60,245 bases of DNA from Clostridia bacterium. GTDB lineage: Bacteria; Bacillota; Clostridia; Christensenellales; Aristaeellaceae. Shown here piece after piece: positions 1-60,245 of the stretch. The notes under the pieces are model-generated. The model was not told where the DNA came from and searched no databases. It saw nothing but the letters and a program-made list of their open reading frames with translations. The position numbers and the translations under genes are program-made. The stretch's first letter is position 1, and every line of letters starts with the position of its first letter. The stretch lies in assembly GCA_017527065.1 (NCBI GenBank), contig JAFXQO010000075.1, positions 1 through 60,245 of the forward strand. The letters are read 5' to 3'.

Positions 1-50
1 AGCATGCTGTTCACCGCCTGTTGCGTTTCTTTATTGCTTATATTCGACAT
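1..50 (-). CDS. 5' end of an unidentified protein, cut by the window edge
   Basis: An ATG on the minus strand at 48-50 is preceded by AGAGGTG with a short spacer and opens a frame that reads MSNISNKETQQAVNSM to the window edge without a stop. It lies downstream of the bcp terminator, so it would be the start of the next gene on the same strand. Only about 16 codons are visible and no family can be assigned. It could be a chance frame, but the ribosome-binding site is convincing. Confidence 0.4.
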   Translation of the reverse strand, partial: MSNISNKETQQAVNSM

Positions 51-100
51 TGCACCTCTATTTCCCTTTTGGTCGCTTTTGGGTTTTTCAGAAAAATATC

Positions 101-134
101 AAAAAAACCGCTGACAATTTGTCTTTGTCAACGG
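101..134 (-). terminator. Rho-independent terminator downstream of bcp
   Basis: On the minus strand a 10-bp stem (108-117 with 125-134, one G-U pair) closes a short loop and is followed directly by seven U residues (A101-A107 on the plus strand). It ends the MATE-esterase-bcp operon. Confidence 0.8.
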
Positions 135-139
135 TCTGA

Positions 140-176
140 GCGCGCCGTGAAACCCCTGTCGGATTTCACGGCGCGC
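140..176. repeat. Perfect 13-bp inverted repeat
   Basis: GCGCGCCGTGAAA at 140-152 is exactly complementary to 164-176 around an 11-base loop. It sits between the bcp stop and the U-tract terminator. It lacks its own U-run on the minus strand, so it may be an RNA 3'-end stabilising hairpin or part of a double terminator. Confidence 0.6.
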
Positions 177-189
177 CCTTGTTTTGGAG

Positions 190-645
190 TCAGTCCAGTT
201 CGTCCAGCATCTGGGCGGGATTTTCCTTGGCCTTGACCTTGCCAAACGCCTTCACGATGACGCCCGCCTCGTCGATGAGGTAGGTCGTGCGCACGACACC
301 CATGGTCGTCTTGCCATAGTTCGTCTTCTCCTGCCACACGTCGTAGGCCTTGATGGCTTCGAGATTCACGTCGGAGAGCAGCGTAAAGGGCAGGCCGTAT
401 TTCTCCTCGAATTTCTTGTGGGAGGCCACGCTGTCCTTGCTCACGCCCAACACGACCGCGTCCTTTTCACGGAATTGCGGATAGAGCTCCGCAAAACCGC
501 AGGCCTGAGCCGTGCAGCCCGCCGTGTTGTCCTTCGGGTAAAAGTACAAGACGACCTTCTTTCCCGCGTATTCCTCCAGCGTGTGGATAACACCGTTCTG
601 GTCCGGCAGGCTGAAAGAAGGCGCTTTCTCACCGATTGCCAGCAT
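190..645 (-). CDS. bcp: Thioredoxin-dependent peroxiredoxin, Bcp/PrxQ type
   Basis: A 151-residue cytoplasmic thiol peroxidase that reduces H2O2 and organic hydroperoxides using thioredoxin. The AhpC/TSA fold spans the whole protein. The peroxidatic cysteine is C44 in the NTAGCT motif, preceded by YFYPKD, and the resolving cysteine C49 lies five residues later as in atypical 2-Cys Bcp enzymes. Length matches the family (about 150 residues). The start has a GGAGG-type site. It is the last gene of an apparent operon behind the esterase (15-base gap) and a MATE exporter, ending at the terminator at 101-134. Whether the three genes share a stress role is inference. Confidence 0.95.
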   Translation of the reverse strand: MLAIGEKAPSFSLPDQNGVIHTLEEYAGKKVVLYFYPKDNTAGCTAQACGFAELYPQFREKDAVVLGVSKDSVASHKKFEEKYGLPFTLLSDVNLEAIKAYDVWQEKTNYGKTTMGVVRTTYLIDEAGVIVKAFGKVKAKENPAQMLDELD

Positions 646-660
646 ACATATCCCCTCCTG

Positions 661-1698
661 TCATTGCTTTTCATTCGTTTGCATGGATTGCTTCCATCCC
701 GTAAGCCTGTCGAAGGCCGGCCAGCCCAGCGCGGCGTAGAAGCGGTGGCCTTCCGGGCCGACGACATGCTCGAATTTGTCCGGCGCGCCTGCCGCCGCGT
801 AATAGCGCCGGGCGATCTCCGCCTGCTCCTTCGCCGCGTCGAGCGGGAAGATGCCGTCGTCCCTGCCGTTCACCACGACCAGCGGTCTCGGCGCGATCAG
901 GCCGGCCAGATCGCCCATGTCGAAGTCCTTCATGATGCCCGGCACGTAATTGCACAGGCAGTGATACTGCGCGCCGATGGAGGCGAGATACCCGCAGAAG
1001 GCGCAGGAAGGCATGGCCGCGCCGATGCGCTCGTCCAGCGCCGCGGCGTAGATCGTGGCTGTGCCGCCGCCTGAATTGCCCATCACGGCGACGCGGCTCA
1101 TGTCGAGCTGCGGGAACCGCGCGCCGACTACGTCGATGGCGCGGGAAATATCCCAGCAGCGCTGGCCGATTAGCGTCTTTCCCAGCAGCAAAGCCTGTAC
1201 GGCGGGCTGATAGCAGGCGGGGCCCTTCTCCGTGCCGCCGCGCTCGCCGAAGCCCCGCTGCTCCAGCGCCAGCGCCGCCTGCCCGCGCGAGACGATCTGC
1301 CGGGCAAAGTCGCGGTCGCCGCCGCTGATGGTGGCCTCGTCGCCCTCGTAGACAGGCCGGCCCAGCGAGATGTGAACGCCCTTCGAGTGGCCCTGCAGGC
1401 AGATGACCAGCGGCAGCTTTTCCTCCGAAGCATCCTTTGGCAGGAGCAGGTGTCCGATCACGTCCACCTCCGGCTCGCTTTCAAAGAGGAAACGAATCTC
1501 CGTGCAGTCCGGGTGTTCGCGCGTCCATTCGACGCGGAAGTTGGGTTCGGCGCGTTCCAGTGGCAGGCCGAGCAGCGCCATAAGCCGCGCCCGGGCCTTC
1601 GCCTGCCACGCGGCGAAATCCTCCCCCGCCGCCATGCGCATGGACGGGCGGGCGTCTTTCATCAGATGGAGCATCCTGACTTGTGGATTCAGAGCCAT
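661..1698 (-). CDS. Alpha/beta-hydrolase, acetylxylan-esterase/dienelactone-hydrolase-like
   Basis: A 345-residue hydrolase without a signal peptide. The nucleophile elbow is GNSGGG with S209; the acid is probably in GRDDGIFP and the histidine in PEGHRFY near the C-terminus, giving the Ser-Asp-His order of the fold. The mid-protein pattern LVICLQGHSKGVHISLG resembles the oxyanion-hole strand of the large Abhydrolase_7 group that includes predicted acetylxylan esterases. The substrate cannot be read from sequence; deacetylation of plant-type glycans would fit the GH31 and GH20 genes nearby. It sits 18 bases after a MATE gene and 15 bases before bcp, so is probably co-transcribed with them. Confidence 0.8.
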   Translation of the reverse strand: MALNPQVRMLHLMKDARPSMRMAAGEDFAAWQAKARARLMALLGLPLERAEPNFRVEWTREHPDCTEIRFLFESEPEVDVIGHLLLPKDASEEKLPLVICLQGHSKGVHISLGRPVYEGDEATISGGDRDFARQIVSRGQAALALEQRGFGERGGTEKGPACYQPAVQALLLGKTLIGQRCWDISRAIDVVGARFPQLDMSRVAVMGNSGGGTATIYAAALDERIGAAMPSCAFCGYLASIGAQYHCLCNYVPGIMKDFDMGDLAGLIAPRPLVVVNGRDDGIFPLDAAKEQAEIARRYYAAAGAPDKFEHVVGPEGHRFYAALGWPAFDRLTGWKQSMQTNEKQ

Positions 1699-1716
1699 GT
1701 TCTGTCCTCCTGTTCG

Positions 1717-3102
1717 TTACGGTTTCCGCGGCTGTGACTGCCGCGCGCCGGTAATACCCAGATGATTGAGGAATCGGCGATACAGGACGGCGGCGACCGC
1801 GAAAGTGACGATCTCGACGATCGGCACAGCCAGCCAGATCAGCTGCTGGCTGTGGGTAATGGCAGAGAGCAGCGCAAAACCGGCGATCAGCAGCACGCAC
1901 TGGCGCAGCAGATTGATGAAAAGCGCGTATCGGCTGTGATCCAGCGCCTGCATGCTGCTGGAAAAGATCATGGAAACCGCGGCGAAGGGCAGCGAAATCA
2001 CGCACGTCCGCAGGCATGCCATGCCGATGAGCCGCATCTGTTCGCCCGCGCTGAACATGGTGAGGATCGCGCCGGGAATGATTTCCAGAATGACCAGCAA
2101 AAGGCTCATCAGCCCGGCGCTGACCATGATCGCCAGCTTCATGGTCTGATTGACGCGGTCAATGCGTTTCCTGCCGTAATTGTAGCCGAGTATGGCCACC
2201 ATGCCGCTGTTGAGGCCGAAGATGGGCATGAAGCAGAAGTTCTGCAGCTTCATCCAGACGCCGTAGACGGCGGTCGCCGTGGTCGAATAGACCAGCAGGA
2301 TCTGATTGATGAAGAAGCTGGTGAGCGAAGAAAGGCCCATCGTGATGATCGAAGGCATGCCCACGCGCAGTATGCCTATCGCGGCGTCCGCGTGGAACGC
2401 GGGACGAAGGATGTCATGTTTGACAGCCTCGATGTGCTTTCTGTTCAGGGCTATGGCCACGATTGCGGAGAAGATCTGCCCGCCCACGGTGGCGTAGGCC
2501 GCGCCGGCGATGCCCATGGCCGGAAAAGGCCCGAGGCCGAAGATCAGCAGCGGATCGAAGACGAGGTTGAACACCGCGCCGCAGATCATCGTCACCATGG
2601 AGAGCACGGGACTGCCTGCGGACACCAGCAGGCGCTCGTAATACTTGCTGAATATCGAGCCGCAGGACAACACCCAGTTGATCGTGAGGTATGTCGTGCC
2701 CATCTCGGCGATTTCGGCCACGTCGGTTTGGGCGCGGAAGAGCGGCCCTGAAGCGAAGACGCCCAGCAGGATAAAGAGGAACGTAAAGCCAAGGCTCATG
2801 GCGGTCATCGTGCGGATATGCCGGGACGCCTTTTCCCTGTCCCCCATGCCCATGTAACGCGACCACAGTGCCGAAACGCCGACGGACGTGCCCACGGCGA
2901 TGGCCGTGACGATCTGCTGCATGGGGAACGCCAGCGACACGGCCGTCAGCGCGTTTTCGGAGATCCGGGCCACGAACATGGAATCGACGATGTTGTACAT
3001 GGCCTGTATGAAGAATGAAATCATGATCGGCAGGCTCATCTTGAACAGCACCGTGTGAATCGGCTGCTCCGACATCATGGCCATGTTGTCCTTCTTGCTC
3101 AT
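1717..3102 (-). CDS. MATE family efflux transporter
   Basis: A 461-residue polytopic membrane protein with about 12 hydrophobic segments in two pseudo-symmetric halves. The N-terminal part (PIHTVLFKMSLPIMISFFIQ, then NIVDSMFVARI) and the repeat near residue 240 (GILRVGMPSIITMGLSSL) are typical of MATE Na+ or H+ coupled drug/metabolite antiporters. It is the first gene of the operon with the esterase and bcp. Substrate unknown. It is one of four MATE genes in the first 29 kb and is not closely similar to the others by eye. Confidence 0.93.
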   Translation of the reverse strand: MSKKDNMAMMSEQPIHTVLFKMSLPIMISFFIQAMYNIVDSMFVARISENALTAVSLAFPMQQIVTAIAVGTSVGVSALWSRYMGMGDREKASRHIRTMTAMSLGFTFLFILLGVFASGPLFRAQTDVAEIAEMGTTYLTINWVLSCGSIFSKYYERLLVSAGSPVLSMVTMICGAVFNLVFDPLLIFGLGPFPAMGIAGAAYATVGGQIFSAIVAIALNRKHIEAVKHDILRPAFHADAAIGILRVGMPSIITMGLSSLTSFFINQILLVYSTTATAVYGVWMKLQNFCFMPIFGLNSGMVAILGYNYGRKRIDRVNQTMKLAIMVSAGLMSLLLVILEIIPGAILTMFSAGEQMRLIGMACLRTCVISLPFAAVSMIFSSSMQALDHSRYALFINLLRQCVLLIAGFALLSAITHSQQLIWLAVPIVEIVTFAVAAVLYRRFLNHLGITGARQSQPRKP

Positions 3103-3136
3103 AAAATAATAGTCCCTTCTGTAAGCGTCTTCCGTT

Positions 3137-3171
3137 CAAAAGGCGGAACCGCTCGTTCAAACGGTTCCGCC
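3137..3171 (-). terminator. Terminator downstream of the membrane pyrophosphatase gene
   Basis: A perfect 10-bp GC-rich stem (142-151 with 162-171 of the 3-kb block) is followed on the minus strand by UUUU. It separates the pyrophosphatase gene (stop at 3187) from the MATE gene that starts at 3102. Confidence 0.65.
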
Positions 3172-3186
3172 CTCTGGGATGGTTTT

Positions 3187-5346
<2,160 letters not shown>

Positions 5347-5388
5347 ACCAGTAACCTCCTCAGTATTCCTTGCTCACGAAAGAAGATT

Positions 5389-6279
5389 TCAGAACCACGC
5401 GCCGTAGCCCAGCTTGATCAGGTTGTCGCGGCTGATGGCCAGGCTGTCCATCGGATCGCGGTCATAGCAGGTATCCTGCTCGATCAGGAAGTACTCGCTG
5501 CCGCCCGCCAGGCCGGCGTCGATGCATTCCTTGATAGGCAGCGTGCCCTCGCCCACCTCGGCGAACTGGATCGCGCCGTACATGGGGCTGACCTGCTTGA
5601 TCTCGATGCCCATCTCCTTCAGCTTCTTGCCGAGAGCAAAGCGCTTGCCGAAATCGAAGTCGTCTCCGTCCACTACGATGCGGTAGTCCTTCAGGTGCAG
5701 CAGGCGGATGCGTCCGGCGTAGCGGTTGATGATGCGGACAGGGTCCTCGCCGCCCGCGTGGATCCAGTGGATGTCCAGCTCGAAGCCCATCGAGGTGCTG
5801 TCCTTGATGTGGTCGAGGATGTACTTGCCGTCCACCTTCTGGAACTCGCAGGAATGGTTGTGATAGTAGTAGTCAATGCCGTCCTTCTTCAGCTTGGCGA
5901 CGTATTTTTCCGTCTCCTCGCAGAAGCGCATCATGCCGTCCTTGGTGGCCATCTGCGCGATGGGGCCCATGCCAAGCCGCAGCATGTTGCAGTCCAGGGT
6001 AGCCAGGTCGCTCAGAATCTTGTCATAGTCGGTTTCCAGGCATTCCATGCCGGGGCGCATGGCGGTCATGGAGGCGTTGATGGCCGCGACCTTGATGCCG
6101 AAGTCCTGCTGCGCGCGTTTGAACTCGGCCACGTTTTCCTTCGTCATGGGGATCTGGCTGATCTCGATGCAGCGGTAGCCCAGCTCGTGGCAGCGCTTCA
6201 TGGTCTCATAGATGCCGTTCTTTTCGATGACGCCGCGGATGGTGCTCAGCTGAATGCCGATGAGTCCTTTCTTCTCCAT
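5389..6279 (-). CDS. Sugar phosphate isomerase/epimerase, xylose-isomerase-like TIM barrel
   Basis: A 296-residue AP-endonuclease-2/xylose-isomerase-type TIM barrel. The start MEKKGLIGIQL is chosen because AAGGAG lies 7 bases upstream; a longer frame to 6351 lacks this. Expected metal ligands are spread as in the family: the YYYHNHSCEFQ strand, GFELDIHWIHAGG, LLHLKDYR and EVGEGTLP near the end. Such proteins isomerise or epimerise keto-sugars, inositol derivatives or oxidised sugars and are usually paired with a Gfo/Idh/MocA oxidoreductase, as here (gene 34 bases upstream). The exact substrate is unknown. Confidence 0.88.
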   Translation of the reverse strand: MEKKGLIGIQLSTIRGVIEKNGIYETMKRCHELGYRCIEISQIPMTKENVAEFKRAQQDFGIKVAAINASMTAMRPGMECLETDYDKILSDLATLDCNMLRLGMGPIAQMATKDGMMRFCEETEKYVAKLKKDGIDYYYHNHSCEFQKVDGKYILDHIKDSTSMGFELDIHWIHAGGEDPVRIINRYAGRIRLLHLKDYRIVVDGDDFDFGKRFALGKKLKEMGIEIKQVSPMYGAIQFAEVGEGTLPIKECIDAGLAGGSEYFLIEQDTCYDRDPMDSLAISRDNLIKLGYGAWF

Positions 6280-6313
6280 TGTGTTTCTCCTTTCTATGAT
6301 CCGATACGTTCGT

Positions 6314-7510
6314 TTACAGCTCGCGGAGGGGGAATTTTCCCTCGGCGGCAATGCGCTTGTTCAGTTCGGCCATGTACAGCGCCTCGTCGGCCGGCATGTC
6401 GATGGTCTTGTCCAGCCAGGCGGACAGCTGTGTGGCGTTGGCAAGGCGGACGCCGTTGATGCCCTCCTCGCCGGGGGCCAGCAGATCGTCGCCATGCAGG
6501 ATGTGGTTCGCGAAGTTCTCCATTACGCCGCCGTGCTGTGGGCCTTCGCCGGGCACGCCCTCGATGATCTCGGTCTCGTTGGCCTTGCCGCCGGCGGAAT
6601 TGCCGCGCATCAGCATCATGGCTTCGCGCATGTCCATATTGGCGTTTACGTAGTCCTCGTCATAGGCGAAGCGGATAACGGTCGCCTTGTTGTTTTCGAC
6701 CACGATCTTGCCCTTGCTCAGGTCGATTTCCAGGCGGTTGGTGCCCATCATGTCGTGGGTGCATGTCACGAACACGCCGGTCGCCCCGTTTTCATACTCG
6801 GTGAGGATGGTCACATCGTTTTCAACGGCGATGTCGCGGTGCGCGCCGTTGACGCACTTGGCCGTCACCTTGGAGGGAATGCCGCAGATCCACTGCCAAA
6901 GGTCCAGCTGATGGGGCGCCTGGTTCACCAGCACGCCGCCGCCTTCGCCGCCCCAGGTCGCGCGCCAGGCGCTGCTGCGGTAATAGGAATCGGTGCGCCA
7001 CCAGCTGTTGATGATCCAGTTGGACCGGCGGATCTCGCCCAGCTCGCCGGACTGAACCAGCTCGCGAATCTTGATATAGAGCGGGTTGGTGCGCTGGTTG
7101 AACATGATGCCGAAGGTGAGCTCGGGGTGTTTTTTCGCGCAGGCGATCATCTTTTCAACGTCGCTGGCCGCCACACCCGCGGGTTTTTCAACGAGCACAT
7201 GTTTTCCGTGCTCCAGCGCGAAGATCGCCACCTCATGATGCAGGTAATGCGGCACGGTTGTGATCACGGCGTCAACCTTGTCGGAGCAGACGAGTTCCTT
7301 CCAGTCGCTGTAGAAGGGAATGTCGGGATACTTCTCCTTGAACTCCTTTTCCTTCTGGGGATCCCAGTCGCAGATCGCGCCGACCACCATATTGTCCGGC
7401 GCGTACAGAGGCGGTCTTCCGGGAAAGCTGGGCTGCGTTCCGGTCAACAGGCGCGTATACAGACCGCCCTGCTGACCCAGACCAATGATACCGAGGCGAA
7501 CCTTATCCAT
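6314..7510 (-). CDS. Gfo/Idh/MocA family NAD(P)-dependent oxidoreductase
   Basis: A 398-residue oxidoreductase. The N-terminal Rossmann fold opens with GIIGLGQQGGLY, and the conserved cofactor/catalytic element HVLVEKPAG follows at about residue 120. The C-terminal alpha/beta domain contains the GEGGGVLVNQAPHQLDLWQW segment, with the family histidine that helps in catalysis. These enzymes oxidise or reduce sugars, inositols and glycosides. It heads a minus-strand set with the isomerase and, probably, the pyrophosphatase. It is divergent from the GH31 operon across a 308-base AT-rich region, which suggests a common sugar-responsive control region. Confidence 0.92.
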   Translation of the reverse strand: MDKVRLGIIGLGQQGGLYTRLLTGTQPSFPGRPPLYAPDNMVVGAICDWDPQKEKEFKEKYPDIPFYSDWKELVCSDKVDAVITTVPHYLHHEVAIFALEHGKHVLVEKPAGVAASDVEKMIACAKKHPELTFGIMFNQRTNPLYIKIRELVQSGELGEIRRSNWIINSWWRTDSYYRSSAWRATWGGEGGGVLVNQAPHQLDLWQWICGIPSKVTAKCVNGAHRDIAVENDVTILTEYENGATGVFVTCTHDMMGTNRLEIDLSKGKIVVENNKATVIRFAYDEDYVNANMDMREAMMLMRGNSAGGKANETEIIEGVPGEGPQHGGVMENFANHILHGDDLLAPGEEGINGVRLANATQLSAWLDKTIDMPADEALYMAELNKRIAAEGKFPLREL

Positions 7511-7818
7511 TGCAATTCCTCCATTCGTGATCGTTGTAATCCCCTATTTCACCATTTTTATTTTATCATGTTTGCCGCCTCATTTTATTGCATATTGGCT
7601 CAAATATATTGCGAATTCGCGCATATCAAAAAGACCGGCGTCCTTCTGTTTATGAAAAGACCAACCCCGGTATTTATTTGAAGATTCCGACCTGATTATC
7701 TGCGGATATTGTTAATTTTGCGTTTTGGCATTGATTCGCATTTTCATAGCAAGTAGAATTGATATGAAACAATATGAAGGTTTGATCATTCTCCTATTCC
7801 GCACCTGGAGGTGGGCTC
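7511..7818. promoter_or_regulatory. Divergent AT-rich control region between the Gfo/Idh and GH31 genes
   Basis: This 308-base gap has no coding frame with a ribosome site and is much richer in A/T than its flanks. It contains the palindrome GCGAATTCGC at about 7610-7620 inside a loosely symmetric ATAT...ATAT context, which could be an operator. No riboswitch fold was recognised. A separate promoter for the plus-strand operon is listed. Confidence 0.4.
7731..7759 (+). promoter_or_regulatory. Sigma-A-type promoter for the GH31 operon
   Basis: TTGATT at 7731-7736 and TAGAAT at 7754-7759 are separated by exactly 17 bases, about 60 bases before the GH31 start codon. Confidence 0.6.
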
Positions 7819-10107
7819 ATGCTGAAAGCCGTTCGCCGGCCCGGACGCGCCGTCATCGAAACGCGCTCTCTTCCCGAAGGCATTGTTCTGCGCAGCGAAT
7901 ACGCCCTCACCCGCGTCGTCGCGATGAGCAAAAACATCCTGCGCGTGACAACGACGCGGCGCGAGGCCTTTTCCGATTCGCCGTCGCCCTTCGTTGAGCG
8001 GCGCATCCCGACGCCCGCCGCTGTGCGCGTTGAAAAGGGTGAAGCCCTCATCGACGCGGGAGGGATTCGCGCCTCGGTCAGCCTGGCGGACGGGCGCGTG
8101 CGTTTTTTCAATGCCGACGGCCTCGCCATTCTCTCCGAAGGCGAAGGCAAATCCCTCGATTTCTTTGAGTCGACCCGCATCGCCCGCGGCGTTCCGGCGC
8201 AGACGGAGGAAATCGAGACGGCAGACGGCATAAAAACGGTCGTTCGCAGCGCGCCGAGGGAGCCCTATAAAACGCTCTGCCGCGCGCGCCTGCCGCTCTC
8301 GCTCACGGAGGACGAGGCGCTGTTCGGCTGCGGCCAGCCGGAATCCGGCCCGGCGAACCTGCGCGGGCGGAAACTCTTCATGTGCCAGAGCAATCGCGCC
8401 ATTGCGCTGCCTTTTATCGTGTCCACGCGCGGCTGGGGACTGCTGCTCGACTGCGGCTGCCCGTTTATCTTCCAGGACGGGAAGGACGGCGCGTATCTCT
8501 ACATCGAAGCGGTCGAAGAACTGGACTATTACGTGATCGCCGGTTCCTGCGAGGAGGCCGTTAAGGGATATCACTTTCTCACCGGCAGGCCCTCACTCCT
8601 GCCGCGCTGGGCGTTCGGCTATATTCAGTCCCAGGAGCGGTACGAGACGCAGGACGAAGTGCTGTCCATCGCGCGGGCATGCCGCGACAGGGGCATCGGC
8701 GTGGACTGCGTGGTGATGGACTGGTGTTCCTGGCCCGATGGCCAATGGGGGCAGAAGTCCTTCGACCCGGTCCGCTTCCCCGCGCCTGACGCCATGACCC
8801 GCGCTTTGCGAGACCTGCACGCGCACTTCATGATTTCCATCTGGCCAAACGTCAATCCCAACACGCCGAACCACGCGGAATTCGCGGCGAAGGGCCAGCT
8901 TCTTCCCGGCGGCAGTCTCTACGACGCGCTCAATCCCGCGGCGCGTGAAACATACTGGAAGCAGGCGTGCGAGGGGCTCTACCGTTATGGCGTGGACGGC
9001 TGGTGGTGCGATTCGAGTGAACCCGTGACCAGCGAATGGTCCCGCGCGGAACGGCCCGAGGAGGACGACGTCTACCGTGAAACGCGGGACGCGACGGCCA
9101 ACATGCTCGGCGCGGATATGGGAAACAGCTATGCTTTCTTCCACGCGCGAACCATGTATGAGGGCCAGCGGGCGCAGAACGACGGCAAGCGCGTGGTCAA
9201 TCTGACGCGCTCCGGCTGGACGGGCCAGCAGAAATACGGCGTCATCCTCTGGTCGGGCGACATCACCGCCCGCTGGGAAACGCTCCGCAAGCAGGTCGCT
9301 ATCGGCCTCGACATGTGCGCCAGCGGCATTCCCTTCTGGACGCAGGACATCGGCGGCTTTTTCGTGAAGAAGGGCGCAGCCTGGTACTGGGACGGCCTCT
9401 TCGAGGACGGCTGGGCCGATCCGGAATTCCAGGAGCTGTTTGTGCGCTGGTATGAATACGCCGCTTTCCTGCCCGTGTTCCGCGGACACGGCACCGACGT
9501 CCGACGCGAACTCTGGAACGCCACCGGCGAAAACTACGACGCGCTGCTGCGGTTCAACCGCGTCCGCTACGAGCTGCTGCCCTACATCTATTCGCTGGCG
9601 GGCCGCATTGCGCTCGAGGGCGGGCTGATGATGAAGCCCCTCGCCTTCAATTATCCGGACGACGCCGGGGCGCGGGAAATCGACGACGAATTCCTGCTGG
9701 GCGACGATCTGCTCGTCTGCCCCGTTACGGAATACAGGGCGCGCAGGCGGCGCGTTTACCTCCCGGCGGGAATCTGGCACGAGCGCGTCACCGGGTGCGT
9801 CCATCAGGGCGGAGGATGGATCGACGCGGACGCCCCGCTTAACGCCATTCCCGTGTTTGTGCGCGCCGGGGCGATTGTGCCCGTGTTCCGGCCCGCCCTG
9901 TCGACGGAGGAAGCCTTCGCGCAGGCCTGCGAGCTGTGTGTATTCCCCGGCGCGGACGGCGCTTTCACGCTGTACGAAGACGCCGGAGACGGTTACGGCT
10001 ACGAAAACGGCGGCTACACGCTCACAAGCCTTCGCTGGAACGATTCCGCCGGAAAACTGACCTGTTCCAACGAGGCGCTTGAGTACACCGTCCGCATCAT
10101 GAAATGA
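7819..10107 (+). CDS. Glycoside hydrolase family 31 (alpha-glucosidase/alpha-xylosidase type)
   Basis: A 762-residue retaining alpha-glycosidase without a signal peptide, so probably cytoplasmic. The N-terminal beta-sandwich occupies about residues 1-250 and the TIM barrel about 255-590. The predicted nucleophile is D398 in GWWCDSSEP and the acid/base D481 in SGDITARW. The barrel entry GVDCVVMDWCSWPDG and a C-terminal beta domain (DDLLVCPVTEYRARRRRVYLP) complete the family layout. Members cleave alpha-glucosides, alpha-xylosides, alpha-galactosides or sulfoquinovosides, and the substrate is not decided here. GGAGGT precedes the start. It is the first gene of an operon with the UroD-like gene (14 bases) and a dehydrogenase. 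Confidence 0.93.
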   Translation: MLKAVRRPGRAVIETRSLPEGIVLRSEYALTRVVAMSKNILRVTTTRREAFSDSPSPFVERRIPTPAAVRVEKGEALIDAGGIRASVSLADGRVRFFNADGLAILSEGEGKSLDFFESTRIARGVPAQTEEIETADGIKTVVRSAPREPYKTLCRARLPLSLTEDEALFGCGQPESGPANLRGRKLFMCQSNRAIALPFIVSTRGWGLLLDCGCPFIFQDGKDGAYLYIEAVEELDYYVIAGSCEEAVKGYHFLTGRPSLLPRWAFGYIQSQERYETQDEVLSIARACRDRGIGVDCVVMDWCSWPDGQWGQKSFDPVRFPAPDAMTRALRDLHAHFMISIWPNVNPNTPNHAEFAAKGQLLPGGSLYDALNPAARETYWKQACEGLYRYGVDGWWCDSSEPVTSEWSRAERPEEDDVYRETRDATANMLGADMGNSYAFFHARTMYEGQRAQNDGKRVVNLTRSGWTGQQKYGVILWSGDITARWETLRKQVAIGLDMCASGIPFWTQDIGGFFVKKGAAWYWDGLFEDGWADPEFQELFVRWYEYAAFLPVFRGHGTDVRRELWNATGENYDALLRFNRVRYELLPYIYSLAGRIALEGGLMMKPLAFNYPDDAGAREIDDEFLLGDDLLVCPVTEYRARRRRVYLPAGIWHERVTGCVHQGGGWIDADAPLNAIPVFVRAGAIVPVFRPALSTEEAFAQACELCVFPGADGAFTLYEDAGDGYGYENGGYTLTSLRWNDSAGKLTCSNEALEYTVRIMK

Positions 10108-10121
10108 GAGGAGACGCCCGC

Positions 10122-11246
10122 ATGCTTTCAAAGACCAACTGGGACGAGACAAAGAGCAAATGGGACGCTTACTGGCGGCGGGATAATCCCGGGACGCCGC
10201 TCATGAGCGTCGTGGCGAAAAAAGAGAACTGGCGCGCCGAGCGCGCGGCGGAGCTGAAGAGCCGCGACATGGACGACAAATACCTGAATGCCGCGCGCAT
10301 CGCGGAGAGGTACCGCTACCACGCGGAAACCCATGAATTCCTCGCCGAGAGCTTCCCGAATATTTCACTCGATTTCGGCCCCGGCTCCATGGCCGCCTAT
10401 CTCGGCAGCGAGATCACCTTCCGGCCGGACACGGTGTGGTTTGGCGAATGCGTTGAAGACTGGGCTGGGTGGCCCGATCTCGCCTTCGACCCGGAAAACA
10501 AGTGGTTCAGGCGGCACATCCAGCTCTTTCGCGAGGTGAAGGCCCTCGCCGGGAACGACTTCTACCTCACCATTCCCGACATCATGGAGAATATCGACGT
10601 GATCGCCTCGCTGCGCGGCGCGCAGAACATCGTCTACGATCTGATCGACGACCCGGAGGAACTCACGCGGCGCATCGGGCAGGTGCAGGATATCTACTAC
10701 CGATATTACGACAGCTTTTACGAACTGGCGAAGGTCCGGGAGGACGGCGTGGATTCCTCCGCCTACACCGTATTCCAGATCTGGGGCCGGGGGAAGACTC
10801 TCAAGCTGCAATGCGACTTCTCGGCCATGATGTCGCCCGCGCAATTCCGCACGCTTATCCAGCCGGCGCTCATCCGTCAGTGCGAGGGGGCCGACCATGT
10901 GCTCTACCACCTGGACGGCCCGGACGCCATCCGCCATGTCCCGGCGCTGATGGAGGTGGACGGCATCGACGCGCTGCAGTGGACCAGCGGCAGCTACAAC
11001 CCGGACGGCACATTCGAGCAATGGTATCCCATCTACGATCAGGTCAGGCGCGCGGGCAAGGGCCTCTGGGTGCAGGTATATAACGACACAGTGGACGAGT
11101 GGATCAGCCGGATCGACCGGCTCGTGGCGCGCTACGGCACGAACGCGCTGTTCCTCCTCTTCCCCACTATGGACATGGCCAGCGCCGAAAAGCTCATGAC
11201 CCACGCCGAAAAGCACTGGAAGGACGTCGAAGGCAGCTTCAGGTGA
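10122..11246 (+). CDS. Uroporphyrinogen-decarboxylase-like (URO-D superfamily) protein
   Basis: A 374-residue protein whose second half looks like the URO-D/corrinoid methyltransferase TIM barrel: YHLDGPDAIRHVPALMEVDGIDALQWTSG followed by a C-terminal FLLFPTMD strand. It lacks the N-terminal Arg motifs that define true HemE and is not beside haem genes, so a porphyrin role is unlikely. The start at 10122 is chosen for GAGGAG 8 bases upstream. It lies between a GH31 glycosidase and a 2-hydroxyacid dehydrogenase in a tight operon. Such stand-alone UroD-like proteins in sugar operons have no established function. The fold assignment is fairly firm; the activity is unknown. Confidence 0.7.
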   Translation: MLSKTNWDETKSKWDAYWRRDNPGTPLMSVVAKKENWRAERAAELKSRDMDDKYLNAARIAERYRYHAETHEFLAESFPNISLDFGPGSMAAYLGSEITFRPDTVWFGECVEDWAGWPDLAFDPENKWFRRHIQLFREVKALAGNDFYLTIPDIMENIDVIASLRGAQNIVYDLIDDPEELTRRIGQVQDIYYRYYDSFYELAKVREDGVDSSAYTVFQIWGRGKTLKLQCDFSAMMSPAQFRTLIQPALIRQCEGADHVLYHLDGPDAIRHVPALMEVDGIDALQWTSGSYNPDGTFEQWYPIYDQVRRAGKGLWVQVYNDTVDEWISRIDRLVARYGTNALFLLFPTMDMASAEKLMTHAEKHWKDVEGSFR

Positions 11247-11282
11247 GCGCCGCCGTTCGACACGAGAAAGGAGCGTCATAAT

Positions 11283-12254
11283 ATGATTCACGCCATGCTG
11301 GTATCTCCCTTTAAAGAGGAGCACATCGCCAGTTTTTCCGACATCGAAGGATACCGCTTTTCCTATTGCGCGCGGCCAACGCCGGAAGACCTGGCTGAGG
11401 TCGACGTCATCCTCGGCCACCCAAGCCTTGACGTCATGCGCGCTGCCCCGCGCCTCAAGTGGGTGCAGCATCTGGCTGCGGGTGTGGACGGCATCACCAG
11501 CCGCGCCGCTGAATTCCCCCGGGGCGTGGCGCTGACATGCCTGTCCGGCGCCTACGGCCAGTCCATCTCCGAGTGCGTGCTGGCGATGGTGCTGTCGATC
11601 TACAAGAAGCTTCCCCTCTATCGCGACAACCAGGACGCCGCCCTCTGGCGCGACGAAGGCCGCCAGGAAAGCCCCGTCGGCAAGCGGCTGCTTATCCTCG
11701 GGGCGGGCAACATCGGCTGCGCGGTGGCGCGGCTTTTCCGTCCGTTCGGCTGCCACATCACAGGAGTGCGGCGGGTGCTGCGCGCGCTGCCGCCCGAGTT
11801 CGACGAGATGATTACGCTGGACGATCTGGACGCGGCGCTGCCGAAGGCGGACATCGTCGTGAGCGCGCTGCCCAACACCCCGGCGACCGCGGGGCTGTTT
11901 GGCCGCGAACGGCTGGCGCTGCTGAATAAAAACGCCGTGCTCATCAACGTGGGCCGCGGCAACCTCATTGACTGCGCGGCGCTGGCAGAGCGTTTGAACG
12001 CGGGGCTACTCCTCGGCGCGGGGCTGGACGTGACAGACCCCGAGCCGCTGCCCGGCGATCATCCCCTCTGGACGTGCAAAAACGCGCTCATCACGCCCCA
12101 CATCACCGGCGGCTGCTTCGGCCACCTCCAAGCGACGGAGGAATTCATGTTCAACCTCTGCCGCGACAATCTGGCACGCTTCCGCGACGGCGAGCCGCTC
12201 CTCAACCTCGTCGATTTCGAGACGGGCTACCGCTCGACGGACGGGCGCGCCTGA
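11283..12254 (+). CDS. D-2-hydroxyacid dehydrogenase family protein
   Basis: A 323-residue NAD(P)H-dependent oxidoreductase interconverting 2-keto and D-2-hydroxy acids. The Rossmann motif is GAGNIGCAVARLF, the substrate/NAD Arg-type loop is VSALPNTPATAGLFG, and the catalytic histidine is in ITPHITGG near the C-terminus. The upstream region has AAAGGAG 10 bases before the ATG. It is last in the GH31/UroD-like operon and is followed by a strong terminator. The substrate is unknown; a sugar-derived hydroxy acid is possible given the operon. Confidence 0.9.
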   Translation: MIHAMLVSPFKEEHIASFSDIEGYRFSYCARPTPEDLAEVDVILGHPSLDVMRAAPRLKWVQHLAAGVDGITSRAAEFPRGVALTCLSGAYGQSISECVLAMVLSIYKKLPLYRDNQDAALWRDEGRQESPVGKRLLILGAGNIGCAVARLFRPFGCHITGVRRVLRALPPEFDEMITLDDLDAALPKADIVVSALPNTPATAGLFGRERLALLNKNAVLINVGRGNLIDCAALAERLNAGLLLGAGLDVTDPEPLPGDHPLWTCKNALITPHITGGCFGHLQATEEFMFNLCRDNLARFRDGEPLLNLVDFETGYRSTDGRA

Positions 12255-12278
12255 GCGCCTTGATCCGATCATAACGGA

Positions 12279-12336
12279 AGCCGCCGGGCCATGGAAGCGA
12301 TTATGCTTCCCGCCCGGCGGCTGTTTATTTCTTTTT
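12279..12336. terminator. Bidirectional terminator between convergent genes
   Basis: A long hairpin pairs 279-289 with 312-322 (11 bp) and, inside it, GGAAGC with GCTTCC. On the plus strand a T-rich run (323-336) follows. It separates the GH31 operon from the convergent DUF2207 gene and overlaps that gene's last codons. Confidence 0.8.
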
Positions 12337-13932
12337 CCGGCTTCGCCTGAGGGTCGCCGCTCCGTAGAATATTTCGTTCAGCCGACTGTGGAGCTCATCG
12401 AAGAGTTTTGCTTCTTCCGATCCGCTTTTTTCCGCGCCGTGGGCGCTCCATTCCCCCACGGCCCTGCCCAGCGGGATATGCCGGGCCATGGCCGACGGGT
12501 CGCGTTGCAGCGCGTAGGCCGCCCGCTGCAGGGCTTCGCCCGCGTCTGTCAGCGTCCGCACGCGATTGAGCTGGCCGATCATGACGAACATGAACACCGC
12601 CACGCAGCAGGCTTCGAGCAGCATGCGCTTGCCCACAAGCAGCAGGACAAAGCCCAGAATCACGCCGCAAAGGATGTTCAAAAGCGCCGTGACGATCAGG
12701 ATCGCGTCGTTGCGCCAGGTCAGGCCCGCGGCATGAGCGTCGGCGGCCACAGCTTTGTCGTAGTCCGCGAAGCGATCGGTCAGCCGTCGCGCCTGGGCCT
12801 CGTTGCCGGGGGTGTAAAGGGCTGAAATGTCGATCCATTCGCCGGCTTCGCCGGAAAAAACGATGTCCAGCGCGGCTTTTTCGTGGGATTTGAGCTCTTG
12901 CGGCCGGTTTTCCAGGCGAAGCGAAACGCCGCCGTCTCCCTCGCGCAGGCAGACGATACCGCGCCGCGCCAAGTCAGCCAGCGTGGCGGTCAGGGCGTTG
13001 ACGCCGGCCTTGTCGCGCGCGGCGTAGACCGTATATGCCGGGGGATATTTCTCCAGCAGCGCCTCGTCGAGTTCCGCCGGAATGTGTCCTTTCCTGACGC
13101 CGTACTTTTTCATCAGCACAAGAAGCGCCGCGATGAATACCGACGCGTATACGGCCGTGGCCGTATACTGCTCGGCGCGGCGCGCGTTGGTCTCGCGCTC
13201 GATGGCCGCCTCGGCCTGGCGGCGCGGCGCGACGACCGATTCGCGCATGCGCATCGGCTTGGTCTCCGCCTTGTCCAGCCATTCCGCCGGGAACAGCAGC
13301 TGAAGAGACAGCGCCTCGTCCGCCGCCACGTCGATCGGCCCGATATTCACCGTGTCGTATTTTACCAACAGCGGAATCTCTTCCGGCCCGCCGTCCACGT
13401 AAGCCAGCATCTCGCCGTCCGATCGCGGCAGTTTCACGATGGCTGCGGCGTTCTGCAGCATCACTTCGCGATCGGCGGAAATCAGCGCGCGCTCGAGCAG
13501 GGCGGTATCCTCATAGCGCCGGGCCAGGCCCGCGAGGTTATAGGCGCAGGCGAAGGCATGGCTGTCGCTGTCGCCGGGCGCGACGATCTTGACAAGCGCC
13601 CGTCCGTTCTCTTCTTTGACGGTGAAGCCCTGCGCCTCGCCCAGACGCGCGTCGGCCTCGGGCAGTTCGTCGAGCGCCTCTCCGTCGCGCCACACGGCGA
13701 CGTCTGAAAGGCCGTTCGTCCCCTCCAGGTTCACCGTCAGGGATAGGCCCGAATAAGCGCCGGGGTTGTTGTATATGATTTCCTCGCGCACATGGACGTC
13801 TCCATCCTCCTGCACGGTCATGTAAATCACGTAGCTACTGATTTCGTAGTTGGCCGCCTGGCCGGCAAAAGCGGTCAGCGGCATTGCCAGCAGCGCGGCG
13901 ATCAGCGCCAGATGCGCGATTCTGCGAAACAT
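12325..13932 (-). CDS. DUF2207-domain predicted membrane protein
   Basis: A 535-residue protein with a signal-type N-terminus (IAHLALIAALLAMPLTAFA), an extracellular N-terminal DUF2207 region of about 220 residues (EISSYVIYMTVQEDGDVHVREEI at its start), a single membrane span near residue 265, a cytoplasmic segment with a winged-helix-like look (NALTATLADLARRGIVCL), and a pair of membrane helices near residue 430 (FVLLLVGKRMLLEACCVAVF). The start at 13932 has GGAGG 7 bases upstream. The function of DUF2207 proteins is not established. Convergent with the GH31 operon and divergent from the phosphoesterase gene. Confidence 0.8.
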   Translation of the reverse strand: MFRRIAHLALIAALLAMPLTAFAGQAANYEISSYVIYMTVQEDGDVHVREEIIYNNPGAYSGLSLTVNLEGTNGLSDVAVWRDGEALDELPEADARLGEAQGFTVKEENGRALVKIVAPGDSDSHAFACAYNLAGLARRYEDTALLERALISADREVMLQNAAAIVKLPRSDGEMLAYVDGGPEEIPLLVKYDTVNIGPIDVAADEALSLQLLFPAEWLDKAETKPMRMRESVVAPRRQAEAAIERETNARRAEQYTATAVYASVFIAALLVLMKKYGVRKGHIPAELDEALLEKYPPAYTVYAARDKAGVNALTATLADLARRGIVCLREGDGGVSLRLENRPQELKSHEKAALDIVFSGEAGEWIDISALYTPGNEAQARRLTDRFADYDKAVAADAHAAGLTWRNDAILIVTALLNILCGVILGFVLLLVGKRMLLEACCVAVFMFVMIGQLNRVRTLTDAGEALQRAAYALQRDPSAMARHIPLGRAVGEWSAHGAEKSGSEEAKLFDELHSRLNEIFYGAATLRRSRKKK

Positions 13933-13970
13933 TTCAAATCCTCCGCATAATTTCATCGTCTTTATTATAT

Positions 13971-13999
13971 ATTATACCTTCTTTTGGACGTCTTTTCAA
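13971..13999 (-). promoter_or_regulatory. Sigma-A promoter for the DUF2207 gene
   Basis: On the minus strand TTGAAA (13994-13999) and TATAAT (13971-13976) are 17 bases apart, about 40 bases before the start codon. Confidence 0.75.
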
Positions 14000-14082
14000 T
14001 CCTGATCGGGGGATTATTTGCCCGTTCGAACCGTTTTATGTGAAAAGCGCCGGATCAGGCGTCTTTCATCACAAAACAAGCC

Positions 14083-14111
14083 TTGCCACCGCAGGGGATT
14101 GCGCGTATAAT
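14083..14111 (+). promoter_or_regulatory. Sigma-A promoter for the phosphoesterase gene
   Basis: TTGCCA (14083-14088) and a consensus TATAAT (14106-14111) are 17 bases apart, and the ATG follows 33 bases later. Confidence 0.75.
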
Positions 14112-14144
14112 ATATCTGCGAGTTCACCGAAAGGAATCCCATTG

Positions 14145-15443
14145 ATGGCAAAAAAGAAGCAGGCCTCCGATCCCGACGCGCCGCGCCGCAGGAAGAAGAG
14201 GAAAAAGAAAAAACAAAGCGGCGAGCGCAGCGTCACCTTCATGAAGCTGAGCCGGGGCGTGCGCCGGGGCAGCGCCACAGTCACCCGATACAGCCGCCAC
14301 ATTCTGAGCGGCTTTAACGACTTCACATCCGGCAAACACGATGAGAAGATCAACGAGTTTGTCAAAAAGCGCATGTCCTGGGTTCAAAAAGTGCGCTTTT
14401 CGGGCTTTGTGGTGGGCAGCATTGTCCTCCTGGCGCTCATGCTGCTGCTCCTGAACAACTCAAGCATCCAGGTCGAAGAAAAGACTGTCTCCATCGCGGG
14501 TCTGAGCAGCGACTTCGAAGGCTATCGCATCGTTCTGCTCTCCGATCTGCACGGCCGCGAATACGGCGACAAACAGGCGACGCTCCTGCGTCGGCTCAAC
14601 GCCCAGAAATACGACATGATGGTGCTTGCGGGTGACATGGTGGGCAAGAGCGGCAATCCCGAGGCGCTCTACCACCTCCTGGAAGGCAAGACATCTCCCG
14701 CGCCGGTCTACTTCATCGCGGGCGATTCCGATCCGGGGCCGCTGCTGGCGGAACCGCGCGACACGACGGGCCTCCTCGAAAACTATGTGCTGGAGGATTG
14801 GATCCTGGGCGCGATTCAGCGCGGCGCGACTTACCTGTCCTCGCCTGTTCTCATTGAAAAAGGGTCCTCGCGGCTCTGGCTTACGCCGGAAAGCATGCTG
14901 GATATCGAGGCGTCGCCGCTGCTTTCGCAGCTCAACGCGCAGTACCGTTCGGAGAGCGGCGCTTATGTGAACGGCTCGGAAGCGGCGCGCATCACTCTGC
15001 CGCTCACAGCCTGGCGCGTGCAGTGTGCCGAGGCGCTTTTGAACGCCGTCACAAGCATCGAAAACAGCGACCTGCACATCGCCGTGGCGCATTATCCGCC
15101 CATCGATCCCTATAACGCCGCCAGCGGTTATTCCGGCAGCGGCATGCTCCGCACGCCTGACCTGGTCCTGGCCGGGCATTACTGCGGCGGCGGGTGGAAA
15201 GTCCCCGTCTTTGGCGCGCTGTACGTTCCGGCCATCGAAGCGCCGCGGCATGGATGGTTCCCGGAGCAGTCGCTCGTGGAGGGCGAGCGGCGGCTGGCGA
15301 ATGTCACCGTGTACACCACGGGCGGCCTGGCCATGACGGACGCCATCAAACTGCCCGGTTTCCGCATGAACAACCAGCCGAAGATCACCATTCTCACCCT
15401 TACGGCCGCGCTGACGGACGACCTTTTGGGGATCGGGAGTTAA
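14145..15443 (+). CDS. Membrane-anchored calcineurin-like metallophosphoesterase
   Basis: A 432-residue protein starting MAKKKQ; longer frames upstream lack a ribosome site and overlap the promoter. The first 85 residues are highly basic (Lys/Arg runs), then one membrane helix (FVVGSIVLLALMLLLL), then an outward-facing calcineurin-like domain: LLSDLHGREYGD, MVLAGDMVGKSGN, IAGDSDPG, AVAHYPP and LVLAGHYCGGGW, which supply the two-metal ligands. The GDSDPG segment replaces the usual GNHD, so the active-site His is not in its normal place. The relatives (YkuE/YaeI type) act on membrane lipids or cell-wall phosphates; the substrate here is unknown. Confidence 0.85.
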   Translation: MAKKKQASDPDAPRRRKKRKKKKQSGERSVTFMKLSRGVRRGSATVTRYSRHILSGFNDFTSGKHDEKINEFVKKRMSWVQKVRFSGFVVGSIVLLALMLLLLNNSSIQVEEKTVSIAGLSSDFEGYRIVLLSDLHGREYGDKQATLLRRLNAQKYDMMVLAGDMVGKSGNPEALYHLLEGKTSPAPVYFIAGDSDPGPLLAEPRDTTGLLENYVLEDWILGAIQRGATYLSSPVLIEKGSSRLWLTPESMLDIEASPLLSQLNAQYRSESGAYVNGSEAARITLPLTAWRVQCAEALLNAVTSIENSDLHIAVAHYPPIDPYNAASGYSGSGMLRTPDLVLAGHYCGGGWKVPVFGALYVPAIEAPRHGWFPEQSLVEGERRLANVTVYTTGGLAMTDAIKLPGFRMNNQPKITILTLTAALTDDLLGIGS

Positions 15444-15498
15444 GGAGCGGAATTTCTCCTTGAATTAACTGGGAAGGGCTTTCGGTATAACCTTTTTC

Positions 15499-15507
15499 TG
15501 CTATACT
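15499..15507 (+). promoter_or_regulatory. Extended -10 promoter of the DEAD-box helicase gene
   Basis: TGC followed by TATACT (15502-15507) forms an extended -10; the -35 is poor. It lies about 40 bases before the start codon. Confidence 0.5.
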
Positions 15508-15547
15508 CTCTTCATTATAAGTAAAGCAAAAAGAGGATAATTATCAG

Positions 15548-17152
15548 ATGGAATTTGACATGTTCGGCCTGTCCGACGAAGTGGCTCGGGCCGTGGCGGA
15601 TCTGGGCTATGAGACGCCTACGCCAATTCAGATAAACGCCATTCCGCCCATGCTACAGGGCCGCGATGTCATCGGCCAGGCGCAGACGGGCACCGGCAAG
15701 ACCGCCGCCTTTGGCATCCCGCTTGCGGAGAAGATCGAACCGGGCGAGAGATGCGTGCAGGCGCTGGTCCTCAGCCCCACGCGGGAGTTGGCCGTGCAGA
15801 CAGCGGGCGAGCTCACGAAGCTCACGCGCTACCGCGAAGGCGTGCGCGTGCTTCCGGTATATGGCGGCGCCCCCATCGAGCGGCAGCTGCGGGAATTGGA
15901 GGCGGGTGTGCAGGTCGTCGTCGGCACGCCGGGCCGCGTGATGGATCACATGCGGCGCGGGTCGCTCGACCTCTCCCGGGTGAAGCTGGCCATATTGGAT
16001 GAGGCCGACGAAATGCTGGACATGGGTTTCCGCGAAGACATCGAGACCATACTGGCCGCCACGCCGGAATCGCGGCAGACGGCCCTCTTCTCCGCCACCA
16101 TGCCCACGCCCATCCTGGCGCTGGCGCGGAAATACCTGCGCGACCCGTCGCAGGTCGAAGTCGAACGGCGTGAAATGACCGTCGAAAAGATCGCCCAGTA
16201 TTACATCAGCGTGCGCTCGTTCCATAAGAGCGAGCTGCTGAGCCGCCTCTTAACCCTCGAAAACATCCGCCTGGCGCTGGTATTCTGCAACACCAAGCAG
16301 GGCGTCGAGACGGTCGTGACCGATCTGCAGCACCGCGGCTTCTCCGCCGCCGGCCTGCACGGCGACATGCGCCAGATCGAACGGGACGCCGTCATGGCGC
16401 GCTACCGCCACGGATTGGTCAATGTGCTCGTCGCCACGGACGTAGCCGCGCGCGGGCTGGACATCGACGACATCGAAGCCGTGTTCAACTACGACATCCC
16501 GCTGGACGTGGAATACTACGTGCATCGCGTCGGCCGCACGGGACGCGCCGGCAAGGAAGGCCGCGCCTATACCTTCGTGGTGGGCCGCGAAGTCGCCCGC
16601 ATGTGGGATTACCGCCGCATTACCGGCGCGAAGATCCTCTGCCGCAAGGCCCCGAACGCCGTCGAGGTGCAGCAGGCGCTGTCGGATCGCATGATGGAAG
16701 AAATCACATCCCGCGCCCAGGCTGAGCTGGACGACGCCCTCTTGCGCCGCGCGGCGGACCTTCTGCAGCGCACCGAGCCGGACAAGGCCGTCGCCGCGAT
16801 GCTCGACCTGCTCATCCGGGAGGCTGGCGCCCGCACGGACGTGTCCATCGACCTCGATCCGCCCGAGCCGCCCCGCCCCGTCCGCCCCGCCCCCGCGCCT
16901 GTTCCGCGGCGCGGCCCCTATGGACGGCCCGTGCCGCGGGATATGCTGCCAAAGCGCGCCGCTATGCGGAGCGACACCCGGCCATCCCGCGGTCCTGAGC
17001 GATCCGACCGCAGCGGACGCGTCGCAAGGGAGCCCTACGCCCGCCAGAAGGATGACCGGCTTCCCGCCCGCGAAAAGCGTCCTTACGCCCCGCGCAAGCG
17101 CTTCGATATCTCCGCCCGTCCGCACCGCCATGGCCGCGACGGTTTGAAATGA
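15548..17152 (+). CDS. DEAD/DEAH-box ATP-dependent RNA helicase
   Basis: A 534-residue cytoplasmic RNA helicase of the DeaD/CshA group, likely acting in ribosome assembly, RNA decay or cold adaptation. The Q motif (F-GLSDEV...TPIQ) is followed by motif I AQTGTGKT (K51), PTRELA, TPGRV, the DEAD box in ILDEADEML, SAT, and the RecA-2 motifs ARGLDI and HRVGRTGRAGKEG. After residue 400 comes a helical segment and then a Pro/Arg-rich basic tail of about 110 residues that probably binds RNA. RBS AGAGGA. Monocistronic, ended by the terminator at 17157. CshA, DeaD or CshB cannot be told apart by eye. Confidence 0.95.
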   Translation: MEFDMFGLSDEVARAVADLGYETPTPIQINAIPPMLQGRDVIGQAQTGTGKTAAFGIPLAEKIEPGERCVQALVLSPTRELAVQTAGELTKLTRYREGVRVLPVYGGAPIERQLRELEAGVQVVVGTPGRVMDHMRRGSLDLSRVKLAILDEADEMLDMGFREDIETILAATPESRQTALFSATMPTPILALARKYLRDPSQVEVERREMTVEKIAQYYISVRSFHKSELLSRLLTLENIRLALVFCNTKQGVETVVTDLQHRGFSAAGLHGDMRQIERDAVMARYRHGLVNVLVATDVAARGLDIDDIEAVFNYDIPLDVEYYVHRVGRTGRAGKEGRAYTFVVGREVARMWDYRRITGAKILCRKAPNAVEVQQALSDRMMEEITSRAQAELDDALLRRAADLLQRTEPDKAVAAMLDLLIREAGARTDVSIDLDPPEPPRPVRPAPAPVPRRGPYGRPVPRDMLPKRAAMRSDTRPSRGPERSDRSGRVAREPYARQKDDRLPAREKRPYAPRKRFDISARPHRHGRDGLK

Positions 17153-17156
17153 AATT

Positions 17157-17205
17157 GCCGCGCGCGAAACCGGAGAGGCCGGTCTCGCGCGCGGCTTTGT
17201 CTTTT
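17157..17205 (+). terminator. Terminator of the DEAD-box helicase gene
   Basis: An 11-bp GC stem (17157-17167 with 17185-17195) with an inner ACCGG/CCGGT helix is followed by TTTGTCTTTT. Confidence 0.9.
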
Positions 17206-17215
17206 GACTCGACGA

Positions 17216-17653
17216 TTACTTATTCAGCTGCTCGAGCAGCTCGTCGATGCTCAGGCCCTTTTCGTTCAGCGCGTTCATCAGTGCGTCGCGCTTGGCCTTT
17301 TCCACCTTCTTGGCCTCGCGGGCTTTGGCCAGATCGGCCTTGCGCTTCTCGGCGCGCTCTTCAGGGGTCAGCTTTACGCTCTTGCCCTGGGCGGCGCGGG
17401 TCTTGGCGGCAAGCAGGCGTTCCTTCTTCGCCTCAGTCTTGACGAGGGCTTCCTCGCTCTTGGCCAGGGCGTCGCGGCGCTCGTTCAGCGTCTTCTCGGT
17501 CTTGGCGACGAGCTCCTTGCGCTCCGCGATGAGCGCGTTCAGGTGCTCGATCTTCTTGTCAGCCGCGGCAATCCGTTCTTCATGGCTGGGATACTGTTTT
17601 CTGGCCTTCTTGACCTGCTCGGTTTTTTCAGCGGTTTTCTTCTTCGCTGCCAT
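17216..17653 (-). CDS. Lys/Glu/Ala-rich coiled-coil protein of unknown function
   Basis: A 145-residue, very highly charged protein starting MAAKKKTAEKTEQ and predicted almost wholly helical, with heptad-like spacing from about residue 25 to 120. No catalytic motif, signal peptide or membrane span. The basic N-terminus and Lys/Ala repeats recall histone-like or nucleoid-associated tails, but no family is recognised. Its start has AAGGAG, and a TTGATT/TATAAT promoter lies upstream. It is convergent with the helicase gene and transcribed alone. Confidence 0.75.
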   Translation of the reverse strand: MAAKKKTAEKTEQVKKARKQYPSHEERIAAADKKIEHLNALIAERKELVAKTEKTLNERRDALAKSEEALVKTEAKKERLLAAKTRAAQGKSVKLTPEERAEKRKADLAKAREAKKVEKAKRDALMNALNEKGLSIDELLEQLNK

Positions 17654-17686
17654 GACAATCTCTCCTTAGAAGTATTTTCTATCTCC

Positions 17687-17714
17687 ATTATACACATTTC
17701 TTCATAAAAATCAA
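17687..17714 (-). promoter_or_regulatory. Promoter of the coiled-coil protein gene
   Basis: On the minus strand TTGATT (17709-17714) and TATAAT (17687-17692) are 16 bases apart, 33 bases before the start codon. Confidence 0.65.
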
Positions 17715-17787
17715 TATCCAATCCCTTTTGTTTTATTATGTTTTTGATATTTCTCATTCAAATGTCCCCGAGACAACATAAACTACC

Positions 17788-17815
17788 TTGACGCCTTTCA
17801 AAGACTCGCTATAAT
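17788..17815 (+). promoter_or_regulatory. Promoter of the tandem MATE genes
   Basis: TTGACG (17788-17793) and TATAAT (17810-17815) with a 16-base spacer, 49 bases before the first MATE start. Confidence 0.75.
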
Positions 17816-17864
17816 AAAATGATGGATGATACGGTATTCTGTCCGGCAGAAAGGAACAAACCGC

Positions 17865-19262
17865 ATGAGCATCAGAAGACTGCGAGACAAATTTATCGGA
17901 GACAAGGCGTTTTACGCCATGGTTCTGGGCGTGGCCGTGCCGATTATGATTCAGAATGGCATCACCAGCTTCGTCTCCATGCTGGACAACATCATGGTCG
18001 GCCAGATGGGCACCGAGCCGATGAGCGGCGTTGCCATCGTCAACCAGCTTTTTTTCGTGTTCAATCTGTGCATCTTCGGCGCGACCAGCGGCGCGGGCAT
18101 CTTCGGCGCGCAGTTCGCCGGAAGCGGCAACACGGAGGGCCTTCGCAGCACGACGCAGTTCAAGCTGATCGTGGGCGCGCTCATTTTCTTCGCGGGGCTT
18201 GCGGTATACCGGCTGGGCGGCGAATCGCTGGTGCGGCTGTATCTGCACGACGGCTCCGAGTCGGCGGACATCGAGGCGACGCTCGCCCACGCCATGGACT
18301 ACCGGAGCGTCATGCTCTGGGGGCTTTTGCCCTTCGTGCTGGCGCAGGTCTACTCCAGCACGCTGCGGGAGACCGGACAGACCGTCGTGCCGATGATCGC
18401 GGGCATCAGCGCCGTGATGGTCAATCTGGCGCTCAACTACGCGCTCATATTCGGCCATTTCGGCTTCCCGGCCATGGGCGTGCGGGGCGCGGCGCTGGCC
18501 ACGGTCATCAGCCGGTTTGTGGAGCTGGCCATCATCGCGACTTACGCCCATGCGCACACGGCAAAATACCCCTTTATGGCGCGCCTGTATACCCATTGGC
18601 GCATTCCCGCCCGCCTGGCCAAGCAGATCACCATCCAGGGCATGCCGCTCATGCTGAACGAAATGCTCTGGTCGACCGGCATGACCATCCTCAACCAGTG
18701 CTACTCCATCCGCGGACTGGACGGCGTGGCGGCTATCAACATTTCATCGACCATCTTCAACCTGTTCGGCGTGGTGTTCATGGCGCTGGGCGCGTCGGTG
18801 GGCATCATCGTGGGCCAGAAGTTGGGCGCGGGCGAAATGGAGGAAGCGCGCGACGCAGACAACAAGCTCATCGTCTTTTCCGTGGCGAGCTGCCTCGTCA
18901 TGGGCGGCGTGCTCATCGCCGTCGCGCCGCTCTTCCCGGAAATCTACAACACGAGCGATTCCGTGCGCGCCATCGCCACCAGCCTTATCCGCATGAACGC
19001 CTGCTACATGCCGCTGCACGCCTTCGCCAATGCCAGCTATTTCACGCTGCGCTCGGGCGGCAAATCAGGCATCACCTTCGTCTTTGACAGCGGCTTCACC
19101 TGGGTGATTCAGATCCCCGTCGCGCTGGCGCTCTCGCGGCTCACAAGTCTGCCGATTGTGCCGCTGTACGCGATCTGCGCCGGGCTGGATATCCTCAAAT
19201 GCGTTCTGGGCTTCGTTCTGGTCAAGCAAGGCAAGTGGCTCAACAACCTCACGGCGTCGTGA
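17865..19262 (+). CDS. MATE family efflux transporter (first of a tandem pair)
   Basis: A 465-residue polytopic antiporter. The start MSIRRLRDKF is chosen over an upstream in-frame Met because AAAGGA lies 9 bases before it. Typical MATE segments are MVLGVAVPIMIQNGITSFVS, then MLDNIMVGQMGTEPMSGVA in the first half, and ITIQGMPLMLNEMLWSTG in the second. Substrate unknown. The next MATE gene starts 31 bases after this stop with no terminator between, so the two are co-transcribed. Confidence 0.93.
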   Translation: MSIRRLRDKFIGDKAFYAMVLGVAVPIMIQNGITSFVSMLDNIMVGQMGTEPMSGVAIVNQLFFVFNLCIFGATSGAGIFGAQFAGSGNTEGLRSTTQFKLIVGALIFFAGLAVYRLGGESLVRLYLHDGSESADIEATLAHAMDYRSVMLWGLLPFVLAQVYSSTLRETGQTVVPMIAGISAVMVNLALNYALIFGHFGFPAMGVRGAALATVISRFVELAIIATYAHAHTAKYPFMARLYTHWRIPARLAKQITIQGMPLMLNEMLWSTGMTILNQCYSIRGLDGVAAINISSTIFNLFGVVFMALGASVGIIVGQKLGAGEMEEARDADNKLIVFSVASCLVMGGVLIAVAPLFPEIYNTSDSVRAIATSLIRMNACYMPLHAFANASYFTLRSGGKSGITFVFDSGFTWVIQIPVALALSRLTSLPIVPLYAICAGLDILKCVLGFVLVKQGKWLNNLTAS

Positions 19263-19293
19263 GGACTCATTCCGCGTTGATCGAGGTAGAAAT

Positions 19294-20679
19294 ATGAACA
19301 GAGCATCAAGATATGAGATGGACATGTGCTCCGGCCCGATCCTGAGTAAGGTTCTGGTGTTTTCGCTGCCCCTCATGCTCACAAGCGTGCTGCAGCTGCT
19401 CTTCAACGCGGCGGACATCGTTGTGGTGGGCCGCTTCGCCGGGCCGACGGCGCTGGCTGCGGTTGGTTCGACAGGCGCCCTGATCAACCTGATCGTGAAT
19501 GTGCTGATGGGCATGTCCATCGGCACGAGCGTGCTCGTAGCGCGCCATTACGGCGCGAACAGGCCCCAAGACGTGATGGAGACGGTGCATACGTCCATCG
19601 CCATCAGCTTCTTCGGCGGCATCGCCTTCGGCGTTATGGGCATCCTCATCTGCCGGCCGCTCCTGCATCTCATGGGCAATCCGGACGACGTCATCGACCA
19701 GGCGACCCTCTATATGCGCATTTACTTCGCGGGTCTTCCGTCCATTGCGGTATACAATTTCGGCTCGGCGGTCCTGCGCGCCGTGGGCGACACCCGTCGG
19801 CCCATGTATTTCCTGACCCTGGCCGGGGTGGTCAACGTGCTGCTGAACCTCCTGTGCGTGATCGTGCTGAAGATGGGCGTGGCGGGCGTCGCGCTGCCCA
19901 CGGTGATTTCGCAGACGGTGGCGGCGGCGCTGGTCGTCTGGTGCCTGTGCCGCTCGGAAGGCGGCATTCACCTGGATTTCCGGAAAGTGCGCGTATACGG
20001 CGGCAAGATGCGCGAGATCGTGAAGATCGGCCTGCCCGCCGGCATTCAGGGCTCTGTGTTCTCGATCTCCAACGTCGTCATTCAATCCTCGGTCAATTCC
20101 TTCGGTTCCACGGTTATGGCGGCCAACTCAGCGGCGTCGAACCTGGAAGGCTTCGTCTACGTCATCATGAACGCCTTCTATCAGGCGGCGCTCACCTTCA
20201 CCAGCCAGAACCTGGGTGCGAAAAAGCTGGAGCGCATCCGCCGCATCCTGTTCAGCTGCGTGGGCTTGGTCACGGCCTTCGGCCTGACGTTGGGGCTGAG
20301 CGTGTACGCCGCGGGCGGAACGCTCCTCACCATCTACTCCTCCGATCCGTCGGTTGTCAAGTGGGGGCTCATCCGGCTGTCGCTCTTGTGCGCGCCGTAT
20401 GCCATCTGCGGCGTGATGGATACCATGGTGGGCATGATGCGCGGCCTTGGCTACTCGATCGCCCCGATGATCGTGTCCATGGTGGGCGTGGTCGGCGTGC
20501 GTCTGGGCTGGATCTACACGATCTTTGCCGCCAGCGCCGCTACACAGCCGGCCGAAACGGCGCTCGCCTCCCTGTACTGGTCCTACCCCGTGTCCTGGTC
20601 GATCACCGCCCTGGTGCACATGGGGTGCTTCATCGTCGCGTATCGGAAGATCACGCGGGAACGCGCGCTTGGCGCGTAA
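19294..20679 (+). CDS. MATE family efflux transporter (second of a tandem pair)
   Basis: A 461-residue MATE protein. The start MNRASRYEMDM follows GAGGTAG by 5 bases. The DinF/NorM-type opening is PILSKVLVFSLPLMLTSVLQ and NAADIVVVGRFAGPTALAAVG, and the second half begins KIGLPAGIQGSVFSISNVVI. It differs clearly from the upstream MATE, so the pair is not a recent duplication. Whether the two pump the same compound or act separately cannot be seen. Confidence 0.93.
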   Translation: MNRASRYEMDMCSGPILSKVLVFSLPLMLTSVLQLLFNAADIVVVGRFAGPTALAAVGSTGALINLIVNVLMGMSIGTSVLVARHYGANRPQDVMETVHTSIAISFFGGIAFGVMGILICRPLLHLMGNPDDVIDQATLYMRIYFAGLPSIAVYNFGSAVLRAVGDTRRPMYFLTLAGVVNVLLNLLCVIVLKMGVAGVALPTVISQTVAAALVVWCLCRSEGGIHLDFRKVRVYGGKMREIVKIGLPAGIQGSVFSISNVVIQSSVNSFGSTVMAANSAASNLEGFVYVIMNAFYQAALTFTSQNLGAKKLERIRRILFSCVGLVTAFGLTLGLSVYAAGGTLLTIYSSDPSVVKWGLIRLSLLCAPYAICGVMDTMVGMMRGLGYSIAPMIVSMVGVVGVRLGWIYTIFAASAATQPAETALASLYWSYPVSWSITALVHMGCFIVAYRKITRERALGA

Positions 20680-20707
20680 TCGCATGATAAAAGCATGATA
20701 AATGAAC

Positions 20708-20743
20708 GGAACGCCGCGCAGAGCCGCACGGCGTTCCTTTTTT
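20708..20743 (+). terminator. Terminator of the tandem MATE operon
   Basis: A 9-bp stem (20708-20716 with 20729-20737) followed by six T residues, directly before the convergent helD stop codon. Confidence 0.85.
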
Positions 20744-20746
20744 GGG

Positions 20747-22978
20747 CTAATCAAGAAGCGGCGTAATCTGCCTTTCATATAGGCAGGCGATGCGATGGAG
20801 CGGGCGCGTGAGGCATACGTAGAGCAGACGCGCGTCCAGCTCCCGGTCGGGAAAACGCTTCGCGCTGGCGTTGGCGAGGATCACACCGTCAAATTCAAAG
20901 CCCTTCACGTCCGACGCGCGGGCGAGCAGCAATCCCGCCTCGAACTCGGCCGCGTCCACGTCCAGCAGGCGCGCGTTCAGATCCTCCGGCAGGGCCTGGG
21001 CCAGCGCCTTGAGCTGCGCCGTTGTCCGGTCGATGACGGCGATGGATTTGAGTCCGTCCGCCCGCCAGGCGCGCACGATGCGCTCGATTTCCTTCTCCTG
21101 CTCCTCCGCCCTCGCGAACGCGATCAGCTCCGGCTCCGGGCCGTGGCGCAGCACAGGCCGGGCGTTTTCCTGACCGGGCACGGGGCGTTTCCGGGCCGCG
21201 CGCAGCGCCAGATTCATGATCTCGATGGTACTCCGGTAGCTGGTGAGCAGCTGATGCGAGGCGGCTTTCCCGGCGAACAGCCCTTCGGTGAGCGGCCGCC
21301 AGTCTGTCATGCCGCGCCAGGATCGGATGCCCTGCATCAGGTCGCCCACCACGGTCATCGTCGCGCCGCGCGTCATGCGGTGCAGCAGCAGGAATTCGGC
21401 CATGCTGAAATCCTGCGCCTCGTCGACGACAACGTGGCGGATGTCCAGCCGGGGCAGCTCGTGCGTTCGCATGGCAATGAGACCCACGAGCGCCACGTCT
21501 TCCGGGTCGATCCGATTGCCGGATACGCGGTCGAGCGTGTATTCGGCGGCCAGCGCCGCATCGCTGCCCTCCGGCGATTCGGCCAGCAGGTCGGCGCAGA
21601 AATCGCGGTACAGCTGAATGGGGCTGAACGCCGGAAAGCGCGCCATCACGCTTTCGATGAAGGGCTTTACCTTCTGGTCGGTCTCCTTCAGGCGCTGGTC
21701 CCGGCTCTCGTAGAGCTTCACAAGCCGCAGCCGGCGACTCTCGCCCTCGGGCAGCGTCGAACGCAGCAGATCGACGCGCCGGTCTGTCTCGGTCTTGAGC
21801 CACTCCTTCACCTTCGCGGCGGCGTCCTTCGTGCGCGAGGTCAATTCCTTACGGAATTCCGCGAGACGTCGGTTCAGCGGGAAGGGCTTTTCATCCTCCA
21901 GGAGGAGCGCTTTCAGCCGGGCCGCGGTAAACAGTGTGACCGGGCCGAAACGGACGTCCTCGTCCGGCGGCATGCGCGCCTCGACCTGATCCAGCCAGTC
22001 CGACAGGCGGCGCGTCATCTCCAGAGATCCCTTGAAGCGCATGAGCCGGGTCAGGCGGTCGCGCTCTTCTTCCGGAAGGGAGAGCACCTTGTCGGTGAGG
22101 TCGGCCTGATTCACGCGCGGCAGAAGCTCGTCCAGCCAGTCGGCGACGAAACGGGCAAATGTGGTCTGCCTCACCTTCTCGACGCCCAAATCGGGAAGGA
22201 CGCCCGCTATGAAGTTGAGGAACAGCGGGTTCGGCGCGAGTATGAGCACGTGCTCGGGTTCAAGCCGGTCCCGGAAGGTATAGAGCAAATAGGCGATTCG
22301 GTGCAGCGCGATGGTCGTCTTGCCCGAGCCGGCCACGCCCTGCACGACCAGCGATCGATCGAGGGGATAGCGGATTACAAAGTTCTGCTCGGCCTGGATG
22401 GAGGTGACGATGTCCCTCAGGCGGTCGCCGGTCGTCGCCCCGAGCACCGACTGGAGATAGGCCTCCTGCCCTACCACGTCCGTGTCGAAGATGGTTTGAA
22501 GCTCGCCGTTCTCGATGCCCAGCTGGCGCTTGAGCGTGAGTTCGCCGCGCACTTCCCCGTCCGGCGTCACATAGTGCATGGGGCCGATCTGGCCGGAATA
22601 ATACAGGTTCGCGATGGGCGCGCGCCAGTCGACCACTTCGGGCTCCAGCGTGTCCGATTTCATCACGGTGTGTTTGCCGATGTAATAAACCTGCTTCTCG
22701 CCGGTTTCTTCGGTGAAGTTGATGCGCGTGAAGTAAGGCTTGAGCCGCGCCGCCTTGAGGTGCCGGACGGTCTGCTGCGCGCGTTCAAAGAGGAGGTTTC
22801 GCAGCTCGAGCACATCGCGGTTGTCCCGGTCGTAGGTGAACGCCGCCTTCAGCTCATGCTGGGCCTGGATCAATTCCTCCTCGCCCACGGCCAATTGCGC
22901 CGCCACCAGGGAAAGCGTCTCGTCGAGATGAGCCCTTTCCTCCCGCAGCGCGGGATGCCGGATGTCCGCCAAGCGCAT
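20747..22978 (-). CDS. helD: HelD-like RNA polymerase recycling helicase (UvrD/Rep superfamily 1)
   Basis: A 743-residue SF1 motor. The N-terminal 180 residues hold a coiled-coil opening (EERAHLDETLSLVAAQL) and the HelD-specific stretch VVDWRAPIANLYYSG. Walker A is GVAGSGKTTIALHR, motif II is VVVDEAQDF, and late motifs include TSYRSTIEI and VKGFEFDGVILANA followed by LYVCLTRP. The family binds stalled or idle RNA polymerase and removes it from DNA. RBS GAGGAGG. It starts 34 bases after the M42 peptidase gene with no terminator, so the two are probably in one transcript with the creatininase gene. Confidence 0.9.
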   Translation of the reverse strand: MRLADIRHPALREERAHLDETLSLVAAQLAVGEEELIQAQHELKAAFTYDRDNRDVLELRNLLFERAQQTVRHLKAARLKPYFTRINFTEETGEKQVYYIGKHTVMKSDTLEPEVVDWRAPIANLYYSGQIGPMHYVTPDGEVRGELTLKRQLGIENGELQTIFDTDVVGQEAYLQSVLGATTGDRLRDIVTSIQAEQNFVIRYPLDRSLVVQGVAGSGKTTIALHRIAYLLYTFRDRLEPEHVLILAPNPLFLNFIAGVLPDLGVEKVRQTTFARFVADWLDELLPRVNQADLTDKVLSLPEEERDRLTRLMRFKGSLEMTRRLSDWLDQVEARMPPDEDVRFGPVTLFTAARLKALLLEDEKPFPLNRRLAEFRKELTSRTKDAAAKVKEWLKTETDRRVDLLRSTLPEGESRRLRLVKLYESRDQRLKETDQKVKPFIESVMARFPAFSPIQLYRDFCADLLAESPEGSDAALAAEYTLDRVSGNRIDPEDVALVGLIAMRTHELPRLDIRHVVVDEAQDFSMAEFLLLHRMTRGATMTVVGDLMQGIRSWRGMTDWRPLTEGLFAGKAASHQLLTSYRSTIEIMNLALRAARKRPVPGQENARPVLRHGPEPELIAFARAEEQEKEIERIVRAWRADGLKSIAVIDRTTAQLKALAQALPEDLNARLLDVDAAEFEAGLLLARASDVKGFEFDGVILANASAKRFPDRELDARLLYVCLTRPLHRIACLYERQITPLLD

Positions 22979-23012
22979 CGCCTCCTCTCCGCCTTTTTGC
23001 AGAAAAATGCGC

Positions 23013-24083
23013 TCAGAAAGAGCGGATGATCTCTCCGTTCAGCCGCCGTATGATCTCCACCGCCAGGCGCACGCCGTTTCTGAAGTCCGAAAGCGAGGCG
23101 ATGCCGTAATGGCTGTGGATGTAGCGCACGGGCAGGCCGATGACGATGCAGGGCACGCCCTCGTTCGACAGGTGGATGGGCGCGCCGTTGGTGGCGCCGC
23201 CGCTGCGCACGGCCTCCTGAACCGGAATGCCCAGCGCCTCGGCCAGGTCGAGCGACCAACGCTGGAAGCGGGGATTGGTGATCATGCGGGCGTCGATATG
23301 GCGCAGCATGGGGCCCTTGTGAACGGCGGTCTGCGACAGCCAGCGCTCCACCACCGTGTCGTCCGCGGGGCTGCCCTCGAACACGATGGCGATCTGCGGC
23401 TTCACGTGATTCGCGGTGACGACGGCGCCGCGGCAGGCCATTTCCTCCTGGGAAGCCATCGCGCCCACCACGTCCACCGAGAGCGGTTCGTTTCCCAGCG
23501 CGGCGAGGGTCGCCTGGATGGCGGCGCAGCCCAGCCGGTTGTCGAACGCCTTGCCGATCATCAGGTCGTGCTTTTCGTCGTATTCAAAGGTCACGTCCGG
23601 CGCGGCGGGCGCGGCCACGCGGATGCCGAAGCTGTCGCGGGCTTCTTCGAGGCTCGACGCGCCCACGTCGATGGACATCTCGTCCAGCACCGGCATGCGG
23701 TTCTTCTCGGCGTCGGTCATGAAATGCGGCGGCTTGGCGACGGTGACACCCGGGATCAGGCCGCCGTCCTTTGTCCGCACCCTGACCTTATGGGCGGGGA
23801 TGTTGCTGTTCACCCAGCTGCCCAGTGTGAGGAACTTCAGCGTGCCGTTCGGCCGGATGGCCTGCACCATGAAGCCCAGCTCGTCCGAATGGGCGTCCAG
23901 CTGGATGATGGGCTTGTCGCCGGTGTTGGCGGCGCGGTGTATGTAGAGGTTGCGCAGGCTGTCCTCCTCGATGCGCGCGTCCTTGGGCGCGTAGCGGCGG
24001 GCGACGGCAAGCACTTCGTCCTCAAATCCGGAAGGGCCGAACGCGTTTGAAAAATCAGCGATCATTTGAAGCTCGTTCATCAT
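23013..24083 (-). CDS. M42 family metallopeptidase (glutamyl aminopeptidase/deblocking type)
   Basis: A 356-residue cytoplasmic di-zinc aminopeptidase forming tetrahedral shells in known members. Metal-site signatures are IQLDAHSDELGF, GKAFDNRLGC and SQEEMACRGA, with a C-terminal HSHYGIASLSD histidine. Its ATG overlaps the stop of the creatininase-family gene by 4 bases (ATGA), indicating translational coupling. A role in peptide or derivative turnover with that neighbour is inferred. Confidence 0.93.
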   Translation of the reverse strand: MMNELQMIADFSNAFGPSGFEDEVLAVARRYAPKDARIEEDSLRNLYIHRAANTGDKPIIQLDAHSDELGFMVQAIRPNGTLKFLTLGSWVNSNIPAHKVRVRTKDGGLIPGVTVAKPPHFMTDAEKNRMPVLDEMSIDVGASSLEEARDSFGIRVAAPAAPDVTFEYDEKHDLMIGKAFDNRLGCAAIQATLAALGNEPLSVDVVGAMASQEEMACRGAVVTANHVKPQIAIVFEGSPADDTVVERWLSQTAVHKGPMLRHIDARMITNPRFQRWSLDLAEALGIPVQEAVRSGGATNGAPIHLSNEGVPCIVIGLPVRYIHSHYGIASLSDFRNGVRLAVEIIRRLNGEIIRSF

Positions 24084-24856
24084 GCTTTTCCTCCGTTCTC
24101 AGGCAGCGGCGCGCGCCGGAACGCCTCCATAAAATCTGCGATATAGTGGGCGCAGGCGTCCAGCATATCGCGGCCCCATGCCTCGGTGGCCTTGCTGGGA
24201 TGATCGGGGCCAATCCAGCCGTTATCGGAAATAGCGGTCACGGGGCGCACGACGGGAACCTCCACGCCTTTGTAGCGCACCGTCTTGAAGCCGGTGGCCT
24301 CGATCTCATCGGAAACGGGTTTCAGCCGCATGTCCTCCACCTGGCTCCAGTCCACCAGCGAGGGATCGACCGCCAGCACGCCGGCCGTTTCTTCCGCGCC
24401 GCCGTGTCCGCCCTTCCAGGCGGGATTCAGATCCCACGCCATCAGCCACCAGTTCATCTGCGCCAGCAGGCAGCCCTGCCGGGCCAGTTCCAGCGCCACC
24501 CGGTCCAGCACGGGCACGTTTCCGCCGTGGCCGTTCAGCACCACGAAGCGCCGCACGCCGTGAGCCTTATAGCCCTGCGTGAGCCTGGTGAATACCGCGT
24601 AGAGCGTGTCCTGCCCGAGCGACACGGTGCCGGGATAATCCGTCTGGCTGTCGCATGCGCCAAAGGGAATGATCGGCGCGATCGCCACGTCAGTCAGCGG
24701 TTCGATCAGCTCCAGCAGTTTCTGCGGAATCAGCGTATCGGTGCCCAGCGGCAGGTGCTTGCCGTGGCACTCGATGCTGCCCACGGAAAGGAGCACAATG
24801 TCGTTTTTTTCAAAGTATTCTTTGGCCTGGGGCCAAGTCATGTTGGCCAGTTTCAC
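24080..24856 (-). CDS. Creatininase family amidohydrolase
   Basis: A 258-residue metal-dependent amidohydrolase of the creatininase/MftE/FAPy-deformylase fold. The ligands appear in SVGSIECHGKHLPLGTDT near residue 30, VLNGHGGNVPV near 105 and GHGGAEETAGVLAV near 145. Family members act on creatinine, formamidopyrimidines, or mycofactocin precursor peptide (MftE). No mycofactocin genes are in view, so the substrate is open. It is the first gene of the creatininase-M42-helD transcript, with a promoter at 24913-24941. Confidence 0.9.
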   Translation of the reverse strand: MKLANMTWPQAKEYFEKNDIVLLSVGSIECHGKHLPLGTDTLIPQKLLELIEPLTDVAIAPIIPFGACDSQTDYPGTVSLGQDTLYAVFTRLTQGYKAHGVRRFVVLNGHGGNVPVLDRVALELARQGCLLAQMNWWLMAWDLNPAWKGGHGGAEETAGVLAVDPSLVDWSQVEDMRLKPVSDEIEATGFKTVRYKGVEVPVVRPVTAISDNGWIGPDHPSKATEAWGRDMLDACAHYIADFMEAFRRAPLPENGGKA

Positions 24857-24912
24857 GGATCATCCCTCCCTTGCGGTCGTTCGGTCTGACGCGCCGGCGC
24901 GCGATGCCATTG

Positions 24913-24941
24913 ATTGTATCATAATCCTCCGGAAAAAGCAA
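24913..24941 (-). promoter_or_regulatory. Sigma-A promoter of the creatininase-M42-helD transcript
   Basis: On the minus strand TTGCTT (24936-24941) and TACAAT (24913-24918), 17-base spacer, about 57 bases before the start. Confidence 0.65.
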
Positions 24942-25054
24942 CCGTCGTTTGACGTTGCGATAGCGGCGAAGCGCGCCGGGCCGGAAAACTAACGCTCCAC
25001 CATGGCTTACTGAGATTTTCTCCCTGCATCGGCTGGATATTTCCATTGTGATAT

Positions 25055-25062
25055 GCTATACT
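25055..25062 (+). promoter_or_regulatory. Extended -10 promoter of the GH20-MATE operon
   Basis: TATACT (25057-25062) preceded by TGC, giving an extended -10; the -35 is weak. It lies 55 bases upstream of the GH20 start. Confidence 0.5.
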
Positions 25063-25116
25063 TGTAAACGGAATTATATATGCGGCGCGCCATACGGCGC
25101 GAGAAAGGATGTTCCC

Positions 25117-27150
25117 ATGGAAAACAAGCCCTTCGCCTATCGCGGATTCATGCTGGACAGCGCCCGGCATTATCTGCCCGTTTCCGATATTCTGAAGATC
25201 ATCGAAGCCGCCTCCCTGTGCGGCATGAACCGCATGCACTGGCACCTGACCGACGACCAGGGCTGGCGCGTTGAAATCAAGCGCTATCCCCTGCTCACGG
25301 AGAAGGGCTCCGTGCGCGGGCGCTCCTATTTCGGCGCGGAAAACGAAGAAGAGAACAACTGCGGCTTCTATACGCAGGACGACGTGCGCGCGGTGGTGGC
25401 CTTCGCCAAGTCCCATGATGTCGAGATCGTGCCCGAAATCGAGGTGCCCGGCCACGCCAGCGCCATGCTGGCCGCCTATCCGCAGTTCGGCTGCCGCCGC
25501 GCCGTGTCCACGGCGGAAGGCGAAATGATCCAGGACGCCCCCTACGACTACCAGGTGGTCACCATCGCCGGCGTGTTCCCGAACCTCATCTGCGCCGGCC
25601 GCGAGGACGCGGTGCGCTTCCTCGAGGATATCCTGGATGAAATATGCGAGCTCTTCCCCGGCCCAGAAATCCACATCGGCGGCGACGAGGCCATCAAACT
25701 GCACTGGCGGCGCTGCCCGGACTGCCAGCGCCGCATGCGCGAAGAGGGATTGACGGACGAGAGCCAGCTCCAGCGGTCGCTGGTGCTGCAGATCGGCGAC
25801 TATCTGGCGAAGAAGGGCAAGCGCGTGATCGTGTGGAACGAGTCGCTTGAAGGCGGCCTTCTGCCCGATCACTTCATCGTCCAGCACTGGCTGGGCAACG
25901 ACGAGGAGACCGCCGCGTTCATGGCGGCGGGTGGACAGGTCATTTCCTCCGAAGCCGAAAACTACTACATCAGCCGCCCCTATTCCGCCATCGACGTCTA
26001 CAGGATCTTCCAGGCCGACGAAGTGCCCGCCTACGCGAAGGCGCATCCTGAAAACCTGTTGGGCATCGAATGCCCGCTGTGGGGCGAGCGCGTGACGAAC
26101 GCGCGCCGCGCCGCTTACCAGCTTTTCCCGCGCCTGGCCGCCGTGGCGCTGAAGGCGCAGAGGAACGCGCCGTCCTCCTGGGAGGCGTTCCAGGACGCGG
26201 TGCGCGAAGCGAACGCGCGCGTGGAGGCGCTTGGCCTGCAGGGCGGGCCCGAGCGCAGCTGGCGCGTGTCGAAGGAAGAGGTCGAGGCGGACGTCGCAAA
26301 GATGAAAGCTTTGCTGGAGAATCCCGACATGCGGAATACCTGGCGCATCTGCGACGGCCTGCTCAGGCAGGAAAAGCTCGAAAAACTGCTCGCCGCCATC
26401 GACATGCCCCGTCCATTCTCGCTGCGCGTGATGGACTGCGCGTGGACGGAAATCCCCGAATACTGCGGCGACGCATCGATCGATCGCGGCGACGGCGCGG
26501 ACGAGATGGCGAAGCAGCTCATCACGGCGCTGGACAACCGCGAGAAGGGCCCCTGGAAAGACATCCCGGAGGACATCTGGCTCGCGACCATGCGCTGCTT
26601 CACCCGCTTTGTGAACGAGCACTTTGCTTCCACCGGCAAATACGCCTTTGACCGCGGCTTCTGGACGACCCGCCAGATTGCCGCAAGGATCTTCCGCATC
26701 GGCGAGCTGGAATACGAGCTGCGGGAGACGGACGACCCGACCTTGCCCCGCGTCATATCGCTGCACATTCCCTCCGACGCCCATATGACCGCCGACCGGC
26801 TCAATGAATCGGTCGCGGGGGCGCGGCGCTTCCTGAAAGAACACTTCCCGGACTGGGCCGGCCTGCCCATGCGCTGCGGCAGCTGGCTGCTGTCCCCGGC
26901 GCTCAGGCCCCTGCTGGACGCGGACTCCAATATCCTGCGCTTCCAGCGGGCGTTTGACATCGACACGGAGGAGCGCGACTCGGACGGCGTGCTTCAATGG
27001 GTATTCAAACTCTCAGGCGAGCGGCAGGAGGGCGTCGACCTCAGCGCGCTGCCGGAGGACACGACGCTGCAGCGGCGCATGAAAAAGAGCCTGCTCGCCG
27101 GAGAAAAGATCGGCAGCGCGGCCGGTTTCCTCGCGCGCGACTTTGAATGA
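25117..27150 (+). CDS. GH20 beta-N-acetylhexosaminidase
   Basis: A 677-residue retaining hexosaminidase working by substrate-assisted catalysis. The barrel begins early (RGFMLDSARHYLPVSDILK, MNRMHWHLTDDQGWR) and the catalytic pair is D190-E191 in HIGGDEA. Trp-rich C-barrel strands (VQHWLG, ECPLWGERV) complete the pocket. No signal peptide or anchor is visible, so it is probably intracellular and acts on imported amino-sugar oligosaccharides. Residues after about 400 form a long extra helical/mixed region that I do not recognise. RBS AAAGGA. The following MATE gene is 39 bases away, and nagB is convergent nearby, consistent with GlcNAc use. Confidence 0.92.
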   Translation: MENKPFAYRGFMLDSARHYLPVSDILKIIEAASLCGMNRMHWHLTDDQGWRVEIKRYPLLTEKGSVRGRSYFGAENEEENNCGFYTQDDVRAVVAFAKSHDVEIVPEIEVPGHASAMLAAYPQFGCRRAVSTAEGEMIQDAPYDYQVVTIAGVFPNLICAGREDAVRFLEDILDEICELFPGPEIHIGGDEAIKLHWRRCPDCQRRMREEGLTDESQLQRSLVLQIGDYLAKKGKRVIVWNESLEGGLLPDHFIVQHWLGNDEETAAFMAAGGQVISSEAENYYISRPYSAIDVYRIFQADEVPAYAKAHPENLLGIECPLWGERVTNARRAAYQLFPRLAAVALKAQRNAPSSWEAFQDAVREANARVEALGLQGGPERSWRVSKEEVEADVAKMKALLENPDMRNTWRICDGLLRQEKLEKLLAAIDMPRPFSLRVMDCAWTEIPEYCGDASIDRGDGADEMAKQLITALDNREKGPWKDIPEDIWLATMRCFTRFVNEHFASTGKYAFDRGFWTTRQIAARIFRIGELEYELRETDDPTLPRVISLHIPSDAHMTADRLNESVAGARRFLKEHFPDWAGLPMRCGSWLLSPALRPLLDADSNILRFQRAFDIDTEERDSDGVLQWVFKLSGERQEGVDLSALPEDTTLQRRMKKSLLAGEKIGSAAGFLARDFE

Positions 27151-27189
27151 CATCCCCACAGCATCATTCGACCGGGAGGATACGAACGC

Positions 27190-28596
27190 ATGACGTCGAA
27201 AAAACTCGATCTCACAGATGAAAGCCTGTCTCCCTTTCGGGTCATCGTGTGGCTGGCGTGGCCGCTTTTCCTGGAACAGATACTCTCCACGCTGGTGTCC
27301 TTCGCGGACACGGCCATGGTCGGCGCGCTCGGCGTCAACGCCACAGCTTCCGTCTCGATCAGCAATTCCTTCGTGTTCCTGCTCAACGGCGTGATGATGG
27401 CGCTGGGCACGGGCCTCACGGCCTATGTCGCCCGCAGCGTCGGCGCTCGGGATTACGAGGCGGCGCGCGCCTACATCCGCCATGCCATCATCCTGCTGGC
27501 CCTCGTGGGCCTGCCGATCTCCCTGGTGACCTGCGCGCTGTACCGGATGATCCCCCAGTGGATGGGCGCGGAGCCGGAGATCATGGATCAGGCGTCGAAA
27601 TACCTCCTCATCACTTCGGCTTTCCGCATTTTCGCGATGGCCATGATGGTGCTGGGCTCGGTGTTCCGCGGGCGCGGCGACACCAAGACGCCGCTGCGCA
27701 TCAACATCTTCGTGAACATCATCAACATCGTGGGCAATTACCTTCTCATCAACGCGCCGCACACGGTGCGCCTCTTCTCCCTGGAGATTCCCGTGATCGG
27801 CGCGGGCTGGGGCGTCGTCGGCGCGGCGGTTTCCACCGGCGCGAGCTGGTTTGTGGGTGGCGCGCTGCTGGCTGTGATGCTGTTCGCCAAGAAGGACCCC
27901 TCGCAGATTTCGCTGCGCGATTCCTTCAAGCCCAACATGCCGGTGATAAAGCGCGTCGTCAACCTGTCGATCCCGGCCATGCTCGAAAGGCTCTGCATGT
28001 CCTTCGCGGGCATCGTCGTCACCCGCTGCATTGCCTCCCTGGGCACGGTGGTCCTCGCGGCGAATTCGGTTTTCTCCACGGCGGAATCCATCTCCTACAT
28101 GCCGGCCTTCGCCTTCGCCACGGCCGTGACCACCCTGGTAGGCCAGTCACTGGGCGCGAAAAAGCCCGACCTGGCCGTGAGGCACACGCGCTGCACCATC
28201 ATACTCGGCACGGCGGTGATGATCCTCGCCGGGGTGATGCTGTATGTCTTCGCCGATCCGCTGGTGCGCATCATAACGCAAGACGAGCGCGCCGTGGCCC
28301 TGGCCAAGACCTGCCTGCGCATCGTTGCCTTCATCCAGCCGGTGCAGACGGCCGCCTGGATCTACGCCGGCGCGCTGCGCGGCGCGGGTGACACGAAGTG
28401 GCCCTTCTACATCACCGCCGTGTGCAACTGGGGCATCCGCACCGCAGGCGTTTACCTGTGTATCCGCGTGTTCCATCTGGGCCTTCCGGAGGCCGTCATC
28501 TGCATGTGCGCCGACAACGCGGTGCGCTGCGTTTGGACGTGGCTGCGCTTCCGCGGCAGGAAATGGGAGCACGCCATCAAGGACAAACAGGCGTGA
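27190..28596 (+). CDS. MATE family efflux transporter
   Basis: A 468-residue antiporter of about 12 membrane helices. It opens with PFRVIVWLAWPLFLEQILST and FADTAMVGALGVNATASVS; the second half has RVVNLSIPAMLERLCMSFAG. Co-transcribed behind the GH20 gene (GGGAGG ribosome site in the gap). It may export a compound related to amino-sugar breakdown, but that is only context. Ended by the shared terminator at 28609-28651. Confidence 0.93.
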   Translation: MTSKKLDLTDESLSPFRVIVWLAWPLFLEQILSTLVSFADTAMVGALGVNATASVSISNSFVFLLNGVMMALGTGLTAYVARSVGARDYEAARAYIRHAIILLALVGLPISLVTCALYRMIPQWMGAEPEIMDQASKYLLITSAFRIFAMAMMVLGSVFRGRGDTKTPLRINIFVNIINIVGNYLLINAPHTVRLFSLEIPVIGAGWGVVGAAVSTGASWFVGGALLAVMLFAKKDPSQISLRDSFKPNMPVIKRVVNLSIPAMLERLCMSFAGIVVTRCIASLGTVVLAANSVFSTAESISYMPAFAFATAVTTLVGQSLGAKKPDLAVRHTRCTIILGTAVMILAGVMLYVFADPLVRIITQDERAVALAKTCLRIVAFIQPVQTAAWIYAGALRGAGDTKWPFYITAVCNWGIRTAGVYLCIRVFHLGLPEAVICMCADNAVRCVWTWLRFRGRKWEHAIKDKQA

Positions 28597-28608
28597 GTTT
28601 CGGCATAC

Positions 28609-28651
28609 AAAAAGACCGGAAGCGGCAAGCGCGCCGCATCCGGTCTTTTTT
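28609..28651. terminator. Bidirectional terminator between MATE and nagB
   Basis: AAAAAGACCGGA pairs with TCCGGTCTTTTT (12 bp) around a GC-rich inner hairpin. T-runs exist on both strands, so it serves both convergent genes. Confidence 0.9.
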
Positions 28652-28658
28652 ATGTCGT

Positions 28659-29447
28659 TCAGCTGTTTTCCTTTTCCTCGTAAATCTCCCAGGATTCCAG
28701 GCATTCGTTGAACTTCGCCGCGCCGTCGACCGTCACTTTGGCGGCGGAATCCTTGTCAAGATACAGGGAGAAACGCTCGTGCTCCTTGAGCATCGTCGCG
28801 GGAATTTTGTTTGTGAGCGGGTTCATGAGGGTCTTCTCCACGGCGTCGGCCTTCACGGCATACGGAACGCAGGAGATGATCCTTTCGCACTTCATGATCT
28901 CGCGCACCGTCATGGACACGGCCTGGGCGGGCACCTCGCTCACGCTGGCGAACCAGCCCTCGCCCACCTGCTGGCGGCGGCAGCGCTCGTCCAGCGAGAC
29001 GACGATATACGCCGCGTCAGTGTCGAAATCCGCCGGGGGATCGTTGAAAGCGATGTGACCGTTTTCGCCGATGCCGATGAGGCCCAGGTCGATGGGCGCG
29101 CGGCGCAGTTCATCCGTCAGCGCCGCGATGCCCTCGGGCGTGCCGTCCACGAAATGGGCCGCCTTCAGCGGCACGCGGCTCGTGAAGCGCTCCTTCAGGT
29201 ATTTGCGAAAGCTGGCGGGATGCGTCTCGGGTAGGTTCACGTATTCGTCCAGGTGGAACATCTCCACCTTCGTCCAGTCAACCTTTTCTTCAACCAGCGC
29301 GGCCAGCGTGTCGAACTGAGACGCACCCGTGGACAGCACGATGCGCGCGCTTCCCTTCTCCCGAATGGCGGCGCTGATGATGTCCGCCGCTTCCTTTGCC
29401 GCGAGCCGCCCGAGCAGCTTCGGCGAATCAGCCACTGTTACCTTCAT
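28659..29447 (-). CDS. nagB: Glucosamine-6-phosphate deaminase
   Basis: A 262-residue enzyme converting glucosamine-6-phosphate to fructose-6-phosphate and ammonia. Evidence: STGASQFDTLAAL (phosphate loop), FHLDEYVNLPETHPASFRKYL, and GLIGIGENGHIAFNDPP containing the catalytic Asp/His. The start MKVTVADS at 29447 is used because AAGGAG lies 10 bases before it inside the end of the preceding gene; the longer frame upstream overlaps the reductase. It follows the aldo/keto reductase gene by 5 bases. It makes a pathway with the GH20 enzyme on the other strand. Confidence 0.95.
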   Translation of the reverse strand: MKVTVADSPKLLGRLAAKEAADIISAAIREKGSARIVLSTGASQFDTLAALVEEKVDWTKVEMFHLDEYVNLPETHPASFRKYLKERFTSRVPLKAAHFVDGTPEGIAALTDELRRAPIDLGLIGIGENGHIAFNDPPADFDTDAAYIVVSLDERCRRQQVGEGWFASVSEVPAQAVSMTVREIMKCERIISCVPYAVKADAVEKTLMNPLTNKIPATMLKEHERFSLYLDKDSAAKVTVDGAAKFNECLESWEIYEEKENS

Positions 29448-29452
29448 GTCGC

Positions 29453-30586
29453 TTACGCTCCTTTGAATTCCTCGCGAATGCCGGCCAGCAGGTCGATGAT
29501 GTGGAAGTGCTGGGGGCACTGGCTCTCGCAGGTGCCGCAGGCCACGCAGCGGCTGGCGTCGGCTTCTTCCTCGACGAGTTTCGCGTAGCGCGGCGCGAAG
29601 TCCTTCGCCTCGCCGAACATGCAAGCCTGGTCGATGCCCTGGAAGATGCGCGGAATCTTCACGCCCATCGGGCAGGGCTGGCAGTATTCGCAGCCCGTGC
29701 AGCCCACGCGCACGCGCTTCTCATAGGCCTCGCGCACCTTTACGAGCATGGCCTTGTCCGCCTCGCTCAGGCAGCCGGCCTCGGCCTGGTCGAAGATGCG
29801 CAGGTTGTCGTCGAGCTGCTCCATGCTGGACATGCCGGAGAGGATGGTCACAAACTCGGGCTTGTCGTAGAGCCAGCGGAACGCCCACTCGACGGCGCTG
29901 CGCTTCTCCGGCGCGGCGTCGTAAATGGCCTGAACCTCGGGCGGGGTCTTGCGGGCCAGCGCGCCGCCGCGCAGCGGCTCCATGACCACCACGCCGATGC
30001 CCCGCTCGCCGCAATACTTCTGAACGCCCGCGTAGGTGGCCTGGTTGAACTCGTCCAGCAGGTTCATCTGCACCTGGATGAGCTTCCAGTCATACGCCGT
30101 GGCGATCTCCGCGAAGGTCTCCGCGTCGTCGTGGAAGGAGAAGGCGGGATAGCGGATCTTGCCCTTCTTGAGCATCTTGTCGAGGAAATCGAGCGCGCCG
30201 AGGTCACGAATCTTGTGCCAGCGATCCCTGTTCATGGCGTGCAGCAGGTAGAAATCAATATGATCGGTTCTGAGCTTGGTGAGCTGCTCGTCCAGCGTGG
30301 CCTCCATGTCCTCGTACTTCTCGACCTTCCACACGGGCAATTTTGTCGCCAGGGTGACTTTTTCGCGCCAGCCGTCCGACAGCGCCTCGCCCACGGCGAT
30401 CTCGCTCTCGCCGCCGTGATAGGGATAAGCCGTGTCGACATAGCGGATGCCCTGCTCGATGCCGTGGCGGATCATTTTGATCGTCTCGGCGTGGTCGACA
30501 TGTCCGTCCGCGGTGGGCAGCCTCATGCAGCCCATGCCCAGCACGGAAGATGTTACGTCTGTTCCGGGGAATTGCCTGTACTTCAT
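29453..30586 (-). CDS. Aldo/keto reductase with C-terminal 4Fe-4S ferredoxin domain
   Basis: A 377-residue fusion. Residues 1-270 form an AKR TIM barrel (LGMGCMRLP, YVDTAYPYHGGESEIAVG with catalytic Asp/Tyr, DFYLLHAMN). Residues 285-370 hold two cysteine clusters, CTGCEYCQPCP and CVACGTCESQCP, for [4Fe-4S] centres. Such fused AKRs are common in anaerobes and probably take electrons from ferredoxin rather than only NADPH. Substrate unknown. Between the histidine kinase (6 bases) and nagB (5 bases), so probably in the same transcript. Confidence 0.92.
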   Translation of the reverse strand: MKYRQFPGTDVTSSVLGMGCMRLPTADGHVDHAETIKMIRHGIEQGIRYVDTAYPYHGGESEIAVGEALSDGWREKVTLATKLPVWKVEKYEDMEATLDEQLTKLRTDHIDFYLLHAMNRDRWHKIRDLGALDFLDKMLKKGKIRYPAFSFHDDAETFAEIATAYDWKLIQVQMNLLDEFNQATYAGVQKYCGERGIGVVVMEPLRGGALARKTPPEVQAIYDAAPEKRSAVEWAFRWLYDKPEFVTILSGMSSMEQLDDNLRIFDQAEAGCLSEADKAMLVKVREAYEKRVRVGCTGCEYCQPCPMGVKIPRIFQGIDQACMFGEAKDFAPRYAKLVEEEADASRCVACGTCESQCPQHFHIIDLLAGIREEFKGA

Positions 30587-30592
30587 TTTCCT

Positions 30593-32386
30593 TTACACTC
30601 CTTCGCTGTCAAAATCGTCGTCCTTGCCTTCTTTCCCGTCGTCTTTGGCCACATAGCGCGGCAGTGTGACCGAGAATTCCGAGCCTTCGCCCAGTTTGGA
30701 ATGGACTTCAACGGTGCCACCCATGCTCACCGCAATGTGCTTGACAATAGCCAGGCCCAGCCCCGTGCCGCCCATGGAGCGGGAACGGCCCTTGTCTACG
30801 CGATAGAAGCGCTCGAACAGCCGCGGCAGGTGTTCCTCCGCGATGCCGATGCCCGTGTCGCTCACCAAGAAATAGGCGTTCGTCGCCGTACCGTAGACCG
30901 ACACGCGCACGCTGCCGCCCGGCTGGTTGTATTTGATCGCGTTTTCGACCAGGTTGATGACCAGCTGTTCGAGCCTGTCCTGATTGCCCCAAACGTAAAT
31001 GGGTTCGTCGTTTTCGTTGATGCTCAGGTCGATCTGCTTTTCCTTTGCGTGAATCTGCAGCATCTCGCACACGTCCGACGCCATCTTGTCCAGCCGCAGC
31101 CGGCCCAGGCTCACGTCCGTGTCGCCCGCCTCCAGCTTTGAAATGGACAGGATGTCGTTCACCAGGCGCGTGAGGCGGTTGGCCTCCATCATGATGATAT
31201 TGAGGAACTTGCGCGCCATTTCGGGGTTGTCGATGGCGCCGTCCAGCAGCGTTTCGACGAAGCCCCGTATGGAGGTCAGCGGCGTCTTGAGCTCATGCGA
31301 CACGTTGGCCGTGAAGTCCGTGCGCATCTGCTCGAGCCGCCTCAGTTCCGTGATGTCTTCGATCATGGCCATCGCGCCGACGACCTCGCCATCCCGCTTC
31401 ATGGGGGAAATGTAAAGCCTCAGCGGCGTATGGCCCCGGCCCGTGCGGCCCTCGCGCACGGCGATCTCGCTCGTGAACACGCTGGTCTGGCCCATGGCTT
31501 CCTTGAAGATCGGCTCAAGGTTGACATCCTTGTTCAGCTCTGACACGGCCATGCCCTCGGCCGTCCCGTGAAAGCCTAAAAGCGTCTTCGCCAGGGGTGT
31601 CATCAGGGTGACCTGCAGCGCGCTGTTGACTGCCAGCATGCCGTGCTGCGTCTGGTTCATGACCTCGCTCAGCGCCTGGTTGCGGCTGTTGCGCCGCTCG
31701 AGCTGCTCGCTGATGCGCGCCGCGCTGGCGTTGATCTGGCGCGCCCAGCGCGCGTTCCGGCCGTACACGTACTCGATGCGCTCGTCGAAACGGCCTTCGG
31801 CGAAGGCGTCGAGCACCTGCTGCGCGCCGTGAACGAGCTTGTCGCTCTCGCGCACCAGCAGGCTGACTGTGACAAAGCAGATCGCCGCGAGCACGATCAT
31901 AAGCAGCGCCAGCTGGCCCCCGCAGCCCTTCAGAACCTCCGACCGGGAAGGCGCGGCCTCCCACATCCTCACGATCAGGCTGTTTTCCGAGCGCACAGAG
32001 ACGAAAATCGTTGGGGCGTTCCGATAGGTGGTCAGGTCGGTCCCGACGCCGTTGCGCAGCGCCTCGTCAATGTCCTCCCCCTGTGCGAGGGCCTGGAGAT
32101 CGCCGGACCGGCGCGTGTCGTATAGCACGGCGCCCTCTTCATCCATCACGGTCATGCCGACGTTCATGCTGCTTGCCAGTTCATCCAGCCGCGCCCTGCT
32201 TTCGCCGTCATACACGGAAAATGCCGCGCTGTCCAGATAGTCTGCGGACACGCGGCAAATCCTTACCAGGTCATCAATAGCGGAGGCGGCCAGGTTATTG
32301 TAGACCGCCCCCACGTATATCACTGAGTAAGCAAGGGAACAGACGAACATGGCACAGGCTGCGATAAATGCAACCCATCTTCTCAT
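30593..32386 (-). CDS. Membrane sensor histidine kinase, PhoR/WalK-like
   Basis: A 597-residue kinase. One N-terminal membrane helix (FIAACAMFVCSLAYSVIYV), an extracytoplasmic sensor of about 130 residues, a second helix near 165 (LALLMIVLAAICFVTVSLLV), a HAMP-like stretch, a PAS domain at about 240-345, then HisKA with H364 in NVSHELKTPLTS and a HATPase with NLVENAIKYNQPGG, DTGIGI and GTGLGLAIVKHI. It would phosphorylate the response regulator whose gene overlaps its start by 4 bases. The pair resembles the phosphate-sensing PhoP-PhoR system, but the stimulus cannot be confirmed here. Confidence 0.93.
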   Translation of the reverse strand: MRRWVAFIAACAMFVCSLAYSVIYVGAVYNNLAASAIDDLVRICRVSADYLDSAAFSVYDGESRARLDELASSMNVGMTVMDEEGAVLYDTRRSGDLQALAQGEDIDEALRNGVGTDLTTYRNAPTIFVSVRSENSLIVRMWEAAPSRSEVLKGCGGQLALLMIVLAAICFVTVSLLVRESDKLVHGAQQVLDAFAEGRFDERIEYVYGRNARWARQINASAARISEQLERRNSRNQALSEVMNQTQHGMLAVNSALQVTLMTPLAKTLLGFHGTAEGMAVSELNKDVNLEPIFKEAMGQTSVFTSEIAVREGRTGRGHTPLRLYISPMKRDGEVVGAMAMIEDITELRRLEQMRTDFTANVSHELKTPLTSIRGFVETLLDGAIDNPEMARKFLNIIMMEANRLTRLVNDILSISKLEAGDTDVSLGRLRLDKMASDVCEMLQIHAKEKQIDLSINENDEPIYVWGNQDRLEQLVINLVENAIKYNQPGGSVRVSVYGTATNAYFLVSDTGIGIAEEHLPRLFERFYRVDKGRSRSMGGTGLGLAIVKHIAVSMGGTVEVHSKLGEGSEFSVTLPRYVAKDDGKEGKDDDFDSEGV

Positions 32387-33084
32387 ATCCTGCTCTCCTG
32401 CCTGTCATTAAACTTGTAGCCGACGCCGCGGATGGTCTCGATGTAATGCGCGTCGTCGCCCAGCTTCTGGCGAATGTGACGGATATGGACGTCGACCGTG
32501 CGGGTCTCGCCGTAGAACTCATAGCCCCAGATGCGATCCAGCAGGAAGTCGCGGGTGAGCACCTTGCCGCGGCTGATGACCAGCAGCTTCAAAAGCTCAA
32601 ACTCCTTCAGCGTGAGCGACAGCTTCTCGCCGTTGCGGAACGCCTCGTAGTTGCCCACGTCGATGGTCAGGCCGCCCACGTGGAGGATGCCCTCTTCCTC
32701 GCTCTGCGGGGCGGCGCGGCGGAGCAGCGCCTTCACGCGCGCGATGAGCTCGCGCACGCTGAAGGGCTTGGTGATGTAATCGTCCGCGCCCATCTCGAGG
32801 CCCAGGATCTTGTCTACCTCATCGCCCTTGGCGGTCAGCATGATGATCGGAATGTCGCTGGTGGTGGAGGTGCTCTTCAGGCGGCGGCATACCTCGACGC
32901 CGTCGATGCCGGGGAGCATGATATCCAACAGGATCAGAGCAGGGCGCTCATGCGCGCAGACGACGAGCGCATCCTCGCCGTTTGCTGCCGTTACCACGCG
33001 ATATCCGGACGCTTCCAGGTTGAAAGTCAGCAGTTCGAGAATATGAGCCTCGTCATCCACGGCCAAAATGAGTTCGTTTGCCAT
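32383..33084 (-). CDS. OmpR/PhoB-family response regulator
   Basis: A 233-residue two-domain regulator. The receiver domain has the acidic pair in ILAVDDEAHI, the phospho-acceptor D54 in LLDIMLPG, and the Lys in LTAKGDEVDKI. The winged-helix DNA-binding domain ends with TRTVDVHIRHIRQKLGDD and IRGVGYKFN. It is the transcription factor partner of the kinase downstream (ATGA overlap). GGAG precedes the start. Confidence 0.95.
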   Translation of the reverse strand: MANELILAVDDEAHILELLTFNLEASGYRVVTAANGEDALVVCAHERPALILLDIMLPGIDGVEVCRRLKSTSTTSDIPIIMLTAKGDEVDKILGLEMGADDYITKPFSVRELIARVKALLRRAAPQSEEEGILHVGGLTIDVGNYEAFRNGEKLSLTLKEFELLKLLVISRGKVLTRDFLLDRIWGYEFYGETRTVDVHIRHIRQKLGDDAHYIETIRGVGYKFNDRQESRI

Positions 33085-33164
33085 GTCCGTCTCCTTCTTT
33101 CAATTCTTAATTTAATATGGAACCGGATTCCCCGCCCGCGGCAAGGCATCCCATATTATCACGA

Positions 33165-33617
33165 TTATCGGTTGTTTAGCAGTTTGTTCAGTTCCTCGAT
33201 GAAGTTCTCCAGGTCGGTAAACTGGCGGTAGACCGACGCAAACCGGACGTAAGACACCTTGTCAAGCTCCTTGAGTCCGTCCATGACCATTTCGCCGATC
33301 TCGGCGCTGGTGATTTCCTGATCGCTCGCATAGGCCTTCATTTCGATCCGGTCGGTCAGTTCGTCTATAGCGGACATGGATACCGGCCGCTTCTCGCAGG
33401 CTTTCAGGATGCCCTGGCGGAGCTTTTCCGAATCGAAGGGCTCGCGCCGCTTGTCCTTTTTGACCACCATCAGCGGAATGGTATCGACTTTTTCATAGGT
33501 GGTGAAGCGCCTGCCGCATTTTTCACATTCGCGCCGCCTGCGTATGGCGTTGCCATCCTCCACGGAACGGGAATCGATCACGCGGCTTTCCTCGCATCCG
33601 CAGAAAACGCACTTCAT
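33165..33617 (-). CDS. nrdR: Transcriptional repressor NrdR
   Basis: A 150-residue repressor of ribonucleotide reductase genes. A zinc ribbon is formed by C3, C6, C31 and C34 (MKCVFC...CEKC), followed by an ATP-cone (VVKKDKRREPFDSEKL) that senses ATP/dATP. The ATG at 33617 is preferred over an upstream GTG at 33623 because the protein then begins MKC as in the family and has AGGGGG 7 bases upstream. Promoter TTGACA/TAAAAT lies just before. Downstream of ylmC/ymxH and the sigG remnant, a frequent order in Clostridia. Confidence 0.97.
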   Translation of the reverse strand: MKCVFCGCEESRVIDSRSVEDGNAIRRRRECEKCGRRFTTYEKVDTIPLMVVKKDKRREPFDSEKLRQGILKACEKRPVSMSAIDELTDRIEMKAYASDQEITSAEIGEMVMDGLKELDKVSYVRFASVYRQFTDLENFIEELNKLLNNR

Positions 33618-33633
33618 CCCCACGCCCCCTATA

Positions 33634-33649
33634 TTATACCTGACATTAT
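33634..33649 (-). repeat. 16-bp motif in the nrdR promoter, shared with the hlyD promoter
   Basis: The plus-strand 16-mer TTATACCTGACATTAT is identical to 55070-55085. In both places it covers the region around and after the -10 on the minus strand. Confidence 0.6.
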
Positions 33650-33676
33650 TTTACCCTCCCCCGTCCATTCTGTCAA
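33648..33676 (-). promoter_or_regulatory. Promoter of nrdR
   Basis: On the minus strand TTGACA (33671-33676) and TAAAAT (33648-33653), 17-base spacer. A second possible -10, TATAAT, lies at 33633-33638. Confidence 0.7.
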
Positions 33677-33702
33677 GTAGTTAACAGTAGATTTGTAAGT
33701 CT

Positions 33703-33954
33703 TCAACAAGTCTGAAAGAAGTTAGTGTCAAGTTCCACCAAAATGACGTCATCCCCTATTCGCCGCACATGGCTCCATGGGATGACAATGCCTTCCCGGA
33801 CGCTGCGGAGCATCCCCTTCCAGCCCGTCTGGGCGGGCACCACCAGCGCAACAGCGCAGGCCTGATCGTTCAATTCGATATCGATCGGATGCCCGTATCG
33901 CTTTCCGTCGCAGATGTTGATGACTTCCTTTTCGCGCAATTCAGAGAACACCAT
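33703..33954 (-). CDS. ylmC: YlmC/YmxH family sporulation protein (PRC-barrel)
   Basis: An 83-residue PRC-barrel-like protein. The pattern FSELREKEVINICDGKRYG-P-D matches the family start (LSELxxKEVVNVxDGxxLG). The start at 33954 has GAGGTG 6 bases upstream; a longer frame to 34014 runs into the sigG terminus. In Bacillus and Clostridia this gene lies just downstream of sigG, exactly as here. The role is poorly understood; it is conserved with sporulation genes. Confidence 0.88.
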   Translation of the reverse strand: MVFSELREKEVINICDGKRYGHPIDIELNDQACAVALVVPAQTGWKGMLRSVREGIVIPWSHVRRIGDDVILVELDTNFFQTC

Positions 33955-34055
33955 GGCCATCACCTCATGGCATTTTATGAGCGGCGAGGCCATGCTGCCA
34001 TCAGGGCGCGGCAAAAAAGAAGGCGGAAAGGCTGTCCTTCCCGCTTGACCGAATA

Positions 34056-34547
34056 TCAGAGATAGCGCTGCATCTGCCTGAGCGCCGCCTTCTCCAGGCG
34101 CGACACCTGCGCCTGGGAGATGCCGATTTCCTCGGCCACCTCCATTTGCGTGCGTCCCTCGAAATAGCGCTTTTCCACGATGCCCCGCTCGCGCTCATTC
34201 AGGCGCGCCATGGCCTGCCTCAGCGAGAGGTCGCGCACCCAATCCTCCACCTCCACGCGCTCGTCCTTCACCTGATCCATCACGTAGATCGGCTCGCCGC
34301 CGTCCTGAAACACGGGCTCGAACAGCGACACGGGATCCTGTATGGCGTCCAGCGCAAGGCTCACTTCTTTTTCATCGCAGCCGAGCTCCTTCGCAATCTC
34401 CGCCGCGTCCGGCTCGCGCCCCAGCCGGTAGGTGAGCGCCTCGCGCGCCTTGAGCGCCTTGTAGGCCAGATCCCGCAGCGAACGGCTCACGCGGACTTGA
34501 TTATTATCCCGAAGATAGCGGCGTATTTCGCCGATGATCATTGGCAT
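34056..34547 (-). CDS. sigG: 3' part of sporulation sigma factor SigG (5' third missing)
   Basis: A 163-residue reading frame that is unmistakably SigG: PMIIGEIRRYLRDNN, VSRSLRDLAYKAL, ALDAIQDPVSLFEP, GGEPIYVMDQ and TQMEVAEEIGISQAQVSRLE. Full-length SigG is about 260 residues; the homology starts at the PMII codons, so about the first 100 residues, including region 2 that binds core polymerase and the -10 element, are absent. The sequence upstream is the 3' end of a serine recombinase gene in another frame. An ATG at 34545-34547 could start the remnant, but without region 2 it should not work as a sigma factor. It is either a decayed gene or one half of a gene reassembled by recombination. 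Confidence 0.9.
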   Translation of the reverse strand: MPMIIGEIRRYLRDNNQVRVSRSLRDLAYKALKAREALTYRLGREPDAAEIAKELGCDEKEVSLALDAIQDPVSLFEPVFQDGGEPIYVMDQVKDERVEVEDWVRDLSLRQAMARLNERERGIVEKRYFEGRTQMEVAEEIGISQAQVSRLEKAALRQMQRYL

Positions 34548-34573
34548 GACGGTCTTTTGTCGAAACGCGGCTA
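34538..34573. other. Candidate element end (att junction) inside sigG
   Basis: The recombinase stop codon is at 34571-34573 and the SigG homology begins at about 34544, only 23-27 bases apart, so the breakpoint lies in this interval. On the minus strand the junction reads GTCATGCCAATGATC; it contains AATGA (34538-34542), the pentamer I recall as the crossover core of the Bacillus skin element. That pentamer is also forced by the PMI codons, so its presence may mean nothing. Confidence 0.5.
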
Positions 34574-35932
34574 CAGGCGGTAGTGGATGCTGATATTCGG
34601 CCCGTCGATCTCAACCCGCTCGATCAGTTCGCGCACGACCGAGCGCCGCTCCACCTGCGTCATCCGGTCCCACGCCTGGGCGAGGCGGCGAATCTCATCG
34701 CGTCGGCCGACTTCGGTCTCTTCTCGCACGCGCTGCGCTTCCTCGCGTTCCGCTTCCGCCCGCAGCGCCTCCAGAAGGCGTTTCTGCGCGCTGATGCTCT
34801 CCGCCAGCACGTCGTCTTCTCCGGCAGCATAAAGGTCGTAGAGCCGCTTGAGCCGGCGTTCCGCCTCGCGAATCCGCTCCGCGAGCCGCGTTCCGACGGT
34901 TTCCCCGGCCTCCTCCGCCGTCTGCTCCGGCAGGCTGAGCGCCCGGTCCAGAAAATCGCCCGTCACGGCCGCCTCGACCTCGTCGGCCCAGGCTTTTTCG
35001 TTGTCGCAATTTTCGTCGCGAATGAGGTATCGCTTGCTGCTCTGCTGCGAATAGCAGGTCAGCTTGAAGCCTTTCGCGCCCCACTTCTGATACCGCATGC
35101 GCGCGCCGCAGCGGCCGCAGTAGACAAGGCCCGTAAGCAGATGTCCGCTTTGAAAACCGCGGGCGCTGGCCCGGCGGCGGCGCTGCTCCTGAGCCGCCTG
35201 AAACACGGCCTCATCCACGATCGGTTCGTGCCGCCCGCGGTATTCCGCGCCGTTGTACTCGATCAGGCCGATGTTCGACTTGCGCGAAAGGATGTCGCGC
35301 ACCTGTTTATCGTGCTTCATGCCGGTGATCGCCGCGATGCGCGCGGTGGACAGGCCCTCGAGGTACAGCCGGTAGATCAGCCGCACGGTTTCCGCGTCCG
35401 CGTTCGGCACCAGCACGCCGCGGTCGCTGTCGTAATCATAGCCGAAGGGCGGATGGCCGCCGCCCATCCACAGCCCGGTGCGCACGCGCTCCTTCATGCC
35501 CATGCGGGTGCGCTCCCGGATGGTCTCGCGCTCCAGCTGCGCGAAGGCGGACATGATGCCCAGCATCGCCCGGCCCATGGGCGTCGAAGTGTCCATGTTT
35601 TCGTTGAGCGAGGTAAAACCGATGCCCGCCGGATTGAACACATCCTCGATGAGAAAGAGCGTGTCCTTCTGGCTGCGGGACAGCCGGTCCAGCTTATAAA
35701 CGACCACCTGCGATATGCGCCCCGCCCGCGCTTCCCCGATGAGCCGCTTCATCTCCGGCCTGTCTATGTTGCTGCCGGTGAAGCCGCCGTCGATGTAAAA
35801 TTCATAGTCCTTCCAGCCGCGGCTCCGGCAGTAGCCTTCCAGCATATCCTTCTGCGCTTCGATGCTGTAGCCTTCGTCCGCTTGCGAGTCCGTCGATACG
35901 CGGATGTACAGCGCCGCGTGCCGGCTCTTCAT
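34571..35932 (-). CDS. Large serine recombinase (SpoIVCA-like)
   Basis: A complete 453-residue serine recombinase. The catalytic domain holds S13 in YIRVSTDSQADEGYSIEAQ, then FYIDGGFTGSNIDRPE, VVVYKLDRLSR and FAQLERETIRERTRMG. The recombinase domain (GHPPFGYDYD, about residues 155-270) is followed by a zinc ribbon beginning CGRCGARMRY and a coiled coil (about 365-425). Such enzymes integrate, excise or invert DNA at att sites. Its stop lies next to the broken sigG end. Its start overlaps the stop of a 42-codon ORF by 4 bases. No phage or conjugation genes are visible nearby. Confidence 0.95.
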   Translation of the reverse strand: MKSRHAALYIRVSTDSQADEGYSIEAQKDMLEGYCRSRGWKDYEFYIDGGFTGSNIDRPEMKRLIGEARAGRISQVVVYKLDRLSRSQKDTLFLIEDVFNPAGIGFTSLNENMDTSTPMGRAMLGIMSAFAQLERETIRERTRMGMKERVRTGLWMGGGHPPFGYDYDSDRGVLVPNADAETVRLIYRLYLEGLSTARIAAITGMKHDKQVRDILSRKSNIGLIEYNGAEYRGRHEPIVDEAVFQAAQEQRRRRASARGFQSGHLLTGLVYCGRCGARMRYQKWGAKGFKLTCYSQQSSKRYLIRDENCDNEKAWADEVEAAVTGDFLDRALSLPEQTAEEAGETVGTRLAERIREAERRLKRLYDLYAAGEDDVLAESISAQKRLLEALRAEAEREEAQRVREETEVGRRDEIRRLAQAWDRMTQVERRSVVRELIERVEIDGPNISIHYRL

Positions 35933-36057
35933 CGCCTCTCCCTCCGCCGCACCCGCTCGATGACGCGCGCGATCCGCTCCGACTCAACCGGCCTGCCCGC
36001 CATATCCTCGCGCTCCACGGGCTCGCCATTCAGGAACCGTTTCTGAATAAAGATCAT
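35929..36057 (-). CDS. Small 42-residue ORF coupled to the recombinase gene
   Basis: Starts at ATG 36057 (MIFIQKRFLNGEPVERED...) with GGGAGG 9 bases upstream and ends in an ATGA overlap with the recombinase start. The C-terminal third is strongly basic (RVIERVRRRERR). No family is recognised. The tight coupling suggests co-expression with the recombinase; a recombination directionality factor or a leader peptide are possible roles, neither shown. Confidence 0.55.
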   Translation of the reverse strand: MIFIQKRFLNGEPVEREDMAGRPVESERIARVIERVRRRERR

Positions 36058-36135
36058 TTTGTCTCGCCTCCCGCCGTCATTTTTCCCCGTTTGGGCGGGA
36101 ATAAGCGACCGCTCCGCCCATTGTTCACGGACGAT

Positions 36136-36164
36136 TTGACAAGCGGCGGAAATTATGCTATAAT
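36136..36164 (+). promoter_or_regulatory. Perfect consensus sigma-A promoter for the CHAP-domain protein
   Basis: TTGACA (36136-36141), 17-base spacer, TATAAT (36159-36164), with TGC directly before the -10. All twelve positions match, implying a very strong vegetative promoter. Confidence 0.85.
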
Positions 36165-36227
36165 ATGGTAGAATGTATAAAATATGTTCTGTCGTCGCAC
36201 AGATCACCATTGGAGGATAAAGAGGAC

Positions 36228-38981
36228 ATGAAACAGGAAATCAGAAAAGGCCGTCATTCCGCAACGCGCTCGAAACACCGGCTGCAGCCCGAACGGCCGC
36301 GCGGGATGCTTCCGCTGCTTTCGCTGTTCCTGGCGCTGGCGCTGATATGCGAACCCATCCCTCACGCCAAGGCAAACTCGACGATATGCGGCATGGAAGA
36401 GCACACGCATTCGGGCGATTGCTATTCCTCCGTCCTCATCTGCGGACAGGCCGAATCGGAAGAACACCAGCATGACAGTTCCTGCTACGAGCAGGTTCTG
36501 ACGTGTACAAAACCGGAGCATACGCACCAGGATTCCTGCTATCCCGCTCCGGAACCCGAGCCTGAACCGCCTCAGGTGTCGAACGATCCCCCTGTAAACC
36601 AGGAACCGCAGACGCCGAATGAGCCTCAGCCCGCGAACGATCCCCAGCCTGTGGACGATCCCCAACCTGCGAACGATCCTCAGCCTGCCGATGAGCCTCA
36701 GCCTGCGGACGAGCCCCAGCCCGCGGACGAGCCCCAGCCTGTGGATAACCCCCAGCCCGCGGACGAGCCCCAGCCTGTGGATAACCCCCAGCCTGCGGAC
36801 GAGCCCCAGCCTGTGGATAACCCCCAGCCTGCGGACGAGCCTCAGCCCGCGGATCAGCCCCAGCCTGAGAATGAACCTCAGCCTGCGGATGAATCTTCCG
36901 TGACAGACACGCCCCAGGGCGACGCTGAATCGCAGCAGGGCGAGCCGGAATCATCGGAAGCGCCCGCCGATCCGAACGCGACGCCGTCCGCGGATGATCC
37001 GGCGCCCTCCGTAACACCCGAAGTAACTCCTTCGCCTGAAGCGTCTGTCGACCCCGATGCCTCCGCGACGCCGGAAGCGTCCGTCACTCCCGAAGCTTCC
37101 CCGACGCCTTCTCCTACCCCCACGATCAACCCCGACGCAACGCCCATGCCGGGCGAAGACGACGACGCCATCGAACAGGACGAACTCGATCCCGACGCCC
37201 CGACGCCCCTGAAAATCCAGATGTCGGTCAAACCGGGCTTCGCGAAGGTCGGGCAGAATGTCGTATGGAGCTTTACGATCGAAAGCGAACGCGAGCCGGA
37301 GATGAACTGGTATCTCTACAAGGGCAAGACGCTTCTGAAATCCGGCAAATTCGTCAACGGCGAACGCAGCTTTGAATACCAGCCTGGTGAGGCGGGCGTT
37401 TATTCATTCAAACTGGTCGCTAAGGTCCGGGTAGGCGAGGGAGAAAACGCCTCGCAGGTCAAGATCGCAAAAGAAGTGAAGCTGACCGTCATATCCGCGT
37501 CGGACGCGCCCAGCAATGACCCGCCCGTCGAAACAGACGTCCTTTGGACCGTCGCCCCCAACCCTTCCGCCCCGTTGAGCGTTGACGTGTCTCTTGAAGA
37601 GAATACCGTCGTGATCGGGGAAGAAGCTGTTTGGCATTACGCCGTCCAGAGCGTGGAGAAGGCGGAAATCGTATGGCAGCTCTTCAAGGACGGCTACGAG
37701 TTGGGCAGCGGCGTGTATGACAGCAACGTCGGTTCATACAATTACACGCCCAGCGAACTCGGCATATACGCTTTCAGGCTGACGGCGGTCACCCAGCGCA
37801 AGGCCGCGGATGATTCGGAAGAAACCATTACGGAAGAAAAATCCAAAGTCTGTAAGCTGCAGGTCACAGAACCGCCGGAGTTAACCGTCGAAGTCTCGGC
37901 CCACGCATCCTATTGCTTCGGCGGAGATTCCATGACATTCGGCCTCAAGCACAGCGATAACAGATACGCCGAGGCGGCCAACACCCACATCACCGTCCGC
38001 CAGGCGGGCATGCAGATCTATGAATCTTATGAATTCAAGGAATCCGTCCGCGTATGGCCCGAGGTACTTGACGAAGCCTGCACGCTGGAACTGACCGTGG
38101 AGATGGAGGACCAGTTCGGGCAGAGGGCGAAAGCCTCGGTCGAGGTACCCTGCCCCATGCACGAGACCGAGAACCGCTACACGTGGCAGCAGACGCTCAA
38201 GGATGTGAAGCTGACCGGAAATTGGCCGCAGGACATTCTGGCGGTCGCGAAATCGCAGCTGGGCTACAAGGAAAGCCAGAAGGATTTCATCATCCGCGAC
38301 GACGGAGAGCGGCAGGGCTGGTCCCGCTACGGCGCGTGGTACGGCATGCCCTATGAAGAATGGTGCTCGATGTTCGTCTCCTTCTGCCTGGAAAACGCCA
38401 ACGTGCCGGAATGGGCCGTTCCGCAGTCGGCCAGCCAGCAGCGCCTGCGCAGCCGGTTGATCAATCAGGGTCTTTACGCCGCCCGCGAAGACGCCGAACC
38501 CCGGCCCGGCGATCTCATCTTCTTCGATCATGAGACCGAAACATGGGAGAACGGCTACGGCGCAACCGATCACATCGGCATCGTGCTGGCCGTGGACGAC
38601 GAGCGCGTCTATACCATCGAGGGCAACAGCAACATCCGCGTCAGAGAGCGCGAGTATCTGCTGACCGATGAGCACATCACCGGCTATGGCCTGGTCAATC
38701 TGGTTTACGAAGCCAACCATCCCGAGCCGGAAGATGAGATTTCGGAAGAAGATAAGCCAGAAGAAGATGTGGCAGAAGATGTGCCGGAGGAAAAGCTTCC
38801 AAAGGCAAAGCAGCCGAACAAAGGCCAATTGGAAGAAAAGCTGCCGGATGGCGTGAACGACGAGCCTGTAGCGCCCGACGCTGAAACGGCCGCTCTCCCC
38901 TCTCCCTCCAAGGCGGGAAAGATGCGCCAGCCCGTGACTGCGGAAGGCGATGATGCAGACAGCGCATCAGACGAGGCTTGA
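36228..38981 (+). CDS. Secreted modular protein with Pro-rich repeats and CHAP amidase domain
   Basis: A 917-residue secreted protein. Basic N-terminus and signal sequence (MLPLLSLFLALALICEPIPHAKA, residues about 27-49); three Cys/His modules (CGMEEHTHSGDCY-like) at 50-110; a Pro/Gln/Asp hexapeptide repeat region to about 220, then a Pro/Thr/Ala linker to about 320; three Ig-like or immunoglobulin-type beta domains to about 640; a CHAP domain at about 680-830 with Cys in EEWCSMFVSFC and His in ATDHIGIV, typical of peptidoglycan amidases/endopeptidases; and a Glu/Lys-rich tail. No LPXTG or membrane anchor. GGAGG lies 11 bases before the start. The target is probably cell wall; substrate unknown. 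Confidence 0.82.
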   Translation: MKQEIRKGRHSATRSKHRLQPERPRGMLPLLSLFLALALICEPIPHAKANSTICGMEEHTHSGDCYSSVLICGQAESEEHQHDSSCYEQVLTCTKPEHTHQDSCYPAPEPEPEPPQVSNDPPVNQEPQTPNEPQPANDPQPVDDPQPANDPQPADEPQPADEPQPADEPQPVDNPQPADEPQPVDNPQPADEPQPVDNPQPADEPQPADQPQPENEPQPADESSVTDTPQGDAESQQGEPESSEAPADPNATPSADDPAPSVTPEVTPSPEASVDPDASATPEASVTPEASPTPSPTPTINPDATPMPGEDDDAIEQDELDPDAPTPLKIQMSVKPGFAKVGQNVVWSFTIESEREPEMNWYLYKGKTLLKSGKFVNGERSFEYQPGEAGVYSFKLVAKVRVGEGENASQVKIAKEVKLTVISASDAPSNDPPVETDVLWTVAPNPSAPLSVDVSLEENTVVIGEEAVWHYAVQSVEKAEIVWQLFKDGYELGSGVYDSNVGSYNYTPSELGIYAFRLTAVTQRKAADDSEETITEEKSKVCKLQVTEPPELTVEVSAHASYCFGGDSMTFGLKHSDNRYAEAANTHITVRQAGMQIYESYEFKESVRVWPEVLDEACTLELTVEMEDQFGQRAKASVEVPCPMHETENRYTWQQTLKDVKLTGNWPQDILAVAKSQLGYKESQKDFIIRDDGERQGWSRYGAWYGMPYEEWCSMFVSFCLENANVPEWAVPQSASQQRLRSRLINQGLYAAREDAEPRPGDLIFFDHETETWENGYGATDHIGIVLAVDDERVYTIEGNSNIRVREREYLLTDEHITGYGLVNLVYEANHPEPEDEISEEDKPEEDVAEDVPEEKLPKAKQPNKGQLEEKLPDGVNDEPVAPDAETAALPSPSKAGKMRQPVTAEGDDADSASDEA
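36600..36893 (+). repeat. Tandem hexapeptide/dodecapeptide coding repeat
   Basis: About 16 copies of an 18-bp unit encode xPQPxD/N. Within it a 36-bp unit encoding EPQPVDNPQPAD is repeated three times almost identically at 36729-36836. Such DNA is prone to slippage, so copy number may vary between strains. Confidence 0.9.
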
Positions 38982-39004
38982 TCAAACCCATATGAATACA
39001 AAAG

Positions 39005-39038
39005 CCGGGAAGGTTCTTTCGCCTTCCCGGTTCTTTCT
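39005..39038. terminator. Terminator between the CHAP gene and the PHP gene
   Basis: A 9-bp stem CCGGGAAGG/CCTTCCCGG with an 8-base loop, followed on the plus strand by TTCTTTCT. It can serve both convergent genes. Confidence 0.7.
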
Positions 39039-39055
39039 GTCATTGGGTTGTTTTC

Positions 39056-40333
39056 TTATTGGCGTCCGTTGTAGTATTCCTGGCCGAATTGGGAGAAGGC
39101 CTTTACGCGCTCCTCCAGTTTGGGCCAGGCCGCGACACTTTCGTCGGAGAACAGGCCCTTGGCCGGGTCTTCGGTGGAACGCCATTCATGCGCGATCAGC
39201 GCCCAGGTCGCGTCGTACAGGTTGCTGAACGCCGGGTCGCGCTGGGCCTCGCAGACAAAGCTCTGGCGCGGGGAATTGATGTCTTCTCCGCTGATCTGGA
39301 ACAGTCCGTACTGCTCGCAAAGACCGCGCACGCGATTGAGCTGTTCGCGCGTATTGCGCGAGGGCATATAGGTTATGGCGCGGAAGCCCAGCCATTTGAG
39401 GTACTTCACCAGCTCGTCGAGGTAGTCGTCCTCGAATTTCTGCGCGCGCTTGTCGCCGGTCACGGAATCGCCCACATCGCCCAGATAGGCATAAGCGGAA
39501 ATCGCGCCGACCCGCTCGGAGAGCGCCAGCACGTCGCGCACGTCAGGACATTCGTCCGTCGCGTTGATGTAGAACCGGCTGATCAGCGTGGATTTGATCC
39601 ATCCCAGCAGATCGTACATGGCGTGCGGATTATCCGGATTCAGAAGATAGCCTTCGATTTTCGCGGAAAGAGGCAGCTGCATGGTGTCTTTGATGAACGA
39701 AACCAGCTTTTCTCCCGAACCGATCACATCGAGCATCCTGTAAGCCAAGGCGCTTGAGAGATGCCGCTCCGTCACAGAACCGCCTTTGTCGTACTGCGAC
39801 AGCGGCAGCACGTCCTTATCGAAGTCGATCGTGACGCCGTACTTTGACATCAGCCCGTTGACGGCCTCCACCATCCTGCGGTTGCGAACATTGCGCTTCT
39901 CGCGGTAAGGCGCGAAGAAGGCGTCCACCTCGGCCGTGCGATTGTGCGGTATGCCGTGCAATGCCACGTAGGCGATAGAGTCCTGATCCGGATTGTTGAT
40001 GCGCCGGCCGGCAAAGGGCGTATTCTCGAAACTCACGCGGCATTCGACGCCGATGGTTCCACCCATCTTCACCATCCTGACAGCGGCGAGGAATTCCTCC
40101 GCGCCGCCGATGGAATCGTGATCCATCAGGCCGCAGGTGCACAGGCCGGCCTGATAGGCGAACCAGACCGCGGCCGTCGGGGAATACGGAGAAAAGGAAT
40201 AGATCGTGTGGATGTGGTTGTTGACGTCCTTTCCCTGGGCGGGCAAGGCTTCTTCCCGAACAAGCCGGGAAAGATTTTCGAGCCTGTCAGGGGCGTTGAG
40301 CAGCTTCAGCGCCTCTTCACGAGTGATGGCCAT
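39056..40333 (-). CDS. PHP-domain metal-dependent phosphoesterase-like protein
   Basis: A 425-residue protein with PHP motifs: NNHIHTIYSFSPYSP near residue 40, CGLMDHDSIGGAEEF near 70, IGVECRVSF near 95 and later SGEDINSPRQSF near 345. These supply the His/Asp/Glu ligands of a trinuclear metal site. PHP domains include histidinol phosphatase and polymerase-associated phosphatases; this long stand-alone type has no fixed function. No signal peptide, unlike its operon partner, the secreted PIG-L deacetylase 35 bases upstream. Confidence 0.8.
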   Translation of the reverse strand: MAITREEALKLLNAPDRLENLSRLVREEALPAQGKDVNNHIHTIYSFSPYSPTAAVWFAYQAGLCTCGLMDHDSIGGAEEFLAAVRMVKMGGTIGVECRVSFENTPFAGRRINNPDQDSIAYVALHGIPHNRTAEVDAFFAPYREKRNVRNRRMVEAVNGLMSKYGVTIDFDKDVLPLSQYDKGGSVTERHLSSALAYRMLDVIGSGEKLVSFIKDTMQLPLSAKIEGYLLNPDNPHAMYDLLGWIKSTLISRFYINATDECPDVRDVLALSERVGAISAYAYLGDVGDSVTGDKRAQKFEDDYLDELVKYLKWLGFRAITYMPSRNTREQLNRVRGLCEQYGLFQISGEDINSPRQSFVCEAQRDPAFSNLYDATWALIAHEWRSTEDPAKGLFSDESVAAWPKLEERVKAFSQFGQEYYNGRQ

Positions 40334-40368
40334 GGGTTATTCGCCTCCGATTATTGTACGGATCAGTG

Positions 40369-42144
40369 TCAGTTTACATTCTCAAACAGATCGTCCTTGC
40401 GCACGTCGTCGCCCACGGTGGTGTAAATCAGGCCGTAGACGCGGTTGTCGTAGCGCACACCGTCCTTCTCCATAGAGTAATACTTCTGCTGGGAAACATG
40501 CTTGGCATAGCCGATCGTCGCCACCTGGGTCGGCGTCAGGCCGTTCAGCTCCTCCAGCGGCTCGTCATAGACGCTCATGGTCAGCTGGTTGCCTTCGTAC
40601 AGGTGGATGTAGAGTTTCTTGATATCCCACAGACCGTACTGCTCATAGCTGGTCGGATAGGCGTCCGGCTCGGCCGCCAGGCGGATGGCGCGGCGCACGG
40701 CGTAGGAGGTCAGCTTGTGCTGGTTGTGGCCGTATTCGCCGTCAATGTCGTGGGTCACGATGACGTCCGGCTTATACTGGCGAATCAGCTCCACCACGGC
40801 GGCCTCGGTCGTCTCGAGGCCCCACAGGGCGACGGTTTCATCGTAGTCCGCGAGGCGCTTGTCCTCGAAGCCCACGAAGATCGGATGCGTCCTGAGTCCG
40901 CAGGCCCACAGGCCCTCCATGGCCTCGGCGTAGCGCGAACGGCCGCAGTTGGCCATGTAGACCACCACGACGTTCTTGCCCTGGGCCACATAGTACGGAA
41001 TTGTGCCGCCGAAGAAGAGCAGCTCGTCGTCCTGATGCGTGGAGAAGACCATCAGGTCGACCTTGCCCTCGATGGGCTGCCAGCGCTGCGTGACCTCGGA
41101 AATCTTCCCCTCTTCCATCACGCGCAGTTCGCAGATGCCGTTCTTCGTGTCCGGCGTGGAAATGACGATCTGGCGCACGTCCGCAGTCAGGTCGTAGGCG
41201 AAGCAGAGCATATGGCTGGGATTGGTCTCCTCGATCGTTTCGATCGCGGCGCCGTTCTCACCGGCCAGGGCCACGGTAAACGATGTGGGAGAACTCGTCC
41301 ACTCGATCGTGAGCAAAGCGCCCACGCGGCCTTCGGGCAGCGTTACGGTAACGGTGTCCTCCGCGCTGCCCGGCTGCCAGGCCGTGCCGTAGCGCGCGTC
41401 GGTCATGTGATCCTTCTTGCCGCTGGTCACGGCGATTTTGCAGTCGCCGATCATGCTCACTTCATCGGCGAAGGAGCCCGTCACATAGAAATCCTTCTGC
41501 AGCACCGTCGCGCGCTCGGAGGAGCTTTCCACGATGACGCGCAGCTGCTTTTCACCGGGAGCCAGCTTGCGGAAGGGCAGGTCGCCGTCAAGGCGCGTGA
41601 GGTTGAATTCCTTCACGTCGGCCTCGTAGGCGAATTCTTCGCTGGCGGTCATGGCGGTTTCAAGCGAGCGCATGTCCTCGACCTCGACCGTCACCGAGAG
41701 GATGGGGTTGTTTGAATGAACGGTGCCCTCCAGCCTGAAGGAGGCGTGCTGCTCCATGATGTCGGGCGTTACGGCGCCGGCTACGCTCGCCTCGAGGGGA
41801 TCCTCGTTGATGACCTCCACCTGCTCGATGTAGGTGCTGACCGTGAGGAATTCAGAGGAGACATAGCCGATGTTGCCGTCGTGATTCACCTTTGTCCATT
41901 TGCTGTTCGACTGATCCAGCACCTTGACCTCAGCGCCGGGCTCAAGGCGCTCGACGATGCCGCTGTCGGTGTTCGGCTCGCGGCGCAGGTTGACTTTGAC
42001 CTCCGTGTTGATGACGCCCGTGCTCACCTCGACGTTCTTAAAATACGCCGGCGTCACGTCGTCCGTCGCGCGCGCAAGGGGCGCGCAGAAGAACAGCATG
42101 CACAGAGCCGCCGCGGCCAACCGCCTGAAATCATATCGTTTCAT
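40369..42144 (-). CDS. Secreted PIG-L/LmbE deacetylase with SH3b domain
   Basis: A 591-residue exported protein. Signal peptide (LAAAALCMLFFCAPLARA); bacterial SH3 domain at about 45-105 (VNLRREPNTDSGIVERL, GNIGYVSSEFL); a beta-rich middle; and a PIG-L domain from about 355, with metal motif STHQDDELLFFGG (usual AHPDDE) and THDIDGEYGHNQHK. PIG-L enzymes remove N-acetyl groups from GlcNAc-containing glycans. The SH3b suggests attachment to cell wall, so a role in de-acetylating wall or matrix sugars is likely but unproven. Followed by the PHP gene in the same operon; promoter at 42180-42208. Confidence 0.88.
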   Translation of the reverse strand: MKRYDFRRLAAAALCMLFFCAPLARATDDVTPAYFKNVEVSTGVINTEVKVNLRREPNTDSGIVERLEPGAEVKVLDQSNSKWTKVNHDGNIGYVSSEFLTVSTYIEQVEVINEDPLEASVAGAVTPDIMEQHASFRLEGTVHSNNPILSVTVEVEDMRSLETAMTASEEFAYEADVKEFNLTRLDGDLPFRKLAPGEKQLRVIVESSSERATVLQKDFYVTGSFADEVSMIGDCKIAVTSGKKDHMTDARYGTAWQPGSAEDTVTVTLPEGRVGALLTIEWTSSPTSFTVALAGENGAAIETIEETNPSHMLCFAYDLTADVRQIVISTPDTKNGICELRVMEEGKISEVTQRWQPIEGKVDLMVFSTHQDDELLFFGGTIPYYVAQGKNVVVVYMANCGRSRYAEAMEGLWACGLRTHPIFVGFEDKRLADYDETVALWGLETTEAAVVELIRQYKPDVIVTHDIDGEYGHNQHKLTSYAVRRAIRLAAEPDAYPTSYEQYGLWDIKKLYIHLYEGNQLTMSVYDEPLEELNGLTPTQVATIGYAKHVSQQKYYSMEKDGVRYDNRVYGLIYTTVGDDVRKDDLFENVN

Positions 42145-42179
42145 AAAAACACCTCGTATGCTGATAATTCGTTTGTATC

Positions 42180-42208
42180 ATTTTACCACATGTTTCCTTC
42201 GATTTCAA
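42180..42208 (-). promoter_or_regulatory. Promoter of the PIG-L-PHP operon
   Basis: On the minus strand TTGAAA (42203-42208) and TAAAAT (42180-42185), 17-base spacer, 36 bases before the start. Confidence 0.7.
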
Positions 42209-42270
42209 CCGTTTCAACGCGCCTGTGCTGTCATCTTTTCCTGTTTTGTGCGCGATCACGGCCGCTTTCC

Positions 42271-43041
42271 TCAGGTTGAAATCCGATAGATCCTTCTCCA
42301 TTCCGCGGTGGGCGCTCCGTTTTCGTCCGCCAGGATGAGCGGCGGCATCCAGTGCAGCATGGAACCGCCGTCCTTCACGGCCTCGATGAGCGTCAGCTTG
42401 GGCTCGCGGTCCGCCGTCGCGTGAACCGTTCGGATCCTCTTGGGCTCCAGGCGCGCCGCCTTCATGGCGTACATCATTTCAAAGGCGCGCGCCGCCGGAA
42501 AAATGACCGCCAGCCGTCCGCCCGTCTTCAAAAGGGCGTAGGCGGACGCGGCGACGTCCTCCACCGTGCAGTTTGATTCGTGCCGCGCGATGCGCTTCCC
42601 CTCGGACTGACTGAGCAGCGCGCCGCCCGCCTTGCCGTAGGGCGGATTGCACACCGCCAAAGAAAAGCGGCCATAGCCGTAACGCGTGGCCGCTTCCCTG
42701 AAATCGCAGCAGCATACCTCGATTTGCTCCTGCATGCTGTTGAGACACACACTGCGCCGCGCCATTTCCGCCATTTCCGGCTGGATCTCCAGGGCCGCAT
42801 AGCGGGATCTGGGCTGCCGGGAAGCCATCAGGATGGAGATGATGCCCGTACCCGTCCCCATATCGACCACGTAATCGCCGCTTCTGGCCGAGGCGAAATC
42901 GGCCAGAAGCACGGCGTCGGTGCCGAAGCGAAAAGAATCGGGACGCTGTATGATTTGAAGGCCCTCGAACTGGAGCGAATCCAGGCGCTCGCCTGGCTTC
43001 AATTCGATTTGACCGGGGCGGTCGGATGTATCCTGCGGCAT
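42271..43041 (-). CDS. tRNA1(Val) N6-adenine methyltransferase-like SAM enzyme (TrmN6/YabB)
   Basis: A 256-residue class I methyltransferase. The SAM site is VVDMGTGTGIISILMASR, and the catalytic motif is LAVCNPPYGKAGG (NPPY, as in N6-adenine enzymes). The opening GERLDSLQFEGLQIIQRPDSFRFGTDAVLLADF is typical of the TrmN6/YabB group that methylates A37 of tRNA1(Val). AAGGA lies 10 bases before the start. It is directly after the tail of the SpoIID-module gene, perhaps in the same transcript. Confidence 0.9.
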   Translation of the reverse strand: MPQDTSDRPGQIELKPGERLDSLQFEGLQIIQRPDSFRFGTDAVLLADFASARSGDYVVDMGTGTGIISILMASRQPRSRYAALEIQPEMAEMARRSVCLNSMQEQIEVCCCDFREAATRYGYGRFSLAVCNPPYGKAGGALLSQSEGKRIARHESNCTVEDVAASAYALLKTGGRLAVIFPAARAFEMMYAMKAARLEPKRIRTVHATADREPKLTLIEAVKDGGSMLHWMPPLILADENGAPTAEWRRIYRIST

Positions 43042-43047
43042 GTCTGT

Positions 43048-43617
43048 TTAATCCTTTCGGATGTATTCCTTCAGCGCGTAGCCGGTCTTTCCCCCGTAGG
43101 AAACCATATACCATTCCCCGTCTTCGCCCAGAACGCTCACACGCTCGCCGTCATACATCTTCGCCAGCTGTTTCGACGAGGCGTTTGCGGAGGCGCGCAG
43201 GTTCAGATACGACCCGGAACCCACTTGGACGGTGGCGTTTACGGTGGAAGATACCGTCTGCAAGGAAGAACCGACCGTGGTCTCGAACAGCTTCTCCTGC
43301 AATTCCGCCGTGGCGATGCCGTCTTCTTCCAGGCCGTTGGCCTTCTGATAGGCGCGCACGGCGGCTTCCGTCAGCGTCAGGTAATTGCCGCCGATGTTGC
43401 CGGTAAAGTAGCCCAGCTCCTTGAGCCTGCGCTGAATCGCCTTCACGGCTTCGCCCGAATCGCCCGGCTTGAGCGTCCTGTATTCGGAGGCCGCGGGCCT
43501 GAGCGTGGTCGCGGGCTGGGGTGTGGCCGTCGCCTGCGCGGTCTGGCCGGCCGCCGGCGCTGCGGGCGCGGCCGTCGGCGTGGTCTTCGCGGCCGCGAAA
43601 GGCTTGACCTTTGACAG
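43048..43617 (-). CDS. C-terminal PG-binding and SH3 modules beyond the in-frame amber codon
   Basis: This stretch is in the same frame as the SpoIID-module gene and continues it after the TAG at 43618-43620. It reads a Pro/Ala linker (PTAAPAAPAAGQ...), a PG_binding_1 module (GEAVKAIQRRLKELGYF) and an SH3b module ending GYALKEYIRKD. The modules match those of the upstream protein closely. A GTG at 43446 could start a 132-residue protein, but no good ribosome site is visible there. Either a detached C-terminus (pseudogene portion) or a readthrough product. Confidence 0.75.
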   Translation of the reverse strand: MSKVKPFAAAKTTPTAAPAAPAAGQTAQATATPQPATTLRPAASEYRTLKPGDSGEAVKAIQRRLKELGYFTGNIGGNYLTLTEAAVRAYQKANGLEEDGIATAELQEKLFETTVGSSLQTVSSTVNATVQVGSGSYLNLRASANASSKQLAKMYDGERVSVLGEDGEWYMVSYGGKTGYALKEYIRKD

Positions 43618-46600
43618 CTAGGCGCTGGAAACATAGCCCGTCATGCCCTCAACCGTGACGGCGCTCCAGTCCCCCGCAATGCCGGTGACTGTGACGGTCG
43701 TTCCGTTCGCGAGGCGGCCGACGACTGACGCGTCGATGGAAGGCGATTGCCGGACGTTCAGGAGGCTGCCGTCGCTTCCGAGCGAAACGTAAGCCGTCTC
43801 ATTCATGACCGGCGCGGGCGTCGCGGCGGGCGCAGGCGTTGACGTCGGGTCAGGCGCGACGGTCGGCTGCGTTTCGGCCGGAATCTGAGCCGCCGGCTTC
43901 GAGGCGAAGATCATCTCCTGCAGCTGCGCCGTGGCGACGCCGTCGACAGTCAGGCCGTTCGCCTTCTGATAGGCCTCGACGGCGCCCTGGGTGAGCGTCA
44001 GGTAATTGCCCCCGATGTTACCCGTAAAGTAGCCCAGCTCCCTGAGCTTGCGCTGCAGCGCCTTGACGGCCTCGCCCGTGTCGCCGTATTTCAGCGTGCC
44101 GTAAGCGGAGGACGCGCCGGCTGGCGTGACGGCCGGGGCGGGCGTGACGGCCGGGGCCGTCGTGGCGAGCGTTACCGCCGTAGCGGTCGCGGCGGGGGCG
44201 TTCGGCGCGCTGGCGACGACCGCGAGGTACTGCGTCATGACATAACCGGAGAACCGGTCGGTTCGGATGGCGCTCCAATCGCCCGCCTTGTCCGTCACGA
44301 CCACGACATCGCCGTGGCCCAGCGTGCCGATCACGCCGGAAGCGGTGGTCGCGCTCTGGCGCACGTTCAGCCGCGTCGAGGGGTTGTTGAGCGCGACGGT
44401 GGCGTTATACGGAGCGGGCGTCGCCTTCGGCTCCGAGGTCGCGGTAGCTTCCGGGACCTCGGTGGGCTCGGGCGTCGGAGTGGGTTCGGGGGTCGCTGTC
44501 GGCTCCGGCGTCGACGTCGGCGCGGGCGTCGTTTCGGCAAAGCGGAGATAGATCGTCATGACATAGCCATTGACGCTCCCCGCGCGGATGGCGCTCCAGT
44601 CGCCCAAACGGCCTGTCACCGTCACGGACGCGCCGTTTGCCAGCGTGCCGACGACCGCTGAGGCGGTGGTATCCTTCTGCCGGATGTTCAGCCGGGAACC
44701 GGCGTCCTTCATGGTAACGACCGCGGTCTGTTCTTCCGTCTTCTCATTATCCGGCGTCGCGGCGGGCGCTTTCGTCGCCTCAGGCGACACGCCGGCCGCG
44801 TTGAAGAGCTTCTCCTGCAGCTCGGGCGTGGCGATGCCGTCCACCGTCAGGCCGTTGGCGCGCTGGTAATCCTCGACGGCGGTCTGAGTGAGCGTGAGGT
44901 AATTGCCGCCGATCGTGCCGCCGAAGAAGCCCAGCTCCATGAGGCGGCGCTGCAATGCTTTGACCGCCTCGCCCGCGTCGCCGTACTTCAGCGTCTGATA
45001 AGCGGTGTCGACAGGCGCTGGGGTGGCGGACGCTTCCGGCGCGATGGTGGCCGTCGGGGCCTGCGTCGCGGCCGGAACGCCTTCAAAGATGAGCTTTTGC
45101 ACATCCGGCGTCGCGATGCCGTCCGGCGTGAGGTCGTGGGCGATCTGGAAAGCCCTTACCGCCTCGATGGTGAGCGTCAGGTAGTTGCCCAGCGGCGTGC
45201 CGCTAAAGTAGCCCAGCTCCTTCAGCTTGGTCTGAAGGGCCTTGACGGCCTCGCCCGTGGAACCTTCCTGGAGCGTCGTGTAGCCGTATTTGCTCTCCGT
45301 CGGTGGAGCGGTCACCGCGACGCTGCCGGAGGACGTGCTGAGCACGTCGGAAAAGGAGAAGGTGCTCTGTTTCGTTCCCGGATAATAGAAGGTCAGGATG
45401 TCGCCGCAGCTCATGCCGTAGTTCTGCGCCATCCACTGGGCGCCGCGCTGGCTGAGGCCAACGCCGTGTCCCCACCGGCGGAACTCGAGGATAAAGGCGT
45501 CGCTCGTTTCGCTGATGGAAACGATTTCATTGCTGGCGCTGTTGATCGACAGGCCCAGAGACGTTTCCAGGCCGTTATAGGTGTCCAGATCGACGTCCAG
45601 CGTCGTCTTCTTGCCGTTTCCCGAGAAGGTCACATTGAGCCGGAGCTTTGAATAGGTCCGGCTGGGCGCGTCATAGCGCGGCGAATGGAGCGTGGCGGAG
45701 TTGACGGTCACGACGCTGGCGCCGCTCATGCCGGCGCTTTTCAGTTTTGAAGCCGCGGCGGTCAGTATGGCCTGGGAAACGGCGCCGCTCAGTCCGCCGC
45801 CCTTTTTGGCGATGGTCGCTTTTTTCAGGGTGCTGCCGGGGTTTTCCAGGTCGTAAGGATCGTCTTTGACGGTCAGATAGGAGACCGCGCCGCCAAACGC
45901 GTTTTTGCAGGACTCGGTCTGGCCGCCGTTGCTGGCGGTATACATGCACTGGGCGTAGCTGCCGCCGCTCATGAGGCAGACGCCGCGCGTGGCATCCACC
46001 GCGTTGATGGCGTTGGAATAAGCCGCGGTGTAGCCCCTGAACACCTGGCTGTTGGCGTTGTCGTAGAGATCGTAGCCGCCGCCCGAGGACTTGGCGCGCA
46101 TGGCAAAGGTGCGCGCCGCGATGGCCTGCGCCTTCAGCGCCTCGATCGGATAGGAGTTTGACATTTCAAAGGGAACCACGCCGTAGAGATATGTTTCGAT
46201 GTAAATGCGCAAAACGGTTTGAATGCCGCTCCCGTTGACGGAAAAGATGAGGTCGCCGCAATAGAGATTGGCCAGCGACGGCGAGGTGAAGCGCACGCCG
46301 CAGCCGGAGCCGGTGCTGTTGCGGTTAATGGTGATGCTGCTGCCCTGAGCCAACGTCTTCGTGCCCGCGGTCATGGTCAGTTTCCCGGCGGAGAGCGCGA
46401 CGGTCACCGTCGTGCCGCTGGCGACGGTCTGCCCCGCCACATTGTAGCTGCCCGTGGTACGGAAGCTGACGGAGGCGGGCGTGCCCACGCGGGTGAGGCG
46501 GACGCGAATCATGCCGTCGGAAGCCGCCGCGGCCAGGTTGTTTGTCATGGGAATGAGCTGAACGAACAAAAGAAACGACAAAACCAGGCTGACGCGCCTG

Positions 46601-46638
46601 ATGAGCCGTGATGTTTTGACCGTGCATGATCGTTGCAT
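43618..46638 (-). CDS. Secreted SpoIID/LytB-domain protein with repeated PG-binding and SH3 modules
   Basis: A 1006-residue exported protein. The start at 46638 has AGGAGG 10 bases upstream. Signal segment (VSLVLSFLLFVQLIPMTNNLAAA); SpoIID/LytB amidase/lytic domain at about 100-385 (LYGVVPFEMSNSYPIEALKAQAIAAR, RRWGHGVGLSQRGAQWMA); then modules in the order PG_binding, PG_binding, SH3, SH3, PG_binding, SH3, joined by Pro/Thr/Ala linkers. SpoIID in spore formers degrades peptidoglycan during engulfment; the many wall modules suggest a vegetative or spore-wall role. It stops at TAG 43618-43620 inside the last SH3, at the position of a Tyr conserved in the other copies (GYVMTIYL, GYVMTQYL). Confidence 0.88.
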   Translation of the reverse strand: MQRSCTVKTSRLIRRVSLVLSFLLFVQLIPMTNNLAAAASDGMIRVRLTRVGTPASVSFRTTGSYNVAGQTVASGTTVTVALSAGKLTMTAGTKTLAQGSSITINRNSTGSGCGVRFTSPSLANLYCGDLIFSVNGSGIQTVLRIYIETYLYGVVPFEMSNSYPIEALKAQAIAARTFAMRAKSSGGGYDLYDNANSQVFRGYTAAYSNAINAVDATRGVCLMSGGSYAQCMYTASNGGQTESCKNAFGGAVSYLTVKDDPYDLENPGSTLKKATIAKKGGGLSGAVSQAILTAAASKLKSAGMSGASVVTVNSATLHSPRYDAPSRTYSKLRLNVTFSGNGKKTTLDVDLDTYNGLETSLGLSINSASNEIVSISETSDAFILEFRRWGHGVGLSQRGAQWMAQNYGMSCGDILTFYYPGTKQSTFSFSDVLSTSSGSVAVTAPPTESKYGYTTLQEGSTGEAVKALQTKLKELGYFSGTPLGNYLTLTIEAVRAFQIAHDLTPDGIATPDVQKLIFEGVPAATQAPTATIAPEASATPAPVDTAYQTLKYGDAGEAVKALQRRLMELGFFGGTIGGNYLTLTQTAVEDYQRANGLTVDGIATPELQEKLFNAAGVSPEATKAPAATPDNEKTEEQTAVVTMKDAGSRLNIRQKDTTASAVVGTLANGASVTVTGRLGDWSAIRAGSVNGYVMTIYLRFAETTPAPTSTPEPTATPEPTPTPEPTEVPEATATSEPKATPAPYNATVALNNPSTRLNVRQSATTASGVIGTLGHGDVVVVTDKAGDWSAIRTDRFSGYVMTQYLAVVASAPNAPAATATAVTLATTAPAVTPAPAVTPAGASSAYGTLKYGDTGEAVKALQRKLRELGYFTGNIGGNYLTLTQGAVEAYQKANGLTVDGVATAQLQEMIFASKPAAQIPAETQPTVAPDPTSTPAPAATPAPVMNETAYVSLGSDGSLLNVRQSPSIDASVVGRLANGTTVTVTGIAGDWSAVTVEGMTGYVSSA

Positions 46639-46758
46639 TCGTGAAGTTCCTCCTGTCATAAAACTGACAGAGAATAAATTCGACATAAAGCGCCGAATTC
46701 CTGCATGAAAAAGCGTGGTAAATATATACTCCTCTATTTCTTAAAACAGAAGCGCACA

Positions 46759-46804
46759 AATATGGCCGCAATGTAAATGGCAGTTGCCACATTGCGGCCA
46801 TATT
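46759..46804 (-). terminator. Strong hairpin downstream of cotJC
   Basis: A 16-bp perfect stem (46759-46774 with 46789-46804) plus an inner TGGCA/TGCCA helix. On the minus strand it is followed by a weak T-rich run. It separates the cotJ operon from the SpoIID gene promoter region. Confidence 0.7.
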
Positions 46805-46817
46805 GACATGTCAGCGC

Positions 46818-47609
46818 TCAGCCGATCTCTTCAGGCTCGCAAAGCATTTCATCCAAGTCGTCCAGATCCGGGCCGGCGCTCTCCGTTTCGACGGCCGGTT
46901 CCCCAAGTCTTTCGCCCGTGTTGCCGTTGTAGCGCGCTTTGCGCCGGCTTCCTTCGTCGGCCTCTCCCCTCTCCCCGGCCTGGCGCGAGCCGTCGCGCGG
47001 CTGAATTTCGCCGGCCGTATCGAAGGCCGGGTTGAAGGCGTAGAAATTGCGCGCGTTCAGCTTATCCTGAACGATGCGCAGCGTCTCGCCAAACCGCTGA
47101 TAGTGGACCAATTCCCGCTGGCGGAGGAACCGGATGGGATCAATGACATCCGGATCGTCCAGGAGGCGCAGGATGTTATCATAGGTCGTGCGCGCCTTCT
47201 GTTCCGCGGCGAGGTCCTCGTTGAGGTCGGTGATGGGATCGCCCTTGGACTGGAAGAAATTCGAGGTGAAAGGCTCGCCGCTGGCCGCCTGAGGCCAAAC
47301 GCCCGTGGTGTGGTCGATATAATACGGCGCGAACCCCTGCGCCTGCGCTTCTTCCGGCGTCAGGTTGCGGGTCAGCTGGTAGATGATGGCGCTCACCATT
47401 TCCAGATGCGCCAGTTCCTCCGTTCCGATGTCCGTGAGCGTTGCCATGCCTTCCCGATACGGCATGGCATAGCGCTGGCTGAGGTAGCGCATCGAGGCGG
47501 CCAGCTCGCCGTCCGGCCCGCCGACCTGAGAGATGATCAGCGAAGCCAATGTGGGATTGGGGCGGCTGATCCGGACGGGATACTGCAATTTCTTCTCATA
47601 TGCCCACAT
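46818..47609 (-). CDS. cotJC: Spore coat CotJC / manganese catalase family protein
   Basis: A 263-residue ferritin-like protein of the manganese catalase family (MWAYEKKLQYPVRI start; DIGTEELAHLEMV; FLRQRELVHYQRFG), giving the Glu/His ligands of a di-Mn centre. In Bacillus CotJC is part of the spore coat. The last 60 residues are a hydrophilic extension not needed for the fold. Third gene of cotJA-cotJB-cotJC; stop followed by the hairpin at 46759-46804. Confidence 0.95.
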   Translation of the reverse strand: MWAYEKKLQYPVRISRPNPTLASLIISQVGGPDGELAASMRYLSQRYAMPYREGMATLTDIGTEELAHLEMVSAIIYQLTRNLTPEEAQAQGFAPYYIDHTTGVWPQAASGEPFTSNFFQSKGDPITDLNEDLAAEQKARTTYDNILRLLDDPDVIDPIRFLRQRELVHYQRFGETLRIVQDKLNARNFYAFNPAFDTAGEIQPRDGSRQAGERGEADEGSRRKARYNGNTGERLGEPAVETESAGPDLDDLDEMLCEPEEIG

Positions 47610-47612
47610 ATC

Positions 47613-47879
47613 TTACGCCTCCTTCTCCCAGGGCCACGGGCCCTCCGTCCACAGATAACGGCCTGTCCGCACGGCGGCGCTCAGCGTGATCGGCCCGTAG
47701 GCTTCCTCGTAGGCGCGCGTCGCCTCCCGCTCCAGGCGTGTCTCGCGGGCCAGCGTCTCAGCGGCTTCACCGTTATCGGGGTGCGTGTCAAGGAACAGCT
47801 GTATCTCCTTCGCCGCGAAGGCGTGGGTCTGAACGTCGTAAAGCGCCCGCTCGCGGGGCGTCATGCACCGCCCATTCAC
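47613..47879 (-). CDS. cotJB: Spore coat protein CotJB
   Basis: An 88-residue protein with the CotJB pattern: ALYDVQTHAFAAKEIQLFLDTHPDN and YGPITLSAAVRTG, and a Trp/Pro-rich end (GPWPWEKEA). Overlaps the cotJA stop by 4 bases and precedes cotJC by 3 bases. Probably made in the mother cell under sporulation control, but no promoter of that class was confirmed. Confidence 0.93.
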   Translation of the reverse strand: MNGRCMTPRERALYDVQTHAFAAKEIQLFLDTHPDNGEAAETLARETRLEREATRAYEEAYGPITLSAAVRTGRYLWTEGPWPWEKEA

Positions 47880-48049
47880 CGTTCGTCCGCCTCCCTTCCC
47901 ATGAACGGATAGTAGAGATCGGGGAAAATGGTGCCCCGATCAAAGCCGCGCTCGTTCTCATAGCGCTCGCCCCATTCCTGCCAGGGCACATAGGCCATGA
48001 CGAGCGGAAGGCGTCTGCGTACATTTGCATCGTTTTGATTCCGCTTCAT
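47876..48049 (-). CDS. cotJA: Spore coat associated protein CotJA
   Basis: A 57-residue protein starting MKRNQNDANVRRR at 48049, with AAGGAG 8 bases upstream; a longer frame to 48103 is not supported. The CotJA core PLVMAYVPWQEWGERYENERGFDRGTIFPDLYYPF is clear. First gene of the cotJ operon. Confidence 0.9.
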   Translation of the reverse strand: MKRNQNDANVRRRLPLVMAYVPWQEWGERYENERGFDRGTIFPDLYYPFMGREADER

Positions 48050-48126
48050 TGCACGCGCTCCTTTCTTCGGCCGGGCGCCGGGCCCTGCCTCTGCCCGCAT
48101 CATATGCCGCGCGCGGAAAGGCCGTT

Positions 48127-48155
48127 AAAAAACCCTCCGAACGAATGTCGGAGGG
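48127..48155 (-). terminator. Terminator of purF
   Basis: On the minus strand an 8-bp stem CCCTCCGA/TCGGAGGG with a 7-base loop is followed by six U residues. Confidence 0.9.
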
Positions 48156-48174
48156 CGTAAGAGCGGATATTCGA

Positions 48175-49578
48175 TTATTCCCTGCCGTTCCAGCAATAGG
48201 TGCAGAGTTTGCAGGGCGAGACGCCCGTGGCTTCGATCATGTCGTCGAGCCGGTGATACTTGAGCGAGGAAAACTTGAGTTCCCTGCAGATTTCCTCTAC
48301 CATTGTTGCGTGCTCGGGCGTATCAGGGTCGGCGTAAAGGGCCAGTTTCTCATCGGCCTTGTCGCCCTCCAGCCGCTTGATGACGCGCCGCGTGATCAGG
48401 TCCATTTCAGAGGTCGAGCGCGAGAAATTCAGGTATTTACACCCGAACATGATGGGCGGGCAGGCCGCGCGGACGTGTACCTCCGCCGCGCCGCTGCGGT
48501 AGAGAAACTCCGTCGTTTCCCGCATCTGCGTGCCGCGCACCACGGAATCGTCGATGAGGACGAGGCGTTTCCCGCGAATCAGCGCTTCGACGGGAATGAG
48601 CTTCATGTGCGCGATGAGGTTGCGCTGGCTCTGTTTCTGGGGCATGAAGGAACGCGGCCAGGTGGGCGTATACTTGATGAAGGGCCGCGAGAAGGGCACG
48701 CGCGAGCGGTTGGCGTAGCCGATGGCGTGCGCCGTTCCGGAATCCGGCACACCGGCCACGGTATCGGCCTTAACGCTGTCCCGCTGGGCCAGCCTGTCTC
48801 CGCAGCGATAGCGCATGAGCTCGACGTTCATGCCCTCGTAGTCGGACGTGGGATAGCCGTAATAGATCCACAGGAAAGTGCAGATGCGCATATCCTCCTG
48901 CGGCGGCGAAACGACCTCGACGGATTCCGGCGTGATGAAGTCGATCTCAGCCGGGCCGAGCTCATGATGCTTTACATAGCCAAGATTCAGGTAAGCGGAG
49001 GATTCAAAGCACGCGCAGAAGGCGCCGTCCTTTTGGCCTACGACCACCGGCGTGCGCCCGAGCCGGTCCCGCGCGGCGTAAATGCCTCCGTCCGTCAGAA
49101 TCAGCATGGACATGGAGCCTTCGATCTGGCGCTGGGCGTAGCGGATGCCTTCGGGAATAGAATCGCAGTGGTTGATGAGCGCGGCGGTCAGCTCCGTTGG
49201 ATTGATGCTCCCGCCGCTCATTTCGAGGAAATGGGGCGCGCCATCGTTGAAAACCCGCTCGACCAGCGCGTCGATGTTGTTGATCCGCCCGACGGTCACG
49301 ATGGAAAACGTGCCCAGATGGGAGCGCATGATCAGGGGCTGCGGCTCCGTATCGGAGATGACGCCGATGCCGGTGTTGCCCTTCATTTCCTCCACGTCTT
49401 TTTCAAATTTCGTTCTGAAGGGTGAATTCTCGATGTTGTGGATGGCCCTTTGGAAACCGGCTTCCCCATGGATCGTCATGCCGCCGCGCTTCGTGCCCAG
49501 GTGCGAATGATAGTCTGTCCCGAAGAAAACATCGTATACGCAATCGGTCTTTGATGCGACGCCGAAAAAGCCGCCCAT
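48175..49578 (-). CDS. purF: Amidophosphoribosyltransferase-like protein without the N-terminal Cys
   Basis: A 467-residue PurF homologue. PurF converts PRPP and glutamine to phosphoribosylamine, the first step of purine synthesis. The N-terminal glutaminase region is recognisable (GTDYHSHLGTKRGG, RDRLGRTPVVVGQ), but the protein begins MGGFFGV where the catalytic Cys should follow Met (MCGIFG type), so the nucleophile is missing. The PRPP loop LVLIDDSVVRGTQMRET is intact, and the C-terminus has Cys residues in CKLCTYC, possibly for an Fe-S centre. Monocistronic with its own promoter and terminator. It may be ammonia-dependent or a paralogue with another role. Confidence 0.85.
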   Translation of the reverse strand: MGGFFGVASKTDCVYDVFFGTDYHSHLGTKRGGMTIHGEAGFQRAIHNIENSPFRTKFEKDVEEMKGNTGIGVISDTEPQPLIMRSHLGTFSIVTVGRINNIDALVERVFNDGAPHFLEMSGGSINPTELTAALINHCDSIPEGIRYAQRQIEGSMSMLILTDGGIYAARDRLGRTPVVVGQKDGAFCACFESSAYLNLGYVKHHELGPAEIDFITPESVEVVSPPQEDMRICTFLWIYYGYPTSDYEGMNVELMRYRCGDRLAQRDSVKADTVAGVPDSGTAHAIGYANRSRVPFSRPFIKYTPTWPRSFMPQKQSQRNLIAHMKLIPVEALIRGKRLVLIDDSVVRGTQMRETTEFLYRSGAAEVHVRAACPPIMFGCKYLNFSRSTSEMDLITRRVIKRLEGDKADEKLALYADPDTPEHATMVEEICRELKFSSLKYHRLDDMIEATGVSPCKLCTYCWNGRE

Positions 49579-49625
49579 TTTCCCGTCCCCTTTGCTATGC
49601 GTGTAAGAATCTGCTGTCTGAGAAT

Positions 49626-49634
49626 ATTATACCA
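49626..49634 (-). promoter_or_regulatory. Extended -10 promoter of the purF gene
   Basis: On the minus strand TATAAT (49626-49631) preceded by TGG; no good -35. It lies about 47 bases before the ATG. Confidence 0.55.
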
Positions 49635-49668
49635 TCCGCGGACGGCCCGCTTCCGCATTGCTTTGTAA

Positions 49669-49722
49669 AAAACGGAACGACTTTTTGCAATTTTCCGAAC
49701 ATTTTTTGTAAATCCGAGGTAT
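49669..49722. promoter_or_regulatory. PurR-box-like repeats upstream of purF
   Basis: TTTTCCGAACATT (49691-49703) and AAATCCGAGGTAT (49710-49722) resemble the Bacillus PurBox AWWWCCGAACWWT; a third, weaker copy is AAAACGGAACGAC (49669-49681). They lie just upstream of the purF promoter in a short A/T-rich tract. Their same-strand arrangement differs from the inverted pair of Bacillus, so this is tentative. Confidence 0.4.
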
Positions 49723-49733
49723 TATTCGCCCAG

Positions 49734-50645
49734 TTACCCGTGAACACGCAGCTTTTCAAGCCAGTCAAGGAATCGCTTCTCGGGCGGCGCTTCCAGGAGC
49801 ATCTTCTCGCCGGTGGAAGGGTGGACAAAGCCCAGCCTGAAGGCGTGGAGCAGTTGTCCGCCCTCGACGGGATAGGGCGATTTTTTCGGACCGTAGACGG
49901 GATCGCCGAGCACCGGATGGCCGATGGAGGCCATGTGCACGCGAATCTGGTGGGTTCGGCCCGTGGTCAGGCGCGCCTCGATCAGCGTCGCGCCGCGCAA
50001 TTCCTCCAGCGCGCGCCAATGGGTATGCGCCTCACGGCCCCCCGGCACGATGGCCATCTTCTTCCGGTCGGTGGGATGCCGCCCGATCGGCCCTTCCACG
50101 TCGCCCTCGGCCTCCTTCATATGCCCGATGACGATGGCGCGGTAGGCCCGCTCGATGGTGTGCGCCTTGATCTGCTCGGAGAGCATGAGGTGACTGCGGT
50201 CGTTTTTCGCGACCAGCAGCAGGCCGGAGGTATCTTTGTCGATCCTGTGCACGATGCCGGGCCGCAGCTCGCCGCCGATGCCGGACAGGCCGTCCAGCTT
50301 CATCATCAGGGCGTTGACCATGGTGCCGTCCGGGTTGCCTGCCGCAGGATGGACGACCATGCCGCTGGGTTTGTAGACCACGGCCAGGTCGTCGTCCTGA
50401 TAGACGACGTCCAGCGGCAGGTCCTGCGCCGTCAGGCCCACGGGCTTTACCTCGGGCAGCGTAAGCTCGATCTGCATGCCCGCTCTGAGGGCGAGGCCCG
50501 GTTTCAAGGCCGCCTGCCCGTCTATGCGGACGGCGCCCTCGCGGATGAGCTTCTCGGCGCGCGAGCGTGTGAAATCGTTCTTTTCGGCAAGGAAGACGTC
50601 CAGCCGCTTTTTCTCCGCATCAGCTTCGACGCGATACAGGCTCAT
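49734..50645 (-). CDS. RluA/RluD family RNA pseudouridine synthase
   Basis: A 303-residue enzyme. S4 domain at about 1-65 (RLDVFLAEKNDFTRSRAEKLI), then the catalytic domain with GIVHRIDKDTSGLLLVAKND, including the catalytic Asp in RIDKDTSG. The start at 50645 follows GGGGG by 6 bases; it overlaps the end of lspA by 26 bases, as in the Bacillus lspA-ylyB pair. Target uridines in 23S or tRNA cannot be specified. Confidence 0.95.
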   Translation of the reverse strand: MSLYRVEADAEKKRLDVFLAEKNDFTRSRAEKLIREGAVRIDGQAALKPGLALRAGMQIELTLPEVKPVGLTAQDLPLDVVYQDDDLAVVYKPSGMVVHPAAGNPDGTMVNALMMKLDGLSGIGGELRPGIVHRIDKDTSGLLLVAKNDRSHLMLSEQIKAHTIERAYRAIVIGHMKEAEGDVEGPIGRHPTDRKKMAIVPGGREAHTHWRALEELRGATLIEARLTTGRTHQIRVHMASIGHPVLGDPVYGPKKSPYPVEGGQLLHAFRLGFVHPSTGEKMLLEAPPEKRFLDWLEKLRVHG

Positions 50646-51129
50646 GCCCATCCCCCTTTCCCCTCAGAATGCCGATCACCATGCAGCCGACGCCGCACAC
50701 AACGGCGATGTCCGCCACGTTGAATATCGCGAAGCGCACGAACAGGACTTCGATGAAGTCGATCACATAGCCGTACGCCACCCGGTCGTACAGGTTTCCC
50801 AGTCCGCCGGCGATGAGCAGCGTGACGCCTGTTCTCATCCAGCCGCCGCAGTCCGGATTGCGGACGAGCCAGTACAGCGCCGCCGCGATAATCAGCGCCG
50901 TGGGGATCCACAGGAAAGCCCCGGCGTTTCGGAAAGCGCTGAACGCCGCGCCGGTGTTCTGGACATAGCGCCAGCCCAGGACGCCGGGAATCGCCTGCGC
51001 CGGTTCTTTCAGCGCGGGCCCGGAAGCCCAGCCCTTGCTCACCCGGTCTAGAAGGAGCGTGAAAGCGGCCGTCAAAACGGACGAGAGCGCGTCCTTCCCC
51101 CTCCATTCATGCTTCCTGCCAGTCGCCAT
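50620..51129 (-). CDS. lspA: Lipoprotein signal peptidase II
   Basis: A 169-residue membrane aspartic peptidase that cleaves the signal peptide of prolipoproteins after diacylglyceryl addition. Conserved boxes: NTGAAFS, GGLGNLYDR (first Asp) and VIDFIEV then FNVADIAVV (second Asp). About four membrane helices. It works with Lgt, encoded 4 kb to the right. Overlaps the pseudouridine synthase gene. Confidence 0.97.
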   Translation of the reverse strand: MATGRKHEWRGKDALSSVLTAAFTLLLDRVSKGWASGPALKEPAQAIPGVLGWRYVQNTGAAFSAFRNAGAFLWIPTALIIAAALYWLVRNPDCGGWMRTGVTLLIAGGLGNLYDRVAYGYVIDFIEVLFVRFAIFNVADIAVVCGVGCMVIGILRGKGDGHEPVSRRS

Positions 51130-51196
51130 GTCCTTCTCACCTTCGCTTTTCCCATAAACTGATTCTGCCCCGGGTTCCCTAGCCTATTCATCGCAG

Positions 51197-51224
51197 AAAA
51201 AATGCCCCGCGCGGAGCGAGGCAT
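51197..51224 (-). terminator. Terminator after divIVA
   Basis: On the minus strand a 9-bp stem (one G-U pair) followed by six U residues, between the divIVA stop (51260) and the lspA start. It separates the division cluster from lspA-rluD. Confidence 0.8.
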
Positions 51225-51259
51225 CTTTTGTCACGGCGCAGCGCAAGGCCGCGCGCTGA

Positions 51260-51820
51260 TCAGTAGGTGAACAGGGTTTCGTCCGATTTGAGGAGCTTCG
51301 CCTGATCCTGGAGCAGGCGCACAAAGCGGCTGCGATAGTCCTCCATGTTGGCCTTGAGCTCGGCGGACTCGGCGCGGGTCGTCTCGGCCTCGGCCTTCGC
51401 GTTGGCGGTGATCGAAGCGGCCTGCTCTTCGGCGCTGGAAAGGATGCCGTTGGCCTTCTTGCGGGCCTCGGCGACGGTCTCGTCGGCCAGGCGCTGCGCG
51501 TTGATCAGGGTCTCGCGCAGGGTGGTTTCGAGGTTCTTGAAATACTGCGGCTCATCCATCAGCGGGGCGGCCACGGGCTGCGGGGCGGCCTCAACGACCG
51601 GCGTCGCGACAGGCGCGGGCGCGGGCGCGGCCTCGACCGGCGGGGCGTTCTTCAGCGCCTCGAGCTGGGACGCCATCTCTCGGTTTTCCTTCACCATGGC
51701 TTCCATCTGGTCAGCCAACTCATCCAGAAAATCGTCTACCTCGTCGATGCTGTAGCCGCGAACCTGCTTGGTAAACTCCTTTTCATGAATATCTTTAATG
51801 GTGATCGCCAAGTCAATCAT
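51260..51820 (-). CDS. divIVA: DivIVA domain protein
   Basis: A 186-residue coiled-coil protein that recognises negative membrane curvature at poles and septa. The DivIVA N-terminus is clear (ITIKDIHEKEFTKQVRGYSIDEVDDFLDEL). A Pro/Ala/Val linker at about 60-90 and a second coiled coil at about 95-180 follow. Length and order after ylmH match the sepF-ylmG-ylmH-divIVA cluster of Bacillota. AAAGGA precedes the ATG. Confidence 0.95.
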   Translation of the reverse strand: MIDLAITIKDIHEKEFTKQVRGYSIDEVDDFLDELADQMEAMVKENREMASQLEALKNAPPVEAAPAPAPVATPVVEAAPQPVAAPLMDEPQYFKNLETTLRETLINAQRLADETVAEARKKANGILSSAEEQAASITANAKAEAETTRAESAELKANMEDYRSRFVRLLQDQAKLLKSDETLFTY

Positions 51821-51908
51821 TCCTTTCTATATTTTCCGAGAATTATATTACGGACAGTATTCGACACGCTTCTTAAAATTCCTGCCTGTCTGAAAAAATA
51901 ATTATTTC

Positions 51909-52652
51909 TTAATCGCCGTAAAGGAACAGCCTCACCGCCCAGCGGCCCTTGCGCGTCTCGCCCTCGACGGCCTCGAGGCGAAACCGGCCCTTGCCCCGCA
52001 GGGAAATCAACGCGTTCTCTGGCACGGCCGCGTCGGTTCGCAGCGTCTGCGCCTGATTGAGGTAGACTTTGCCCTGTCCGATCGCCCGGGCCGCTTCCGC
52101 GCGGCTGAGGGAAAAACCCGCCGCCACAAGGGCGTCCAGACGCATGGAGGGCACTGTATCCCGCACATGCCGGCCTTCCGGCTCAGGCAGCGCGGACACG
52201 TCTTTGGCGATCTCACACCGGACGTTCACGCGCCCGGCGCTCTCCAGCGAACCCGCGATATACGAAGCCATTTCCGGCTCGGCGAACAGCCACGCGCAGC
52301 CCTCGTCCAGGACGATGTCGCCGATGCGCTCGCGTTCAAAGCCAAGCCCCATCAAAGCGCCGAGGATATCGCGATGGCCGGGCGAACCGAACTGCGGCCG
52401 CCATACGATCCTGACCGGACAGATCGGCCAATCGCCTTCAGCCGGCGCGTCTGCCCCATAAAACGCGGCCATGCGTCGCTCTGCGTCGGCGTATCCGCCA
52501 TTCATGGCCAGCGAAACGCCCGTTTCCCGGGCAATCCGCCCCACGGCCTGCGCCTGGGCCAGGTCCAGAAAATGCGTATAGACCACATCGCCCCGGTGCA
52601 GCGCGCGCAGCGCCAGCTCCCTCACGCGCCTGAGAAAGAATTCGTCTTCCAT
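51909..52652 (-). CDS. ylmH: YlmH-type RNA-binding protein (S4 domain)
   Basis: A 247-residue protein with an S4 domain near the C-terminus (SMRLDALVAAGFSLSRAEAARAIGQGKVYLNQ) and a ribosome-associated N-terminal region. In Bacillota YlmH links translation/ribosome rescue to division gene clusters; the precise role is partly resolved. Here between yggT (6 bases) and divIVA. Confidence 0.9.
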   Translation of the reverse strand: MEDEFFLRRVRELALRALHRGDVVYTHFLDLAQAQAVGRIARETGVSLAMNGGYADAERRMAAFYGADAPAEGDWPICPVRIVWRPQFGSPGHRDILGALMGLGFERERIGDIVLDEGCAWLFAEPEMASYIAGSLESAGRVNVRCEIAKDVSALPEPEGRHVRDTVPSMRLDALVAAGFSLSRAEAARAIGQGKVYLNQAQTLRTDAAVPENALISLRGKGRFRLEAVEGETRKGRWAVRLFLYGD

Positions 52653-52658
52653 CGCCGT

Positions 52659-52949
52659 TTACAGCAGGAACCGGTAGGCGATGTTCCACAGGATCGACGG
52701 AATCAGGCGGATCACGACAATCGCCAGGAACACGGAAATGTCGACCATGAATCCCTTCTCCATCAGCCGGAGCGCCAGCGGGCGGAACGGCGCGATGAAC
52801 GGCTCAACGAGGCGATGGACGAACATGTAAATCGGGCTGTTCGGGCGAACGAACCATGTCATCAGGCAGTAGACGAACAGGAGCACCGTGATGATGTTGC
52901 AAAAATACGAGATACCGGTCAGAACCTTCATGATGACCGACGTATACAC
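52659..52949 (-). CDS. YggT family membrane protein
   Basis: A 96-residue protein with two membrane segments (YFCNIITVLLFVYCLMTWFV and ISVFLAIVVIRLIPSILW) and the YggT signature PNSPIYMFVHRLVEPFIAPFR. A GTG start at 52949 has AAGGCGGGG upstream; an ATG six codons later is possible. Function unknown; conserved next to sepF and ylmH. Confidence 0.88.
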   Translation of the reverse strand: MYTSVIMKVLTGISYFCNIITVLLFVYCLMTWFVRPNSPIYMFVHRLVEPFIAPFRPLALRLMEKGFMVDISVFLAIVVIRLIPSILWNIAYRFLL

Positions 52950-52992
52950 CCTGATCCCCGCCTTTCACTATAATTTTATACGAAAACAGCAA

Positions 52993-53802
52993 TCAAATAT
53001 AACTGTTATAACCGTCCGGATCCACCGTCGAACGCTCGACCTCGACGTTGCTCGGCGTGATCAGCCAGGTCCGGTCGGAGGCGTGGCTCATGGTCGCGTT
53101 AATGGCGTAGGCCGCGCCGCTCATGGTATCTATCGCGCGCTGCGCCTGAACGGCGTCCAGCCCGTCGAGGCTGAGCAGCACGCTCTTCTTGTCGATCAGC
53201 GAGAGGATGACGTCTTTGCATTCATCCACGGAACGCAGCGCGAATATGACCGTCTGATGCCGCTGATAGCCGTTTGACGCGGCGCGCGGCGCGCCGTAGT
53301 CGCCCCCGTCGCGCGAGCCATAGTCCGAGGCGGCCGGGCTGTGATAGCGGGGCTGCGTCTCGGCGGCGCGATAGCTTGAGGAGGCCGGCGCGTGCCGCTC
53401 GTAGGCCGGCGCGGCTTCCGCCGAAGCCGACGAGGAACGGTAGCCGCTTCGCGCCGTGGTCCGGGCCGCCGCGCCAACCGTCCTCTCCCGCAGGCTGCGG
53501 GGCGTATAACCGGACGGCGCACTCGTCCAGCCCCGATCCTCGCCGAATCCATCGCGCTCATTTTCCACGTCGACCCGGCTGTTCCGGCGCGCCACAGGCG
53601 GGAGGTTCCTGCGCTGGCGCGCCGCGGTCTGCTCTTCAAAATCCGCGAATTCGTCGAATTCATCCGCGCTGGCGCGCCGGCCTGTTTTGCTCCGCGGTGT
53701 CCTGTCGGAGGTTTGTTCCATATCTTCATCGCGTTCCGAATCGACCAGTCCGATCAGGTCAAGAAAGCGATTCAATCTCCTCGATGATTGTTTTCGAGCC
53801 AT
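52993..53802 (-). CDS. sepF: SepF cell-division protein with long N-terminal linker
   Basis: A 269-residue protein; typical SepF is about 150. A short N-terminal amphipathic segment (RRLNRFLDLIGLVD) for membrane binding is followed by a linker of about 140 residues rich in Arg, Ala, Ser and Tyr, and then the SepF domain at about 180-265 (HQTVIFALRSVDECKDVIL, DAVQAQRAIDTMSGAAYAI). SepF polymerises and anchors FtsZ. The extended linker is unusual in length and base composition. Confidence 0.93.
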   Translation of the reverse strand: MARKQSSRRLNRFLDLIGLVDSERDEDMEQTSDRTPRSKTGRRASADEFDEFADFEEQTAARQRRNLPPVARRNSRVDVENERDGFGEDRGWTSAPSGYTPRSLRERTVGAAARTTARSGYRSSSASAEAAPAYERHAPASSSYRAAETQPRYHSPAASDYGSRDGGDYGAPRAASNGYQRHQTVIFALRSVDECKDVILSLIDKKSVLLSLDGLDAVQAQRAIDTMSGAAYAINATMSHASDRTWLITPSNVEVERSTVDPDGYNSYI

Positions 53803-53856
53803 GCAAAGACTCCTCCTTAATTATCGAAAGCGGGCGTACCTGATGTTATGCCGCGT

Positions 53857-55038
53857 TTATCTCAGTCTGACATAGCTGCCGACATACAGCGCCGATTCAT
53901 ACTCCGTGCTGATGAGCACGCCTTCCGAATCGCTGGACAGCACGATCACGGGAATGAAAGTGCCGCCCGCGCCGTCGTAAACGTAGACGCCTGTTTGGCC
54001 GTTGTCGCGGTAGATCGCGTTTCTGGGCACCTTCAGGCCGCTCATTTCCGTGCTGACGGTGGCGTTGCCGCAGCGCTGGTTGAGCAGCGGCCCGAGGGGA
54101 TCGTCGATCTGCAAAAGCGTCATGACCGTGCTGCCCGATTTGACGCTGGACACCACCGACGCGTCGTAGACGACGTCCTCAAAGCCCTCCATCTGGAACC
54201 AGAAGCGCTGGTTGACGACCGGGTTGAAGCTGCCGTCCTCCGTGAGGATGTAGACGTACCACCGATCCGTGTGAACCAGGCGGTAGATGCTGGTCGTCAG
54301 GCGCGAGGTGTCCGTATTGACCTCTCTCCCCTGTATTATCGAGCGGAGGGCGTCGACGGTGATGTTGCCCGTATTGTCGATCGAGAGGAAGTTCTCATAG
54401 CCGTCCAGGTAGAAACTCACAACGCCCGCGGAAGCCGCCGTCTCGATGGAGCGCCAGGAGGCGATCTGCGATTCGCGCTTGCTCTCCGTCTCATAGAGTG
54501 TCGTGAGCTTCACGTCCTCGCGCTGGTTCTGGCTCAGATAGGTCTGCCTCGCCTCCATCGCCTGGGTCAGCTGGCTTTCCAGATTGAGCAGGTTGCCCGC
54601 AGAGCGCCGGTTGACGAGAGACTTGAGCTGAACCGCGAGGTATTGAACGTTCGATTCGAGGCGGTCAAGGCGCGTGTCGATGATCGTGCCCAGTATGGAG
54701 AGATGATACGCCCTGATCTCTGAGCGCACCTTTTCGAGCGCCTGAAGCTGGCTGGCCGAGTAGCCGGCCGAGTAGATATAGGCGATTTCATCGCCCGCGG
54801 AAACCATCGCGCCCTCCTGGGCCACGTAGCTGATCGTGCCGCCGCTCTCCATGGAGGCGACGTCCTCGTTGCGCATGATCACGGCCTGAACGCGGCGGGT
54901 ATCGCTGCTGGTGCCGTTCGTCACGATGGCGTATCGCGGCTCGCCGGGCCTGAAAAGGTTCATCACGGCGAACAGGACGACGCCCATGACCAGCATGAGC
55001 AGGATGAAAAACCGTCCTGTCGGCCTCCGCGTACCCAT
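53857..55038 (-). CDS. HlyD-like membrane fusion protein
   Basis: A 393-residue protein. N-terminal membrane helix (FFILLMLVMGVVLFAVMNLF), a lipoyl-type half-motif (VAQEGAMVSAGDEIAYIYSA), a coiled coil of about 110 residues (SQLQALEKVRSEIRAY...), and C-terminal beta-barrel strands. The start at 55038 has GGGGG 8 bases upstream. Such HlyD-like proteins often sit directly before sepF in Clostridia; no export partner is encoded here, so the role is unknown. Promoter at 55081-55109. Confidence 0.85.
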   Translation of the reverse strand: MGTRRPTGRFFILLMLVMGVVLFAVMNLFRPGEPRYAIVTNGTSSDTRRVQAVIMRNEDVASMESGGTISYVAQEGAMVSAGDEIAYIYSAGYSASQLQALEKVRSEIRAYHLSILGTIIDTRLDRLESNVQYLAVQLKSLVNRRSAGNLLNLESQLTQAMEARQTYLSQNQREDVKLTTLYETESKRESQIASWRSIETAASAGVVSFYLDGYENFLSIDNTGNITVDALRSIIQGREVNTDTSRLTTSIYRLVHTDRWYVYILTEDGSFNPVVNQRFWFQMEGFEDVVYDASVVSSVKSGSTVMTLLQIDDPLGPLLNQRCGNATVSTEMSGLKVPRNAIYRDNGQTGVYVYDGAGGTFIPVIVLSSDSEGVLISTEYESALYVGSYVRLR

Positions 55039-55069
55039 ATCAAACGCCCCCGAGCATAATCCAAACATT

Positions 55070-55085
55070 TTATACCTGACATTAT
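55070..55085 (-). repeat. 16-bp motif in the hlyD promoter, shared with nrdR
   Basis: TTATACCTGACATTAT, identical to 33634-33649 in the nrdR promoter. A relaxed copy (ACCTGACAACATTATATCGCTT) occurs at 58774-58795. Confidence 0.6.
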
Positions 55086-55109
55086 ATCGCTTCTCGCTGC
55101 CGATTGCAA
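55081..55109 (-). promoter_or_regulatory. Promoter of the hlyD-sepF-yggT-ylmH cluster
   Basis: On the minus strand TTGCAA (55104-55109) and TATAAT (55081-55086), 17-base spacer, 43 bases before the start. Confidence 0.7.
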
Positions 55110-55194
55110 GAGTTTTGGCCCGTCCGCGCATAGACTTAATAGTATCATCCCGCCCGGTTTTCTATCCGGACGGTGAAAATCCGGCGGGGCGCTG

Positions 55195-55223
55195 TTGACA
55201 CGACGCGGCGCTGGAAATATAAT
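55195..55223 (+). promoter_or_regulatory. Perfect consensus promoter of lgt
   Basis: TTGACA (55195-55200), 17 bases, TATAAT (55218-55223). The ATG is at 55246, so the 5' UTR is only about 16 bases. Confidence 0.85.
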
Positions 55224-55245
55224 GATGATCATGGAGGACGAGTTT

Positions 55246-56166
55246 ATGCCTGAAATCAGCCGGATCGCCTTTACTGTTCTTGGATTTCCCATCTATTGGT
55301 ACGGTCTTCTCATCGCCGTCGGGCTCGTGCTCGGCGTGCTGACTGCCTCGCTGCGCGAAAAAAAGCTGGGCCTGAAAAAAGACACGGCCCTTGATTTCCT
55401 GCTCTGGGCGCTGCCGGCGGCGCTGATCTGCGCCCGCGCGTATTACGTGGCGTTCACGTGGCCGCATTACGCCGGACATCCCCTTTCCGTTTTCAATTTC
55501 CGGGAAGGCGGCCTCGCCATCTACGGCGGCGTCATCGGCGGCATCCTGGCCGCGCTGGCGTATACCCGATGGAAGAAAATCCCCTTCGGGGCGCTGGCCG
55601 ACCTCTGCGCGCCGGCCCTCGCGCTGGGACAGGCCATCGGCCGCTGGGGCAACTTCTTCAATCAGGAAGCCTACGGCGTCGCCCAGTCGGATCCGGCGCT
55701 GCAGTTTTTTCCTTTGTCCGTGTTCATCGAGGCGGACGGTCTCTGGCACGCGGCCACATTCTTCTATGAATCGGCATGGTGCTTCGCCGTTTTCGCCGCG
55801 CTGCTGCTCTTTGAGAAGAAAGGCGCATTCAAACGCCGGGGAGACCTGTTCGCGGCGTACCTTTACCTGTACGCCGCCGAGCGCGTCGTGGTGGAGGGCC
55901 TCAGGATGGACAGCCTCATGCTGGGCGCGCTGCGCGTAAGCCAGCTTTTGAGCGCCGCGCTGATGCTGGGCGCGCTGGCTTATATCCTGCCGCGCGCGCG
56001 CCGGCGCGGCGACCGGGCGATCGCGCTGTTCTGCGCCGCCGCGCTGGCGGTGGGCGCGCTGGCCGCCTGCGTGCACCTGGCGCCGCTGCCTGTTCAGCTG
56101 GCGCTTGCCGCGCTTTCGGTGCTTTTCGGCGCGGCATTCTACCGAGCGGCGAATCCAGCCGCGTGA
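55246..56166 (+). CDS. lgt: Prolipoprotein diacylglyceryl transferase
   Basis: A 306-residue membrane enzyme that transfers diacylglycerol to the lipobox Cys of prolipoproteins, the step before LspA. About seven membrane helices; the signature GRWGNFFNQEAYG is present, with the FYESAWC and YAAERVVVEGLRMDSLM motifs. The start at 55246 follows GGAGGA. The C-terminus has two extra hydrophobic segments (after about residue 245) beyond the usual end. Confidence 0.95.
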   Translation: MPEISRIAFTVLGFPIYWYGLLIAVGLVLGVLTASLREKKLGLKKDTALDFLLWALPAALICARAYYVAFTWPHYAGHPLSVFNFREGGLAIYGGVIGGILAALAYTRWKKIPFGALADLCAPALALGQAIGRWGNFFNQEAYGVAQSDPALQFFPLSVFIEADGLWHAATFFYESAWCFAVFAALLLFEKKGAFKRRGDLFAAYLYLYAAERVVVEGLRMDSLMLGALRVSQLLSAALMLGALAYILPRARRRGDRAIALFCAAALAVGALAACVHLAPLPVQLALAALSVLFGAAFYRAANPAA

Positions 56167-56174
56167 CGACGCGC

Positions 56175-56205
56175 AAAAAAGAAGCCGTGCGCGGCACGGC
56201 TTCTT
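56175..56205 (-). terminator. Terminator of the CotF-like genes
   Basis: On the minus strand a 12-bp stem GAAGCCGTGC-type with a 3-base loop is followed by an A/U-run (A175-A180 on the plus strand). Confidence 0.8.
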
Positions 56206-56226
56206 GAGAAGGGCGTTGGAAGACAA

Positions 56227-56520
56227 TCAGCCCATCGTCTGGCGGAGCTGATTGAACTTGTCGCGCGCGGCGGTGACGTCCGCCACGGGCGCGTCCTTGG
56301 TGGGATACCAGCCGAGCTGGCTCATCTTGTCGAAGATGTCATACTGGTTCTGCGCGCAGTCGGTGAAGTTCTGCGTGAGCACCTGCCGCAGCTGCGGGCA
56401 GGCGGCCTCGGGAATAAACGTTCCGTAATTGCTGAGCAGCGACTTTTCCTCGGACAGCATGTCCTGGATCATGTCCTGCTCGCTGAGCACCTGGGGGCAG
56501 TTATTGCCGTTCATGCGCAT
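56227..56520 (-). CDS. CotF-like spore coat protein
   Basis: A 97-residue helical protein resembling the CotF family (LSEQDMIQDMLSEEKSLLSNYGTFI; QNQYDIFDKMSQLGWYPTKDAP). CotF-like proteins form part of the coat or a spore-associated ferritin-like layer. Tandem with a shorter relative 15 bases upstream; both end at the terminator at 56175-56205. Confidence 0.85.
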   Translation of the reverse strand: MRMNGNNCPQVLSEQDMIQDMLSEEKSLLSNYGTFIPEAACPQLRQVLTQNFTDCAQNQYDIFDKMSQLGWYPTKDAPVADVTAARDKFNQLRQTMG

Positions 56521-56535
56521 GCTTCATTCCTCCTC

Positions 56536-56742
56536 TCAGGCATGGCTGTTGAGATAGTCGAACAGCCGGTCGAAGCGCTCGCGATGGTGCTGCGCCACCG
56601 TGTTCGCCAGGTTTTTGAGATCCGGATTGGAAAAGCTGAGCGCGTATTCCTGCGCCTTCCTGCAGGCCAGAAACTCATGCTGCAGCTGATCCTCGATGAT
56701 GGTCAGAGACTTGGTCTGGATCGCCGTGGAACCATTCGCCAT
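56536..56742 (-). CDS. Short CotF-like spore coat protein
   Basis: A 68-residue, two-helix protein (LTIIEDQLQHEFLACRKAQEYAL; LANTVAQHHRERFDRLFDYL) with a ferritin-like look, paired with the CotF-like gene. GGGAGG lies close before the ATG. First gene of the pair. Function beyond coat association is not known. Confidence 0.8.
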   Translation of the reverse strand: MANGSTAIQTKSLTIIEDQLQHEFLACRKAQEYALSFSNPDLKNLANTVAQHHRERFDRLFDYLNSHA

Positions 56743-56821
56743 ATGATGCTTACCTCCCCGCGTTTTTCGGTTGGATTTCTGGATCCGGCCTTATTATGTT
56801 CCGAAAAGGAGCGGTCTCTGC

Positions 56822-57463
56822 ATGGGAATGATTACCACGATCGAACTGACGAAGCGGCGCGCTGTGATCTATGTGGACGGCGTGGTGTTTTTGCGCGTCA
56901 GGCGAAAGGAATACGACGAGCTGCCGCTGAAGGAGGGCGACGAGCTGGACGAACAGGATTACGTGAACCGCCTCTGCGCAAAGCAGTCGAAGGAGGCCTA
57001 CGAAGCGGCGCTGGACATGCTCGCCGACCGCGACATGACGGGCGCCGCCCTGGAGAACGCCCTCGCGCGCAGGGGCTACCTCGCCCCGGTCGCCGGGGCC
57101 GTGCGCCAGCGGCTGACCGAAAACCGGCTGATCGACGACAGGCGCTTCGCCGAGCGGTTCGTGGAGCTGAGGCGGGACGGGGCTGTGGGGCGCTTCGCCC
57201 TCAAGCGCAGGCTGCGCGCCAAGGGCGTCGACGAAGAGACCGCCGGCGAGGCGCTTGAGCAGCTGGACGACGAGAGCCAGCTCGAGGCCGCGACCGATCT
57301 CGCCCGCCGCCTGGCCGCGCGCTACCGGGGCCTTGAGCCTTACGCGGCGCGCGGCAAGCTCAGCCAGGCCCTGGCGCGGCGGGGCTATGCCTGGGACATT
57401 GTGCGCGAGGCCGTAGCGCGCGCCGGGCTGGAGGATGACGGCGATTTTGACGATCTGCCGTGA
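56822..57463 (+). CDS. recX: Regulatory protein RecX
   Basis: A 213-residue RecX-type protein built of three-helix repeats (YEAALDMLADRDMTGAALENALARRGYL; LIDDRRFAERFVELRRDG; GKLSQALARRGYAWDIV). RecX limits RecA filament activity. The start at 56822 follows AAAGGAG. No recA in the window. Confidence 0.85.
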   Translation: MGMITTIELTKRRAVIYVDGVVFLRVRRKEYDELPLKEGDELDEQDYVNRLCAKQSKEAYEAALDMLADRDMTGAALENALARRGYLAPVAGAVRQRLTENRLIDDRRFAERFVELRRDGAVGRFALKRRLRAKGVDEETAGEALEQLDDESQLEAATDLARRLAARYRGLEPYAARGKLSQALARRGYAWDIVREAVARAGLEDDGDFDDLP

Positions 57464-57529
57464 CGCAGATGAGAAAATGATTAAATAACGCCAAACGCGC
57501 GGCACGATCTATCTTTTTTCCAGGTCTTA

Positions 57530-57538
57530 TGCTATAAT
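57530..57538 (+). promoter_or_regulatory. Extended -10 promoter of the glycosyltransferase gene
   Basis: TATAAT (57533-57538) preceded by TGC; the -35 is weak. It lies 58 bases before the ATG. Confidence 0.6.
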
Positions 57539-57596
57539 GGATTTGCGTGCGGGCTTCTCGCGCGCTATAACGCCGGTTGAAAGGAGATTATTCTCC

Positions 57597-58742
57597 ATGA
57601 AAATACTGATCCTTTCCTGCAACACGGGCGGCGGACACAACACCGCCGCCAGGGCCATGAAGGAAGAAATCGAGCGCCAGGGCCACGAGGCGATCGTATT
57701 GGATTATCTGGCGCTGGCTAATCAGATAACGAGCAACCTCATCAGCAGTTCCTATATCAACATGGCCCGTTACTCGCCGCATTTTTTCGGCATGATCTAC
57801 CGCACGAGCATGGCGATCAGCACAAACCGCCATCTCTCCCCTGTCTATTACGCGAACATTCCCATCGCCAAGCGACTGGCGGCTTACCTCGAGGAAAATC
57901 CCGTGGACGGCATCGTCATGACGCACCTGTTCGCCATGGAGGGCCTCAGCTATCTCAGGCGGCGCGGCGACGCGCTGCCCGTCAACGTCGCCATCGCCAC
58001 CGACTACACCTGTCAGCCCTTCTGGGAAGACCTGGACTGCGACTATTACGTCCTGCCGCATGAGGATCTGATCGACGAATACGCCTCCCGCGGCCTGCCG
58101 CCCGACAGGCTGCGCGCCTACGGCATTCCCGTGAGCAGCCAGTTCAGCCGCGAGGAAAATCGCGGCGACGCGCGCCGCCGTCTGAATCTCCCTGAAGAGG
58201 AACCGCTGTTCCTCGTCATGGGCGGCAGCATGGGCTCTGGTCACATCCTAACCTTCACCGAGCGCCTGCTTGCCGAGGTCAGGAACGGCACCATCGCCGT
58301 CATCTGCGGCAGCAACCAGAAGCTGCTCTCCGCCATGGAGGAGCGCTTCAGCAGGGAGCCGCGCGTCCGCCTGATCGGCTTTACCAACGAGGTAGCGGAT
58401 TACATGTCCGCCTGCGACGTGCTCTATACCAAGCCCGGCGGCCTGACCTCCACCGAAGCGCTGGTGCGGAATGTGCCGCTCATTCACACGGCTCCCATTC
58501 CCGGCTGCGAGACGGCCAACAGCCGCTTTTTCGCCGAGCACGGCATCTCCTTCTCCGCCCATACCATCGAAGAGCAGATCCGCTATGGCTGCGACCTGGC
58601 GCAGAACGCCGTCATTCAGCGCGAAATGATGCGCCGCCAGTCGAAAAACGCGCGTCCCGACGCCGCCCGGAAAATCCTCGCCCTCATCGAGGAAAAGGCG
58701 CAGGCGCGCCGCCCCGGGAAGACCGATCCTCCGAAGGAGTAA
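57597..58742 (+). CDS. MGDG-synthase/UgtP-like diacylglycerol glycosyltransferase
   Basis: A 381-residue GT28-type enzyme. N-terminal MGDG-synthase domain (CNTGGGHNTAARAMKEEI; SSYINMARYSPHFFGMIYR), C-terminal UDP-sugar domain (LVMGGSMGSGHI; KPGGLTSTEALVRNVPLI). It would add glucose or galactose to diacylglycerol to make membrane glycolipid, possibly a lipoteichoic acid anchor. AAAGGAG precedes the ATG. The enzyme type is secure, the exact sugar is not. Confidence 0.92.
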   Translation: MKILILSCNTGGGHNTAARAMKEEIERQGHEAIVLDYLALANQITSNLISSSYINMARYSPHFFGMIYRTSMAISTNRHLSPVYYANIPIAKRLAAYLEENPVDGIVMTHLFAMEGLSYLRRRGDALPVNVAIATDYTCQPFWEDLDCDYYVLPHEDLIDEYASRGLPPDRLRAYGIPVSSQFSREENRGDARRRLNLPEEEPLFLVMGGSMGSGHILTFTERLLAEVRNGTIAVICGSNQKLLSAMEERFSREPRVRLIGFTNEVADYMSACDVLYTKPGGLTSTEALVRNVPLIHTAPIPGCETANSRFFAEHGISFSAHTIEEQIRYGCDLAQNAVIQREMMRRQSKNARPDAARKILALIEEKAQARRPGKTDPPKE

Positions 58743-58944
58743 CAGGATTAGTTAATGCCCTTAGCTGGCGCGGACCTGACAACATTATATCGCTTGGCCC
58801 TGCTGTCAAGGCCGGGTCGTGTTTTCCAGCATCCGTATAGTCGGAAAATCTCCATTCCCTACCTTGACAGCTCTCCCTTCGTCCATTCTGTTACCTGTGT
58901 TTGACGCCTGCACAAGGGGCGGGTGTTAATATTTTAGGCGCATA
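58743..58944. other. Intergenic stretch after the glycosyltransferase gene
   Basis: No open frame with a ribosome site. It contains the relaxed third copy of the nrdR/hlyD promoter motif on the minus strand (TTGACA and TATAAT but only 14 bases apart), and no recognisable terminator hairpin with a T-run. Confidence 0.4.
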
Positions 58945-58973
58945 TTGACCATTTGGAAAGAATGGTATATAAT
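58945..58973 (+). promoter_or_regulatory. Promoter of tRNA-Lys
   Basis: TTGACC (58945-58950), 17-base spacer, TATAAT (58968-58973), 18 bases before the mature tRNA. Confidence 0.85.
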
Positions 58974-58991
58974 AAGCAACGATGCGCACGT

Positions 58992-59067
58992 GATCCATTA
59001 GCTCAGTCGGTAGAGCACCTGACTTTTAATCAGGGTGTCCCGGGTTCGAGTCCCGGATGGGTCACCA
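58992..59067 (+). tRNA. tRNA-Lys (anticodon UUU)
   Basis: A 76-base cloverleaf with encoded CCA. Acceptor GATCCAT pairs with ATGGGTC (one G-U), D-arm GCTCAGTCGGTAGAGC, anticodon arm CCTGACTTTTAATCAGG with UUU, and T-arm CCGGGTTCGAGTCCCGG. Followed by a terminator. Confidence 0.97.
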
Positions 59068-59070
59068 AAT

Positions 59071-59101
59071 GCCCGAAGCCATTGCGGTTTCGGGCGTTTT
59101 T
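59071..59101 (+). terminator. Terminator of tRNA-Lys
   Basis: A 7-bp stem GCCCGAA/TTCGGGC followed by GTTTTT, starting 4 bases after the tRNA. Confidence 0.85.
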
Positions 59102-59251
59102 GTATGCAGAAGCACCTGATTGAAAGCATCAGATTTTGCGGCAGATTTCGGGAGGGAAATCGAATGCCGCAAATCAGAATGAAGCCCATAGACGGAATCG
59201 GGCGGAAGAAGGTATCTGATGCCGCTGAATTCCTTCCCTCAGAACGCTCGC

Positions 59252-59513
59252 AGACCTTGACTTTCCTTAAGTTGATGACATTGCCAGGCACGGGGATCAC
59301 ATAATCATACGCCGGCGTCTCCGCGGTAAAACTTATCTCCACAGTCGCCCGATCCAGCGCCCAGCAAGTGCTCGGATAGATGTAGTTGCCATCCTGACAC
59401 TCGAAGTAATACATCTTCCCGCTCTGCAGCCCCTCGATCAGCGCCGTTCCGTCGGGATTCGTGCTCGCGCTGCCCGCTAAGGCGCCACCGGGCTTCCGGC
59501 GACAGGTGAGTCG
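59252..59513 (-). pseudogene. Decayed C-terminal surface-protein domain beyond the LRR stop
   Basis: In the same minus frame as the LRR protein, after TGA 59514-59516, an open stretch encodes a beta-rich, signature-like segment (STNPDGTALIEGLQSGKMYYF, TVEISFTAETPAYDYVIPVPG). It runs into non-coding sequence and the antisense of tRNA-Lys. It is likely the remains of a domain that once followed the repeats. Confidence 0.55.
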
Positions 59514-60245
59514 TCAAAAAACCACAGGGATAAAAGTATAGCCATAATCGTTCGCGTATGTTTCCGCATACGACCCTGCCACACCATAGACGCTCGTGAG
59601 GCCGGTGCAGCCATAGAAAGCGTATTTGCTGATGCTTGTCACGCTGCCCGGGATGTTGACGCTCGTGAGGCCGGTGCAGCCTTCGAAAGCGTATTTGCTG
59701 ATGCTGGTCACGCCGGCCGGGATGACGACGCTCGTGAGGCCGGTGCAGCGATAGAAAGTCATGCTGCCGATGCTGGTCACGCTGTCCGGGATGGTGACAC
59801 TCGTGAGGCCGGTGCAGTCACGGAAAGCCTCGTCGCCGATGCTTGTCACGCTGTCCGGGATGGTGACGCTCGTGAGGCCGGTGCAGCCATAGAAAGCGCC
59901 GCTGCCGATGCTAGTCACGCCATCCGGAATGGTGATGCTCGGGAGACCGGTGCAGTTACCGAAAGCGCCGAGGCCGATGCTTGTCACGCTGTCCGGGATG
60001 GTGATGCTCGGGAGACCGGTGCAGCCATAGAAAGCTTTGCTGTCGATGCTTGTCACGCCATACGGGATGACGATGCTCGTGAGGCTGGAGCAGCGATAGA
60101 AAGCATAGCTGCCGATGCTTGTCACGCCTTCGTTCATGATTACTTGCCTGATGTCTGCACCCCAAGGAGCAGAAGGAATATATTTGCCATTGTAATATTG
60201 CGCTGTATAGTTATTCATGCTCCCTGTTCCACTGATCGTGAGCAC
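59514..60245 (-). CDS. BspA-type leucine-rich-repeat surface protein, 5' part outside window
   Basis: 243 residues are visible. The N-terminus lies beyond 60245. Nine or so copies of the 23-residue LRR_5/BspA repeat (TSIGSxAFYGCTGLTSVTIPDSV type), each about 69 bp, end in YAETYANDYGYTFIPVVF. Such proteins are usually secreted adhesins. The signal peptide is not in view. Confidence 0.9.
   Translation of the reverse strand: MLTISGTGSMNNYTAQYYNGKYIPSAPWGADIRQVIMNEGVTSIGSYAFYRCSSLTSIVIPYGVTSIDSKAFYGCTGLPSITIPDSVTSIGLGAFGNCTGLPSITIPDGVTSIGSGAFYGCTGLTSVTIPDSVTSIGDEAFRDCTGLTSVTIPDSVTSIGSMTFYRCTGLTSVVIPAGVTSISKYAFEGCTGLTSVNIPGSVTSISKYAFYGCTGLTSVYGVAGSYAETYANDYGYTFIPVVF

Follow-up and report, generated by a model that had tools for sequence, protein, structure and literature searches.

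In the genome of the gut bacterium to which the window belongs (the window being the whole 60,245-nucleotide stretch of clostridial DNA analysed here), sigG, the gene for the forespore sigma factor, is broken in two at a single proline codon, and the 3′ half adjoins the gene of a phage-type integrase. This split is genuine, it has been conserved, and it goes together with the integrase; the cell probably must rearrange its chromosome to finish a spore. From the comparison of the sequences, we consider it likely, if well short of certain, that sigG is here split in the developmental manner known from skin, with the two halves being rejoined by the recombinase during sporulation.

Results

A split sigG gene beside a complete recombinase

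In a profile search, the 163-codon frame at 34056–34547 on the minus strand matched positions 91–253 of the SigG model TIGR02850 (E 1.7e-77), with the homology ending abruptly at the PMIIGE codons; a complete recombinase gene upstream has its stop codon 23 bp away. The original prediction, which had read this frame as the C-terminal two-thirds of SigG stopping at PMIIGE and adjoining a complete serine recombinase, is borne out in both respects, the recombinase having 453 residues and three Pfam domains. The following features of the window are referred to below.

33165..33623, minus strand: nrdR, downstream neighbour of sigG (TIGR00244, E 1e-57)
33703..34014, minus strand: 103-aa ORF between sigG and nrdR (conserved in G002 and G004)
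34056..34547, minus strand: sigG 3′ part, 163 codons from PMIIGE, ATG-initiated (TIGR02850 positions 91–253)
34542..34545, minus strand: putative crossover core NCCN (GCCA), its central CC being the first two bases of the Pro codon
34546..34566, minus strand: P arm of the predicted att half-site, GTTTCGACAAAAGACCGTCAT on the minus strand
34571..35932, minus strand: large serine recombinase/integrase, 453 aa (Pfam Resolvase, Recombinase, Zn_ribbon_recom)
35929..36057, minus strand: 42-aa ORF with an R-Y/F-L/I-N-G motif, its stop overlapping the recombinase start

The 3′ part, which we take to comprise sigma regions 3–4, is followed by the 103-aa ORF, which has no Pfam match and presumably occupies the ylmC/ymxH position, and then by nrdR, which is retained beside the sigG 3′ half in G002 and G004 as well. 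As anticipated by the original prediction for a split gene, the missing 5′ part (model positions 1–95) is present in the same genome (G000; 3.07 Mb in 85 contigs, 89% complete) on another contig, at C16:34640–34924 on the minus strand, directly behind sigE in the order spoIIGA, sigE. No intact sigG, which would have spoken against a split, was found by profile search in the 85 contigs of this 89%-complete genome.

Joining the halves in silico at their common core gave a 257-aa SigG that scored 433 bits against NF006071 (cut-off 372) and 430 bits against TIGR02850, below the cut-off of 457, a threshold that relatives with an intact gene also often fail to reach (it is passed by 13 of 100 genomes). 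Spo0A and SigE of the window genome lie above their curated cut-offs, and SigF and SpoIIGA lie below theirs, so that sporulation of the species is not assured.

Other parts of the window hold several features of separate interest. A surface-like protein of 938 aa, in which long repeats of the PQPADE type are combined with a CHAP domain at the C terminus (36165–38978, plus strand), is encoded divergently from the recombinase operon, its gene being preceded by a sigma-A-like promoter (TTGACA-TATAAT, by eye). The protein at 46818–47609 (minus strand) has a weak manganese-catalase match, below cut-off, and a strong match to phrog_7573, a phage family of unknown function. At 59514–60245 the contig ends inside a leucine-rich-repeat gene (BspA-like, by eye), which is a possible cause of the assembly break.

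The recombinase and its small upstream ORF

With a Resolvase N-domain, a Recombinase domain and a zinc ribbon all present, the protein beside sigG is, by its predicted domains, a large serine recombinase; it matches the PHROG 95 integrase (E 4e-121), and its orthologues in two sister species (G002 and G004), 80–84% identical, likewise lie beside the sigG 3′ halves. The 42-aa ORF just upstream has no Pfam family match. Of 29 cellular loci examined by script, 20 have an ORF of about 40–55 aa with its motif immediately before the recombinase, often overlapping the recombinase start (a further script match in G352 was set aside as unlike, and the small ORF of G348 was seen by eye), and they were seen by eye in 9 of 10 viral-set loci, corresponding to six of seven distinct sequences. 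On these grounds, the ORF is a candidate directionality factor.

Among the 32 genomes in which we found sigG to be split, the recombinase was detected in 27; at E ≤ 1e-60 it was found in none of G001, G039 and G042, and G371 and G754 lay outside the whole-genome recombinase search. Three individual loci deserve mention. The recombinase frame of G048 (L091, 9821–11173) contains two TAA stops, while its sigG is still split and its att arms match at 16 of 21 positions; this may be a decaying case or an assembly error. In G757 (L267, C10:22058–26631), other genes separate the sigG 3′ half from the recombinase, which is encoded about 2.7 kb downstream of it and on the opposite strand, an arrangement that is intermediate between linked and unlinked recombinases. 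Finally, the palindrome behind the recombinase of G351 (L101, just after 3010) is a different one, TTTGCTAACTGTTC...GAACAGTTAGCAAA, and could be either a terminator or the site that serves some other target.

Both junctions carry matching recombination arms

The 5′ half reads TATGCCGTGCCAATGA then CGGGCGTTTGGCGAAAA, and the 3′ half reads TTTCGACAAAAGACCGTCATGCCAATGA then TCATCGG; joined at the common core they encode TYAVPMIIGEIRRYL. The GCCA core of the window is found in identical form at the 5′ half on C16, and the junction bases TGCCAATGA, a second copy of which the original prediction had proposed to look for, are present at both junctions. Because the alignment was anchored on the Pro codon, the core CC at both junctions is partly forced, and the shared CC core is not counted as independent evidence.

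The outer sides of the two junctions are inverted repeats of each other and are, as far as the letters tell, the two arms of a predicted attP, with the P arm and the P′ arm behind the 5′ half agreeing at 17 of 21 positions in the window genome. Across 25 genomes compared by script, the two arms agreed on average at 15.9 of 21 positions within a genome and at 11.6 between genomes, and over the middle ten positions at 6.4 and 3.7, respectively. The observed within-genome agreement was reached in 0 of 20,000 permutations, and again in 0 of 20,000 for the middle ten positions when one genome was used per hand-assigned clade (19 genomes); the test had been run first on 21 genomes with hand-copied arms and was then scripted on 25. 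Individual values ranged from 12/21, near the between-genome mean (G358 and G361), to 20/21 (G348 and G354), and G811 and G841, the compact cases described below, agreed at 13/21, also near that mean. The four-base core was unlike at the two junctions in 10 of the 25 genomes. The arms thus drift among species yet remain in step at both loci, as would be expected if one recombinase binds both.

No accepted attP palindrome, the mark of the rejoined state, was found at up to one mismatch in the 32 genomes searched, of which 27 are split (all the split genomes other than G754, G755, G757, G811 and G841). The pattern gave nine matches in seven genomes, which were judged by eye to be due to chance; a backward control pattern matched four genomes.

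The same split recurs across clostridial families

Counting the window genome, sigG is split at the Val-Pro-Met codons in 32 genomes from several clostridial families, with both junctions in hand in 25 of them and at least one junction in all 32; since the same break recurs in so many genomes, chance is excluded. Within the genus of the window genome, G002 and G004 each carry the recombinase together with the 3′ half on one contig, while a second contig bears the 5′ half; the 5′ half is present in G001, and no sigG half was found in G003 (72% complete). In the rest of the family, both halves are present in G042 and G048, and the 3′ half in G039. At E ≤ 1e-25, the 5′ half matched 154 of 308 family genomes, many of which are incomplete, and among the matches listed the open frames were at least 193 aa long, as expected of an intact or contig-cut sigG, except in G000, G001, G002, G004, G042 and G048.

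A scan of named species genomes for the recombinase, based on six exact peptide patterns and hence finding only relatives that keep one of them, returned 23 loci, two of which were those of G002 and G004. Among the other 21 recombinase-bearing genomes, sigG was split in 19 (both halves in 16, the 3′ half only in two, the 5′ half only in one; positions 91–97 or nearby), intact in one (G351) and not found in one (G349). Three of the four genomes of family f36 carry a split sigG, the fourth (65% complete) showing none, and the split was also found in four of six genomes of family f38, which by coordinates are the same genomes as four of the 21. In a 117-genome sample of the order of G367, searched down to about E 2e-50, the genomes with a split sigG among the matches listed were G367, G757, G811 and G841. 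A 3′-junction pattern that matches 21 of 24 known 3′ junctions gave three matches in a 392-genome sample of the class, namely G000, G371 and G404 (the last being the same as G363). G828, with a 3′ half at a contig edge, and G043, with a truncated match, were left out of the counts.

Purifying selection on both halves and on the recombinase

Among related pairs of split genomes, dN/dS was 0.02–0.14 in 9 of 10 pairs with finite dS for the 5′ half, 0.00–0.17 in 9 of 9 pairs for the 3′ half, and 0.03–0.18 in 7 of 8 pairs with finite dS for the recombinase. These are NG86 estimates on short ungapped stretches (75 and 33 codons), and dS was infinite in G355/G363 for the 5′ half and in G354/G355 for the recombinase. 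By these sequence-based estimates, both sigG halves and the recombinase are under purifying selection.

Compact elements and dispersed halves

On a 458 kb contig of G841, the sigG 5′ half (263931–263647) is followed by 6.4 kb and then by the 3′ half (257232–256750), everything being on a single strand in direct orientation with the recombinase last; G811 has the identical arrangement on a 14 kb contig, again with a 6.4 kb element and the recombinase inside. The cargo in G811 matches iron alcohol dehydrogenase, aldehyde ferredoxin oxidoreductase and a MoeB/ThiF protein in NCBIfam, all below curated cut-offs, and a ferredoxin (in the G841 frames) and a MoaD-like protein (no NCBIfam match) were named by eye. 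SpoIIR, above its cut-off, lies further downstream in G811. These two elements represent the skin arrangement in sigG, with predicted metabolic-type cargo.

The window genome differs in that its halves lie on two contigs, C16 continuing for 34.6 kb past the 5′ half and C30 for 25.7 kb past the 3′ half, which places the halves at least 60 kb apart if they are in direct orientation. The flanking stretches hold core genes, with SepF, DivIVA, LspA and Lgt on one side and MutL and RecD2 on the other, which would make simple excision costly. Recombinase aside, a PHROG scan of nine neighbour proteins (five from the window, four from C16) detected no phage structural or replication genes; the matches were confined to an endolysin-like one for the CHAP protein and to phage families of unknown function. 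The proposal in the original prediction of a skin-like arrangement is supported by the split gene, the junction bases and the compact elements of two relatives, but no discrete element is visible here, and the arrangement in the window genome has gone beyond that of a classical skin element.

Halves are dispersed in other genomes too. In G354, the 5′ half has IF-2 and NusA as neighbours at a distance of less than 7 kb, and for G367 the separation bound is about 171 kb (118 + 53). The recombinase tree contains a clade of twelve genomes (fork support 80/80) in which the recombinase is beside neither half in the sequence examined and in which, as in the window genome, the halves are widely separated within ordinary chromosome; for G353 and G367, the distance between recombinase and 5′ half is about 33 kb, the recombinase being on the upstream side, if the contig copies are numbered alike. 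The SepF-RluD cluster lies downstream of the 5′ half in G001 and upstream of the 3′ half in G000, a gene order that hints at direct orientation of the dispersed halves; we do not rely on this hint because the flanks are rearranged between species. Within the sequence examined, the recombinase-side neighbours of G000 had no match in G002 or G004, and GC skew, computed for G841 only, was judged not decisive for dispersed halves. Rejoining of dispersed halves would take the form of a very large excision or, as we prefer because excision would remove core genes, of an inversion.

Phage contigs carry related integrases and attP-like sites

A phage scan with the single recombinase as query found no match; an IMG/VR search with a recombinase alignment returned 456 relatives, of which 80 were kept and searched for sigG, and the ten closest were read closely. 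Four of these ten viral-set loci contain a sigG half, four an attP-like palindrome and two neither (L283 and L285, the latter stopping at the contig end). The sigG 5′ half accompanies the recombinase in L276, and the 3′ half does so in L281, L282 and L284, which share an identical 170 bases behind the recombinase; a 66.7 kb viral-set contig terminates in the recombinase and a sigG 3′ half. L281, L282 and L284 come from different metagenomes and have one common recombinase-sigG 3′ junction over the bases compared, suggesting a widespread provirus.

In L277–L280, on contigs of 63–148 kb, the attP-like palindrome lies directly behind the integrase, with arms agreeing at 19, 17, 17 and 23 of 24 positions, and all four have an NCCN centre with the sigG-type core in one orientation. 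PHROGs matches in L278, L279 and L282 include phage-type helicase, tail fibre, anaerobic ribonucleotide reductase and dUTPase genes; the tested proteins of L277 and L280 had no PHROGs match of known function. A 5′-junction pattern match in the viral set, L359, was dismissed as chance. Phage and cellular members are intermixed in the recombinase tree, in which some forks are open, G366 sits on a single very long branch, and the recombinase of G351, whose sigG is intact, is sister to that of split G352.

A model for the rejoining of sigG

These observations can be ordered into a scheme in which an ancestral phage-derived element with a large serine integrase would have entered sigG, using the codons TYAV-P-MIIGE as attB with crossover at the CC of the Pro codon, and would have left attL (5′ half and P′) and attR (P and 3′ half). 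Vegetative cells would then carry sigG in pieces. During sporulation, a small partner, for which the coupled 42-aa ORF is the candidate, would probably switch the recombinase to attL x attR recombination, and in-frame rejoining of the halves would allow the forespore to make sigma-G. For G811 and G841, such rejoining would be the excision of a 6.4 kb circle; in the window genome and in the clade with an unlinked recombinase, a rearrangement on a far larger scale would be needed, for which an inversion, with no loss of DNA, is the most plausible form. After germination, the integrase alone could restore the split (attP x attB), which would answer the puzzle of inheritance.

We put forward a more specific form of this scheme only tentatively: the element in the forespore sigma gene may have dissolved into the chromosome, so that in one clade both sigG halves and the recombinase would occupy separate chromosomal places, and sporulation may depend on a host-domesticated recombinase that rebuilds sigG by a reversible inversion of a large part of the chromosome, undone after germination.

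Discussion

Alternative explanations

The two alternatives named with the original prediction, a dead sigG and a misassembly, are both hard to reconcile with 32 splits at the same codons, low dN/dS and matched att arms. That sigG is a dead gene and nothing more is disfavoured by dN/dS and by the covariation of the arms. The genomes are fragmented, and in all but two of the cases with both halves these lie on different contigs, as misassembly or a binning error could produce; we nevertheless reject this reading as having practically no probability, because 32 assemblies share the break with like sites and because the 458 kb and 14 kb contigs each hold both halves. It is also very improbable that each half yields a polypeptide of its own (sigma-2 and sigma-3/4) and that the two work jointly while the DNA is never rejoined: the 3′ half has an ATG of its own, both halves are conserved, and the split point lies at what we assume to be the boundary of two sigma domains, all in keeping with this reading, which however leaves the recombinase, the matched palindromic arms and the compact elements unexplained.

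A stronger competitor, although still unlikely in our view, is that sigG is an integration hotspot at which phages and their remnants disable sporulation, with excision upon induction or rare loss and with no programmed rejoining. Phage contigs do bear attP-like sites, the 66.7 kb contig has the recombinase and sigG 3′ half at its end, and the intact sigG of G351, with a recombinase sister to that of split G352, indicates that elements come and go; loss of sigG may also be tolerated, given that the 5′ half was matched in only 154 of 308 family genomes, many of them incomplete. Mere disruption, however, does not sit well with strong purifying selection on both halves across species, with a recombinase that is still selected where it is unlinked from sigG (G353/G367/G360 and G355/G356), with att arms that still covary, or with family f36, where three of four genomes are split and the fourth, 65% complete, shows no sigG. 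Less probable again is a reversible switch (phase variation or bet hedging) that is independent of the sporulation programme and lets only some cells sporulate. Halves that are far apart in ordinary chromosome suit inversion better than excision, and assemblies display the majority state only, both of which would fit such a switch; against it, the rejoined state with attP was seen in none of the genomes searched, and G351 is the sole genome with an intact sigG among the 21 that bear the recombinase. Programmed rejoining during sporulation remains the reading that we favour.

If the inversion reading is true, the split would entail a programmed chromosome-scale rearrangement inherited through the spore. 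The data also suggest that phage integrases have repeatedly targeted the sigma genes of sporulation, and they offer a case in which an integrase and its att sites have been kept after the element itself has gone. In practical terms, gene searches in metagenomes may wrongly call split species sigG-negative.

Comparison with known systems

Among open-licence papers searched by title or start of abstract, no report of a split sigG was found, and the available extract of PMC12536801 contains nothing on one. The interrupted sporulation genes named in extracts of PMC5595907, PMC10747680 and PMC5025042 are sigK, spsM, gerE, spoVFB, spoVR and yabG, and the forespore role of sigG is named in that of PMC5942855. 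SPbeta in spsM, vfbin in spoVFB and yin in yabG are prophage-like elements, yin giving two subpopulations within one culture (extract of PMC10747680; SPbeta also in that of PMC4191935). Like the sigG case, these are prophage-like elements in sporulation genes; they differ in that their targets are not a forespore sigma gene and in being described as single inserted elements.

A further known element is gin, which interrupts the mother-cell gene gerE in Bacillus cereus ATCC10987 and, according to the extract of PMC5595907, is 28.6 kb long, lacks phage genes, has a 9 bp core and three recombinases, and uses the serine recombinase GirC with its partner GirX. Both gin and the elements of G811 and G841 are without phage genes and have a shared core; the latter hold metabolic-type genes and are smaller, at 6.4 kb with one recombinase compared with 28.6 kb and three.

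The prophage phi10403S in comK of Listeria provides an example of active lysogeny, in which excision restores the host gene and the phage re-integrates later. It concerns another host gene at another stage of life, and a comparable reversal in sigG would be an inferred one.

The nearest counterpart is the skin element of sigK in Bacillus subtilis and Clostridioides difficile, which has in common with sigG an in-frame split, a large serine recombinase and att sites. SigK acts in the mother cell, which dies, whereas the forespore, in which sigG acts, passes on its DNA. The original prediction had pointed to this difference in the target, and the gene that is split is indeed SigG by profile match, and not one acting in the terminal mother cell as sigK and gerE do. 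The sigG halves are, moreover, mostly dispersed, with the recombinase away from both in one clade. For the skin of C. difficile, excision is carried out by the recombinase CD1231 and the directionality factor CD1234 (extract of PMC5025042), a pair to which the sigG recombinase and its candidate partner may be compared. The explanation given for skin is that the mother cell leaves no descendants, and a split sigG breaks this rule, since the rearranged DNA would enter the spore, implying either re-integration after germination or inversion.
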